64,000 nucleotides of DNA, from assembly GCA_020543525.1 (NCBI GenBank), contig JAHYIO010000001.1, positions 2,852,001-2,916,000 of the forward strand, given 5' to 3'. Origin of the DNA: Coriolopsis trogii (taxonomy: Eukaryota; Basidiomycota; Agaricomycetes; Polyporales; Polyporaceae). Made by a program: the position numbers and the translations under genes. Below the pieces are notes generated by a model. It searched no databases and was not told where the DNA came from. It was given only the letters and a program-made list of their open reading frames with translations. Positions 1-64,000 of the stretch are shown here, piece by piece. Position 1 is the stretch's first letter. Each line of letters opens with the position of its first letter.

Positions 1-846
1 GGCGAGGCAACATCGCGATCGCGGCCCCAGAACTCTTTATTGGAAGAAGACTTGGAGTTCGAGCGGGTCATGAAGTCTGTACCAGTCATCACGGAAGAGG
101 TTGTTCACAGCTTGGAGGAAAGAATCAAGGCGCACATCCTCGAGAGCCAGTTCGACGACGTTGTTAGAAAACGTCCCGTGGACGACAAACCTTTCCTGCC
201 GTCGCGCTTCTTCGAGCTCCAGGATACGAAGTCCAAGCAGTCTCTGGCTGAGATCTACGAGGATGAATATACTGCCGCGCAAACGGGAGGCGTCTCTGGG
301 GAGGATCGTGACGGTAAGCTGAAGAAGGAGCACCAGGAGATCGAGAAGCTCTGGGAGAACATCTGCAGCAAGTTAGATGCGCTCTGCAATGCTCACTTCA
401 CTCCGAAGGCTGTAAGTCATACTACGATCTCATATGCTCAGCGCGATATTGATCTGCAATTCCTCTAGCCTAAGGCTACGATCACGAGTGTCTCCAACGT
501 GGCGGCTGCAACGCTCGAGTCAGCACTGCCGACCACCAAGGCAACAACTACAATGCTTGCTCCCGAGGAGGTCTTTGCTCCTGCCTCGAGTGATCTGCGT
601 GCACGCAGTGAGCTAACACCAGCAGAGAAGAGAGCCCTCCGGAATAAGCAGAAGAAGGCGAAAAAGAAGGCGCACGACGCGATCGAGAGGGGCGTCCAGA
701 AGTTCGGACGGCCAAAGGGAGCTGGAGACGTTAAGCGGCAGAAGGAGGCTGCGCTCAAGACTCTGGTAAAGACCGGAAAAGGCGTCACTGTTGTAGGCAA
801 GAAGAGCAAAGAGGGAGAGGGGAAGCGGGGACGAGGCAAGACGTGA
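1..846 (+). CDS. MPP10: U3 snoRNP protein MPP10, 3' part (5' end outside window)
   Basis: Mpp10 is a scaffold of the U3 snoRNP/SSU processome, acting in the nucleolus in pre-18S rRNA processing. The visible part has two exons, 1-411 and 469-846, with a 57-nt intron (gtaagt...tctag), encoding 262 residues to a TGA. The reading frame is open to base 1, so the start lies outside. Family hallmarks are the acidic NSLLEEDLEFE block followed by RPVDDKPFLPSRFFELQDTK and SKQSLAEIYEDEY, which are the most conserved parts of the Mpp10 C-terminal half. The tail is rich in Lys, Arg and Ala (NKQKKAKKKAHD), as expected for a nucleolar RNA-bound protein. The next gene follows on the same strand 312 nt downstream. 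Confidence 0.93.
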
Positions 847-1157
847 TCTATCGCGTGCCGTACCATCCATATCGTCCGATTCACCTCATGTTTGCCATCT
901 GTGTTGTCTTTCAATGGCTTCGCGGGCCTCGTGCAATGTTTGCGACATCTGGAACAGTCCAACAGACTGATAGTCCTCGACGAGGAACCGGCTAGCAATA
1001 TGATATGTACACCTAGCCATGGAGAGACACGTGACGGGTGTCAAGTACATAAGTGAAGCTGTGGCAATCGCGCACAGCAACCGCCTTTACCACCGCTGTC
1101 CACAGTCTCTGTCGCTCCCTCTCGTCTGCACCTCTTCGTCCTTGTCTTTCACCCACC
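847..1157. promoter_or_regulatory. Intergenic region with the SEC9-like promoter
   Basis: This 311-nt gap holds no gene that I can see. A CACGTG box lies at 1028-1033, and a TATA-like gtacataag lies about 110 nt before the ATG of the next gene. A pyrimidine-rich stretch leads into the start codon. Assignment as promoter is by position and motif only. Confidence 0.4.
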
Positions 1158-2450
1158 ATGTCTTGGTTCCGCAAGTCAGAGAAGAACCTAATCCCAGATG
1201 TTCAGCCCGCTAAGCCTGCTCAGTCTCAGGACGCAAAGCGCCAGGAGCTTTTCGGCTCTCGTGGTAACAGCACTTCCCCTCGCCCGCCCTCCAACTTCAC
1301 TCGCTCGAGCTCTGCTACCTACGTTCCTAGCCGTGACGGCGACCCCTACAACTCCGCGCCATCTGTGCCTCCACCCCCGAGCAACTATGGCGACCGGTAC
1401 ACCCGTCAGGACGCCGTTGGAGACCGCTACTCGCGCGGCCAAGGCAACATCGACAACGATCGCGGCGAGCTCTTCTCCGGATACAACCCACAGAAGGCCG
1501 GCTCTGGCCGGTTCTTTGACGAAGGGCCTGCTCGAGGCCAAGGGCGGCGCGGGACGCCGCCCCCCGGCGAGGAGAATGAAGAAGACGTGGAGACCATCAA
1601 GCAGGACCTGCGCTACCTGAAGCAGGACAGCGTCAACTCGACGCGAAACGCGCTGCGCCTTGCCCGAGAGGCAGAGGAGACCGCACGGAATACCGTCAAC
1701 AAGCTCGGCTCGCAGTCTGGTGCGTAATCCGCGTGCTGTGTTTATCAAGCGATGGGCGTGATGCTGAAACACATCCTCCCCTTCCTCTCCTTTCCCGCAC
1801 ATCTATGTAGAGAAATTGGCGGACACCGAACGCCACCTGGATGTCTCCAAGGGGTATTCGCAGCGTGCGTCGGACAAGACTGACGAGCTGAAGCAGCTGA
1901 ACCGGTCGATCTTCGTCCCGACCTGGACGCGTAACAAGGATGCGAAGCGCGCGGCGGAGGAGCGCAAGATCCAGGACCGGTACGAAGAAGAGCGCGCCAA
2001 CCGCGAGAAGTCGTTGCGCGACGTCCGGGAGACCCAGGACCGCTTGGGGCGCGCTGCCACTTATGGGATTAACGGCGACGACGACGGTGAGGGCATTGGG
2101 GGCGGAGGAAGCGGGCGTTTCCGCACCGCCGCGCAGCTCCAGCAGCGCAAGGACCAGCGCAAGCGGTACCAGTTCGAGGCGGACGAGGAGGATGACCAGT
2201 TGGAGGATGAGCTTGACGACAACTTGGACGAGATCATGGACGTCACGAAGCGTCTGAAGGCCCTTGGGACGGCTATGAGCAGCGAGCTCGACAGTCAGAA
2301 CTCCCGTATCGACCGCATCACTAACAAGACGGACGGTCTGGATGAGCACCTCTTCCGCAACACCCAGAGGGTATGCTTCCTGACCTCAATCTGGTGGTAT
2401 GACACTGATTTTGTGTGTGCGACTCCTTGTAGCTTAACAGGATCAAGTAG
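1158..2450 (+). CDS. SEC9: SNAP-25/Sec9-type plasma-membrane t-SNARE
   Basis: Sec9 is the Qbc-SNARE that pairs with Sso/syntaxin and Snc/synaptobrevin to fuse secretory vesicles with the plasma membrane. Three exons, 1158-1719, 1811-2370 and 2433-2450, give 379 residues. The ATG begins MSWFRKSEKNL after a pyrimidine-rich leader. The N-terminal third is disordered and Pro/Arg/Tyr rich. The first SNARE helix is around residues 135-195 (EEDVETIKQDLRYLKQDS onward). The second occupies the last 65 residues, with the typical heptads DNLDEIMDVTKRLKALG and the ending LNRIK. As in fungal Sec9, there is no palmitoylated cysteine cluster between the helices. The final exon is only 18 nt, but splicing it in recreates the conserved C-terminus, so the model is well supported. 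Confidence 0.92.
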
Positions 2451-2635
2451 ACTTCGAGACTATACGGAGATCGGTCACTAGTGTTGGGGTTTCTCTTTTG
2501 GACTACTTTGGATATTTATACCGCAGCGATAATGATACATGGAGTACAGTGAGCAATGCATGTCGCATGTCTCTTTTGGTGTAACGGCTTGGTGTGACCA
2601 GCACAACCTTTTATGGGATGTGTGTGAATGTCTGT

Positions 2636-4242
2636 TCACTTGAGGGGCGCGAAGCCCACAGAGTTTTGGTCAAACGAGAAGGCGCTGTATACGTTCTTCA
2701 TGAAACTATGGGGGATCAACGTAAGTCGTCGAGTCGTTCGATGGAATACTTCATCTGGACATACCTGTCACCGACCAACCAGACGTTCTTACCAAGACCC
2801 AAGTCCTGCGCTGCAATGGCCCCGACGCAGGTTGTGAGGCTGATGTGACCAGCGTTGAAGCTGCACAATGGTCAATCAGCAATGTAGCTTGATACCTCAT
2901 GCATACACTCGACTCACTTTGAAGCAGAAATGTTCCAGGTCCTGCCGCCCCAGCTGAACCCGACGTTGGAAGGAATGGAGTTGCACGGCATCGAGTAGAA
3001 GCCTGCGGCTGAGTTGTAGACTGCAGAACCTGGGATGTTGCTGTACAGTGCTGCAACCATTGCCGGGGGACCATAGATCAACGTTGTGCCCGAGTCGATG
3101 ATCGTGACGAGGTCCGATGCTATGACCTGGGAGAGCAGACAGGTATGTTATTTGTACACTCGCTGGGAACAGTGGATAGGGAACGCACGGATGAGCCGAG
3201 GGACAGCTTGCCGCTGCCGATCTGCCAGTATCCCGTCCTGCCGACGACAGAGTGGTACTCGATCTGGCCGTTGTAGAGGGAAGTATCGGTACCGCCGAGA
3301 TAGAGCTCAGAGCCGGTACCGGCGAGCTTGAAACCGAACACGCCATTTTTTATCACACCTTGCTGTTTCGCAGTATTGATGAACGGAGGCTGATGGATAT
3401 TCGAGAGGGTTTGATATGCGAGCCCTACGATGCCGTCGATGCGTTCTGTAGAGAACGAGTCGGAGACAACTGTGGCTGGGGAGAAGTACTGGTTTAACAC
3501 TTTGATACCTGCAACTGCAACTGGAGAGCGAGGGAATGGAAGGTCTTCAGCTCCCGCCGAATGTGTGGTATGTTGAGACAAACCTGTATCTTGGAAGACT
3601 GGCCCGGAGACACTGGATCCGTCGCCATAGTGGATGACAAATTGGGCATTGGGTTTGTATATCTCAGAGGAGGTAGCGTTGGCGGCATATTTTTGCTTGT
3701 TCGCGCAGACGGAGCTCGTGCAGTTGATGGAGGGGACCCATAGGTCAGCAGAACCAGCTGTTCTGACCGTCAACGACCTGCTTTGGTAGGAAGACGGACG
3801 CTCGACATACTGTCGAAATCCATGTAGAATGTCTTGGGCGGTGTTCCAATGACAACATTCCCAGCCCAGTATTCGTCACGGGCTTCGTCAGTCAGAGACT
3901 CAGCCTGTCTCTTCTGGAACTGTGGACGATCCATGAAGGGCTTGACCTCTGCGCCCTCGTTGAAGGCGTCTTGGCCTAAATTGTTTGCAATGTTCATCAA
4001 GTTGTTGCGGTGTTTGCTAGTTCAAAGTATCAGAACCGAGGTAGGAATACGGCAGAGAGGAATACTCACTTATGGTCACGAATAACTTGTTGAACTGCCT
4101 TGTCATTATCGAACCACCCCTCGCTGTCCACCAAGGAGCGACGGTTGTCAAAAGGAATTCGGCTGCCATGCCCCTGCATGACCGGGCCAGCGGTCACGGA
4201 AACAACGAGAGAAAGAGAGGCAAGAACAGCTTTAGCAACCAT
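2636..4242 (-). CDS. Secreted pepsin-like aspartic protease (family A1)
   Basis: Extracellular or vacuolar acid endopeptidase of the polyporopepsin group. Seven exons (4242-4070, 4016-3811, 3757-3584, 3520-3189, 3126-2918, 2860-2765, 2705-2636) give 419 residues. Residues 1 to about 18 form a signal peptide (VLASLSLVVSVTAG) and a propeptide follows. Both catalytic motifs are present: DFDTGSADLWVPS with Asp126, and IIDSGTTLIYGPP with Asp306. The flap tyrosine sits in HYGDGSS. The first DTG codon triplet is interrupted by an intron: the Thr codon is built across the exon 2/3 junction. The acceptor choice there (aacag at 3758) is fixed by this motif. A TATA-like CATATAAG lies at about 4304-4311, some 65 nt upstream of the ATG. 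Convergent with the SNARE gene, 185 nt apart. Confidence 0.93.
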
Positions 4243-4747
4243 GATGGACAGCGTGTTGGGGAATGCAAGGCGGGTTGGTGAGACGTCGAGTCGCAGAGGG
4301 AGGCTTATATGGTCCTTCAACCAGCACCGGTAATTCAGGCCATTATACCGAGGCAGACAGCACATAACGGAGATGCTCGGCCATCTTCATTGAGACTGAA
4401 GGCAAGGCTATCGGAGAGGATATGTATCCAGCCCGTTATTGCGTTTCGAACTGCGGATGAGAATTGTTCAGAGTCGGACGGTCAGGATCACAAGAGACCT
4501 ACGCAGTCTAACTGATACAGCCAGTCGCATTGCGAATGGAGATCGTGTCCGGAGGCGTGAACGCGACGACGCGACACGGACACGTGATCGTTCCGTGGCG
4601 CGTCAGAGACGGATTTGGATGTCGGCGGGTGATTCCGACTCCGAGACTAGCTTCCGCCCCGAGCCCCTCGTTACAGCCAACGACCACTGATGTCCCCTCC
4701 ATTCCATCTCTCCCCGCTTACCCATCTCCCCCCACCACTCCCTCCTC
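4243..4747. promoter_or_regulatory. Divergent intergenic region, protease / TPR-MYND gene
   Basis: This 505-nt region between two divergently transcribed genes carries no recognisable gene. It contains the TATA-like element of the protease at about 4304-4311 and a CACGTG box at 4581-4586. The side next to the plus-strand gene is pyrimidine rich (4690-4745). Confidence 0.35.
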
Positions 4748-5472
4748 ATGGATTCCGGCAACTCCAGCCTCTCCTCGTCGCCCGACAACAACAACCTCGC
4801 CGAGGCTGTCTCTCTCGCCGCCAAGGCCCGCCAACTCGATGCGCGGGGTAGCCATTGCGACGCCGAGCGACACTTCCGTCGCGCCCTCGAGCTCCTAGAC
4901 CCCTCGACACCCTCCTCGCACGCTACGCTCGCGAACTTGTGGAACGGCCTCGGCGAGCTCTACTTGCACATGGGCAGATTCGACGACGCCGAGCAGTCCT
5001 TCAGCAAATCGCTCGACATCAGCACCTCCATCCGCGACCTCAAGGAACTCACTGCTAGCCGCGAGAATCTTGCTCGTGTCCAGCGCGCCAAGAGCGAGCT
5101 CCTAAAGGCAAAGGCACTGAAGATGCTGGGAGCACCTGCCGACATGCGCTGCAGCAATGATACGGTATGTCTGGGATGCTCTACATGTCGTCGGGAAGGA
5201 GGGCTGATAAATGCCATGCGTAGTGCTCGCGTGGTCTACTCAGGACCGGTGATCTCTGTATATGCGGCGGATGCAAGGTGGGAGAGAGCATTCCAGCTTC
5301 GGGAGTAACGCAACGAGCATGACGCTCAATATCTCGTTGACAGGGGGCGTTCTACTGCTCGCATATCTGTCAGGTACGTTCTTATCAGGTCGACGTCTGA
5401 CCTGCGTCTCAATTCAGTGAACAGCAAGAGGACTGGCAAAAACATAGAAGGCAATGCCGGCAAAGCGACTGA
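4748..5472 (+). CDS. TPR-repeat protein with C-terminal MYND zinc finger
   Basis: Four exons (4748-5164, 5224-5277, 5344-5373, 5425-5472) give 182 residues. Residues about 20-125 are helical with tetratricopeptide-like pairs (HCDAERHFRRALELLD; WNGLGELYLHMGRFDDAEQSF). The C-terminus is a MYND finger reconstructed only after splicing. Its spacing from Cys153 onward is canonical: C-x2-C-x5-C-x3-C-x7-H-x3-C at 153, 156, 162, 166, 174 and 178. Upstream cysteines 135, 140 and 151 supply the first metal pair. MYND domains bind short proline motifs in partner proteins. The biological role here is unknown and I do not recognise a named orthologue. Convergent with INCENP, 273 nt apart. Confidence 0.85.
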
Positions 5473-5745
5473 GACTCTGACTGGATTCCCATTAGCCCAG
5501 ACGCAAGATACCCTAGATGGATACACTACCCACCTCTAATATGCGTCTGAATTGTAGTGTAGTGTCCCATGTGCCTTGCTGTATAGGATCGGTTTTGATG
5601 CGCGCAATGTATGCTATGTTCGATAGAAGAAAGCTGCATGGTTCATAATTGCATCCTAGAACTTCACATACCCATATCAGGCCATAGCCATGGTTCGACA
5701 ACCCACTGCCAACGCCCTCATCAACAACTCATCAGTCCAGGTCAC

Positions 5746-8700
5746 CTACTTGAACCCCATCCTCCTCGCATACTCCTTCTCCTCCGCTTGTGTCAGCTCG
5801 TCTGTTCCCGTCCAGTTCGCAGAGCTCGTACGGGCCCTGAATCGGCTATGCCTCGTCCTGAAGATCTCCTCCATCCGCAGCGGCCCAATCGGCCCAAAGA
5901 TGTCGTCAGGGTTGATCGTGCTTTGCTGCTGCAGCGCCGCCGCAATGTCCGGGCTTTTCGCCCAGTCCGGCAGGTCGCGTTTCGGCCGGTCCTCGTCCTC
6001 TGAGTCAGAGTACTCGCTGTTGATGTCCGGCAGCTCAATCGTCTCGCTCGCCACCCGCGGCTCTTGACCACGCGGCGGCGGGCCTGGCGCTTTCCGTGTT
6101 GGCTGCGGGTATTGTGCCTCTGGGACGTCCCGCTCTTTGCCTTTGCCAGCAGGAGCGACGGCTTTGAGGTTGCTGCTAGACGGCGCGTGTTTGACGGTCT
6201 TCTGGGGCACCTTGCTTGTACCGGGCGTGACAGGCACAGAGGATCCGGCGGTCGGCTGCTTGAGAGCGGACTTGAGTGTTGGCTTTGACATGCTGGGCTT
6301 GATTTGGCGGGGTCCAGGAAGCGCAGTGGTACCCTTTTCCTTGGACGGTGGCTTCTGCGAAGCGGGTGCCGCAAGCTTGCGCTTCATCGTGTCATCGTCA
6401 CCCTACGTCTACGGTTGAGCACCCCTACTATAGATACAGTTGCAAAGTCGATAGCATACCTTCTTTGCAGCAGTCGTTGTGTTCCTGAGAGGACGCTTGT
6501 CTGTGTGCTCTTCACGCTCGCGTTTGCGGCGCTCGGCCTCTTCCTTGATCTTCCGTTCCTCTTCGGCAGCGCGAGCCTTCTCCTCCTCAGCCTTACGCTG
6601 CATAGCCTGCTGGCGCCTGGCTTCCATCTCCTTCAGGCGTTGCGCCTTCTTCTCCTGTTCCTCTTGTTGCTGTGGATGTTTGTTTGTCAACGAAATAGAC
6701 TTGCGACACAAGCTGACGACAGACCTTCTTAGCAGCAGCAGCAGCCAGCTGCAAGCTCTTGACCTCAGGTTTCCCCTTCTTCCCACCACCCAGCACGCTG
6801 CTGACCAGTTTACTCGCCTGGCCAAAGAAGCCCAAATTGGACTGCGACGACGATGTCGACGCCATGGACTGCTGGCTGTCGCTGCGGGGCTGGGAGGAGG
6901 CGGTAGAGGCGTCCAGCTTCGTGTGCTACGCGTGCATGCTCGTCAATCGAATAACCCAGGCGACGTGAAGGGCGACTTACCTGCACAAGCTTAATGGTCG
7001 GCTTCGCAGCGAAGACCGCGTCTGAGGCATCGTTCTGGTCCCGCTCCTCCGCTTCCTGCGCATCGTCCTCATCGATTTCCATCGCCACATCGGCCTCGTC
7101 GGCCTCGTCGTCCGCATTCTCAGAGTGTTGTGCCACGGCTACCAAGCGTTCCGCAAAGCCTTGCTCCACCTCCGCCTCACCTTCGAACATAAATTCTTTG
7201 GGCTGAGGGAGAGAGAACTCCGTATCACCACCTTTCTGGCTGGTGCTCTGGCTCGGGATTGTGCTCCAGGTCATCGTATCGTCCTTGAACTGGTCGGGGT
7301 TCGAGCTCGTGAACCCGAACGGAGTCCATATCTGATGCCCAGCGAATTGCTCGTCGACACCCCAACTGTCGTCGTCCCCGAGGTCGTCGTCACCGTCCGA
7401 GACCTTCCGCTGGTTCTCCTGCGATTGCGCAGCAGAGAAGGAAGTGTCTTGCGTGGAAGGCATCCAGGAAGGCGACGCCGTGTCTCGGCGGTCGAAAATA
7501 ATATCCGAGAAGATACTGGCCTTGCTGCTCTGTGCGGACAAAGGCGCGTATTTGGGCCCTAAGCCAACTGCCATCGCAGTGGGCATTGAGAAAGGATTGG
7601 TCGTGGGCAATTTAAAGTCACGTTGAGCCTTTGCATCGCGAGACGGAGGCGGAGCAGCAGATGACCCAGGAGGCGGCGGCTTGGAGAAGACGGGTGCTGG
7701 TGGTCCGTTGAAGCTGATAGTACGGGTGCGAGGAGGGGTGTTCGGCGGCGTAGTAGAGACACTGGTATCTGCTGAGAGAGGTGCAGCCTCCTCTTTGTTC
7801 TGCCCTTTTGACTGAGACGAGGGAACGAGGTCGGACACACTGAGCCGTCGTTTGGATTCCTCGGGCTCAACAGTTCTAGCCACGTCAATTGGCTCCGCGG
7901 AATTCGCCTCAGTCATAGCCACGTCTGTAGACTCGGCCGCGATGCCCAGTTCGAGCTTGTGCCTTTCCGCAACACGAGCTTCAGCTTGTGCTCGCGCTTC
8001 AGCCAAGGCAGCCGCCGCGCCACCTCCGAGAGACTTGCCCATGCCCTTGCCCGTCCGTGAACCCTGGTTCTTTTTCATGAGCGTGGTGAGCATATCATCC
8101 TCCTCTTCTTCGTGCGACCCCGGTATAGGTTGAGAAGGTATCCCCGCAAACACGCTGGTCGGATTGGAAGATTGCTGCATAGCGCCATTGACGGGCTATT
8201 CCGAAAACACTACACTTGAGACTCTGTGCCCGGACCGTACAGGAATGAAAGCTCACCGAGTCTGCTCGTGCCTTGCCCTTGCCCTTGTAATCGCTAGAGA
8301 TGTCTGTAGGTGGGTCCGATAGCTTCGGCATCTTCGCGATGCGTTCTTCCTCATCAAGTGCCGCCAGAACAGCCTTGGCGGCGTCCTTTGCCACTTCCAA
8401 CATTTCGCCGCTCTTTCTCTTGTTAGCATTGAGAGTTGTACCTTCGCCCCCGAGCGTGCTCGTTCGCTTCGCCATTGCCTTCGTCTCACGTGCTTTCGAC
8501 AACCAGGAGGTTGAGGACCGTTTGGCCCCAGAGGGGGCACTAGATGGGCCCGCACCTACACCGGGTGTCGGTTCACCAGGTGTCCGCAACGACTTGCGAA
8601 GAGGGGAGGGAGCGGGTAGTGCTGCAAATTGTGACATGCTCGACTTGCGAGACAGCCCAGGAACAGGTGCAGAGGGCTCATCGCGAAGAGGCATGGTGTA

Positions 8701-9836
8701 CTCTTCATGTTGTGTAGACGAGGGTAACGGGGCCGTGTGCGAGTTAGGCTCCTCTTCGACCGGCACAGGCGGCAGTGAAACTTTGGGCAAGGGTGCTGTG
8801 TGGAACTCGCCTGACCTAGCAGAAGTCGGTTCTGTATCTGAGTCATGAGGGCTCAATGGGATAGTGTGGAACGTAGCCGTAGTCGTATCGGCACGGACGG
8901 GCTCCACGACGTCGTCTTGGTTGGCGTCTTCGATGCTTTCGAGGACATCTTGTTCCATAGCGACGTCATCCGATGCACCCATAGCAGCGTCATGGAAGAC
9001 GGTTCCGTTAGAACCCGCAGATAGAATATCACCTTGGCGGCCCTGCGCAGAGACAGAAGGCCTAGGAGAGACGCGGGCCTTTTCAACCGGTTCCTCATCC
9101 TCCGCGATCATAGAAAGCTCTTTGATAGAGTCTTTGGGCTGAAGCGACTCTTCAAGACCGACAGGCTCTTCACGTTGCGACGGCGCCTGGAAGATTGGTG
9201 CAGGGAGGGGCTTGCGCACGGGGTCGACGTCCATAGTCTCTGGCAAGTTGACGGCCGGGCTGTCTGCGATAGTGACGATTCTCGGGTTCTTGAGTTCTCC
9301 AAACGGATTGGGCAATTGTGAGTGAGATCGCGCCTCTGAGTGCTGGCGTCGAGGGGCTCCAGACTCGTCATCATCCTTCTTCACCTGGAGGAGAGCCTTA
9401 TGTAAGCTGTTGATTGGTTGGCGGTTTTCCTTTGCGGCGCCGTCCTGCACATATCTGTGAGGGGCGGAAGGTCATGAAACGGCATACACGCACTTCCAAA
9501 GACAGAGAAGTTATAGCTTGTGTTCTCGTTGCCGCAGAATTCGCTGCGCGGGTTCTGGCCGGTGCATTCTTCTTACGGCCAGGGGTCTTGAGGAGTTCGA
9601 TGACAGGTCTGGCGTAACCAGGCGTCGACATCATCCTCTACACCGAGGTCACAAGGAAAGGGAACGTACTCATGTTTAGGGCCATTCAAAAAGTTCTCTA
9701 AATACATGTCGAGGAAGTCAAACCCCTCCTGGATTTGCTCGTGCAGGAATTGCCGTCCGGGGTCCTTTGCCATAGAGAATCGAATGGAATTGCACCAGGC
9801 AATGACGCCGGCTTCTCCGGGTTTCGTACCGTCCAT
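5746..9836 (-). CDS. Inner centromere protein (INCENP/Sli15/Pic1)
   Basis: Scaffold of the chromosomal passenger complex; it binds and activates Aurora kinase at inner centromeres and the spindle midzone. Seven exons (9836-9670, 9635-9494, 9444-8257, 8174-6981, 6925-6725, 6669-6460, 6402-5746) give about 1252 residues. The N-terminus (FLHEQIQEGFDFLDMYLENF) suits the survivin/borealin-binding helix. The middle is long and disordered. Exon 6 (residues about 965-1034) encodes a charged single helix rich in Glu, Lys and Arg. The C-terminus carries the IN-box that contacts Aurora: ELPDINSEYSDSEDE, then LPDWAKSP and INPDDIFGPIGPLRMEEIF. Exon 5 may start at 6916 instead of 6925; both acceptors keep the frame. 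The divergent C-terminal TSS activation motif appears as ARTSSANWTG. Confidence 0.9.
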
Positions 9837-10851
9837 GACCAAAGTGCTGAAAGTACGGGTTACCGGGGGGCAAGGATGCGTAGGCAGATCTTGAGGGTCG
9901 TAAAGGGTCGTGTAGCTGTTGTCGGAGAGAGTGGCAGACCCGCGTTACCGTGTGTGGTTGAATGTAGCGCGTCCGTCATGTGACTGCGTCCCCTCACGCG
10001 TCTTGGCTCTTGCGCGCTAGTAGTACTACTAAGTAGTTTGGTGTGACTACGTGGCCCTCATACTTGCCATTCGTTTGGAGTAATTGTTTCTTGAGGCAAT
10101 CTCTTCTCATCCTCAATGTCGAGATGCACTCCTCCCTACTGTCTACCGTCCCCATAGCTTACACGAAGCTTTATAGTGCTATGATAGTCCTCTTGCCGCT
10201 CCAAGCTTCTGTGTCTCGGTATACGTACGTATTTCATCACCCTATTGGTCGACTCCTGGACCAACGACGAAAAGATCCCATGTACAAGTGCGCAAAATTC
10301 ATGAATCCCCAAGCAAACGTTGTGCTGCACACAAGGTCTCTTGACCCTGCCATACCCTATTACCATCGAACGCGTGCGCCGTCGGTTAACCATGCCTCGC
10401 AACGGTCTTTCAGTCCTCTCGTTGATGGTTTGGGTCCACCCACTAAGTTGAGAAGGATCACAAAGCTCGTGGAGACACATGCAGACCGGGGTCTTCAACA
10501 CCTGCAACACGCTTGCAGCTCAGGCCCGACCGCACCATGAACGATGGCAAAATACAGATCTTAGATGTTGCGAAACCCTTGTTTTCCCATGGTCAAATCG
10601 GTGTTTGCAAAGGGACAAAGCCATTGCTATTTAGTTCCTTGGACGCGATTCGGATAACCTGCCAAGGCAGAGTACTGGTAGAAGTCACCGCGACTCGCGC
10701 AATACGGCTTGAATATTCCAGCAAACGGTTCGCATTAACAAAAATCTATAGAATACTATGAACGCACAAATGAGGTCAATAGTTAAGCAACAGTGCTCCC
10801 ACCAGAGGTTGTGTACTTACGCGTTACACATCTTGGTAACCCAGGAGGACC
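9837..10851. other. Gene-poor 1-kb gap
   Basis: About 1 kb between the INCENP start and the stop of the bL32m gene. Frames here are short or lack conserved features; the longest (10043-10540, plus strand, 165 codons) looks like chance composition. I see no tRNA fold. It probably contains the INCENP promoter next to 9837 and the 3' UTR of bL32m next to 10851. Confidence 0.4.
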
Positions 10852-11273
10852 TCACAGCTCCGCAGGCCTGTTCCTTGCCTTCCACTCAACATTGAGCTCC
10901 CGGTAGCACTTTGGACACAGGTTGTGTGCCAACTTCGGTGACCCGCAGGCCTCACAATGCACCAAGTCTGGAGATGTCTGAGCCACCCCACTCAGTATAT
11001 ACCATTAACTCACTCACTTTGTTTGTCTTTCAACCCCTTGTTAGCGCTCCTCATGGCCTTCCGTGAGTGTGAAACCTTCTTCTTGGGCACGGCAAGTAGC
11101 CATGGAGGAAACAGCTCGAGGAGGGAGGGCAATGACGGAATGGCCCATGTGAACGGCTTCGGCGCAGCGAGGAATGCAGGGATGAACGTAGCCGCCAGCG
11201 AGATCCGCGCCAGAGGTGCCCTTGCTACCGAGAGCCACGTCCGGGACTGGTGAAGGGCCAGAGCTGCCGCCAT
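10852..11273 (-). CDS. MRPL32: Mitochondrial large-subunit ribosomal protein bL32m
   Basis: Structural protein of the mitoribosome large subunit. Two exons (11273-11018, 10967-10852) give 123 residues. The N-terminal half is a likely mitochondrial presequence plus a hydrophobic linker, with the Ala/Leu/Arg-rich start MAAALALHQSRTWL. The mature part begins at the conserved VPKKKVSHSRKAMRSANKGL. The zinc ribbon has paired cysteines 90/93 and 103/106 (HCEACGSPKLAHNLCPKCY). The intron (gtgagt...ctccag) was placed so that KGLKDKQ joins NLVHC, matching the family. Earlier AG choices break the frame. Transcribed divergently from the complex I gene 138 nt away. Confidence 0.9.
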
Positions 11274-11411
11274 TGCGGTCGTAGAGGAGGAAAGACAAGC
11301 TTGAAAGTTGTATCCGGCCGTCCGCGTCAACTCACACTCCTGAGCGTTTGCCTGTGATGTCTCCGTCGCGTATAGAGCGCTCAGACATCCTCACCACCAC
11401 CACTGTGCGCG
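11274..11411. promoter_or_regulatory. Short bidirectional promoter, MRPL32 / NDUFA5-like
   Basis: Only 138 nt separate the two divergent ATGs, and both products are mitochondrial (mitoribosome and complex I). I see no clear TATA box. A shared promoter is inferred from the spacing alone. Confidence 0.5.
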
Positions 11412-11868
11412 ATGTTCCGCTTCACTCGCCCTCTATTCACCGCGGTCACCAAGCGTACGACGGGCATCACTGGCCTCAAGGTCCACCATGATCCACTACC
11501 CGAGCTGAAGAAAACATACGAAGCCACCCTCCAAACACTCTCCTCCATCCCCCAATCATCCGTCTACCGGCAAGGCACGGAGGCCCTGACGCTGCACAAG
11601 CTGAAGGTCATAGAGGGCGCGAAAGGGGACGTTGCCGCAGTTGAGAAAGAGCTGGACGAGGGTCATATTGAGGAGTCGCTGTCAATTGCGGAGGATGAAC
11701 TGAGCTTGGCGAACAAGATGTTGGAGTGGAAAGCGTGAGTATCTTGTCCGGAGGTCTCAACACGAAACGTCTAATCACCAGTGCAGTTGGGAACCTTTGG
11801 AAGAGAAGCCCGAACCCGGTCAATGGCAGTCCTTTGGCAAGGAAGCAACGGCGGCGACATCGTCATAA
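11412..11868 (+). CDS. NADH:ubiquinone oxidoreductase NDUFA5/B13-like subunit
   Basis: Accessory subunit of the peripheral arm of mitochondrial complex I. Two exons (11412-11734, 11787-11868) give 134 residues. The start MFRFTRPLFTAVTKRTTGITGL resembles the family N-terminus, in which TTGI-GL is characteristic; it is followed by the helical core YEATLQTLSSIPQSSVYRQ. The second exon supplies the conserved WEPLEEKPEPGQW motif and the stop. The intron has a clean gtgagt donor and tgcag acceptor, and splicing makes the Ala codon before WEPL. Confidence 0.9.
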
Positions 11869-12212
11869 TGGAGGTCATTGCAATGTATCACTCGCTTTTG
11901 CCCATAGATGCGTTCCTGTTCATGCTTGACGACATACTATGCAAGGGTCCACCTGGACTCTGCGGTTTTGTTGTCTATACTAATGGAGGGCCTCGCTCGA
12001 ATGCGGTGAGTAAAGTAGGACGTGGTTCAGCCGCCTCAGTAGGAGACTTTCCGGAATCACCCTGTTCCTGTCGTGCATACTCTGTCGTCTACTTTATCGG
12101 AACAGTTGTAGAGCAGCAAGTCAGAGACCCTCGCAGAATGACCATCCAATTGCGCATACATGGTAGATACGTTGGCCAGCCATGTTTGAATTGATCACAG
12201 ACAAAAAGCATC
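11869..12212. other. Intergenic, no gene seen
   Basis: This 344-nt stretch between the NDUFA5-like stop and the tRNA 3' end probably holds the 3' UTR of the former and the Pol III terminator side of the tRNA. I find no coding or RNA feature. Confidence 0.4.
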
Positions 12213-12305
12213 CGCTGACAGCAGGATTTGAACCTACGCGGGCAATGCCCAAGTGATAATGAAACAAATTCAAATCACTCGCCTTAACGACTCGGCCATA
12301 TCAGC
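12213..12305 (-). tRNA. tRNA-Ser(TGA) with a short intron
   Basis: On the minus strand the acceptor stem GCTGATA pairs with TGTCAGC (one G-T pair) and is followed by discriminator G. The D arm has ATGGCCGAG...TTAAGGC, which contains the A box. The anticodon stem GTGA/TCAC closes a TTTGAA-type loop with anticodon TGA. An intron of about 11-12 nt follows the base after the anticodon. The extra arm (TGGGCATTGCCC) is long, as in type II serine tRNAs. The T arm GTAGGTTCAAATCC carries the B box. The exact splice boundaries were not folded by computer. Confidence 0.88.
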
Positions 12306-12449
12306 TTACCATTTGCGGGCTTGTAGCAAATATGATCAGTTTGTGACGTAAGCTGGATTGTTGCTGCAGGGCTGGAGAACTTGGACACTGACCTCCGAGT
12401 CCACCGTACAAACGCACTCAATCCACCCGGCAGGGTGCCCGTCAGCGCA

Positions 12450-13097
12450 ATGGACTCCCTCATCCCATTCACAACCTCTGGATCTCTCGTGGATTGCGTC
12501 GATAGTACGTCTATCCAAAATCCACGTACCCGAGGCGCAGCCTGAGCCCATATGCCTTGCCTTGCCACTTCCGCTCCCCGTCCTCGGTATCTTTCCCCTC
12601 CTTGGCTCCGGTTAGGAAAGATGCTCGTGATCCTGCGGGACGGTCGGAAGCTTCAAGGTGTCCTACGCTCATATGATCAGTTCGGTGAGTTCCATCACTT
12701 CGTCGTCCCGTACACGCGCAGGTTCATCTTGAATATGCATGCGTGCCGACACAGCAAATCTTGTCCTAGAAGATACCGTTGAGCGAATATATTCCCAAGA
12801 TGTGTTTGCTGAGGTATGGCGCGGCCTTTTCCTCATCCGTGGAGAGAACGTGGTGTTGCTGGGAGAGATAGTCAGTAACTCGCCGTCTACCTTCCTTACA
12901 GTGCTGACCCCCCAATCACCATGTAGGACCTCGACCAAGAAGACGAGATTCCCCTTCGCCAGGTAGAATGGAACATCCTAGAACCATATCATAAACAGGA
13001 GGTTGCAGCTAAGAAGACACGCGAAGATATCAAGTCACAAGTGCTCCATGAGCAGAAGGGCTTCTGCAAGGAGGGAGGTGAAGGAGATGGCTACTAA
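12450..13097 (+). CDS. LSM1: Sm-like protein LSM1
   Basis: Subunit that defines the cytoplasmic Lsm1-7 ring, which binds the 3' end of deadenylated mRNA and promotes decapping. Four exons (12450-12504, 12616-12684, 12755-12870, 12927-13097) give 136 residues. After splicing the Sm1 motif reads [20 protein letters not shown] and is followed by [16 protein letters not shown]. The Sm2 motif is [20 protein letters not shown]. The C-terminal extension ([20 protein letters not shown]) is typical of Lsm1 and absent from other Lsm proteins. All four exon phases agree. Lies 144 nt downstream of the tRNA 5' end on the opposite strand, and is convergent with the PHD-protein gene. Confidence 0.92.
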
Positions 13098-13369
13098 CAC
13101 CGCACCCAAGTGGACATTAGTTCATGGATAGGGCCTAGCACCCACCATTCGCTCTGTCGGTGCCCCCAATTACTGGCAGATTCATTACGCCAGGGAGGCA
13201 TCCAATGTTGTATTTATGTCATTGTTGTCGTGTCCGCTGCTGGTGGCATCGCCGTTGCATAATCGAGCATTTAATTCATGGACCTTTCCAGGCATGTTTC
13301 AAGAGAGAACGAGTATAGTTCACATGCTATGCACACGCAACTCCACAATACTGTTCATACTGAGCTATA

Positions 13370-16300
13370 TTAGGTCTTCTGCTTTCCCTTCCTCCCGGAG
13401 GTACCATTCGGCTTGCTCTTGACTCCGTTGGGCGCGTGATGTCCATTTGGTCGCTGTAGAGCAGCCCCGGATACAATGGTCTTACGGACGGGGACGCTTA
13501 TAGCGTCCTCCAGCTCGTTGCGGATCTTGCGCTCCTCCGTAGTCAGCGTCAGGATGGACTTCTCCTTCATCTCCTGATCGAACTCAAATTCGCTTGCACG
13601 AAGCTTCTGCCACCTGGGAATAGAACGTCAATCGTTCGTCAATAAGTGATCACGGCAAGTTCCACATACCCAGCGTGACGCTGACACTTCTTCTTGCCTC
13701 TGCACCACCACTCGTCCTCAACAGCACCGTCTAGGCCTTCGCCCCCACCGCCGTTGTGTAGAATATGGGCAGCGGCGTAGCTTTCAAGCACGCTGTTCGC
13801 CACCTCGACGAGATCCTCTTCATCGTAGCACAGCCGATGGTCCCAACCACACTCGTCCACTTCGTCAGCACGAGCAGTCGCCAACTGGAGGATTCGTCGT
13901 CTGAGAAGGATCATGTCAAGCTCCTTCTTTAGCTCGTCGCGTTTGGGCGCAATCTTCTCCAACGCAGCCTGCAGACGCGCTATCTTACGGTCCTGCTTTG
14001 TCTTCGTCGGCCGCCGCACCTCATGGTTCTCCTGTATGAGGTGTCCAAAGGCACCCGGACGCTTGCCGTCTTTGAATGCACCGTTCGCGCCACCGACTAC
14101 GTGGACTTCGACGGCGACGCCCTCACGCGGTTTCGTGTCCCGAACGCTTGCCCATAGGACAGCTTGGTCACCGCCCCAGCCCTCTATACGCCGTTGCATG
14201 TATGCGATGCCGCATTCGTCGGAACAAAACTTGGAGAAGTGGCCACGAGCAGGTTTGTGGCAAGCGGAAGGAGAGGAGGGTTGAGGGTGCTTGAGGCCGG
14301 CGGTGCATCGTGGCTTGTATGTAGTCCCCAATGAGTCGGGGTTGGCTGAGACGGTCTCAAGTCAGCGGGGAAATACAATAGACAAGGGTATACCTACCCT
14401 TGTGGCACATGGGGCAGACGAATTGGTCGATAAGGTCAACTTCCAGATCGTTGATATTCAAGCATTGGGTATGATACCACTCGTCACATCTGCCCCGGGC
14501 GTGTCAATCTCCATATTGTTTGAAACGAATGATTGCGGACTTACAGGTCGCAAGCGATCATTACTCGGTCTTCGTCGTAGCTTGTCTTACAGATGCAGTA
14601 CAGCTTGTCGTCAACCTCTCCTTCCTCCTCTTCCTCTTGCTCCTGAGGCTGGGTCTTGGGTTTCGGTGCAGGTTCCGCGGGGATTGGCATCTCAGAAGTC
14701 GATCGAGAGCGAGACGGCCCTGCTGCCGTAGAAACTCTACGTTTAGCTGCCGAAGCAACTGCGGCATTCGCCACAGTAGTCTTCTTCCCTTTCGCGACCG
14801 TGCCACTGCCGGAGGGGGTGAGACGACCCGTGGAACCAGCGGTGCCCTCCTTCTCCTTCCCCGGCTTCGCTTTCGACTTCCCGATAGGTCTCGGCTTGGG
14901 TTTCGTGGATACCTTAGCCGTCTCCGTTCTCTCCTTAGGCATGGGCTATGTAGAGCATGATCAGCCACGGAAAGCCATACGACACTGACGACGACATACC
15001 TTTGACGCGCCTTCCTTCTTCTTCATACTTGACGAAGCGTTGGTACCATCCACTTTGTCAACCTTAACCTCCAACTTAGGCTCCACCTTTTCGACCTTGG
15101 GCGCCGCTTCCGCGACTGTCTTCGTGGTCTGTGATGGAGGAGGGATAGGTGGTGGCATAACCATGGAAGGGCCCGAGGTAGCAGGAGTCCACGCAGGCGC
15201 GGCCGCGGCCACAGCTTTCTTAGCGGCGGGCTCTTTGACAGGTAAGGTCTTCTCTTGTCGGGCCGTGCTATGTGACGTATGTGACGCTTTGCCCGTGGGC
15301 GCGTGTTGCGAGTGCGAGTGCGAACGGGAATGTGAATGCCGAGGCATGTCGTCGACTAAGCTGAGCAGCTCATCGTCCAGGTCGTTGTCCATAGACACAT
15401 CAGGATCCATCGTGTGGTTTGGCGTCGCACTCGCCGCCAGAGCGAGCTCGAGGGTCAGATCCGTGTCCGCATCTGAACGAGGCGACACAGCACGAATATG
15501 AACATCACTGTCGTCGACTTCGGAGATAGCATCAAGTTCTTGCTCCAGCAGAGCAGTGGGTGTAGGAGAGCGAGAGGGATTAGATGCCTTAGGGCGCTTC
15601 GTCTCCACCTGAGGTACGGGAGACAGAGTTCGAGGCCGTGAATGCGATTCCTTCTTTGATGCTGCAGGCGGCGAGGGAGGCGGCGATGACTCGGAGAGAT
15701 AGGGTGTCTGCGGTGGTTCGTTGATATCGGGAGACGAGTGACGCGAGTCATGCGCTGTAGACTCGTTGGCGTAATGGTCGAGGAACCACTCATGAGGATC
15801 TTGCTCAGGAGCCTGTTCAGAGCGCTCTCGATGCCGGTCCTCTTGTTGAGGCCCATCATGACTCTCCATCTCAACCACTATCGGGGACGCCGGGGGCTCA
15901 ATAGAGTGCGGCTCCTGAGCGATTTCTGGCGGTGCTTCCGCCTCGGTCGCTACGGGAACCGAAGGTTGAATGTCGTGAACTACGTCCGGAGATAGCGGCA
16001 AGGGACTTGCTTCGATAGGCAGTGAGTGAGGAGAAATATCGACTACCTCTGTAGGACTAGTGGCCATATCGGGCAGCTCCAGGGTTGTCGAACTGGTAGT
16101 CCCGAGATCGGCGGTATGTGTTGGCTTCAGATTAGTAGACAACAACAGGGGTTCTTGTTCCTCTGTCGCCTGAAAAGCAGGAGCTTCCTCTTCCTCTTCC
16201 TCCATAGGAATGGCGGGTACCGGCATTTCTTCCTCCTCCGCAACGAGTTGCGATGCAGGTGTAGTCTCTACTTTCATCGAAGATGACCGCGCTCGCCTTC

Positions 16301-18041
16301 CTACCTCTACCTCTAACTCCATCTTGCCATCCTCTATCTCCATGTTGTCCACTGTTGCGCCGTCCACCTGCGCTTCAGTCTGCATAGTTTCTGTACCACT
16401 GGCAAGGAGGTTCAGATCTGCAGCTTCACTACCCGACAGCAGGACCTGCTCCACTGCAACCTGCGCAGGTGGGGGTGACCGGTCTGGGGTGGCAGAACGC
16501 GGAAGGCTGGGAGACGTCGCGTTCGTCCTCGACGGTTCCGGTGACAACAACTGTGATATGCTTGTAGGTCTTGGCCCGGGCAGAGGATGACTGACAGGAG
16601 TTACTGGACGAGGTGGAGGCGGAGAGACAGGACGATGAACCTCTGACGATGGGCTCGGCTCTACGAGCGGCTGGGCTTGCGGTACCTGCTGTATGGGGCT
16701 CTTCTGGCGGACTCTTGACTTTGGCGAAGAGTCGGTAGTGGTAGTGGAAGCTTGGGCGGCGGGAGGTGCAGTACCGTAGCTGCCTGTGCGTCGTCGCCTC
16801 TTGGACGGTGGTTCACCGTCAAGAGATATCACTGCCAAAGAATTGACTCTGGCATCGACGCGAGGAGAGGGGAGCATCGGGCTCTTCTGAAGGACTGGGG
16901 AGACAGGCATGTGTGGAAGTGGTGGTGCGCGACTCAGCACAGGGCTCAGAGATGCCCTGCGTGCTGTTTCCAAAGGAGTTGGATGCTCACCACTCAACCT
17001 GCGTCTCTCTTCCGTCGCGGCCTCCACGAGCATCTCCAGTCCGCCTAATCCTCCTGGACTCCCACGGGTCGCCAAACCAGTCAACGGGGACCTCGCGGGC
17101 TCCGCATTGAGCAAGGAAGCTACGGAGGGTGATCGGGTCGCTGCGCCTGGTACATCGCTATGGGAGAACGACCCCGACCGATGAGGATGAGGGTGATAAT
17201 GCTCCTGGCTCGGTGAGGCAGACATGAAAGATCCGGGCGGACTGTGCGAGTGGGAGGGTGATTGCATGGGATGTACATTATTGTATGACGACGGCTGTGG
17301 CATTAGACGGTAAACGGTGGAAGGATTAGAGACGTGATGCAAGCCGAGGACAGGAGATTGCGAGGGACGTCGTTGTTGGTGGGGGACGAATTGTGGAGGA
17401 GAGGGTTGTAGGGCCAAACGAGTGTGCGGTGGAGGTGGCGGGGGATACGTCGGTGACGTCGCCAAAAAGTCTGAGTGTACACTCCTTGATGAACCTGGCG
17501 ACGGTGCGAAATACGAGTTTCCTTCTTTCAAGAAGTATTCGGACCGATTTGAATCGGATGTTCGACGCGAGGACGGGATGGGTCGTGGGGAAGACTGAGG
17601 TAGGTGGTGGGAGGAGTGGTAGGCGACAGGCTCATGTTCACGGCTTACGGGTGAGACAACTGGTCTAGGGTTACTAGCCAGCACTTCAAAATGACCCGCT
17701 ATGTGTTCTCTATACTCTCCTTCCAGGCTGGTTCGAGGAAAGTGATCGCCCACTGGCGGTGAAGGGGTGTGTCTGCGATGATATATGGGTTGCCTTTGTG
17801 TGGAGAAAGGGCCGCCATCGTGACTACTTCGGCTGTTGTCTGAGTATGCTCTGCTACGGTGTGCGTCTCTCTGTATTTCAGGGGATCGGGACTGTTCAGG
17901 AAGATCAATTGGAGGGACTCCTGGGCCAGAGAGATGTATCGGTGGCTCAGGCGCGTGAGATTGGTTTGTCGAAGTTTGGGCCTGATCGGGTTGGCTGTCA
18001 CCGCAGAGAAGAGAGGATATCGTCAACCTTCGCCCTGACAT
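13370..18041 (-). CDS. PHD-finger protein of the Set1/COMPASS complex (CFP1/Spp1 type) with a very long N-terminus
   Basis: CFP1/Spp1 reads H3K4 methylation and tethers Set1 methyltransferase to chromatin. Five exons (18041-15000, 14945-14545, 14489-14398, 14345-13670, 13613-13370) give 1484 residues. The first approximately 1014 residues come from one exon and are disordered (Ser/Pro/Glu/His rich), opening with RRLTISSLLCGDSQPD. The PHD finger is around residues 1126-1178: KLYCICKTSYDEDRVMIACD joins across an intron to CDEWYHTQCLN, then VCPMCHK. The C-terminal part (exon 4) has the Cys-rich CFP1 C-terminal domain (CTAGLKHPQ, SKFCSDECGIAYMQRRI) and a coiled coil (KIARLQAALEKI). The usual fungal homologue is about 350-450 residues, so the length is unusual. 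The first in-frame ATG was chosen. Confidence 0.85.
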
Positions 18042-18925
18042 CGGAGAGAGGTGTGGCAGAGAGGCGAGCAAGCAGCAGAGAACGCAGACGACAAGACAAG
18101 ATGTGAGATCGCTGAAACGGCACTGCGAGTGGCTTTCATGGTAAAGTCACAACGTCGAGGTCACAGCGCACAAACGCAATCACATTCCAAACAGCCAAAC
18201 GAAAGCCGTCTCATTCACATCCTAGGCCTTGTCCCATCTGCACTGCGGGCTGTGCCTCCACATGGCGTACCGAACTAATGTTCGTCAAGAAGCGCAGTGT
18301 ACAGAGAGTATCCCCAACTCAGTGACTGTGGTGAGTCGATGACTGCGCCTTCGCGCTGCAGGTAGAACATGAAGAAACTCCATTATATGCATGAATGTAC
18401 AACGAGACATTGCGACGCAACTCATGCAGCGGCCACGAAGAGCCGACTGCTAAGACAAAAGTCTCAACTACGAAGTTCGAGCGCGCCGCACCCAAGTCTC
18501 ATCGTTCGCAACCAAAGTCTTCTCGTTCTCCAGCCCATTATGACGGTCTCAAGGTCCTCGACCCACTCAAGTCCAGCTAGCCGGCGAGCAAGTCATCGTC
18601 GAGATGCTTTTGTGGGCTAGATGACGAGTTGATGAGTATCGAGCTTGGACAACAGAGACGACGAGGGAAGGCACTGACCTGTGTTTTTAGCGTTGAGGCG
18701 GGAAGAGGGCGAATACGCCTTATAAGGGTGCGAAGAACTGTACAGCGGATCGACGGTGGCTTGAGGCAGGACCCCGGATAGCGGTCACGGGGTCTTCATC
18801 TGGAGGACTCGTGCGGAGAACTCGCAGAGAATCGCTCTTAGCCCCCGCCCTCAAGCCAGTCGACAACTCTCCCCCAGGGAAAATATCCCCGATATTGATC
18901 GCAAAAGAGGGCCCCGTCACTAAAG
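18042..18925. promoter_or_regulatory. Divergent intergenic region, CFP1-like / Stm1-like
   Basis: 884 nt without a convincing gene. Short frames such as 18369-18620 show no conserved features. A TATAAG lies at 18721-18726, about 200 nt upstream of the plus-strand ATG. The region presumably holds both promoters and 5' UTRs. Confidence 0.35.
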
Positions 18926-20243
18926 ATGTCGGTGGCCAGTAGGAATCCTTTTGCCCTTCTCGATGGTCAGTTCCATGGTGCCTTGTATATGCTTCAGCTC
19001 CCCTATCCAAAACTCATCACAATCCAAACATTCGACGCGAGCATATATCGACTGATTTTGTATGCACAGACGATGCTTCGCGTCCGGCGAGCCCTTCTCC
19101 TGCTGCGGCTCCCGCTAAGCAGGCAGCGCCCGCTCCCGCGCCTACCAGGGGCACACAGAAAGCTCGTGGCGGCCCCGCCTCAAGAGGCGGCAGGTACTAC
19201 CAGCGTGGCGGCAAGGCCGCACCTCGCGACAAGGAGAACGCGGATGGTGCAGAGGATCTCGCCGAGCCCAAGAAGCGCGGTACGTCGCAATTGTATGAAT
19301 ACTGCCTGGACTTGACCCTAATCGCTCCATCTCCCGTATCCTCCCCTTATTTTGGGCTACCCTTGCATTACGCCTCGCAGAAGGGGGTGAGGGTCGTGGT
19401 CGTGGTCGTGGCAGAGGTCGTGGTGGCGAACGCGGACGGGGCCGTGGACGTCAATTCGACCGCCACAGCGCTACTGGCAAGACGTACGTTGGTACCCTTC
19501 GTATTTGTTTTGGGACATGTTTCTAATCACAACCTCGATAGCGATTCAGACAAGAAGGTGCACCAGGGATGGGGTGGAGACGAGGCTGTCTCAGAGCTGA
19601 AGGCCGAGGCCGCTGCTGTCACCGACGCCGCTGCCGAGAACAACGAATGGGGAACTCCAACCGCCGATGCTGATGCATGGGGCGCGTCCCCCGCCGAGGC
19701 TCCCGCTGCGGAAGCTCCCGCCGGCGAGAAGGCCGGCGAGCGTGAGGGTCGCAAGCCTCGCGAGCCTGAGGAAGAGGACAACACCCTCACTCTCGAGGAG
19801 TATCGCAAGAAGCAGGCCAGCCTCGATATTGTGCCCAAGCTCGAGACCCGCAAGGTTGAGGACGCGGACTTCCAGGGTGCTGTTCCCGTTACCAAGAAGG
19901 ATGAAGACGAGACTGCCTACTTTGTCGGCAAGGTGCGTAGCATGTTGCACCACTAGTTTCCCCCTCTCGCTCATAAGCTGTGCGACTCCAGACCAAGACG
20001 TCGGCTCCCAAGGCGAAGGCCAAGAAGGAGGACAAGGTCTTCATCGAGATCGACGCGCGCTTCGAGCGCCCTTCTCGTGGTGGCCGTGGCCGTGGTGGAG
20101 ACCGCGGTGGAGATCGCGGTGGAGATCGCGGTGTCCGTGGACGTGGTCGTGGTGGAGGACGTGGTCGTGGTGGTGCGAATGGCGCCAACGCGACTCCGTC
20201 GCTCAACGTTGACGACGAGTCTGCCTTCCCGTCGCTCTCCTGA
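18926..20243 (+). CDS. Stm1/SERBP1-like RGG-rich ribosome- and mRNA-binding protein
   Basis: Member of the HABP4/PAI-RBP1 (Stm1, Oga1) family, cytoplasmic proteins that clamp mRNA-free 80S ribosomes and protect them during nutrient limitation. Five exons (18926-18965, 19070-19279, 19381-19483, 19542-19932, 19992-20243) give 331 residues. The start MSVASRNPFALLDDDASRP matches the Stm1-like N-terminal domain. Two Arg-Gly-rich tracts are visible: one encoded by exon 3 and ending in the family motif GRQFDRHSATGKT, the other in the last 70 residues (repeated RGGDRGGDRGG). The central EEDNTLTLEEYRKKQASLD is the most conserved HABP4 block. The C-terminus is NVDDESAFPSLS. RG tracts are likely arginine-methylated (inference). 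Confidence 0.92.
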
Positions 20244-20983
20244 AGACATGGCAAAATACCGGTTCAGCCGTGCCAGTCTGAGCCGTTACTGTTTTCAATG
20301 CGACACTGATAAAATCAAAGGGTCAATGTCAGTAGCCCATTCTCTCGTCTGTCGGTCCGTCTTGATATTCGTGCACGATTTCTCACTCTCAACTCGTATT
20401 TGCGCCTCAATTCCTTCTCGATGCTTCACGTACCTTGTGCTCCTGCTCCCGATCCTAGTAGTAGCTGTCCATCTCACCCATCCTCTGACATGACATATGC
20501 ACCAAGACTATGCACGGTATATTATGCTCTGTGGCTTTCCATATTTAGTCGTGTTGTATACGAGGTGTAAGACTCAGCGATGCATATATGCGCTCACAAG
20601 TAGCGCTCTCAAAATAATCGTGTCAAGGGGTGTGCCTAGCAGAGCCAGCTGCCAGTCCTCAATAAGGTCTGGAATGACTTTGCAACGTGTGTTGTGAACG
20701 TTGTCTGAACGCCTTGAAGCTCGTGCTGAGCGCATGCATCGATGAACCGTCTAATTGAAACACTAGCGCTCCAATTCTTGCTTCTGACCGAGGTCGCTCA
20801 GCTCACTGTAGCCTGCCTAGCTACTAGGTCGTGAGTACTGCCTGCTTCCTTGAAGTGCATAGTAGACAATCATATTCATGTAGCGATTCCGGTGTAGATC
20901 TTATCTCCATTCCCTGTTTTGTGCACCATCCACATACGTCCAGCGCCTTGTTCTCCGACGGCACGGCCTCGTACAAACCAAGG
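20244..20983. other. Intergenic, no gene seen
   Basis: 740 nt between two plus-strand genes, holding the 3' UTR of the Stm1-like gene and the promoter of the phosphatase gene. Short frames show no conservation that I recognise. Confidence 0.35.
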
Positions 20984-22187
20984 ATGACGGTAGAATATGT
21001 TTACATTGCAAGACACGGTAAGCCGCCAATGTCACCTTGCCCTTCTATGCGGATGTCCTGGATCTCATATACGCGCAGGATATCGTATGAATTGGGTCAC
21101 TGATGATTGGTATGGTAACCGAGTTGATTAGTGCTCCATGTTTACTGAACCATCTGGTACAGGAAGAGCGTTACGGGTGGGTCTGCCAAAACGCACATAG
21201 CGCACTCCAACGACGGAGTCGCCTGTTCAGCAACATTGACTCTTGTGCAGGTCTTCCGCGCGATCCACCCCTTGCTGATTTTGGGTTGACCCAGGCCCAG
21301 GAGCTGGCTGAGTTTTTCTTAAGCCTGCCTGAGGAAGCTCGGCCGACTGCCATTTTCTCTTCTCCATACTGTGAGTCGCTCTCAGCAGTCTCCCATGCAC
21401 CAAAAGCCGAACCCGTCACGAGCTGACCTCTTCCGCCTGGCACAGACCGCTGCTTGCAGACGGCGAAGCCAACTGCGGAGGCCCTGAAACTGCCCCTTTA
21501 TGTGGAGCATGGTATGTCGCCGTCTGAGAGTCATCCGCAGCCCGAGTATTGAGAACAATCTGGCTTCCAGGGCTCTCGGAGTGGTACTCTCCCGCCGCAC
21601 CTGGGACAGGTCTGCATCCGCGCCCCGCGTCGGCAACCGACCTGCGGGCGTACTTTTCGGAGATTGACGACTCATGGCAGTCGATCTACTACCCCTCGCG
21701 CAAGGGAGAGGACCTTGACGAGGTGCACGATCGCGCGGGTGGCCTGATGCGCGCCCTCATCCCGGCAGTAGAGCACCGGTTCGCGGGGCAGCATAAGCGC
21801 ATCCTGCTGGTCAGCCATGCGGCCACGGTCATCGCGCTCACCCGTGAGCTTGTTGGGGACAGAAGCCTTCCACTAAGGGTCGCGTGTTGCACGCTGACAG
21901 ACTTGCAGCGGATGGGTGGGCCTTCGAACACTGTTGGATGCTGGGATGCCAAGAAGCTCGCGGATGCCGCTCATCTGAAGGAAGGGTCTACACGGGCTTG
22001 GGGATTCGAGGACACGACCGTCGTTGATGGGAAGGTGAGAATCAGCGGGAGATGTTCAAGCAATGCCGCACTCACAAATCCGTAGGTGGTCCATCATGCA
22101 GGCGAGCCTGGGACCGAGCATGAGGAAGACCATCCGGTCGGACTGCAAGCTCATGTGCTGCCAACCGCAGTTCGGGAACAGCTATAG
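20984..22187 (+). CDS. Histidine phosphatase superfamily protein, Tfc7/tau55-like
   Basis: Seven exons (20984-21017, 21079-21109, 21163-21176, 21251-21370, 21446-21511, 21571-22034, 22086-22187) give 276 residues. The catalytic motif is YIARHGYRMNW with phosphoacceptor His11. The second half has DLDEVHDRAGGLM and the catalytic LLVSHAATVIAL. Exon 3 is only 14 nt, but it and its neighbours are needed to form VTDDWKSVTGLPRDPPLADFG, a pattern conserved in fungal members. After the phosphatase fold comes a short tail with TRAWGFEDTT. This arrangement resembles the small fungal phosphatase related to the N-terminal half of TFIIIC subunit tau55. A link to TFIIIC is a family-level inference, and substrate is unknown. 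Confidence 0.82.
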
Positions 22188-22293
22188 ATGCTTTCTTGGC
22201 ATAGAGCTAGATGAACATGTCCGACACGATAGATTGTTACAATTGGATATCCTACTTCCACTTGACGCTTTTCTCGTATACATTATTCCTCTT

Positions 22294-23589
22294 TCAGAAG
22301 GTAACAAATGCGCTCGCATAACTGACGCTCGAGTCTTTCACTGTCATACACTGGCTGCTCTGCTCGTAACGCACCCACTTCAGCTTCGGTGCTTTGCCTT
22401 CCTTCTCCAAAGTTGCAAGCGCGCCAAGTAGGACTCCGATGGGGTGGCGACCACAGATCGTGTTCTTTGTCCTGGCCAGATACTCCGCGAAGTGGTGGTG
22501 AGACTGGGCGGCGGTGAAAGGAGGCAATGTAAGGAGCTCCATTGCTTCGTGGTCGAGGGCGGAAATGGACGCATGGATAGGATGGTCCCTCAGAGAGGTT
22601 GAGGCATCAGAACGAGACAGCCGTATGGGAGGAGTCGAGGTTGGAGGTGGCTTGGGGTAATAGAAGGTGTACTGGAAGCGCGATCCCCTGCGTGACATAA
22701 TTCGGTGAAAGAAAGGTCTCATACGCTGGCAAGACAGCTCACCAATGACAGAAGTCACTTGAGATGACGAAGATCGTGTCATCTCGTGCGAGGTATGGAG
22801 CCAAGACACGGCCATAAAGGACTTCCTTGTCATAATCTATCGCTCCAACAAGAATGGGGACGATCTGGATGCCAAGTCTGGAAAAGCGATGAGCACGCGA
22901 ATACCTAGAGCGCGCTCAGAACCACGTACCCTTCGAACGTCTTGCGGACATAGGGTAAATGCATCTCAATACTGTGTTCATCTTCATCAGTCTGCAAGCT
23001 CATTTCCGTGAAATGTCCCGTCTTCTTCAATTCTTGCGTGGCTACTCTGCGAGATCAGTACATCGCGTTACGGTTACTTCGTATGTCTTACTTTCCACAT
23101 CTATAGGTAGCACCCCCAGCGGGGTCTCGTACTCAGTGCACCGCGTCAGCGCACAACCATCGAGGTAAACGTGGTGAGACGGGCCGAGGACAAACACTCG
23201 CTTGCTGCAGGATGCAAACCGTGAGCATGCACAGACCAGCCACAGCTTAGCGACGTACATTCCGCTGGTATCAATACTCTTGTATGCCCAGGCAGCAGCA
23301 CGGCCAGAATAAGAGTATCCGGCGTGTCTGTAAGCAGCTTAGATGGCGAACGTTTCGTTTGTCAATACCAAGAGCCTTACGGCGCAATGATGGCCTTGGT
23401 ACCACGAACAGGTGGGTTGTAGTCGTCATCCGGGGAGGGGTTGACATTCTGCAGCCAGGTCGACAGTTCTTGATCAAGCCTGGCCGGGTTGCCCGTGTAC
23501 CACGAGTCTGCATGCGTAGCTCGTCTGAATCACCACAACTTTCAGACAAAGAAATCAATCACATCGCTGCGCACCCACCTGGAACTCAT
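22294..23589 (-). CDS. MEMO1 family protein
   Basis: Memo-like fold related to class III extradiol dioxygenases; the human protein is a redox/copper-linked signalling effector. Seven exons (23589-23579, 23524-23381, 23327-23259, 23204-23092, 23044-22930, 22877-22743, 22687-22294) give 326 residues. The start [17 protein letters not shown] is split after 11 nt by an intron. Family motifs follow in order: [87 protein letters not shown] and [19 protein letters not shown]. The His and Cys residues of the presumed metal site (HAG, GPSHH, DFCHWG, CGRHP) are all present. There is a lineage-specific insertion of about 30 residues after [10 protein letters not shown]. Convergent with the phosphatase gene, 106 nt apart. 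Confidence 0.92.
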
Positions 23590-24035
23590 CCGCCGCTTTA
23601 AGTCTCGGCTGAAGAATATCGACGATATATACTCGATGAAGGTTATGATGGAGACGGTTGAGAGACTCTCAGTGAAAGAGGGACACTCGTCGGTGTGTTT
23701 GATGGACAATCTCATAACGTCGACGTCAGCGATTGTACTCGAGTACTAGGCTTCTGTCAGCGGGAATATGCCGGGGAAGATCTGTCCGATAACACGGGAC
23801 CTCGACTCGGGCCCCTTACACTCAGAGCACGGAAGCCATGATGTTGCCAGATGCAACACAACATTCACAGGAGCGGCTGCAACAGCACGTATACCTCTAT
23901 CGTACATCGCCGAACACAGGGTTATGTAAGTCGATGGCCTGAGTCATGGTCGCATGTCGATTATCGGCATAGGCAAATGGATACATGAGGGTGGAAAGTA
24001 GCAGATGAGACAACAATGATACCGACAACGACTTT
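23590..24035. other. Intergenic, no gene seen
   Basis: 446 nt upstream of the MEMO1 gene and downstream of eL32, both on the minus strand. It should hold the MEMO1 promoter and the eL32 3' UTR. No further feature seen. Confidence 0.35.
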
Positions 24036-24648
24036 TTACTCCTCTGACCGCAGACGGGCCGCAGGGTTGGTAACCTTGACACCGAGGACCTTCGCCCTGA
24101 ATGACACACCCTCAGGGCGCTGACTTTCACGGGTAGAGAATATGGACGCACCTCTCAAGGATCAGTGTCCGGTTGCGGCTGCTGACGTTGTGCGCAATCT
24201 CGGCCGCGAAGCTCTTGTTGTGCATCAAGAGAAGGTCAACTTCCCGTACGTTGCTGACCAGAAGCTTCTTCAAGCCGTTAGGGAGGAGGTGACGGGTCTT
24301 GTGAATAGTGCTGTATGAGATACAAAATCTGCAGGGAACGGGGCGAAGAATCTCACCTTCTTGTTGCTACCATAGCCGATCTGTTCCACGGGGGAACGCA
24401 AGATAAGCATGGGCAGTCATTGTTGCGAGTATGCGACGCACCTTGGGCATAGGCAGCTGGCCCTTGAACCGACGCCGTACACGGTTATCAATACCCTTGG
24501 GTTTCCTCCATGCCTCCTTCACGCTCTTGTAGCGGTCAGACTGGTGGCGCCTACGAGAACGAGATTAAGACATATATGCAGATGCGCGAGCCTTGCGTCC
24601 TTACTTGAACGGCTTGGTGCGCTTCTTGATGATGGGGACCTTGACCAT
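24036..24648 (-). CDS. RPL32: Cytosolic ribosomal protein eL32
   Basis: Component of the 60S subunit. Five exons (24648-24605, 24550-24442, 24380-24357, 24297-24152, 24096-24036) give 127 residues, close to the yeast length of 130. Conserved blocks are [76 protein letters not shown] and the C-terminus [14 protein letters not shown]. Exon 3 has only 24 nt (IGYGSNKK). Dense introns in a short ribosomal gene are usual for basidiomycetes. Confidence 0.95.
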
Positions 24649-25086
24649 GGCGGACTAGGAGCAAGCGAAGTGAGCAGATGCGGAAACAGCTCGAGGCGGA
24701 AGATATGGCAGCCCAGAGTCCTCAGGTCATCCGTTCCGTAGTGTCTGCATCCACCGTCTCCTTCATCGAATCCAGAGTCATTAGTGGCATCAACAGAACG
24801 CCAGAATGCCAGGCTGTCATATCATCCCTTGAACAAGACGGACTCACAATTCGTGGGGCTTGAGGGGGGCGTCGAGGGGGGCGTACTGGGACTCAAGGGC
24901 AATGCCAGAATTCGCTGCGAGAGGCGAGCGTCTACGCCACGTGGAGGTGTGGGAGTCGAGGATTGGGCCGTGTGCATGAGCGCTTAGGGGCTTATCACCC
25001 GACCGACGTCCGTGCGGCGGGATGGCGACTTAAGAAGGGGTATCCGTCGATGTCCATTTGGGCCTGTTATAGAGATTGCCACGGCC
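24649..25086. promoter_or_regulatory. Divergent intergenic region, eL32 / protein kinase
   Basis: 438 nt between divergent genes, without a gene. An ORF from 25012 continuous with the kinase has no ATG before 25087, so the kinase start was set there. A CACGTG box lies near 24939. Confidence 0.35.
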
Positions 25087-27276
25087 ATGCACTCTCCCTC
25101 TCCCATCTACATGGATGAGGAACACGACTCCAGCTCCGAAGACGGCGAATATCTCTGGACTGCAGCCAGCCGGCTCAGGCTGCCGCAGTGCGGCGGGAAA
25201 GCATCGCTCACGTGCAAGGACTTAGAGCCGCGATCTCACAAGCCGTCATTCCGCTCTTCGCGTTCACGTTCTGCACCACCATCATCTACCCCATCCCTCT
25301 CATCCAACTTCTTCCGTGGCCACGCCCTGCTGCCTCTTTCAGGCATTATGCTTGCTGCGCCTACTGTTGATCTCACCTTTGACAATGACGACGACTGGAT
25401 GCCTCCGGCTTCTTCTAACCCTCGACTGTACCGTGCAGCGAGTGTGGGGAACAGCTGGGGTGTCACGTCAATAGGCCGCGGCTTCGAGTGGAATAACCAC
25501 AACCGAGACGAGGAAAGCGAGAGCGACCGCGACAAGGACAATGTGGTCACTCCTGACTCCGTTGGCGCATCCAAGGATCGGCCAAGTCTACTACGCGCAA
25601 CCCGCCCCGTGTGGCTAACCACTTCCGCAGTCCCAAGGTCTGCAGCAACCAGCGGCGTTCCCATGATTTCGACGTCCATCACACCCCCTTCCCCTCTACC
25701 ACCGCTTTCACCGCGCTCTGGAAGTTACCTCGCAGGTCCTTTGACGCGTTCCCCGGTACAGTCCCGTCCTTCGTCTCCACGTCCTTTGTTGTCCCGTCCT
25801 ACTTCTCCTCATGCAATGTCGTCCATTCACCCTTCCTCTTCTATACGGAGTCCGCTATCGAGCACTCCGTCTTCTCCACGCTCCACTATGCCGCGTATGC
25901 GTCGACGATCCTCACAACAACGTGTCTCACTCGTTGCCGGACGCGTCTCCATCGCTCCGGTCGAGCATCCGTCCCCAATGCCGCCCGGTCCTCAGAAGCT
26001 GGTGCGCACAAACAGTGCTGCGAGCTACCTCAGCGTAGCTAGCAGCACAGGGCCTCCTTCCCCAGGTGAGAAGCCTAGGTCAGTAGACGATCGGAGCATT
26101 TCCGAATTCGTGATCGAACGAGAAATCGGCCGAGGCGCGTATGGTCTGGTGAAGCGCGCCAGGGAGATGATGTTAGACGGAACGTTGGGGGTAAGATCGA
26201 CTAATTCTTGTGTCTATGCCGCTGCATATCACTAACGTTCCATCGCAGCCACCTCTCGTCATCAAACAAATTATAAAGTCTCGTATCCTCGCAGACTGCT
26301 GGAAACGACACCCGAAGTTCGGCACGATCCCGATAGAAATATACGTTATGACAGCCATATCGACTACACGCTACGTCTTGCCTCCGCCACGCCCTTGGGA
26401 CCCACTCCGCAACAAACCTGATGTACCAAACGATTGGGTTGAGGGAAAGGTGGTGAGCGGCCACCCGAACATTTGCCCGCTCCTTGATTTCTTCGAGGAC
26501 AACCACTACTATTATCTTGTCTTGCCTTCCACCACGCCGGAGCCCAACGCGGATGAGCCATCGCCGCCCTCAGACCTGTTCGATCTCGTGGAGAGCTATC
26601 CCCACGGACTACCCCCAGATCTCATTCGTACGTATCTAGGACAAATTGCAGACGCCGTCGCGTTCTTGCATTCAAAAGGCATAGGCAAGTGCGGTGCTCT
26701 TCTACGTAATATGCAGGCGCTGAAGAGTCATGGATAGTCCACCGCGATATCAAAGACGAGAACGTGGTTCTTGGGCCAGCAGGGAAGTGCGTTCTCATCG
26801 ACTTCGGAAGTTCTGGCCTTGTCAGGAAGGGGGGTTGGGACACCTTCAGCGGCACGTGAGTGTAATCGTGTACCATCAGTCGTCGATAACTCTCATCCAT
26901 GGGACAATGTAGCCTTGACTATGCAGGGCCTGAGATTCTTCGCGGCGAGCGATACTTCGGCAAGGAGCAAGATGTTTGGGCGTTCGGTGTCGTCGCATAC
27001 GTGATGCTCGTGGGCGAATGTCCGTTCACCACCGCCGCGGAAGCACAAGATGGTCTCGAGTCTCCGTTTGCTAGCGCATCAATAGCGCTGGATGAGCGAT
27101 GCATGGATGGTAAGGAGAAGGAAGGCGAAGAGGCTGACGGCGGCGGAGCCTTGGGCGACGCGGCGGCCTTGGTCAGGGCTTGCCTACGGGTCGATGTCAA
27201 CGCGCGGCCGACGTTCCAAACAATCCTGCAAAGCCGCTTCCTGAGCGGCAACGGCGGATGGGGCATGGACTCATGA
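25087..27276 (+). CDS. Serine/threonine protein kinase, PAS-kinase-like catalytic domain
   Basis: Four exons (25087-26190, 26249-26684, 26726-26855, 26913-27276) give 677 residues. The first approximately 330 are disordered and Ser/Pro rich with many SP sites. The kinase domain spans about 335-670: glycine loop IGRGAYGLV, catalytic lysine in LVIKQIIKSRI (Lys374), HRDIKDEN (Asp521), LIDFGSSGLV (Asp539) and GTLDYAGPEIL followed by DVWAFGVVAYVML. The HRDIKDEN plus IDFGSS combination and an insertion after IPIEIYVM fit the PASK/Psk group, but no PAS domain is visible. The intron after exon 2 starts with GC (ATAG|GCAAGT). Its acceptor could be 26716 or 26725; both keep the frame, and the longer intron (41 nt) was chosen. 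Confidence 0.87.
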
Positions 27277-28130
27277 CCAAATCCCTGTATGCGGCCGACC
27301 TCGTGTAGAGTGCGTGCATTGCGAGGGTTCAAGGAGAACCTGCGCGATCAGAATGGCCCCCCTGGCTGACAGCTGATTCGACTTGTGTTCGCAGGTACAG
27401 TATGTTATCTGATGGCTTCGCACCCTGCAGGCGAGTCCTTGACGGGTTGCTTTCGTTGGCTCTATCTCTTCCGCCCACCCTCGTCCGGAACCTCCGAGGC
27501 GGCAATATTTATCTTTTGTACCCGCAATAACGTTATCGACCCCATCGCAGTAACACTCATTCCGTCCTTTGTTCCACGCAATTCTGTCATCCGTACGATG
27601 TACTATCCGTGTAGCCGCCATAGCATCCATCTTGTGCAATAGAAGATTCCAGGTTGCTTTCTTGACCCGCGAACAATTTTACGAGATCTAGAGCATTCTT
27701 TGCTGTGGCTACGAGGAGACGATGCTGAGGTAGGCGCGAAGGTCCGGCGGTGACTCCGGTGTCCCGGCGGGGCCGGCCGGGGCATGGGTGGAGGGTTGTA
27801 TAATCAGTCAGATCTCTATCGATCATCTAAAAATTTTGAGGCCGTGCGGAGGGTACATAAACCTTAGAATCCTTCCACCTCCAGTTTCTTCTTACCCTCA
27901 TCTCCCCCCTCTCGCTCTCCTCACTTCCTTACACTTTCTTTTGCGTGAGTGTTTGTTACTCGCTTCTCTCCATGCGCCTGCAGGGCATCTTGCTTGGGGG
28001 TTAGCAAGAGCGGCTGCGAAATCGGCATTCGCGCGCTCATCTGCTATCTACCCGGCCGGGTACCCTGGCGAACGATGCGGGCCCTCTTCCATTGGCATAC
28101 TGAACTCGATATTGCAGATCTACATCAAAA
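27277..28130 (+). promoter_or_regulatory. EF-1alpha promoter and 5' UTR with a probable leader intron
   Basis: 854 nt between the kinase stop and the EF-1alpha ATG. A TATA-like gtacataaac lies near 27854. It is followed by a long CT-rich stretch (about 27880-27943), typical of strongly expressed fungal genes. A 5' UTR intron is likely from 27945 (gtgagt) to 28117 (attgcag), ending 13 nt before the ATG. This is inferred from splice consensus and from the habit of EF-1alpha genes to carry a leader intron. Confidence 0.5.
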
Positions 28131-29886
<1,756 letters not shown>

Positions 29887-30224
29887 ACGGCTTAGACGTG
29901 GTCTCTCCTTCCCTCGGTCTCTTGTCGCTTTCTTTCCTCTCATCTCGCATGGTATCCCTAACTCGCACTGTGTTCTTACGATCATCCCCACATCCATTGT
30001 TGTATTCACGATCACGAAGCATGCTTTGGGTCGTCGCCGACCCAGGCTCATGTTCTGTAACGTCGTTGTGTTGTGTAGAGGACGAGAAGTATGAAACGAA
30101 TGTAGCTTTGCTCTCTCTTTTATCTTTTTCTACCATCATTGGAAAACATTCGTGTGTGTGTGATGTCAGGTTTTCCTCGCCAACATGGCGCTGTACGGTC
30201 CTAGAGTTACTAATACAATCAAGT
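29887..30224. other. Intergenic, convergent 3' ends
   Basis: 338 nt between the convergent EF-1alpha and dienelactone hydrolase genes, presumably the two 3' UTRs. A GTGTGTGTG run lies near 30152. Confidence 0.4.
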
Positions 30225-31705
30225 TCAGCATACGTGCTCAATCTCCTTGCCGTCGTCGACTCTTTCCCCCAAGTCCCTCCCAGCGGTCCGCTCGAACACT
30301 TCCATCATGAAAGTGAAGAGAGACCGCGTCAACGCAGCGTCCCAACGACCCTTGGAAGACTCATCGCGGACGAAGGCATGTTGTGCCTGTACTTCGAGGA
30401 ACTGAGACGATATTAGCTGCGTCGTTCTGGCTTCGCACGGCACGTCACATACCGATGTGGTCACATTAGCGTTTTCGAGGGTTTGACGGATAAGATCTCG
30501 ACCTGCACGAGGAACATGGGTGTCCTGGGACGGATGTCATCATTCTGGAGCTATGCATACCCCCCCAACGTACCTGTTTACCGAAGATCATCTATGGCAG
30601 TGCGCAAGTAAGGCTACGGGAAGCAAGACGAATAGAAACGAGAAGATACGTACCACCAGTTCTCCCTTGCCGGTAAGGTCGCCGTTGCGGACCCGGAGGA
30701 GGGAATCGTCGTTCTTGCCTTTGCCAAGAGTGGCGGAATGGACGTCGGTGGCGAAGAAGCAGACGGATGCGAGTACACGAGAGTTGAAAGCAGCCTGAAC
30801 GCAGAATGTTATCAATGCTGGATGAGTCGTTCTGATCAGGCGTACCCGGAATGCCTGTGGTCCCGTGTTAGGTCATGCAGAAAGGCTCGTTGTTGCGATC
30901 GAGAGACGTACCAGATGCCCTCCAAGACACATTCCTGTGGCTACATGCCGTACGTTTTCGGTTTATAAGCGTGATCGGGAGCCATATGGTGAGAACACCC
31001 ACCGGCGATGCGACCGTTGCAGTTCTTCAGCGAGCAGAGAAGATCAATCGCAAGGGTAGCATCCTGCGCACTGTTGAACTACCACTCATGAGGCATTGGT
31101 TGCTAGCGAACCTCGTCATAGGCCGCGACTGTTTTCTCAATCTGCGTTCAGTAGTCAGATATTATTCGATGATGTTGTGATACCGAAATACGTGCCTTGT
31201 ACTTGTTCCCTCTGTCGGTGCCTGGTATAACATTGTACCTAGCACTTAGCGCATGGTACCAAGTTCCGTGATAAGGTACCTACCTTCGACGTCGTACGGA
31301 ATAGGCTCGGGGCCCTCAAACTCGTGATAGGTAGACGGGCATGCTACATCGTAAGGCCCTCAGCTATGTATGTTGTGTCGAGAGAGAAGTAGCTCATACC
31401 AACTACGTATCCTTGGCTGGCGATCTGACCTGCGAAGCGTTCCACAGGTCCAGTCACTTGGTAGATTTCGCTGCGACACTGAGTAAGATCAGGCTTCGAA
31501 GCCCCACAAGTTTTGTGCACCTGAAGCACACAACGCCTATATGAAGGAGTTACAGATTAGCTGCGGCCGATATGGTAGTCTGCGTACCGGGGAATTTCGC
31601 ATTGGGATACCCTGGAACAGTGGGCGCGATGACGAAGATCCTGATAGGACGACCGTTGGGATCGAGCTTTGTCGGGACATCGTGGTAGGTCTTTGTGATC
31701 AGCAT
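30225..31705 (-). CDS. Dienelactone hydrolase family alpha/beta hydrolase
   Basis: Carboxymethylenebutenolidase-type hydrolase; members open dienelactones in chlorocatechol breakdown or act on other small esters. Thirteen exons (31705-31588, 31536-31521, 31470-31400, 31343-31284, 31221-31196, 31141-31112, 31063-31003, 30940-30912, 30854-30846, 30794-30654, 30591-30574, 30524-30453, 30401-30225) give 275 residues. Catalytic residues fit the DLH triad: Cys132 in [13 protein letters not shown], Asp194 in QDTHVPRAG and His225 in [11 protein letters not shown]. The N-terminal strand leads to [19 protein letters not shown], and YHEFEGPEP follows. Exons of 16, 9 and 18 nt are required to keep these motifs. 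The intron after KYK appears to use a GC donor. No signal peptide, so cytosolic. The natural substrate cannot be told from sequence. Confidence 0.88.
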
Positions 31706-32018
31706 GTTTGCTGTTGCAGAGTTCTCACTTGGTGGAGTTGATGGGGGCTGATGGAGGCTGATGGCCGCAAGGACGATCGCGATGTCCCCGCTCGTCGATT
31801 GCCGAAGCGAGCTATAACGGGCGATGTTTCGATCACGTGCATGCACGCCACAGGGAGGACTTGGCGCTGGACAGTCCACTGAGGGGACGAACGTGTGTCG
31901 AGAGTAGCATCCGCATCTTCTCTCTGCCTGTCATGGTGCCTTTCACTAGCATACATATGCGCGTACATCTGGTCAAGTCGCATCCTTTCTCACGTCTTCT
32001 ACCCCACGAAACCCCAAG
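31706..32018. promoter_or_regulatory. Divergent promoter region, hydrolase / acetyltransferase
   Basis: 313 nt between divergently transcribed genes, with no coding feature recognised. Confidence 0.4.
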
Positions 32019-32934
32019 ATGGTTGAGCCCGCAGCGAGGATACGTGCCGCCGAGCTGGGCGATCAGAGGCTCATGCGCTTCATGATTGGGAAAGCGGGAA
32101 TGGAGCCCATTGCGACTGCGAACAGGAAAAGTGAGTCGCATGCAAGCCTTGGGCTCATCTTGAGGTCGCTGACGATTTGCACTCCCATGTTCATAGTGTA
32201 CACCAACCCATTGGTGCTCTCCGTGTGGATCGCGCTTTCATGCGTGTTCGTACAGTACATGAACTGGTGGCCCAAGCCTGAGCAGGGGCTATTCGGATAT
32301 TTCGCCCCTATTCCTGCTTTCGGGACGCTGTCCATCGCGTTCATGTTCGGCGTGGATTGGTACGTGACCTCTCGGGGCGGTTTCCCGGTCTTGCGTTGAC
32401 GTCTTGCTTGTCAGGTTGAACCGCTGGGGCTTTGAAGACCAAACGACACAAACTCTCCGCCGCCCAGACCTCGTAGATATCCCCGCGTACTACTCTCGCT
32501 CCCCGTCTTCCGGGTTCTGGATCCTCGAATACGGAGATCGATTCGTCGGGCTCATCGCTCTCGACGCGTCCCTCGATGCAGACTCCGACGAGGCTATACC
32601 AGCTACCGCTGTCAAGAAGGACAAGTCCGGCAAAGTGGTACTATCCAAAGGGACAAGCAAGATCGCTCGTATCCGCCACTTCTTTGTCGACGAGCCGTAC
32701 CGCCCCGTAGGGATGGCAAACGACCTGCTCGAGCACGCCTTGAAACACGCGTTCACGTCCGACGCTAAGCTGGATGCTGTACGTGCGGTAGACTCGCCCC
32801 TAGTGCCATACGTCAGCCAAGCCTTGCGAAGACAAGGATTTGTTGTAGAGAGACAGGCAGAGAGTGTGGGAGCGTTGAGGTGGCAGACATCTAGCGCGAT
32901 TCTTGACCGAAGTCGCTGGGCTTCAGGGCGATAG
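32019..32934 (+). CDS. Membrane-anchored GNAT-family N-acetyltransferase
   Basis: Three exons (32019-32130, 32197-32359, 32415-32934) give 264 residues. A GNAT fold is interrupted early by two adjacent hydrophobic segments (about residues 40-62, VLSVWIALSCVFVQYM, and 70-92, YFAPIPAFGTLSIAFMFGV), a layout like NAT8-type acetyltransferases that sit in the ER membrane. Downstream are FWILEYGDRFVGLIALDA (strand 4), then RIRHFFVDEPYRPVGMANDL, which replaces the R/Q-x-x-G-x-G/A acetyl-CoA loop with a looser version, and finally ALRRQGFVVE. The fold assignment is good; substrate is unknown. Convergent with the next gene, 139 nt apart. Confidence 0.8.
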
Positions 32935-33073
32935 TCGCGTTTGCAACGCTGTAGTAGCGTATAACTCCCTGCATTCAGGTGTATCTGACATATCTGTAGA
33001 CCGCACACTGCTTGAAGAGCGTACAAGAACACTGGTCCTGAACATTTCGCACTCGAGTCATACAGACATCGCT

Positions 33074-34392
33074 TTACTGCTGCAGAAAGCGGACGATGGC
33101 CTCGGCCACAATCTTCCAGTGCTCGTCCCTGAGCACTAGATCATGGGCGGCACCTTCGACCGTGACGAGCTCTGCTTGAGGGACTCGTGACTTGATCTTG
33201 TTCGCCTCTTCGTACGGCACCACTGGATCTTCCGTCCCCTGCATACCTTGATCAGCAAGATGTGATGGGGATACAATGGCAGCATCTTACATGAACGATG
33301 AGGACCTTCAGTGGCTTGTTCTCCGGTCCAACGGACAAGGCTGCAAGTCTATCGAAAGTGCTTTGGAGACCGCGGATGGGCCCGTTCTCGATGCATGATT
33401 GGAGACTTCGGCTATATCCAGGGAGTTCTTTGCTTTGCAGCTCTGGCAGCTAAGACGAGAATAGATCCTGTTGCAGCTGGCTATTATCAAGGCCTAAGAG
33501 TAGTGCATACCTCACGCTGGAAATGGGTGTGCTTGTTGGCCTTGAAATTCGTTCGTCAACCCATGCGTGTCCTTCGGCATCTGATCAGACGTACCGCAGC
33601 TCCCGCTGGCCTCTTTTGGGTACCAATGGACGAGTAAGTTGCGGAGGGCGCACAGGTGCATGGTCACCATACCTCAAGAAGACCTGCTGAGGCGACGAGG
33701 ACACTTTTCTCGGCCACGAGGTGTGGGAGGGACGCGGTGAAGGCGGCAGCCACACCGCCACCCTAGTAGGCATGTGTCAGGCTGACGTCGCAACGAGTAC
33801 AGTGTAGTTACAGATGTACTCGCCATGGAGAAGCCGACGATATGAGCGGCGTCCCAGCGGATGTATTGCATCAAGAGCGCGAGCTGAGTGACGAAGAGAG
33901 TGCCATCGCTGACGACGTGGGGGGCTTCAGAGTAGCCTTTGCCGTACAGATCTGAGAGGCAGTTTGGGCGTTATGGCAAACGTTGAAAGGGGGAAACGGT
34001 CTAAGAGTCATACCGTAGATGAGCACTCTGAAGCCCTGTTCGGCAAGGTAAGGGCCAATCTTGCTCCACGAAATGCTGGGCGTAGAGATTCCATGGATGA
34101 GAACGACCTGCGCCTTGTCAGCCTGCCACTTCCGCTGCGCTCTACGAGCGAGGGCCAGATCACCTTAGGGCCATCATCTGGGCCTATAATCCAGTATCTG
34201 ACTCGACCGTGAGGGAGCGATGCATAGTTTCCTACACAGGTGGGAAAACATAATCAGGCTTGACGAGGAGTCGCGATGGTGTGGTACGGAGCCACCATTG
34301 GGATAGAGGTCCTCAGGGTACAACTGGCGAATGCGGGAGTCCTTTGAGAGGACCTCCATTGAGTGATCAGCAGGCAAAGGGAATTGAGCCAT
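33074..34392 (-). CDS. Alpha/beta hydrolase (serine hydrolase, lipase/esterase-like)
   Basis: Probable exons 34392-34296, 34231-34164, 34107-34014, 33951-33824, 33762-33673, 33612-33595, 33516-33511, 33449-33291 and 33238-33074 give about 274 residues. The triad is clear: Ser128 in GFSMGGGVAAAF (built across an intron), Asp224 in IVHGTEDPVVPY and His252 in EGAAHDLV. The oxyanion strand is KVVLIHGISTPSISW. An apparent frame change near 34290 is resolved by an intron (AAT G|gtggct to tgtag|GA) that restores PNGNYASLPHGRVRYW. The intron in the nucleophile elbow starts with GC. The stretch 33450-33672 is uncertain: the 6-nt exon may be skipped, and homologues usually have a longer lid here. Substrate unknown. 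Confidence 0.75.
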
Positions 34393-34760
34393 CTAGACCA
34401 AGACGACATCCGGTTAGGTGTTCGCTGTATGCATAGGATGGAGAATCCCGCGGTGCTCACGTTATCAAGGAGAGAATATTCAATCTCAAAGGTTTCGCTA
34501 ATCACTCGTCGCAGTGTAGGTAGAAGGCGCCGCAGATGCGCAGTGCACACTTCACAAGGAGCGTGGGAGGCTGATATATACCGCGCTCACGAATGGATGA
34601 GAAGGGAACGCCATTTGAGGACATGAAGACGTGTTCGCAGTCTCGCACTGACTCGGAGGAACAAGAGCAAGATGAGAGCGCTCCCAGTCCTACCGCTGAA
34701 CGCCGGCCCGGACATCCGGTGGCTAATACATGACCTTCCGTATGAGCGTGCCAGATCTCG
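34393..34760. promoter_or_regulatory. Divergent promoter region, hydrolase / ELP5
   Basis: 368 nt between divergent genes. A TATATA-like gctgatatataccgc lies near 34571, and no gene is seen. Confidence 0.4.
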
Positions 34761-36097
34761 ATGGTGTCTCTCCTCTCCTCTCTCCTCGCGCAGAGCTCGC
34801 GCAGCCAGCAGTTCTTTCTGCTTCAGTCTTCTGCCGCACAATCCTGTCTACCGCTCCTCCGTGCGATAGTCGCACAGGCAAGCGAACGTGCGCGCGAAAC
34901 GACGATCATTTTTTGCCTCCTCTACCCTCCGTCGAGTTTACTAGACCCATCGCGCATTCAGTCGGACCATGTCCGTGCTGTTGACCGAACGAGCAATGTG
35001 CCGGGGTACGACGACGGACCGATGAACGGCGAAGATTGGCGTGCTCAACTTAAAAACGACATGCTTGATGCTATACGCGATGGTACGCAAGTGGTTTTCT
35101 GTAGCAAATATTACCAGCGGTCTGACATTTGACCCGCGCCCGCCACAGCACCCTCAGGACCACTGAACGTTGTCATAGACTCAGCGGATACCCTGCTAGC
35201 AGACATCGGGTCCAGCGCAGAGACCGTCCGGCTGCTCTCCGACATCCTCACCTCAGTCCGTACACGGGGCAGTGAGTACCAGTGGTCCTATTTGCCTTGT
35301 CCTCGCACTCACACACTGACCCTCCTCATCTCCTCCAGACACCTCCCGCCTGATCCTCCACATCCTCGCGCCCAGCCCGCTCCTCCCCATCCTCACCTCG
35401 ACCCGCTTCTCTCCCTCCCTCGCACACCTCGTCGCCCACCCCACCGCGCTCCTCGTCCACCTTGCCTCCGCATACCTCACCCCGCCCCCGCCGCTCTCCC
35501 CGCCCGAGAAGTTCTGGGGCGTCTTCATCCCCATCGCAGAGCGCCACTACGAGTCCGAGCGGCTCGTCTTTGGGCCGGGGGGCGAAGGCAGCGGCCAGCA
35601 AGAGTTCGTCGTCGAGGCCCTCGTCCGGGGCGGCGCCGATGCGTCGGGTAGGCGGCGCGGGACGGAGCGGGTGCTCGAAGGCTGGTCGCCTGCTCTTGGT
35701 GGCGTTTGCGAGCTCCGAGAGCTCGGTGATCTCAAAACTCTGTGGGCAAAGAAGAAGACGGTTCCGGAGGTACGAAATCCTTCTGTTCACATTGCCCGAT
35801 GATCCAGAGTTGATGGGGTCTGTGCGTGCAGGTACATAACCCTGCAGACCCAACGCAAAACCTACCTTTCAACCTGAATCTGACTCCGGAACAACAACGT
35901 TCCCGGGCCAGCGTTCCATTGCCGTATGCGCACGAAGGTATGCAGTCGCATTGTGCAACGAGTAGATCCGTGCTGAACATTCACTCGATGCAGGCAAAGC
36001 CCCTCCATCAACACAGGCACCAGGTGCTATCCTATACGATCCCGATTCAGCCGACGACCTGGATGACGATGATCCAGACGAAGATCTGGACATATGA
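34761..36097 (+). CDS. ELP5: Elongator complex subunit ELP5 (Iki1)
   Basis: RecA-like subunit of the Elp4-5-6 ring of Elongator, which modifies the wobble uridine of tRNAs. Five exons (34761-35082, 35149-35271, 35339-35769, 35832-35937, 35994-36097) give 361 residues. The N-terminus LLSSLLAQ...LLQSSAAQSCLPLLRAI matches the family start. It is followed by PLNVVIDSADTLLADIGS and RLILHILAPSPLLPIL. The C-terminus is diagnostic: LPFNLNLTPEQQRSRASVPL, PYAHEG and the acidic end ILYDPDSADDLDDDDPDED. GC content rises sharply in exon 3. Confidence 0.88.
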
Positions 36098-36291
36098 TGG
36101 CTCGGAGGGTGTACCGAGACAATGTATCATAGGGCTGGTAGTACAAAGCTCTCACTGAGAAGCGACTGCGTGTAGCGACAGGAAAACGATTGAAAACAAC
36201 GAGGACAACAATGCGACAAACACCAAACCTCCAATCACCCTGAATACCCAGTTAACAATCTGAACCATCTGTGATGTCCGACCCCCGATGT

Positions 36292-39200
36292 TCACGACTC
36301 CTCTCTCGCCCTCCGCGCAATCTCGTCAAACTCGAAACCCAACGCCCGCATAAAGCTCAGCTCCTCTTCGTGTTCCAATCTCCCCACATCATCGTCATCT
36401 CCGTAGTCGGAACCAGACATGTCGAACGACAAGCTGAGACTTGGGCTGAAGCGCAGCGTCTTCGTGATCGGGGTGTTTGGGCAATCCCCGACGAGTTGAG
36501 ACATCGTGCTGGTGCCCTCCAGTCTTGCCGCAGTGTCGCGGATATGACGGTTGTACGAACCAGATGTCGACGGTTCGCTGGCGTCCAGGTAGTACTCTCT
36601 CTCCGTGCCTGACCCAAAGCTGAAGGTCGCGCTCGAATAGTCGGCTGTCCGAGCGAAGCTCATGCTGTCGAGATCCGACTCCGGTCGGGGGGAAAACCGT
36701 CCAGAGGTCAGGAAGTTCTCATCTTGGCCTGTAGGCTCCAATGCATCAAAGTAAACCGTCTCTCCTCCAGAGCTAGCGACCGAAGACACAAAGCTCGACC
36801 GTTGTGCAGTCGTACTTATCGTCGGCAAGGGGGAAAGATCGCGTTCGAAGGGTGGCGTGACTAAATCGAACTGCACAGACTCGTGGGTGATTGTCGTCTT
36901 CGTGTCACCCCGAGGTCGGCGACGACTGATTCGCATCACCTTCTTGGTGCTGGTAGATGCTACATCGTCCAAGGCATGTCCGCCGAGGGGCACGAGCGAG
37001 CGAGTTGAGCGTCTTGCCATCATGGACGACAGAGAGAAGCGGCGTGATCGTTTATCCTTTGGAGTAGAAGTGATGGCCTCTGCATAGGAAGGCACGAGAG
37101 GTTGAGATGGGGCGGTACGAGTTCTCGACCGTGCGGACGGCCTCTCGTTCATTCCAGCAGTCTCAGCCTGATAGTGGACGTTAGGAAGCTCGCGGCCCCA
37201 AATTCGTTCTCGCGATGGCATCGACTGGAGGTCTGGCTGCACCTCCGCTGCGGCAGATGTGGCAGGGCCGTCTGGGCCAACAATGACGTAGTCGTCAGAC
37301 CTAGGTTGGAACGTCGAGGTAGGCAAAGGTGGAGGAGGTACGACGGTGGTTCGGAAGGATGCCTTTCTTGACTTGCTGAGGGCTGACGACAACGAGAACC
37401 GCCGAGCCTTCTTCTCGTTTGCTGACTTCTCTTCAGGTGCTTGTGGGGCTGTCTGCGTCCGTTCCCGTCGTGGTCTGGGTGTCTGGGGAGATGACGGGTT
37501 GTGGTCAGGCTCTTTGGCTGCCGATGCCTTGTCCTCCGGAAGTCGAGTTGATGGAGGCTCAGCGACAACGTCATGGTGAGTAGAAGAAGTTGGACCGAAG
37601 GCGAGAGGTTGAGCGCGCTCCAACGACGAAAGAAACATAGGAAGCGGCAGGGATCGACGATGATTACGCATGATCTTTGCCCGTGGACTGGGCAGGGGTA
37701 TGGGATGTTCCTGCGAGTATTGTGAGCATCGCAATACTTGGAAAATCAAGTGAGGGTTCTCACAGATTCGTACTCGACATTGGTGACCGCCGTCGTCGTA
37801 GTCATCATACCATACTCAGGGTTAGTCACATCGCCATTACCCTTGGTGACCGTATCTCCCCTGCCCTTAAACATGCCACGGATACGTACTCCCAACTTCC
37901 GTACCTTGTCCAATACGGGTTTTCTGGCATTGCTAGCGCGTCTTCCACTAACCTCTCCGTCGCCTACATGTACCCTACTGCTGATGGTACGGACCGGTTG
38001 AACGCGAGAGGGCTGCCACGCTATGGGCGCAGGCGCGGAGAGACGGCGGACACGGTTAAGATCATTGTGCTCTGCTGAGAGCCCGCCATGAACTGATGCA
38101 TCGCAGTCCAGCCGGAATGTCCCTGGATGAGTGTCCTGGGCCCGATGACCTAACGAGGCCTCCGTTGTCCCCGAAGGTTGTCTTCGCACACTATGAAACG
38201 GTGTGTCGATCGGGATGGCATCAGCACTCATCGCAGGCATCGCAGAGTGCATGGAGGGCGGAATAGAGAAAGAGGAACGCGAATTGGATGCTGCCACTGC
38301 TGTTGCCAGAGCAAAGGCGTCCATATCATGGGGAGGTGTAAGCGACTGTGAGGAGTTGACAGGCTCTTCCCCTGCCGAGTGCGTGATAACGGCAGGTGGA
38401 AGGACAGGGGAATCGGTGGCAGAAGAGGCATAGGACAGGGTTATCTCGGGCGACTCTCCGTTCGTTACAGGAGAAGAGACATCTGGCGGCGACAATGAGT
38501 GACCTGAGGGGGATCCTTGGGAAGGAAAATCAATTGAGAGCTCAGAGAGTGGGAGTTTGAGCGGTGGAAGGCCAGAGATGAAACTCAGAAGCGGGGGATC
38601 AAGGTGGGTCGATGGGTAAGGATGGTTCCTGGAGGTGGTCGTGAATAGTTGGGGATGGCGGGCGTGCGCGCCATGCATTCGAGGGAGTGACGTCTTGTGG
38701 TAACGAGTGGAGGACGAAGGAGAGTTGCTCGGCAATCCGAAATGGTCTAAAAGGAGTGATTGACTGCCACAGAGCTGAGTGGGCCAGTCGGCTAGATCAG
38801 GGGTGTTGAGCTGGCTGGAAGCGGCCGATCCCTGTTGCGTGTGTCAATCAAACCACTCTCGAGTCAGGTCAACGTGCTTGCTCACTGTATGCTCTGTGAG
38901 TGGAGACATTGTCGCTTCATGCATAGCGCGCGTGTTGTGCGGACCCGAGGTTGGACTATCCGGACTCGAGTCGAGAGCCTGAGAGCGCGTAGTGCCCGCA
39001 TATGTCCACCTCCTCCGGGCTTTGCAATTGCTGTCTTGGCGCGCGCGCACCTCGATAGAGATCCCGCCATAGGAAGAGACGGAAGACACGTCCGCGTCCT
39101 GGGAATCGTCGTGGATGTCCCTAGAGGCGGTAGGCCACGCGCCGGGAAAGTAGGGGGTCGCTGACAATCTCCGTGAGGGCGGCGAAGGCATCGAGGAGAG

Positions 39201-39390
39201 CGGAAGAAGATGGGGGGAGGAGGGAGAGAGAGGAACTGACAGAGGATATCGCACCGCGGTTGGAGAAGACGTGCGGCTCCGGTGTGGACTTGCCTCGACG
39301 AGCGAACTTCGTCGATCCCTCGCCGGACCTGCATGTGAAAGACCGAGGCCTGTCAGAGATAATGACGGGTGTTCTCTTTGCAGCGAACAT
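36292..39390 (-). CDS. Uncharacterised 974-residue Ser-rich protein
   Basis: Four exons (39390-39166, 39098-38886, 38831-37764, 37710-36292) join three long open frames in phase, each with good splice borders, to give 974 residues. I do not recognise the family. It is largely disordered and Ser/Pro/Thr rich. Features: a basic start RPRSFTCRSGEGSTKFARR; ISSVSSSLSLLPPSSSALLD; a basic patch KLGVRIRGMFKGRG; the hydrophobic DDYVIVGPDGPA; two copies of an ARRFSLSS/SRRFSLSS motif (possible basophilic kinase sites); and an acidic helical C-terminus ELSFMRALGFEFDEIARRA. No membrane segment or signal peptide. The basic RFSLSS repeats suggest phospho-regulation (inference). The first ATG upstream of which no further open frame was found was used as start. 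Confidence 0.65.
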
Positions 39391-39530
39391 ATATGGGCCG
39401 CTGCACGCTAGATCGGGAGCGACATACAGGGGTTCGCCTTGGCTGGGCGACAGCGCCTGTGACGTTGCAGGCAGACGACGACATACGTTGGAGCAGCCAC
39501 GAGCGGATCGATTAGTCGCATGTAAGAACG

Positions 39531-39629
39531 GACATTAGCCTCGTCTATCCCGCGCTCTAAACAGACATTAGCCTCGTCTATCCCGCGCTTTGAACAGACA
39601 TTAGCCTCGTCTATCCTGCGCTCTAAACA
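39531..39629 (+). repeat. Three tandem 33-bp direct repeats
   Basis: Units at 39531-39563, 39564-39596 and 39597-39629 share the core gacattagcctcgtctatc and the ending cgcgctctaaaca. Unit 2 differs by two neighbouring bases (tt for ct, g for a) and unit 3 by one (t for c). The array lies between the stop of the aminotransferase gene (39664) and the start of the 974-residue protein gene (39390), so it could sit in the promoter of the latter. There are no spacers, so it is not a CRISPR array. Confidence 0.95.
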
Positions 39630-39663
39630 GAAGTCTAGCCACTAGAGCACCCATCGACCACCC

Positions 39664-41293
39664 TCAGAGGTCGCCCTTGACAGCCTTGCTCACGCTCTCC
39701 GAAAAGTAGTCGATGTTCTTCCCGTTCAGGCCCGCCATCGAAATGCGGCCGTCCGCCGTCATGTAGATGTGTGCCTTCTCGGCCAACGCCTTCGTCTGCG
39801 GCTGCGTCAGACCCGTGAAGCTGTCAAGCACTCAGTCACAGCGGCCCTCTCTCGACATCCCCTCGAAACGCACCTGAACATGCCAATCTGCTTCGTGATG
39901 TGCGACCACTCCCCGGGCGTGTTCAGCTTCACGAGGTTGTCGTACAGGCGGTCACGCATCTCGATGATGCGGTTCGCCATGTGCTTCACCTCAGACTCCC
40001 ACAGACCGTACAGCTCGTCGTTCCGGAGGATCGTGCTCGCGATACGCGCACCGTGAAGGGGCGGGTTCGAGTACATCGGCCGGATGACGATCTTGAGCTG
40101 ACTGTCCACGCGCGCACGCTCCTCGGGGTCCGCCGTGATCATCGAGAACGCGCCGACACGCTCGCCGTACAGACCCATGTTCTTCGCGAACGACTGCGCG
40201 AGCGCGATCTGGTGGCCTTCCGAGACGAAGTGCCTGACGGCGAACGCGTCGCGGGCGGTCGAGCCAGACGCGAAGCCCTGGTAGGCCATGTCGAAGAAGG
40301 GGAAGAGCGACTTGTCCTTGACAATGTCCGAAATCTCCTTCCACTGCTCTGGCGTGGGGTCGACTCCCGTGGGGTTGTGCGCACACGCGTGAAGGAGAAC
40401 GATCGACTTCTCCGGCATGTTCTTCGCACGGCCAGCTCGGCATGAGCAACGATTTCGTGCTTGATAGACACCGGCTCACCTTCAGATCCTCCTTCAGGCC
40501 CTCAAAGTCGAGGCCCACCGTCTTCTTGTCAAAGTACCGGTAGCCCTTCACCTCTAGGCCAGAGTCACGGAAGACGGGGGTGTGATTGCCCCACGAAGGC
40601 ACCGGCAGGTAGATCGTCTTCGAGTGCGGGTAGAACCGACCCAAGAACGCACCTCCGATGCGCAGAGCACCAGTCCCAGAAATAGACTGAGTCACAGCGA
40701 CCTGGGTGAGAGGCACCCTCCCTTCAGCATCCTGCCACCTCACAAGAGTGCACCACGAAGCTACGCACTCGGTTCTCCTTCAGAGGGACACTGTCCGCGC
40801 CATAGGCGAGCTTGGCCGCCGCCTGAGTAAAGTCGGCGAGACCAGTGATGGGGAGGTACTCCTTGTCCGGGTTCTGCTGGACGAGGATCTCCTCCGCCTT
40901 CTTGACCGCGTTCAGCACATACGGCTTGCCGTTCTCATCGCGGTAAGCCCCGACACCAAGGTTGATCTTGCGGGAGTCCTTGTCCGCCTTGAACGCCTCA
41001 GTGACACCTGTTACACGGGCGGATTGCCTCCGTCAGAACGCGTCCGAGGGTCTCGTGGACAGCACAATTATAGGGAATGTAGGCACGAGCATGGAGGTCG
41101 CTCTTCTCGCGCATAGAATGCCATAGACTCGAGTGCTTCCGAGGGATTCCCGCAGGACGGAATGGGAGAACCGCCACGTACCAAGAATGGGGTCCGGGGG
41201 ACCAGCCGGGACCGCAGACCAGATGGACAACGAGCCCGCATAGCGGACATGCCTGGGTGCAGCGCGAGCGAGAGGGCGGGCAATGGCCTGCAT
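39664..41293 (-). CDS. AAT1: Mitochondrial aspartate aminotransferase
   Basis: PLP enzyme interconverting aspartate and 2-oxoglutarate with oxaloacetate and glutamate; part of the malate-aspartate shuttle. Five exons (41293-41182, 41007-40769, 40701-40480, 40421-39874, 39820-39664) give 425 residues. A cleavable presequence ([20 protein letters not shown]) precedes [15 protein letters not shown]. The active-site lysine is Lys271 in [35 protein letters not shown] and [12 protein letters not shown] form the cofactor pocket, and [15 protein letters not shown] carries substrate-binding residues. Ends [17 protein letters not shown] lies at 41357-41362, 64 nt before the ATG. Gene symbol by analogy with the yeast mitochondrial enzyme. 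Confidence 0.95.
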
Positions 41294-41608
41294 TTTGGAG
41301 GTTCGCGAATATGGAAACAGGGATGAAAGAAAGCAAGAAAGAGGATGATGAGGTGGTATATACGCTCGGCGGGCAAAGTCTGGAGGTGGTCTCTACCCCC
41401 GACGGTCCGGTTTCGCACGGCGTTAGAACGGCCGGAGCGACCCGGCTCGTTCTAGAGGCCATGCCATAAACCCTAACCTGATGCCAACGGGCGCCTAGAT
41501 CAGATAGTGTGTAAACTGGTGGTGAGTCTGCTCGACTCAGTCTCGAGCGCTGCTTGCTTCATAAAAACCCTTGAGCACGCCGTCAGAGTCAGACAACGTA
41601 TCTACGAC
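41294..41608. promoter_or_regulatory. Bidirectional promoter, aspartate aminotransferase / aspartyl-tRNA synthetase
   Basis: 315 nt separate the divergent ATGs of two aspartate-using enzymes. A palindromic TATATA at 41357-41362 suits the minus-strand gene. Near 41561 a cttcataaaaaccc could serve the plus strand. No other gene is seen. Confidence 0.5.
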
Positions 41609-43673
41609 ATGGCAGACCCGGAGGCTACCCAAGCTACGGCGCAACCACCCACTGTACCACAGTACGTCGCGCGATCACGCACTGGCGCCGCATATATCGC
41701 TTAATGTCCTTCGTCTAGACTCGCTACGGAGGGCGCAGACGCACCCAAGGTTCCGTCCAAGAGCGAGCTGAAGAAGCGCGCCAAGGAGGAGGAGAAAGCA
41801 CGCAAGGCCGCAGAGAAGGCCGCAAAGCAGGCGGAGCTCGAAGCACAAAAGGCTGCAGCAGATGTGGTGAGTCCAATTCAGACAACGTCTGAGACTGACC
41901 ACGATACTGACGTTAGGATCTGTGGATGCGACCTAGGACTACGCGACTGCGTTCTATGGCAAGCTCCCTTTGAACCAGTCCCAAGCCCGTCCGAGGCGCA
42001 CCCGCGTCCAGATCGCGGCTCTGACCCCAGAGATGGACGGCCAGACGGTCCTCCTCCGTGCGCGTGTGCAGACGTCGCGTGCGCAGGGCAGCAAGATGGT
42101 CTTCCTCAATCTCCGCCAGCGCACCGACTCCATCCAGGCGCTGCTGACGGTCGCGCCGGAGAAGGTCAGCAAGCAAATGGCCAAGTGGGCAGCAGGCCTC
42201 CAGATCGAGAGCATTGTGCTTGCGGAGGGTATCGTTAAGAAGGCGCCGGAGCCCATCAAGAGTGCAACGGTCCAGGATGTCGAGCTTCATCTAACTCAGG
42301 TGAGCAACGGCTCGAGTCGATCTCTGTACAGTGTTTGACAACCGATCCAGCTACATCTCATCTCCGGTTTGGAGACGGTCCTCCCCTTCACGGTCGACGA
42401 TGCCAACCGCCCTGAGCCGCCAGAGACTGAGGCAGAGGACGTCCAGTTCAAGCGCGTCCTCCTGGACACACGTCTCAACAACCGCGTTGTCGATCTCAGG
42501 GTAAGTGCCCTCGTCCGCACACATTGCATGTCTGTTCAGCAGTAGTTTGCAGACACAAACGAATCAAGCTGTCTTCAGGCTGCAGCATGGAATTGGCCAT
42601 CTCTTCAGAGAATTCCTCGACGGCCAGGGCTTCACGGAGATCCACAGCCCCAAACTTCAGGGCGCCGCGACAGAGTCCGGCGCATCGGTGTTTGCGGTCA
42701 GCTACTTCAAGGGTGCGTGCCATTGCGTTGTACGCCACCAGATTGTCCAATCTCATTCCACACCCACAGGCAAGGCCTTCCTCGCTCAGTCGCCACAGCT
42801 CGCCAAACAGATGGCTATCGCTGCTGACTTTGAGCGTGTGTACGAGATTGGACCCGTGTTTCGTGCTGAGGACTCCAACACCCACCGGCATATGACCGAG
42901 TTCATCGGTCTGGATCTCGAAATGACCATCGAGGAACACTACCACGAGGTGATGGAGCTCCTCGACGGACTCTTCCTGCACATGTTCCGTGGCCTCAGGC
43001 AGAAGTACTCGAAGGAGATTGATGCCGTGCGGAAACAATTCCCTGCGGACGAGTTCAAGTGGCGGGAGGGCCCTGAGGGCACGCTCAAGCTCTCGTTTAG
43101 GGAAGCGGTCGACCTCCTCGTTGAGGATGGGGTTCCCCGAGAGGACCTTGATGACATCGAGTAAGTGTTCTCGTCCATGCAATGTTCAATGAATGCCGAC
43201 ATTTCATGCACAGCACGGCGAACGAGAAGCGTCTTGGACGGATCGTCCGTGCCAAGTACGACACTGACTACTATATCATTGATAAGTTCCCTATGGCCCT
43301 CCGTCCCTTCTACACGATGCCTGACCCCGAAGACCCAGTAAGTTTCACGTTGCACAGACCTGATAAGTTCCATTCATCATTGCCTTCTCTTTCCCAGACA
43401 CTCTCAAACTCGTACGACTTCTTCATGCGTGGGGAGGAGATCCTCTCGGGGGCGCAGCGTGTCCACGACCCGAAACTGCTCGAGGAGGGGATGCGGAGCA
43501 AGGGCATCGACCCGGCCTCGATGAGCTATTACCTCGACGCGTTCAAGCTCGGCTGCCCACCGCACGGTGGAGGAGGTATCGGGCTGGAGCGTGTGCTGAT
43601 GCTCTTCCTCAAGCTGAACAACATCCGCCGCGCGTCGCTGTTCCCCAGAGACCCCAAGCGACTAGAACCCTAG
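41609..43673 (+). CDS. DPS1: Cytosolic aspartyl-tRNA synthetase
   Basis: Class II synthetase charging tRNA-Asp. Eight exons (41609-41661, 41719-41866, 41937-42299, 42351-42500, 42553-42712, 42770-43160, 43214-43337, 43398-43673) give 554 residues. The N-terminal extension is Lys/Ala rich ([19 protein letters not shown]), as in fungal AspRS, and binds tRNA. The OB-fold anticodon domain has [20 protein letters not shown]. Class II motif 2 is [19 protein letters not shown], and motif 3 ends [15 protein letters not shown]. The C-terminus [15 protein letters not shown] is characteristic of the eukaryotic cytosolic enzyme. Exon phases all agree. Confidence 0.96.
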
Positions 43674-44073
43674 ACGGCTCGGGGCGACCCCACGCCGTCG
43701 GGGGTGCGAGTGGAAGGGGAAAGTGCAGGGGAGGGCTGGAGTGGGTGTGAAGATCGGGCGCAGTGACGGTGCCGACAAGCAGTGTATCATGCGTGTTGTA
43801 ACAGTTCCAGAGTATAGACACAACGTTCTTCGCTTCTGTCACACGGCGTGCTTGCTGGACGTGGAGCTCGAGGCGGACGCTGCTTCCATTCGTGGCGACG
43901 CTGACAATGTGAACGGTCGCCCCAGTCGAGCTCGATGTCCCTGTCAGCCACGCCCCGTCCCCCCGGGCGTGTGCCAGACACACTCATCCCGAACAACCAC
44001 CACCGCTCCCGCGGCCGTCCCCAGGCTCTCGCGCGAACCGTACCCCAGCGACACCCACCCAGCCGAGCGAGCG
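43674..44073. other. Intergenic, no gene seen
   Basis: 400 nt between two plus-strand genes. The frame upstream of 44074 is open back to 43723, but its residues show no conservation that I can judge, so the later ATG was chosen for the next gene. Confidence 0.35.
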
Positions 44074-44853
44074 ATGTGGATCCACTCGAAGCCCTCGTTC
44101 AACACCACATCGACCTCGACCTCGACATCCACCGTCGCCTCCACCACCACCGCTCGCCCCAAGAACGTGATCCTCGCCGCCGTCGCTCCGCTTGCATCCA
44201 CATCGTCTCAGTGTTCGCCATCAGATCCCAGCCTATCCTCGTCCTGTAACGACACCCCGAGCTCCAGCCAGATCTCTAGCCCGAGCCCAATCCCGAACAC
44301 ACTCGGAGGACCCGGGCCCGCCCTCGTCCCCGTCGCCGACTCCACCCACAACTCCCCACTCACCTTCGGAGCGGACCCCGCGCCCGCGCCCGCGTCCAGC
44401 GAGCCGCAGCCAGTACCCGAGGAGGCGCTCGCAACCGACATCCAGCACTTTGGCAAGCGCAACTTTGTCGGCCTCCTCGTCCTCGGCCTCCTTGCGTTCC
44501 TCGGACTCGCGCTCTGGCTCACCTTTGGCGCGTGGCCGCGCAGGACCGCCAAGACGCTCCGCGCGAAGCTCCGCCGGGCCAGGGGCGGGGAGGCATCCAC
44601 ATCGGGCATGGGGGCCGGTATCTCGAGCTCGAGCTTGAGGAGGGCACCTTGTCCTGAGACGGACTCGGACGCTGTCTCTGCCTCTGACTCGGACGGGACC
44701 CAGTACAGCGAGAAGGTCCGTTCTGGCATTGGCGGCGGGTGCAGCACGCCGAGCCCGTCAAACTCGGTCGAAGTGGAGGGGTTGGGGAAGGGACTACAGG
44801 GCAAGGAGCTCGAGGCCCAGGAGCGGACGCTGCCGCGGGTACGCTTCGCATGA
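44074..44853 (+). CDS. Small single-pass membrane protein, function unknown
   Basis: A single exon of 259 residues. Residues 1 to about 140 are Ser/Thr/Pro rich (runs of TSTSTSTS and PAPAPASSEPQPVP), suited to an O-glycosylated outer segment. One strongly hydrophobic segment follows (NFVGLLVLGLLAFLGLALWL), then a basic patch RRTAKTLRAKLRRARGG and a Ser/Asp-rich tail ending RTLPRVRFA. There is no clear signal peptide at this start; an upstream start at 43723 would add about 117 residues. I do not recognise the family. It may be a cell-wall or stress-sensor-like protein, but this is only topology. Confidence 0.55.
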   Translation: MWIHSKPSFNTTSTSTSTSTVASTTTARPKNVILAAVAPLASTSSQCSPSDPSLSSSCNDTPSSSQISSPSPIPNTLGGPGPALVPVADSTHNSPLTFGADPAPAPASSEPQPVPEEALATDIQHFGKRNFVGLLVLGLLAFLGLALWLTFGAWPRRTAKTLRAKLRRARGGEASTSGMGAGISSSSLRRAPCPETDSDAVSASDSDGTQYSEKVRSGIGGGCSTPSPSNSVEVEGLGKGLQGKELEAQERTLPRVRFA

Positions 44854-45428
44854 CCCGGCTGCATCGTTTACTGTTGGATCCGTCACGACTCGGACGACTG
44901 TTGCACGCTGCCATACATTATGAACTACCTTGTGATACCCTTCCTGTTACGACCATCTCTTGTGTACCAGCATCGATGGTTGAGCGAATTGGCACACGTG
45001 ATGCGTGAAGAGCAAAAAGGTCTGGCGCATATATAAGTCAACGGAAAGGACTAGAAGGGTAGTGCGCGGTGCGTACGATAATAGATCCCGTTAGATGTGG
45101 TGATGTGTGCGCTTGGGTTCTACGACGAGACCTGGGGGAACAGGACAATACGTGATAGGTAACAATAACACAACAGGCCGGATGAGATGGGATGGGGTGG
45201 GGAGTGTGTGGATGAATGTAAGATGGCGATGGTGGTACTGGAATACAATGCGAGAGGTGTGCTAGATGCGGCTCGTGCTTCGACTCGAAAACTCAACAGA
45301 CAGACTGCGGAAAACGTCCATGGCTCAGCGACCTCCCTCGTAGAAATACATCCTGGATCAAGCATGACGAACCCGAGATAGACACCAGCCTCCTCGTATC
45401 TGATCTCCTGCAACTCCTCTCGACCGCT
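44854..45428. other. Intergenic, convergent 3' ends
   Basis: 575 nt between the convergent membrane-protein and SPRY-protein genes. Contains GT-rich, poly(A)-signal-like stretches but no gene that I can support. Confidence 0.4.
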
Positions 45429-47446
45429 CTAAGTCCGGCGGTCGCGCCGACTCCGATGCCTGTCAGAGCGCGAGGGGTTCCCGGTCCCGATAACATTGGG
45501 CGGGAGAGATCCCCTCTCTAGTGCAGCCGCAATCACCTCAGCAGGGAGGTCTATGTGCGCACCATCGGGGTATGCGTACGCGTCCAAGGGCGAGTACGCG
45601 GGAGGCTCGACGTTGAGCGCGTCCAACTGCGCCGCCGAACTAACAGAAGGATAAGCACTGGGGCCGGAGGCAGAAGAAGAATTCGGGGGAGCTAACGCCT
45701 GCAGATGGATGTCCCGTGGTCCAGGCGTGGGGAGGTCGGTCGCGACGGGCGACTCTGGTGGAGGATGTACCTGGACGGCGAGGTCTGCTCCCGTCACCGA
45801 AGAGCGGGAACCGGTGCGCGCATGAGTGATTGTGAACGGCTGGGGTCGGGGAATATTGAACTGGTTCGCACCTGCGCCCGCACGATCGCGGGAGTGCGAC
45901 CGAGAGGAGCCGGCCGCAGATGACCCGTCGTCGTCTGTTTGGGGAGCGCCATCCCTTGTCGTCGGAGAAGGAGGCAAGTTAGCATTGGCTGGGGTGTGGA
46001 AGGGCAGGTCAGTTGGGGAGATGTACCTCCGGGATGTCGAAGGACCTGCGCCGCTCGGAGAGTCGGGTTCCTCCTCAATCGGAGTGATTGGTGGCGGAGG
46101 CGTCGGGGGAGGTGAGGGTGATGTCAAGGGACTTCCCCGGAGGGGCGAGGACTCAACAGGAGCCGACGCAGAGAGACCGGATCGGGGTCTCCTTGAGCGG
46201 TGCGAACGTCGAGAACGAGTAGAAGCGCCTGCAGGGCTAGCTGGAGTCCCAATACCGTTCTGAATCGGAGTGATGTCCCCGCCTGCAGCAAGGAGGATAC
46301 TGCCGACTTCGCTGCCGTATGCAGGTGGGGGCGCAAGGGTGCCCACACTTGGTGCAAGACCCCAGCGCTTTACGTTGGCTTCAATAAAGACGAAGCCCGA
46401 CTGGCCAAGGTTGATGTGGATGCTACAAGGGCCATCCGCACCAACGGTAGGGAAGAGATTCCAGTTGGTCATCCCCGTATACGCGTCCTCCATTTTGCGT
46501 CCGTTCTTGGTGAAGAACACCGTACCCGACCGAGGGCGGTAGCCAACACCGAGCACATCACCCTCCTTGAGAGAAGTTCCGCATGCAGTTGCGGTAAAAG
46601 GGAAGTTGTGTGACTTGTCGCCATTCGAATGATATGCAACTGAGTGGCGACAAAGACCGGGGAGACGAAACGATGGGTAGGGCTTAGTGGCTAAGCCGAT
46701 AGCAACGTTGGTCGTCTCCGGAAGGTCGAACATCTTCGCCTCCCAGTAGTAAACTTCATTGAGCTTGGGAAGCGGGAGGTTGGACTGTACTGATGAGGCT
46801 GACGCAGGATCGGGCAAGAAGGTAAGCTCTGTACGAGCGTGTACCAACAAAGACGAGAGAGCTTCAAAGTCAGGCTCAAACGACCATGCTGATACGCCCT
46901 TCTCCTGGATGGACAAGAATTGGGAAAGGGTGATATCGGTCGGCATGGAGTTGGGCGGGTATTGCGTTTGATACTCTGACATTGGCATGTGAGCATCGAA
47001 ATCGTGGGAGGCCGAATAAATGTATACTCACCCTTGGCGCGTAGGTAAGCCCGCCGTTCCGGTTCGCTGACGGTCTCCATCCATCGGGATTCGACGCCGT
47101 CAAAGCCACCCTCTCCTTCGATAAGGTCCTCACGACTCATGTCGATAGGGCCGTCGCTGTCGCGGAGCATAATACCGCGCCGTCTGCGGAGGAGGATGAC
47201 GCATACTAGGAAGAGCAGGAGAAGGAAGAGGAAAGTGGAGAGCACAATGAGCATGGGGAGGATGATGTAGAAAGCATCTCGAGATCCAGGGTGAGGTCTC
47301 TGCTGTCGGTCATCGTTCTCGACGGCGAGAGAGGCGAGGGGGGTCGCGAACGAATCGTGCAGAGCGTCGAAGCCGGCTGACAGAGATTGTGTTACCTGAT
47401 CCCAGTCGGCATAGATGTGGGCGGCGCGACCCGGGGGTGGGGTCAT
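45429..47446 (-). CDS. SSH4/EAR1-like SPRY-domain membrane adaptor
   Basis: Ssh4/Ear1 are vacuolar/endosomal membrane adaptors that recruit the Rsp5 (Nedd4) ubiquitin ligase to cargo transporters. Two exons (47446-47032, 46975-45429) give 653 residues. One transmembrane segment is near residues 58-86 (FYIILPMLIVLSTFLFLLLL) and is followed by RRRR. After the splice comes the family signature TQYPPNSMPTDITLSQFLSI. Next are the SPRY domain with YYWEAKMFDLPETTNVAIGL and DVLGVGYRPRSGTVFFTKNG. Two PY-type motifs that could bind Rsp5 WW domains are PPPAYGS and EPPAYSP. The long C-terminal tail is Ser/Pro rich and disordered. Confidence 0.9.
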
Positions 47447-47865
47447 GGCCTAGCAACGAAAGCAAAGACAGGACAACAAGGAGCAGACGAAGAGAGAGGC
47501 AGGAAGAGAAGAGAGGAGAGGGAAGGAGGAGGAGGAGGAGACGAGGTGTGGACGAACGAACAAGAGCTGGTGGGAAGCGACACGCGAACGGACTGAGCCA
47601 GGACTGAGCGATGCAATGACGGAGGCGCGTCGGCCAGCACCGCCCGCCCAGCCGCCCTCCCAGCCAGCCTCCCCGGGAGCGCCGCAGGGACCCGGAGGAG
47701 CCCGGAGGAGAGGGCCGGGGCTGACGTAAGCGGGGTAGATGGCTGGAGGCGTGGATGGGACATGGTGGGAGTCGGAGACGCAGCGGTGGTGGCCAAAGCC
47801 TCTCCAGTCTCCTTCCCGCTTGCTTCCCCAATCGCTGCACTCCTCCGTATGGCGACGCGTCCCTC
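47447..47865. promoter_or_regulatory. Divergent promoter region, SSH4-like / SNF4
   Basis: 419 nt between divergent genes. Positions about 47485-47550 form a purine-rich GA tract on the plus strand, i.e. a CT-rich leader for the minus-strand gene. No gene seen. Confidence 0.4.
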
Positions 47866-49453
47866 ATGAGCACAACTCTCTCGCCCTCAAACTCTCCCAG
47901 AGTCGTCCGCAGGCGCGGCTCGACACGCAGACCCCGTGCTGCCTCCCATCTCCCTCCGTTCACCCAAGAGAGCCATGATAGCGCACTCGCCTCGATCAGA
48001 AACTACCTCAAGGGTCGCACCTCTTACGACACCTTTCCCGTCAGTTTCCGCCTCATCGTCCTCGATTCCAAACTAGAGGTCAAGAAGGCTCTCCAGTGTC
48101 TGCTCCTCAATGGTACGCCATCTCCCGTCTCTGATCTCCATGCTTCTCATCTCTTCTCCACGCATTCCCAGGCGTAGTCTCCGCACCGTTATGGAACAGC
48201 GAAAAGTCCTGCTTCGCAGGAATGTTCACAGTCTCAGACATCATACATCTCATCCAATACTACTACAAGTGTTCTTCCTACGACGCAGCCGCGGCAGATG
48301 TCGAGACATTCAGGTTGGAGTCATTGCGAGGTCCGCGTTCCTCAACATCTTCCCATGCAATCACCCTGACATCGATCCAGATATTGAGAAGCAGTTGGGC
48401 GTTGACCCTCCCCCACTTCTCCGCGAACATCCCTCTGCTACCCTCTACGAGGCGGCCAAGCTGTTGATCCAGACACACGCACGTCGCGTTCCTCTCCTTG
48501 ACAACGACACCGAGACCGGCCACGAGGTAATCGTGTCAATACTCACGCAGTACCGTCTGCTCAAGTTCATATCCATAAACGTCAGTGCCCATACCCATCC
48601 TGACCTCTCTGGCGCTGAGTGATTCGCTTCCTCTAGTGCGCAAGAGACATACAGCTGCTGCATTTGCCTCTCCGCAAGCTTGGCATTGGCACGTATGTCA
48701 CCGCGCAACCCCTGCCACCGGGCGCAGAGCGACCAGCAGGTTACAATCCCTACCATCCGATATCCACTGCAACCCTAGATACCACGGTCTTCGACGTCGT
48801 CCACATGTTCTCCGAGCGAGGCATTTCTGCCGTCCCAATCGTCGATGAGGATGGCATAGTGGTCAATCTTTACGAGACGGTTGATGTCATTGTGAGTGAT
48901 GCTGGATACTCTATTATCCCTTCCACAAGTAACGCTAAAGCTTAATCTTGTAGACACTTGTTCGCCTCGGCGCTTACCAATCCCTTGACCTCACGATCTC
49001 TGAGGCCTTGAACCAGCGTTCTCCAGACTTCCCTGGTGTCGTGATCTGCACGGCGTCAGATTCTTTGGGCACTCTCATGCAGCTCATCAAGAAACGTCGG
49101 GTACATCGACTAGTGGTCGTCGAGGGCGAAGTAAGTAAAATCTATGAATTACCACTTTCTGTCCTGACAATGCCCCGCACTTTCAGGAAGAGGAAAGACG
49201 AGGAGGCAAGAAGGGGCGCCTTCTGGGGATCATAACGTTGAGTGACGTGCTGCGTTATCTCATCGGTGATGTTGCTATTGGCGAACACCATCCCGAGCCT
49301 CCTGCACCTCCACAGGAAGCCCCGCCTGCAGCTGACCCTCCCCCGCCTGTTGAGCCGGCTGCCGCGCCTGAGGAGGCGCCTCCTTCAGGTACCGCCCCAT
49401 CAGAACCAGCATCCGCAGAGGAGGCTCCTCCAGCAGAGGAAGCAGCCACATGA
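47866..49453 (+). CDS. SNF4: SNF4, gamma subunit of SNF1/AMPK
   Basis: Regulatory subunit of the glucose-sensing kinase; binds adenine nucleotides with four CBS motifs. Six exons (47866-48112, 48172-48330, 48381-48580, 48637-48891, 48954-49130, 49187-49453) give 434 residues. CBS1 covers NYLKGRTSYDTFPVSFRLIV and APLWNSEKSCFAGMFTVSD. FRLESLRDIEKQLGV is the family linker. HARRVPLLDND belongs to CBS2, RGISAVPIVDEDGIVVNLYE to CBS3, and VHRLVVVEGE with LLGIITLSDVLRYLIGD to CBS4. The last 60 residues are a Pro/Ala/Glu-rich tail (EPPAPPQEAPPAA) not found in yeast Snf4. Confidence 0.94.
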
Positions 49454-49828
49454 TAGACGCAGAGTTGACTACATGACGCAGATACGATAGATGTAGCCTT
49501 ACAGATCTTGCTCTTTGCCTTGGACGACGCATCTGTACCAATATTTTTGCTGTTTCTTGATATCCTGAGGGTTAATGATCGCAATGCTTTGGAATAAATG
49601 ACCATGCGTGCCGAGCGTGACTTCCAGTGATCGCTTCTGGGGTTTGTCGCGCAACCTACAGGCGCCCATAGTACCGCTGCCGCCAGGCTCTCATATGGGC
49701 ATGCGCACTGTGGCTATAGTCATCGACTTGCCCACTCCCTCCTTCTCCCCCGATCCCCGTCTTCCTCTCCCTTGAACCCCTCCTCTCCTCTTATCTCTTG
49801 CTCTACGTCCTGCTGCTGTACGCACACC
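49454..49828. other. Intergenic, no gene seen
   Basis: 375 nt between SNF4 and the VAM7-like gene on the same strand. The right end (49735-49800) is CT-rich and is the probable promoter and leader of the second gene. Confidence 0.35.
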
Positions 49829-50941
49829 ATGACTGCCATTCAGGCCATCCACATCCGCGGGTGGGAAGACCGCCCGGAGCCCAAGCCGCACGTCGTCTAC
49901 CGCATCGAAATCCAAGCGTCCGTCCGCTCCTGGCATATGTGGCGCCGATATTCCGAGTTCGCAGACCTGCACGTCGAGCTTACCAAGTCCTGCGGCGCAC
50001 CCCCGCCCGCACCCCTCCCGCCCAAGCATACGTTCGCGATGTTCCGCTCGAGCACAAACCCCGCGCTGCTCGAGGAGCGCCGTGCGGCGCTCGAGGCCTA
50101 CCTCCGCGCCATCCTCGCCGCCCGGGACGACGTCTGGCGGGAGTCGTTCGCGTTCCGTGACTTTCTCGGGGTACCCGTCGGGAAGCAGGACGGGCTGGGT
50201 GTCGGTGGAGCTGGGGGAGCAGGAGGGGGAGCGCAGTTCACCGCGTCGTCCTGGCTCGACGAACACCAGGACGTCCAGGCGCGCGTGCGCGACGTCCGTG
50301 CGGACATTAACCGGCGCGACGCGCTCGCCGACAGCGGAGACCCCTCGGGCTCGCATCAGGCGAACGTGCAGGCGAAGAAGAAGCTCATCGGGGTCCTCGC
50401 CCGTGTCCGCGGGCTCGATGCGGGCCTCAAGACGCTCGCGCTCGGCGGGCTCAGCGAGGGCGAGCTGCGCCGGAGGACGGACATGGTCGCGCGGCTCAGG
50501 GACGACTGCGACAAGCTCGAGAAGATCGTCGCTGTGGGCCGCACGGCTACGCGTGGGGTCGGTTCATCTGCAGATGCGAACCCTGCCCCTGCGGCGGACC
50601 GTGAGGCACTCCTTGGGCCCGCGACGGGCTCCCAGATGCCTGGGGGATTCAGCAGGCCGGTCGCGAGGGTGTTTGGGAAGGCGCCGCAGCCGCAGGAGAC
50701 AGAGCAGACGCGGCCGTTGGATGACCATGGGCTCATGCAGCTGCAGCAGATGCAGATCGAGCAGCAGGATTCACACCTCTCGCAGCTGTCTACCATCCTG
50801 GGGCGGCAGAAGCAACTAGGACTTGCAATCAATCAGGAGATTAGGGAGCAGATAGAGGAGCTAGATGCCCTCACGAACGAGGTTGACAATGTAGGAGGGA
50901 AGCTTACCTCTGCCAAGAAACAGTTGAACAGACTCGGATGA
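49829..50941 (+). CDS. VAM7: PX-domain Qc-SNARE, VAM7-like
   Basis: Soluble SNARE for homotypic vacuole fusion, held at the membrane by its PX domain binding PI3P. An intronless 370-residue frame. The PX domain fills residues 1 to about 115: YRIEIQASVRSWHMWRRYSEF contains the RRYSEF phosphoinositide site, PLPPKHTF is the PPK loop, and LEERRAALEAYLRAIL follows. The middle is helical, with a Gly-rich insert at about 130. The C-terminal SNARE motif starts LMQLQQMQIEQQDSHLSQLS with the zero-layer glutamine in the usual place and ends at LNRLG without a membrane anchor, as in Vam7. The coding region is very GC rich. Confidence 0.92.
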   Translation: MTAIQAIHIRGWEDRPEPKPHVVYRIEIQASVRSWHMWRRYSEFADLHVELTKSCGAPPPAPLPPKHTFAMFRSSTNPALLEERRAALEAYLRAILAARDDVWRESFAFRDFLGVPVGKQDGLGVGGAGGAGGGAQFTASSWLDEHQDVQARVRDVRADINRRDALADSGDPSGSHQANVQAKKKLIGVLARVRGLDAGLKTLALGGLSEGELRRRTDMVARLRDDCDKLEKIVAVGRTATRGVGSSADANPAPAADREALLGPATGSQMPGGFSRPVARVFGKAPQPQETEQTRPLDDHGLMQLQQMQIEQQDSHLSQLSTILGRQKQLGLAINQEIREQIEELDALTNEVDNVGGKLTSAKKQLNRLG

Positions 50942-51067
50942 GACCAGTAGTTCCTTGTATCTCTCCTTGCTTTACGTTTTGGGTATTATACTCGCTATAT
51001 TGCTTTCCATCCGGTACTACATGCATGTATAAGATAGTGTGCACATTAGAGGTATCGTACGAGTCTA

Positions 51068-52254
51068 TCATGAGTCTATATGTCTATGATCCTTCTTTGT
51101 CAAGAACCGTCCGACACCCTGCACACGAAAATCAGACCATGTGACACACGATTGTTCAGCGACATACCTCAAAGCAACCGATCATAATTCCACACGCTGG
51201 AGCAATTTTCGATATACGGGGCACAATACCCACGTACAACGCACCAATCCCTTCGTTCCGCAGGATTTCGGCGACGAGGGCAAGAGACGATGCCGAGCGT
51301 GTCGTTGCGGACATTAACATCGCTTGTCGTCGTGTCTTGAGCACGTCGAAAGGCGACGTCAACAGCGCCGCGGCGGTTCCGCTCAGCGCTCCACTGACGA
51401 AGGCGACCCCAGCACCCTCATAGCCAAACTTGTTCAACCTTCGTTTAACAGTTTCGTACCCAGCCCAGTATAGCCCACTGAACGGCACGTCACGCCAGAG
51501 TGTTGGACCAAGACCGCGCCAGAGGTAATGCCACCCACGAGATTGGGCGAGGCTACGGATGGAGACAAGGACAGAGCGGAGGGTATGGGGGTGGTCGGGA
51601 GATGGTGGTGTTGATTGGAGATTGGTCCGGACGAGTTCCAAAGGTGACATTAGAGACGTGATAGTAGTTCGTGCGATGATACCGGCGGAAAGGGGAACAA
51701 GGGAGGCGGGAAGTATTGGTGGTAGAGTGACATTCAATAGGTGGTCGTAAGTGAGCATGTAGCATGTCGACGAGGGTACGCCTATGAATCTGTGAAACCG
51801 GGAGTGTAAGCGAGGGTCCGGCACGGACAAATTGTGCCTCACTTACAGTGAAGTCGCTGCACCCTTCCACAAGCCCGCTATGCCTTCCGCCCGCCATACG
51901 TGCTTGACGGCATCGTAGAAGCCGTTTACCCGTTCTGTCTTGTAAACGCCGTGGTCCCATATGCAAACTACCTCGCCTTCCACGGTTCTCACTAATGAGG
52001 ACATGTTCCGGACGCATGATGAAGGCACAGCCTGACAACATGTATTTGGCGGAGGATTTGGGAAGAGAGGGCCAGGACGTGGCGGCGGTTGGGTCTGCAA
52101 CCGCGTCTTCACGACGTCGAAAGGGGTCACTGTGGGGGATTGGTGGCTCAGTAAATGTGAGTTCATCGAATGTGTATGTAGGGGACTTACTAGTCAACGC
52201 GGTGACCGTGGACCCTGTCGCCGCTGCCAACAGCTTTGCTTCAAAGGGCTCCAT
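51068..52254 (-). CDS. MTM1: Mitochondrial carrier, MTM1/SLC25A39-40 type
   Basis: Inner-membrane carrier linked to mitochondrial glutathione, manganese and iron handling. Four exons (52254-52191, 52129-51847, 51789-51168, 51118-51068) give 339 residues. Carrier signatures P-x-[DE]-x-x-[KR] appear as TPFDVVKTRLQTQ, SPLELVRTNLQS and SPFDVLKTRRQAM. Subfamily marks are the Cys-rich loop NTCCQAVPSSCVRNMSS, the EVVCIWDHGVYKTERVNGF block and IGVPSSTCYMLTYDHLL. Ends GCFEGVGRFLTKKDHRHIDS, where the last exon supplies the final helix end. Yeast MTM1 was first tied to Mn activation of Sod2; the glutathione role is known from mammalian SLC25A39. Confidence 0.92.
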
Positions 52255-52499
52255 TTGTGCGGACTACACAGGCAGATGAGGTGACAAGAAAGCAGGGGGC
52301 GGAGAGATGGGGATGGCTTGAGGGACGAGTCAAGAGCACTCGCACGGCCGTTGGGACGGAAAAGACGAGTCGGGACTGAGTTGACCATGTCCCCGCGCGC
52401 CGAGCAGATGCGTCATACAATCAAGCCCTTATCTGATAACACCTCCTCACGTGACCTATATAGGCGCTCCCATCCACCTAGTCGAATAACTTTAAGTAC

Positions 52500-52973
52500 A
52501 TGGAGTATTGTCGGTTTTCACTGGTTTCTAGCAGCATCCCAAGCAAACTCGGAGCTAATACTCAAGGCATTATGCCAGCTCTCGAGATCATCCCACAGCT
52601 TTCGCCGCTTTATGAAATGATGTCAGTCCTTCAAGTCGATGCCAGTCCGCGTGATTATGTGGCAAGTCTGAACATGGCCATGAGTGCTGGTAGGTCTCAG
52701 GCAGGCCCGTGAATCCAACAGTAGTGAATCATGAGCATATCGTGACGGCACGCAAATCTAGATGAGTACTTCATCATTGGGCGGGGAAGATACAGGATGC
52801 CGGAGGGCACGATCTTCGTGGCCCGGGATATGGGGCATTGTAGTGCGATCGTTGGAGACACGGAACCGGTACAGTATTGGATGCCCGAGTGTTTGGCTCC
52901 AGGTTCCAAGTTCCAGGTTCCGGGTTTCAGGACTCTACTCGTCCTCGATGAGATGCAGGTATCTCCAGATTGA
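52500..52973 (+). CDS. Possible small two-exon gene, not recognised
   Basis: Candidate exons 52500-52689 and 52762-52973 join in phase (donor G|gtaggt, acceptor tctag) to give 133 residues. Upstream are a CACGTG at 52448-52453 and a TATATA at about 52457-52462, about 40 nt before the ATG, a good promoter layout. The product has no domain that I recognise (RGRYRMPEGTIFVARDMG; QYWMPECLAPGS). Its last approximately 50 nt lie antisense to the final exon of the RhoGEF copy ending at 52927. Could be a remnant or a real short gene; evidence is motif and phase only. Confidence 0.3.
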
Positions 52974-55900
52974 TCGCTGCAAATGCTGTGGGTCAGAATC
53001 GAACCCCAATACGTCTCACTCGAGTGACTCACCTTGACACCACGCCATTGCTTCGGACGTCGAAGGTGCATCAAAGTAAAGAATAGCCTTGTTATCAACC
53101 AAACGAAGCGCTGCGTATCGTTGTTAGCCTCAACGCGCAATGTCTGCGGATGCAATGTGACACTCACCGTTACCATGCTCGATGCTCGCTGGCTGAGGAA
53201 GTGTTTGCATCCGGAGCACAGCCCAGAGGTCAACACTGCAATGCGGGTCCTGCCCGTCCGAAGGGTCCCTACAAAGCACCAGCAAATCGTTGCACAATAT
53301 GCCGATGAGGGACCGAGGAGTCAGCTCTGGCGACAAACATTCGACCTCGACAGACGAAGCGTCGCCCTGAGCGTCGATGACCTCAAAGGCCACCGTAGCC
53401 TTCCGCACCACACGCGTGAGCTGCAGAGATCCGTCTAGAATGAGTCGGCTGTGCCGAATGATTAGCATCCAGTAAATGGACCGTCAAGATCACAACGCCG
53501 CTTACCGAAAAGGCTGCACGAGCGGGCTAGGGAACTTGCCACATATCCTCGATTGCCACTGGACGAGTCGGCGACGAGACTCAGCTTCGCGCTTGCCCTC
53601 GTGCATGTTCGTAGCGAGAGACGCAATCTCCGTCAACGCACGCTCGATCAGATTGTCTGGATACGCATTCGATGGCGGGCTGCTGCGAGCGAGCTCCTCC
53701 AGCTATCATAACCTATCAGCATCAGATCAAAATTGACAGAGTGTATGCGGTGGCTTACGAGCAAACGGTAGCGGGGAATGCGCTGCAAGGGAAGCATCAG
53801 GTAACCTTCCAGGTTCAACTGCGAATGTCTAGGATTCATCTGGCAACGTTTGAGATATGCCTTGATACTTTTTCGTTGGCTTGCCGTGATGGTGGCGTGG
53901 TTGAGTGGCATGCTAGTTGGAAGTCTGGTGTGACCGTGACTGAGAGCAGATGCCTTCGAACGGCGAAAGGGGATATTGGATGAAGGAGACGGTGACTGCA
54001 TCCCAGATGTCATCATAACTTTGTCAGACGTCCACATCTTGATATGCTCGACAGCGTCATCGAAGTTACTGAGAGGTGGAGTTAGCACCCGTGACAGTGA
54101 CAATGGCTTTAAGCACTTGCTTGATATAAGTCGAGTACATCTTCATAAACGCAGCATGCGAGACGAACGTGTTCGCAACATCCCGTGCCACGTTCATCGA
54201 CAGCTGCTGATTGATCTCGCTCGGGCTTCGAGACATTATAGGGCTGGCGGCTCGTTCGAGGGCGGGCAGGAAGATCTGCTGATGGAAGACGAACAGGGCC
54301 TCAACCCCTCCAAACACGATCTTCCGCTCCTGTGCCGGAACGACAGTGTCCTTGCTCGAGGCCACGCCACTCAACGTGTAGGTGGTGGCGAGAGCAGGTT
54401 TGATGTAAATATCGACAAGTTCCTGCAAGCCCATGACATATGTCCGTTCGGTCCTGTCATGCACGAATGCTCAGCACCAGAAGCTAGACAGACGAAACCT
54501 GATAGCGTGCGCACTCAACAACTTCGCGAATGACCTCTACCCGCTTGGCTTCGTCATCTTCATATACTTTCTCCTCGTTACTCTTTTGCCTGTCTGGCCA
54601 TACAGTGACGACTTCGCTGAGCTGCGACTGTAACTGACTGAGGTGATACATATCGCGCAAGTACGACATGACTGGTCGTAGAGCATGAATGTGAGTTTCG
54701 TGCGCCGACTCTTCCTCGTCTTGTTGCGTGTTCGGAATATGGACTGCTGCCTTTTCTGCATCCTGGTTGCTGCCTGTCGCCAGTGCGATCGGTTTTGTTG
54801 ACGAGCTATCCCAGGAAGCCGTGTCATTCAGGGGGAAGGTACGCCTTCCCACAGTTGGGGAAAGCGGGGCAGGAGAGAACACAGAGGAGGTATACTTCTT
54901 GGGAGGCATTCGGACAATCAGAGGTTCCACGAGCGCCTTCCAAGGCCCTTGGAAAGGGTTCCCATCGACGAGCAGTGTCTCTAGTGCGGGCAACACGCAC
55001 AGCCAACTCGGCAATGAATGCATCTTGTTCCTCCGGATGCTCAGGGTGTGCAGCTTCTCCAGGGACGCCAGACCGGACGGGAGAGTGCTGATACCGGTTG
55101 CATCCACCATAAGAACACGGAGATCGGTCAACGTCGCTAAGAAGGCTGGCACAGTATGGAGCGGATTTGACGCGATGTTCAACTCCTCGAGCTTGACGCA
55201 CATAGCCAGCGATGGTGGGAGTGAACTCAGGACGTTGTTAGATACGTCAAGGCAGAGCAGGGAAGAGCAGATCTGAGGTAATGTCGTGGAAAGGAAGGAG
55301 GGCATAGCGTTTGGCGTGGAGGACGATCCTAACATCAAGTGCGTGGTGCCTGTACGAGGCGGAGCCGTTGGTTAATCGTGGCTGCTAACATGCGACAGGA
55401 ACGAAACGAACCCTGGGGATCATGCAGTCGCACGAGGGGAGTATCTTCTGCAGGCCTGACAATCACTGCACTACCTGTTCCCGCCAGTAACACGAGACTG
55501 TTGGGTTCCTTTCCCCGTTCGTCGTTCTCGTGATCATCGGAAGAAGTACCGTCGCAAACGTTGCTGCTCAGTCCAACTTCGTCGCGCTCGTCCGGATGTT
55601 TCCACCCAATCTCGAGGCATGATGAGGCGCGAAGAGGTGGGAGGGCTTCTTCCGCTTCACTATTGGCTTGTGATTTCTGATAGAAGTCAGACCAACGCAT
55701 CTGAGACACCGGATACCGAGACATGGCAGTAACCCCAGACTCTTTCACAGGAAGCTGAGTGACATCGTCGGCTGTTATCCCCAGTCCCACACCTGACTCG
55801 TCGTCCTCATAAACCACATGGACATGGTCATAATCACCTGATTCGGCAGACCAAGTGTATGCTGAGGATCGTGTCGATGCAGAGGAAGATTCTGCGGAGG

Positions 55901-56100
55901 AGAGGGAGGGCGCGTTGGTACCGATATGCCACTGTGATGGCCTCCAGTATGGGTAAGGATCAGGGAACTGCGAGGGATCAGGGAGAGGGACGACAGATGT
56001 CGAGCGCTGAGGTGATGACGGGGAAGCAACTTCGTCGCTGGATGGTAAGCCTGAGAGTGAACTGGTTCCAGGCGCCTTTGGGAGGTAGTTCACGTCGCAT
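52927..56100 (-). CDS. LRR-RhoGEF (DH-PH) paralogue, short copy, 5' truncated
   Basis: Tandem duplicate of the gene at 58590-63982. Exons 56050-55412, 55349-54515, 54453-54121, 54068-53759, 53702-53506, 53448-53168, 53110-53033 and 52976-52927 keep every splice phase of the long copy and contain no stop. Domains: leucine-rich repeats (LEELNIASNPL; LEKLHTLSIRRNKMHSL), DH (VMGLQELVDIYIKPALA; NLEGYLMLPLQRIPRYRLL) and PH-like C-terminus. DH proteins activate Rho GTPases. Relative to the long copy it lacks the N-terminal exon and about 450 residues of the linker after the LRRs. No ATG is in frame at the 5' end of exon 2. A 7-nt first exon (56100-56094, intron gtgaac...ctctcag) would give MRRLPSSDE and 909 residues in all. 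Intact but possibly without its own promoter. Confidence 0.7.
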
Positions 56101-56124
56101 GATATAGATGCATGAGTCTTGATA

Positions 56125-57549
56125 CTACCGACTGTGTGTGGCCATGGACAGGCCGTTTAGACAGATCAACCAAGTGATAGGACTCCCGGGCGTACCACCA
56201 TCCTCATCAACTAGTATTTCCGGAGACAGTGTTTCCAGGAGAGCCACGAAGTTGTCAGGAATATCTCTGCCCTGCAGTGCAAGTATCATTGACTGATCGC
56301 ACCGAGTTAAAACGGTAATCCGACCTTTAATACATGATAGAGGTCGCGCTCATCTGCGCAAGCGACCTCAGCCTCCGAATACTAGTGAATGGGTGTTAGA
56401 TATCTTGCTATATGGTATGGAAACTGTGGCACCTCAAGGATGTAGTCGAGAAGACAATTAACAGGATCGAACGTCTGTCGGCATGTTTGCTCAGAAATCT
56501 TCGCTTTAATGAGGAGGGACACACCTCTTCCCTGTTTTCTGACTGGTCGTCATCCACGAAATCGTCCGCTGTCAATTGGATCGGCGATCGGTCCGTGCCA
56601 TCCTCTGCGTCGTTCTCGTCATCTCCACCAAGGTCATGAAAACCTGCAGCTGCACGCATAGCAATTGATTTCCACAATCTTCGATGCTTCATCTTGTAAT
56701 AATGCAGGAAGAGACATTGATCAAACCCATCGGCCGGACTCGGAGTACCATCATCTCTCCAATCCAGTACGCGCTTCCGAGGGCCCATTCGGTGGAAGAC
56801 ACTGGCGTCCATGGAGCGTGCAAGAGAGACACGGAACTCGCCAGAGACTGAAGGGACAAAGCAACCTCCGGCAATGACCAGCTCTCCGCTAGCGCTGCTG
56901 TTATAGAACGCCGCTTCTGCCCATACCGATGACTTCGTGAAGCCGGAAACGAAGATGATATCTTTCTCTTCAAGCCCGATGCCCAGTACGTTGTTGGCGA
57001 AATTGCACCAGCTAGCTATATGGCGACGAATATATTTTTGGATGTGGACCTTGCAGTCGAGGTATGTGCGATGCGCAGGCTCCTTTAGCATGAGCCACGC
57101 GCCCGATTGCTGGCTGCATGAATACCGGAGACCAGCACCCGCGCTCACTCCAAGTTCGCTGCCAAAGGACGTTTGGGTGAACTGTACCGCCACACGTCTT
57201 GATGTATAACATAGACCACATACCTTGCAGATGCGCCAGTGGAAGTTGCGATAGACTGAAGACTTTTGCTGTGTAGGTGCTGTTGGGTGATCTCATCCTG
57301 GCGGAAAACGAGCATCGGATTGGAAGGAGCAAAGATATCAAAATCGTCTGGCACGCCACGAACGACGTTTGCAGGGTCGTCTGCTGAACGCATTGTACTG
57401 AAGAGGAAGGAGAATGCACCATCTCGAAGATACCCAACATCGCCTAGATGCACTTCACCAGAGTCAGGAGATGGCTCCGGGAACCACAATGGATGTCCAT
57501 AGCCAAACGGGATGAGCCCCTTTGCGTACAAATCCCAAGGCAAGGCCAT
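56125..57549 (-). CDS. Agaricomycete-restricted family protein, function unknown
   Basis: Five exons (57549-57224, 57158-56525, 56474-56433, 56381-56325, 56271-56125) give 401 residues. The start MALPWDLYAKGLIPFGYGHP continues to LWFPEPSPDSGEVHLGDVGY, a signature I recall from a large, uncharacterised family of mushroom-forming fungi. The second block has AGAGLRYSCSQQSGAWLMLKE and NVLGIGLEEKDIIFVSGFTK. After splicing the C-terminal part reads FDPVNCLLDYILE and SEAEVACADERDLYHVL, which also fits the family. No enzyme motif, signal peptide or membrane segment. The stop lies only 24 nt upstream of the possible start of the truncated RhoGEF copy. A further intron at the last gtacgc (56193) is possible. 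Function is unknown. Confidence 0.75.
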
Positions 57550-58589
57550 GTTGGTGGGAGAACGGAGAGGAAGAGGAAGGTCGGCGGGTCGTAAGCATAG
57601 GTGCGACGAGCACGGCTCTTATGCCTCTTCTCCTGACAGGCAATGCCTTCGAGGAAAATAAGGCCATCAAACCTTGACCGGAAGCTCGACGTAAACAAGG
57701 CACGGCCTTGGGGTTTTTGTGCACCGGTTCGATCGGTACACATCGCCTTATAATGCGCAGTCTCTCTGACGCAGCTACAAGACGCCATGTCTAAGAGGGT
57801 GCTGTCACCGGCATAGAAGGGACTTACTTCTCGAACGGGGGAAAACAACAACCCCAATGTTGAGAGGCGCCAGGCTTGAACGTGATCCATATCTGTCATG
57901 CTGGGAACCGTGTCCAACATCTACAAATCAGGTTGCCTATACACGTCGCGTTGGCCATGCTGAATGCTAAGCACAGGAACCTGGAACTTACATACACGGC
58001 TGTGTGTGACTGAAGAAAGCACTATGTGACTTCACATGTCACCCGAGATATTGGCATGGTAAGCTACAATGATGCTTGACCCGTTCACCTGAGTTTGACA
58101 CGCCGACGCTGTGATCACAGAGCGCAATACGGCCACAGCCTGCACGCATCGAAGATGTCATCCATTACGTTACATACCTGTACAACGTAAGCGGCTTCCG
58201 AGGATATGTGCGTACCACTCACCTTGACTCGCAGGGAATGACACCGGGTCCCCATCGGGATCGTCTCGCACCCGGTCATCGTGAAGGTATGCGAGTATAG
58301 ATGGATTATCGACATAGCCGGGCAGGTTAAGTACAAACCAGTCTAGAATAAAAATGATGCAGTGACAACCCATGATGCAGATGAGGATGGAACTAAGGGG
58401 AGAGGTAAGGAGCGGACAGCTGAATAGTAGGAACACAGATCTGCAGATGAGCGGGTGGGTGAGATACAGTACTAGAACGAGCGTGGGCATGGAGCCGGTC
58501 TTTGGCGGGCATGGAGGGAGAGCGGGTAGTAGTAATAAGACAGTGTCGGGTTGTTAGTGGAGGAGAGAGCCAAGTCAGGAGTTGAAAAG
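57550..58589. other. 1-kb gap between the family gene and the RhoGEF long copy
   Basis: Contains the promoter of the minus-strand family gene and the 3' UTR of the RhoGEF long copy. A minus-strand frame at 58170-58490 encodes a hydrophobic start (about 45 residues) followed by SILAYLHDDRVRDDPDGDPV, but I do not recognise it. A frame at 57444-57920 is merely the other frame upstream of the family gene start. Confidence 0.35.
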
Positions 58590-61500
58590 TTAAGTCTTCG
58601 AGGACGATGCAGGTATTTCCAGATTAATGGCTGCAAGCGCCATGGGTCAGAGGCAAAACTCAGGACGTCTCGGTCGAGCGACTCACCTCGACACCACGTC
58701 AACGCTTCGGATGTCGAAGGTGCATCAAAGTAAAGAATCGCCTTATTATCAACCAAACGAAGCGCTAGAAATCACCGTCAGGCTTTGCGCGGTCTCCGCA
58801 GACGCGACACTCACTGTTACCATGCACAATGCTCGCTGGCTGAGGAAGTGTTTGCATCCGGAGCACAGCCCAGAGGTCAACACTGCAATGCGGGTCCTGC
58901 CCGTCTGAAGGGTCCCTGCAAAGCACCAGCAAATCGTTGCACAATATGCCGATGAGGGACCGAGGAGTCAGCTCTGGCGACAAACATTCGACCTCGACAG
59001 ACGAAGCGTCGCCCTGAGCGTCGATGACTTCAAAGGCCACCGTAGCCTTCCGCACCACACGCGTAAGCTGCAGAGCGCCGTCCATGATGAGCCGGCTGCA
59101 GCAGAATGATCAACATATAATCAACTGGCGATCAAGAACAAGTGGCCGCTTACCGATGAGGCTGCACGAGCGGGCTAGGGAACTTCCCACGTATCCTCGA
59201 CTGCCACTGGACGAGGCGGCGACGAGACTCAGCATCGCGCTTGCCCTCGTTCATGTTCGTAGCGAGGGACGCAATCTCCGTCAAGGCACGCTCGATCGGA
59301 TCGTCCATGTACTCGTACATCGGCGGGCTGCTGCGAGTGAGCTCCTCCAACTACCATGGCTTATCAGCATCATACCGGGATTGACACACAGTATGTGGCG
59401 GCTTACGAGCAAACGATAGCGGGGAATACGCTGCACGGGAAGCAACAAGTAACCTTCCAGGTTCAGCTGGGAATGTCTAGGATTCATCCGGCAACGCTTC
59501 AGATACGCCTTGATCCGTTTCCGCTGGCTCGCCGTGATGGGAGCTTGGTTGCCCTGGCTTGTACCATCCGGATGAGAAGCGTTCCCAAGGCCAGCAGCCA
59601 TCGTCAAGCCAAGACCAACGAGTTGCGCACTGCTGGACGAGGGCGACAAGGCCTGGGCTCCAGACGGCGTCCCGGGCCTGTCAGACATCCACATCTTGAT
59701 GCGCTGAACCGAGTTATCAAAGTTGCTAAGTAGTGGTGATTAGCATCGGTGACAAGGACGGAGATCATATGCGCTCACTTGATGTAGGTCGAGTACATCT
59801 TCATGAACGCAGCATGTGAGACGAACGTGTTCGCAACGTCCCGCGCCACGCCCAACGACAACTGTGCGTCGATCTCGTTCGAGTTCTGAGACAATACAGG
59901 GCTCGCGGCGCGTTCGAGCGCAGGCAAGAAGCTCTGCTGGTGGAAGACGAACAGGGCCTCGACCCCGCCAAACACGATCTTCCGCTCCTGTGCCGGGACG
60001 ACAGTATCCTTGCTCGAGGCCACGCCACTCAACGTGTTGACGGTGGCGAGAGCAGGCTTGATGTAGATGTCCACAAGCTCCTGTAAGCCCTTGACGTACG
60101 TCCGTTCCGTTCTGTCAGGTAAAATGCTGAGTAAATGATCAATGAGGAGGTATAAGAGAGCACGCACTCGACGATCTCACGAATGACCCTAGCCCGCTTG
60201 GCCTTGTCATCCTTGTACTTCTTCTCCTCCCCACTCCCGGAGCCAGCACTGTCGGTAGTGGCCACGCTGTTCACCTGAGTCGTGCTTCCGCTCCGGCTCA
60301 TCCCGACACGGCCTTCGGTCGAGCGAAGGTTGACGGAATCAGGCCGCGAAGACGAACCACCAGAACCAACGGTCGCTACCGACATCTCAGAGTTGAGACG
60401 ACCTCCATCGACCATCGTCGGGCGACGCGAACGTGTCTGAGGTATCTCCGCTGGCGGTCCGCCGTACAACGACATCGTCTGCGACTGTGACTGACTGAGG
60501 TCGTGCATATCGCGCAAGTACGCCAAGACGGAGCGCAAAGCGCGTACACGAGCTTCTCTTGCGCGCTCTTCCTCGCGCTGTTGCATCTCCTGATAAGAGT
60601 CTAAGACGGGGCTTGGAGCGGCGGCAACAGCAGCAGGTTCCTCAGCATCTTCGACACTGTTGGTAGCGGTCACTCCTGGGACGAACTGTGAAGCATTGGG
60701 GATAGGGAGGGGCGCCATGTCAATAGGCAGGAAACTCCTCCTCTTCGCAGCCCGAGACGTCACCGTAGGGCCTGGAACGAGGAGACTGTTGCCCGGTGGA
60801 GAGATGGGGGCAAGCTTTGCAGCCTCGTTCGAAGCCTTCTTGAGCTGGTCAAGAGGGGAGATCTTGAGCAAGTCGCCCGAAGCCTTGCGAGAGAGATTCG
60901 GTGGTGGTTCCAGTGGCTGATCGTGTTGGAGCAGGGTGCCAGTGGTCGAGATACGCACGTCGAGAGCAGGGACCGAAGGCACATTTCTTGGCATTGGAGG
61001 ACGAGTGCCGGCTGACTGCTGAGGGCGCACCTGGGACCCGTGCATAGAGGTACGCGAGGGCGGGGGCGGGACATCGGGACGCATCTTGCCCATCGACATT
61101 TTCTTCAGGAATCCCCACCTGCTATGCTTATCCTTCTCGGCGTCCTTGTATCGCTGACGCGGAAGAGCCTGGTCCATCGGATACGCATTCTCTTGCGGGA
61201 AGATCAGCTTGTCGGTCGGAAGTGGTGGTACAGGTTCGACGAGAGTGTCCTCTTCAGTCGGACTGTCCCAGATGCTGCTGTCCACAGTCCGCCTCGACTT
61301 GTTGCTTAATGTCGGGGACATGGCACCCGCGGCCACACCAAGGCTCGCAAATCTGCGCGGAACGGACTGACTGTCCTGAGCAGAGGTGCCCATGTTGAGC
61401 AGATTCGAGCTGGACACAGACGTGACATACTCCGTGAGGGCGGCCCGCTGAGGCGATGAGGAGGACGATGCAGAAGGATTGCGCAGGGTCCCGGCGTAAG

Positions 61501-63982
61501 TCCTCCGTAATTCCCCAGCGCTCTTCATCCTGCGTACTTCTCTGTCGCTGTCGGGCGTGCCCTTAGCCGGGTTCGAGGGCCCAGCTTCGCTAAACATGGA
61601 CTGTGGCGCATTGCCGCTAGTGCGGCTCTTTTCAAAATAAGCGCGGTTGGGAGTGGTCCGGTTGCGGGTGAGGCCCGGCGAGGGAAGTGGACTGCCAGTT
61701 GGCTGGGCGGGCGCGGTTATGGAACGCAGCAGGTGTGGCGCACGAGGAGAAGTCACTGTCAAATCCTCATCCTCGTGACTATGACGGTCGCCGGAGGGAA
61801 TCGAGTCGGTCTCGTGACTGTCTGTGGTAGACGTCAATGTGCTGCGGAGACTTGCAGAGGGCAGCGGGAACATGGGAGTCGACGGGGGCTGCCCGGGAGA
61901 CAGAGGCCCTCGAGTAAGCAGGGGTTCCATGAGCGCCTTCCAGGGCCCTTGGAAAGGGTTCCCATCGACGAGCAGTGTCTCTAGTGCGGGCAACACGCAC
62001 AGCCAACTCGGCAATGAATGCATCTTGTTCCTCCGGATGCTCAGGGTGTGCAGCTTCTCCAGGGACGCCAGATTGGACGGAAGAGTGCTGATACCGGTCG
62101 CATCCACCATGAGAACACGAAGATTGGTCAATGTCGCCAAGAAGGTTGGCAGAGCACGAAGCGGATTTGACGCGATGTTCAACTCCTCGAGGTTGATGCA
62201 CATAGCCAGTGATGGTGGGAGCGCACTCAGGAAGCTGACAGATATGTCGAGACAGAGCAGGGAAGAGCATATCTGAGGTAGTGTCGTGGCAAGGAAGGAG
62301 GGCATAGCGTTTGGCGTGGAGGAGGATCCTACCATCAAGTGCGTGGTGCCTGTACGAGGCAGAGCCGTTGTTAATCGTAGCTGTCAAAAGACGACAGGGA
62401 CGGAACGAACCTTGGGGAACATGCAGGCGCACGAGGGGAGTGTCCTCTGCCCTGACAATTATCCCGCGGCCTTCTTCCGCCAGCAATGCGGCACTGGTAG
62501 GCTCCTCCTCAGGCTCCTCCGGTTCGTCGTCCTCATCATCATCAAAAGAAGGGTCGTCGTACGCTTCATCGTCGCTCAACCCTGCTTCGTCGCGTTCATC
62601 GGGGCGTTGCCAACCCATGTCGAAACTGGGCGAGCCGCGAAGAGGTGGGATGGCTTTCTCCGGCACAGGCTCCGCTTTGCTGTTGGCTAGCGACGAGGAT
62701 CGGGAGCGAATGCCGTTCTGATAGAAGTCGGACCAACGCGTTTGATCTACGGGAGTCCTACCTTGGGTCGTGGCAGTAGCCCCAGGCTCCTTCGAAAGAA
62801 GCTGGACGACGTCGTCGGTCGTGATCCCTACTCCCACACCCCTTCCCGACTCATCGTCCCCAAAGGCCACATGGACATGGCCGTAGTCACCTGACTTGGC
62901 AGACCCAGTGTATGCTGAGGACCGCGTCGATGCGGAGGAAGAGTCCGCGGAGGAGAGGGCGGGCGTGTTCGTGCCTATTTGCCACCGCGATGGCCTCCGG
63001 TAAGGGTAAGGATCAGGGAACTGCGAGGGATCAGGGAGAGCGACGACAGATGTCGAGCGTTGGGAGGAGGAATGAGAATAGCCCGAATCAGACAGAGCAC
63101 CCTCCTCGTCGTTGTTGCTGCTGGAGTACGCGGTGTAGCCGAGAGCGGAGAGAGAATGAGAATTGATGACGGGAGGTGGGGTCAGCATAGATGGCGGGGA
63201 AGCAATAACATGCCCGCTGGTTGGTGATAAGCCGTCGGGAGACTGGGGGTCGTAGTCGGAGTTCCAGTCGTCCTGGGAGATCGAGACCCTTGACGGGGTG
63301 GGCGCGCGGGGCCTTGCGAGCATGGCCGCTTTGCCGGGCGAAAAGGGAGAGGGTGGAGAGAGGGCGGAGAAGTGGTAGTACTCGAGTTCTGTCGAGAGAC
63401 AGCGGGGTCAGTCGGTGTAAAAGAGGGCGGGAGAGGGGACGTAAGGGAAAGAGCGTGGGCCGGTGCAGGAGGAGGAGGAGCACGGCTGGGTCGCGGGAGG
63501 ACAGAAGGAAGGAATGGACGGGTGGGGAGCCAGAGTGTAAGTGGCCGTCTACGGTAACCGTGACGGGCGACCTTCTTCTCTCGGCGCAAATTATTATACC
63601 GCGAGACCCAAAAGGGCTCTGACCGTCTGCGATCCACCGTGCACAACGTCGGACTCATGCACTCACCAGACCGTCTCTTCAGTATCCTCCTCTCCTCGTC
63701 GTCCGCCCAGAGCCCGAGCACAGGACTGTCGACATCCACGTCGTCATGGTCGGCTAGTCGGCCGCGCGAGGTGTAAGAGGAGTACAGCTCATCTTCGATG
63801 TCTGAGCCGTGCATTCGGCGTGACTTGCTGGCTGTCGGTCGAGGTTGACAGAGGGGTCCAGGCGGACGTCCAGAATGATGTACAGATGAAAGGAGACGGC
63901 GTGAAGGCGGGGAGTAGCGAGACTCAACCAGCCCGGAGATGCCGTCGCTAACACTTGTTACCACAACCGCTCTCGGGTCCAT
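58590..63982 (-). CDS. LRR-RhoGEF (DH-PH) protein, long copy
   Basis: Probable exchange factor for a Rho-type GTPase. Nine exons (63982-63667, 63388-62411, 62349-60168, 60111-59779, 59725-59407, 59350-59154, 59095-58815, 58764-58687, 58630-58590) give 1574 residues. The N-terminal approximately 430 residues are disordered with an acidic stretch (SFDDDEDDEPEEPEEEP). LRRs run from about 440 to 575 (LCLDISVSFLSALPPSLAM; LRVLMVDATGISTLPSNLA). A basic, Ser-rich linker of about 550 residues includes AEKDKHSRWGFLKKMSMGKM. The DH domain runs about 1135-1415, with its last helix in LNLEGYLLLPVQRIPRYRLL. The PH-like domain ends GAINLEIPASSSKT. The frame stays open upstream of the ATG to the window edge, so the true start could lie outside. 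Confidence 0.85.
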
Positions 63983-64000
63983 GAGGCTCCCATGCCCAGC

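Follow-up and report, generated by a model that had tools for sequence, protein, structure and literature searches.

In a 64,000-nt stretch of the Coriolopsis trogii genome (the whole stretch analysed, called the window below), it was found that copy A, a truncated copy of a conserved LRR-RhoGEF gene, carries two short pieces nearly identical to the intact copy B. These tracts are best read as recent interlocus gene conversion from B to A. Copy A also appears, from its splice model, to be fused to the upstream gene X as the tail of a larger gene. The joint scheme proposed here consists of a partial duplication, capture of A by X, fast divergence of A, and DNA-templated conversion of two pieces of A from B; I give it a probability of about 0.64. 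The tract statistics, the direction, the intact frame, the truncation, the in-frame splice model, and the constraint upstream of the first ATG of A are computed results. The features are as follows.

58590..63814, minus strand: copy B, an intact LRR-RhoGEF gene with 9 exons and 1518 aa (splice model, Pfam RhoGEF and LRR, homologues)
63814-63667, 63388-62411, 62349-60168, 60111-59779, 59725-59407, 59350-59154, 59095-58815, 58764-58687, 58630-58590, minus strand: exons of copy B (splice model)
56196..57549, minus strand: gene X, the N-terminal domain, from an expanded family whose predicted fold is gasdermin-like (46 homologues, fold matches of the models of two family members)
52927-56131, minus strand: copy A, an LRR-RhoGEF downstream of X
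52927..57549, minus strand: proposed chimeric gene X-A with 13 exons and 1312 aa (open in-frame splice model)
57549-57224, 57158-56525, 56474-56433, 56381-56325, 56271-56196, 56131-55412, 55349-54515, 54453-54121, 54068-53759, 53702-53506, 53448-53168, 53110-53033, 52976-52927, minus strand: exons of the X-A model
56132..56195, minus strand: putative X-to-A joining intron of 64 nt (phase-1 donor GTACGC, acceptor CACACAG)
55412..56131, minus strand: putative fusion exon, first about 120 nt that do not resemble B and then B-like exon 2 from about 56009
54944..55072, minus strand: LRR tract read as converted, 129 nt identical to B
53182..53417, minus strand: PH-exon tract read as converted, 3 silent mismatches in 236 nt
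54906..55384, minus strand: wider low-divergence block starting inside intron 2, with 17 of 153 near-neutral sites differing (segmentation, BIC penalty)
54069..54120, minus strand: GC-AG intron of A (donor GCAAGT), GT-AG in B

The three blocks lie head to tail in the order B, X, A, all on the minus strand. A search of the 38.8-Mb, 39-contig genome with B DNA gave no third copy of B among the best candidates scored. Copy B has 361 homologues at E <= 0.001, and the best 120 of the 361 share 49-82% identity with it in the best local alignment; the nearest named relatives among the matches listed are Lentinus tigrinus (82%), Lentinus brumalis (81%), and Dichomitus squalens (77%). In both copies, Pfam finds an LRR region followed by a RhoGEF (DH) domain (RhoGEF, 114.9 bits in A and 116.3 bits in B). 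For a PH domain after the DH domain, there was no Pfam PH match, and the PDB matches to DH-PH proteins stop by residue 305 of the 422-residue query, which is close to the start of the exon-7 tract. An Arthromyces GEF homologue of 1887 aa (P0056) has an additional PF05625 domain and is possibly a merged gene model. The ordinary neighbours in the window include elongation factor 1A-like, PX-domain, and mitochondrial carrier ORFs (28965-30413, 49631-50938, and 51159-51842, respectively), and a direct repeat of 40 nt (95% identical, offset 66 nt) lies at 39526-39631.

Copy A lacks exon 1 and the first part of exon 2 of B, and the similarity starts at 56009 in A and 63062 in B. The first in-frame ATG of A is at 55724, and the B-like part upstream of it (56018-55743, 92 codons) has a dN/dS of 0.26; thus, translation probably begins before this part. 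At the end of the last X exon there is a potential phase-1 donor (GATGGTG/GTACGC, at 56195), and the 64-nt intron leads from it into the open frame of A. In the X-A model, the twelve introns are 50-65 nt in length with GT-AG ends or, in one case, GC-AG ends. A junction by a 145-nt intron (exon start 56050) was replaced because the 64-nt intron matches the other eleven (50-65 nt) in length; the codon, tree, segmentation, and linker analyses used the exon start at 56050, which affects only residues upstream of the B-like part. In a motif search that would miss diverged donors, a potential donor was found at the same codon and phase in three X paralogues of the genome (GTACGT in L034 and L035, GTGAGT in L025). 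An equivalent intron in L034 would be 63 nt and would be followed by the residues VGTV, compared with VGSI in X-A, several acceptors being possible in L034. A fused X-A transcript is presumably made.

Alternatively, X and A may be two genes, the in-frame splice being fortuitous and A being a 5′-truncated gene with an unrecognised first exon or an internal start. The X-A fusion is a predicted splice model, and the frame of the last X exon, if left unspliced, reaches a stop codon at 56127-56125. However, two separate genes are unlikely in the light of the coding constraint upstream of the first ATG of A and of the potential donor that X paralogues have in common in position and phase. In addition, one X paralogue has a single open frame holding the domain end and WD40 repeats, and the same architecture as X-A is annotated in Daedaleopsis nitida.

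The D. nitida protein (P0129, C8Q80DRAFT_1205847, 1405 aa, a database gene model) is the one sequence with an X domain among the 134 GEF homologues examined; the homologue sets were the best 120 of 361 and the best 120 of 401 matches, and more X-GEF fusions may exist. A full-length B orthologue of D. nitida was not found among the matches listed. Is the fusion old and shared with Daedaleopsis, with a later conversion by B that rewrote A and masked the common descent? In each protein, the X-domain end is joined to a GEF whose truncation lies within exon 2, and the LRR-DH linker is short (135 aa in A and 186 aa in P0129, compared with at least 475 aa in the other 103 of the 104 measurable homologues). 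However, the trees reject sisterhood of A and the GEF half of P0129 (AU p 1.7e-6 for A + D. nitida); outside the tracts, A groups with the window B with an ultrafast bootstrap of 100. The X half of P0129 is not sister to the window X either (AU p 0.0045, in a tree of 44 sequences that omits 16 of the 46 X homologues and 5 of the 17 X loci of this genome). The counts of sites per orthologue point the same way, being 4-7 for A + D. nitida, 21-26 for A + B, and 1-3 for the third grouping (12 of the 20 orthologues). A shared old fusion is thus quite improbable, and A as the orthologue of the D. nitida fusion was rejected by both trees. Since both halves reject sisterhood, the X-LRR-RhoGEF fusion apparently arose twice independently, as judged from these trees.

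Copies A and B are 80% identical in two main blocks, which are 1656 and 1164 aligned columns long. The first-pass annotation, made from the letters of this DNA, had noted seven downstream splice positions common to both copies, four exon pairs of exactly equal length (333, 197, 281, and 78 nt), and unequal inter-domain linkers. The splice models bear this out with seven shared introns, all four exon pairs, and an LRR-to-DH linker of 135 aa in A and 584 aa in B. Over 901 aligned codons, the amino-acid identity is 74% and dS is 0.53. In the well-aligned core outside the tracts, dS is 0.39, which lies within the range of intron K (0.20-0.63). Thus, introns and ordinary silent sites have diverged alike, while the tracts are about tenfold less diverged. 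The dN/dS of the pair, 0.20 in the core and 0.32 overall outside the tracts, averages a slow B and a fast A. The frame of A has been kept, with no internal stop compared with a neutral expectation of 7.5-13, which rules out that A is a pseudogene. The introns were said to barely align beyond their first nine bases. This is true of introns 3, 4, 6, and 7 (57-65% aligned identity; shuffled means 59-62%) but not of introns 2, 5, and 8 (83, 70, and 70%; shuffled means 58-61%). Intron 2 alone beats the best of 200 shuffles, and it is less diverged than the other six introns (9/52 vs 97/273, p 0.0098, uncorrected).

The count of three mismatches in the PH exon, all silent, was reproduced over 236 nt. 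The near identity ascribed to the LRR codons was traced to the 129-nt run only, the preceding exon-3 codons differing silently at 13 of 73. The identity was also thought to be limited to exons, and the splice sites are in fact not followed: the PH tract starts 31 nt into exon 7 and ends 14 nt short of the exon end, and exon 7 beyond the tract differs at 5 of 12 silent codons. Among amino-acid-identical, degenerate codons, silent differences were found at 1 of 43 in the LRR tract, 3 of 76 in the PH tract, and 155 of 525 elsewhere (4/119 vs 155/525 in total; Fisher p 2e-11, the tracts having been picked after looking). A scan statistic allowing for the choice of tracts gave p <= 0.0008 at all four window sizes (best window, 40 to 80 codons). 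The three longest stretches of identical synonymous codons comprise 42, 36, and 23 codons, with permutation p values of 0.0004, 0/20000, and 0.0004, respectively. The tract dS of 0.03-0.05, against 0.39 in the remaining aligned core, is not equal to the intron divergence, and the proposal of recent gene conversion is supported.

Segmentation of 969 near-neutral sites (644 exonic and 325 intronic) places the start of the LRR low-divergence block in intron 2. The block takes in 31 intronic sites and is held at the BIC penalty but lost at a 1.5x penalty. Around the PH tract, introns 6 and 7 show background divergence (K 0.52 and 0.55). Exons 6 and 8 have silent differences at 13/75, compared with 85/280 in exons 2, 4, and 5-core (p 0.029, uncorrected) and 40/142 in exons 4 and 5-core (p 0.10).

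It might be supposed that no conversion took place and that the silent sites of the tracts are strongly constrained (by RNA structure, regulation, or antisense coding) or are mutational cold spots. The tracts do sit in well-conserved protein segments. However, dS is 0.14-0.70 in other 30-codon windows whose amino-acid identity is at least 90%, the edges of the PH tract fall within one exon next to diverged introns, and the amino-acid branch of A, otherwise a fast copy, shrinks about 25-fold in the tracts. Constraint or a cold spot is therefore very improbable.

The direction of the conversion was read from protein trees of 20 orthologues and the D. nitida protein, with 526 columns outside the tracts and 125 inside; Trametes pubescens was left out of the GEF trees because it is without the exon-7 segment. 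A and B are sisters, and the A branch is 0.215 outside the tracts, where the B branch is 0.0086, and 0.008 inside the tracts. The support for the A-B grouping in the tract-only tree is 87, from 125 columns only. Since the fast A resembles the slow B only in the tracts, B is the donor.

A spliced (cDNA) template had been suggested, and the data do not support it. The PH tract bounds inside an exon, the block start inside intron 2, and the low divergence of intron 2 together favour a genomic template. According to the available text of PMC3966223 on nematode paralogues, intron divergence may impede conversion, and conversion is usually reported for exons since introns diverge faster, with extension into introns in 15% of detectable events; thus, an exon-bounded conversion needs no special template. 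Exonic gene conversion between tandem copies is ordinary. Recombination of A with a spliced, reverse-transcribed message of B, which would homogenise exons and spare introns, finds some agreement in introns 6 and 7 at background beside the near-identical exon 7 and in the somewhat low silent divergence of exons 6 and 8, but it is hardly credible. Each tract stays within a single exon, background divergence is seen at both ends of exon 7, none of the seven shared introns has been lost, the other low-divergence block covers part of intron 2, and the PH tract is less diverged than exons 6 and 8 (p 0.008).

What is X? I found 46 homologues of X, with 17 X loci in this genome. No Pfam family matched X, none of 31 family members matched the gasdermin Pfam models at E <= 1, and no PDB sequence matched the X family profile at E <= 1. 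With no match in sequence, the predicted fold of the X family has its best match in gasdermins, which come first in all four lists obtained with two overlapping family models (Foldseek E at best 4.7e-3, VIA Z at best 8.8) and make up 14 of the 15 rows of the fold-match table. The X domain may form pores. It was also found that WD40 propellers follow 4 of the 9 other X loci scanned in the genome. In L034, L031, L035, and L039 (C4 2435k, 2478k, 2482k; C7 1367k), the X domain is followed by same-strand WD40 propeller ORFs, possibly as single genes. A distant X homologue in Gloeopeniophorella (P0178) carries DUF6699.

The history of the locus may be as follows. Tandem duplication of part of B, the conserved LRR-RhoGEF gene, would have placed the 5′-truncated copy A downstream of X. 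The phase-1 donor at the X-domain end would join X to A, so that A would be translated as the C-terminal part of a chimera with gasdermin-like, LRR, DH, and PH-position segments in this order. A would then have diverged fast, with about 450 linker residues lost and the reading frame intact, and B would have changed very little. Recent DNA-templated conversion, with B as the donor at a distance of 5.6-7 kb, would have replaced one short stretch in the LRR exon of A and another in exon 7. The latter probably stayed inside its exon because pairing was no longer possible across the diverged introns 6 and 7. X may be an executor-like N-terminal module with exchangeable C-terminal modules, and the truncated GEF may have been captured via an existing donor. 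The GEF part of X-A may be active.

The main point would be that an expanded, Pfam-unnamed, gasdermin-like family, with members that are also found next to WD40 repeats, has apparently captured a truncated Rho-GEF more than once. Plant NLRs with integrated decoys are defence-type executors carrying a copy of a conserved host protein. X-A could, as a speculation that I consider improbable, be an immune-type receptor of this kind, with a gasdermin-like executor and a duplicate Rho-family GEF as a sensing tail, with at least two independent captures in polypores; the genuine GEF, acting as conversion donor, would then keep the LRR and PH-position surfaces target-like while the rest of A drifts. 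Retained conversion of the LRR and exon-7 segments would suit a decoy resembling B, but neutral conversion explains it equally well. If the decoy reading is true, X-A would be a fungal counterpart of integrated decoys. The available text of PMC8229728 describes the somatic incompatibility of basidiomycetes as poorly understood, and a putative executor family with swappable tails would supply concrete genes for such work.

A literature search found no published account of an LRR-RhoGEF in basidiomycetes, and none of a gasdermin-RhoGEF fusion of the X-A kind in the accessible parts of the literature on fungal or basidiomycete gasdermins and WD40, which does not prove absence in either case. Among the agaricomycete LRR-RhoGEFs (annotated as DH domain protein, grfa, or Rac GEF B by species), B is a full-length member. 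A keeps the LRR and RhoGEF but is without the N-terminus and about 450 linker residues, and sits after X. Interlocus conversion between tandem paralogues is known from fog-2 and ftr-1 of C. elegans, where, as far as the available text of PMC3966223 goes, neighbouring copies and short tracts are involved as here, and surviving tracts cluster at 50-200 nt according to the review. In contrast, the acceptor A is apparently part of a chimera and retains only some donor sequence. In fungal allorecognition receptors, such as HET-E sensing HET-C, an executor is linked to recognition of a conserved host protein (available text of PMC9815663); X-A has no NLR, and its putative executor would carry a copy of such a protein. 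About 80% of fungal gasdermins adjoin an S8 or CHAT protease, according to the available portions of PMC10197012. Unlike RCD-1 and HET-Q1, as far as these are covered by the available text of PMC10197012 and PMC12881547, the X family has no detectable sequence similarity to them, and no neighbouring S8 or CHAT protease was found within 10 kb of the 17 X loci (the genome has at least 1 CHAT and at least 11 S8 matches) or near the window X among 20 window ORFs scanned. On the other hand, the X family may resemble these two fungal gasdermins in its predicted fold. It is likewise patchy and expanded within genomes, and the models place a short helical segment behind the domain. The C-termini of the X family would carry WD40 or LRR-RhoGEF modules, whereas RCD-1 and HET-Q1 have only a short inhibitory tail.
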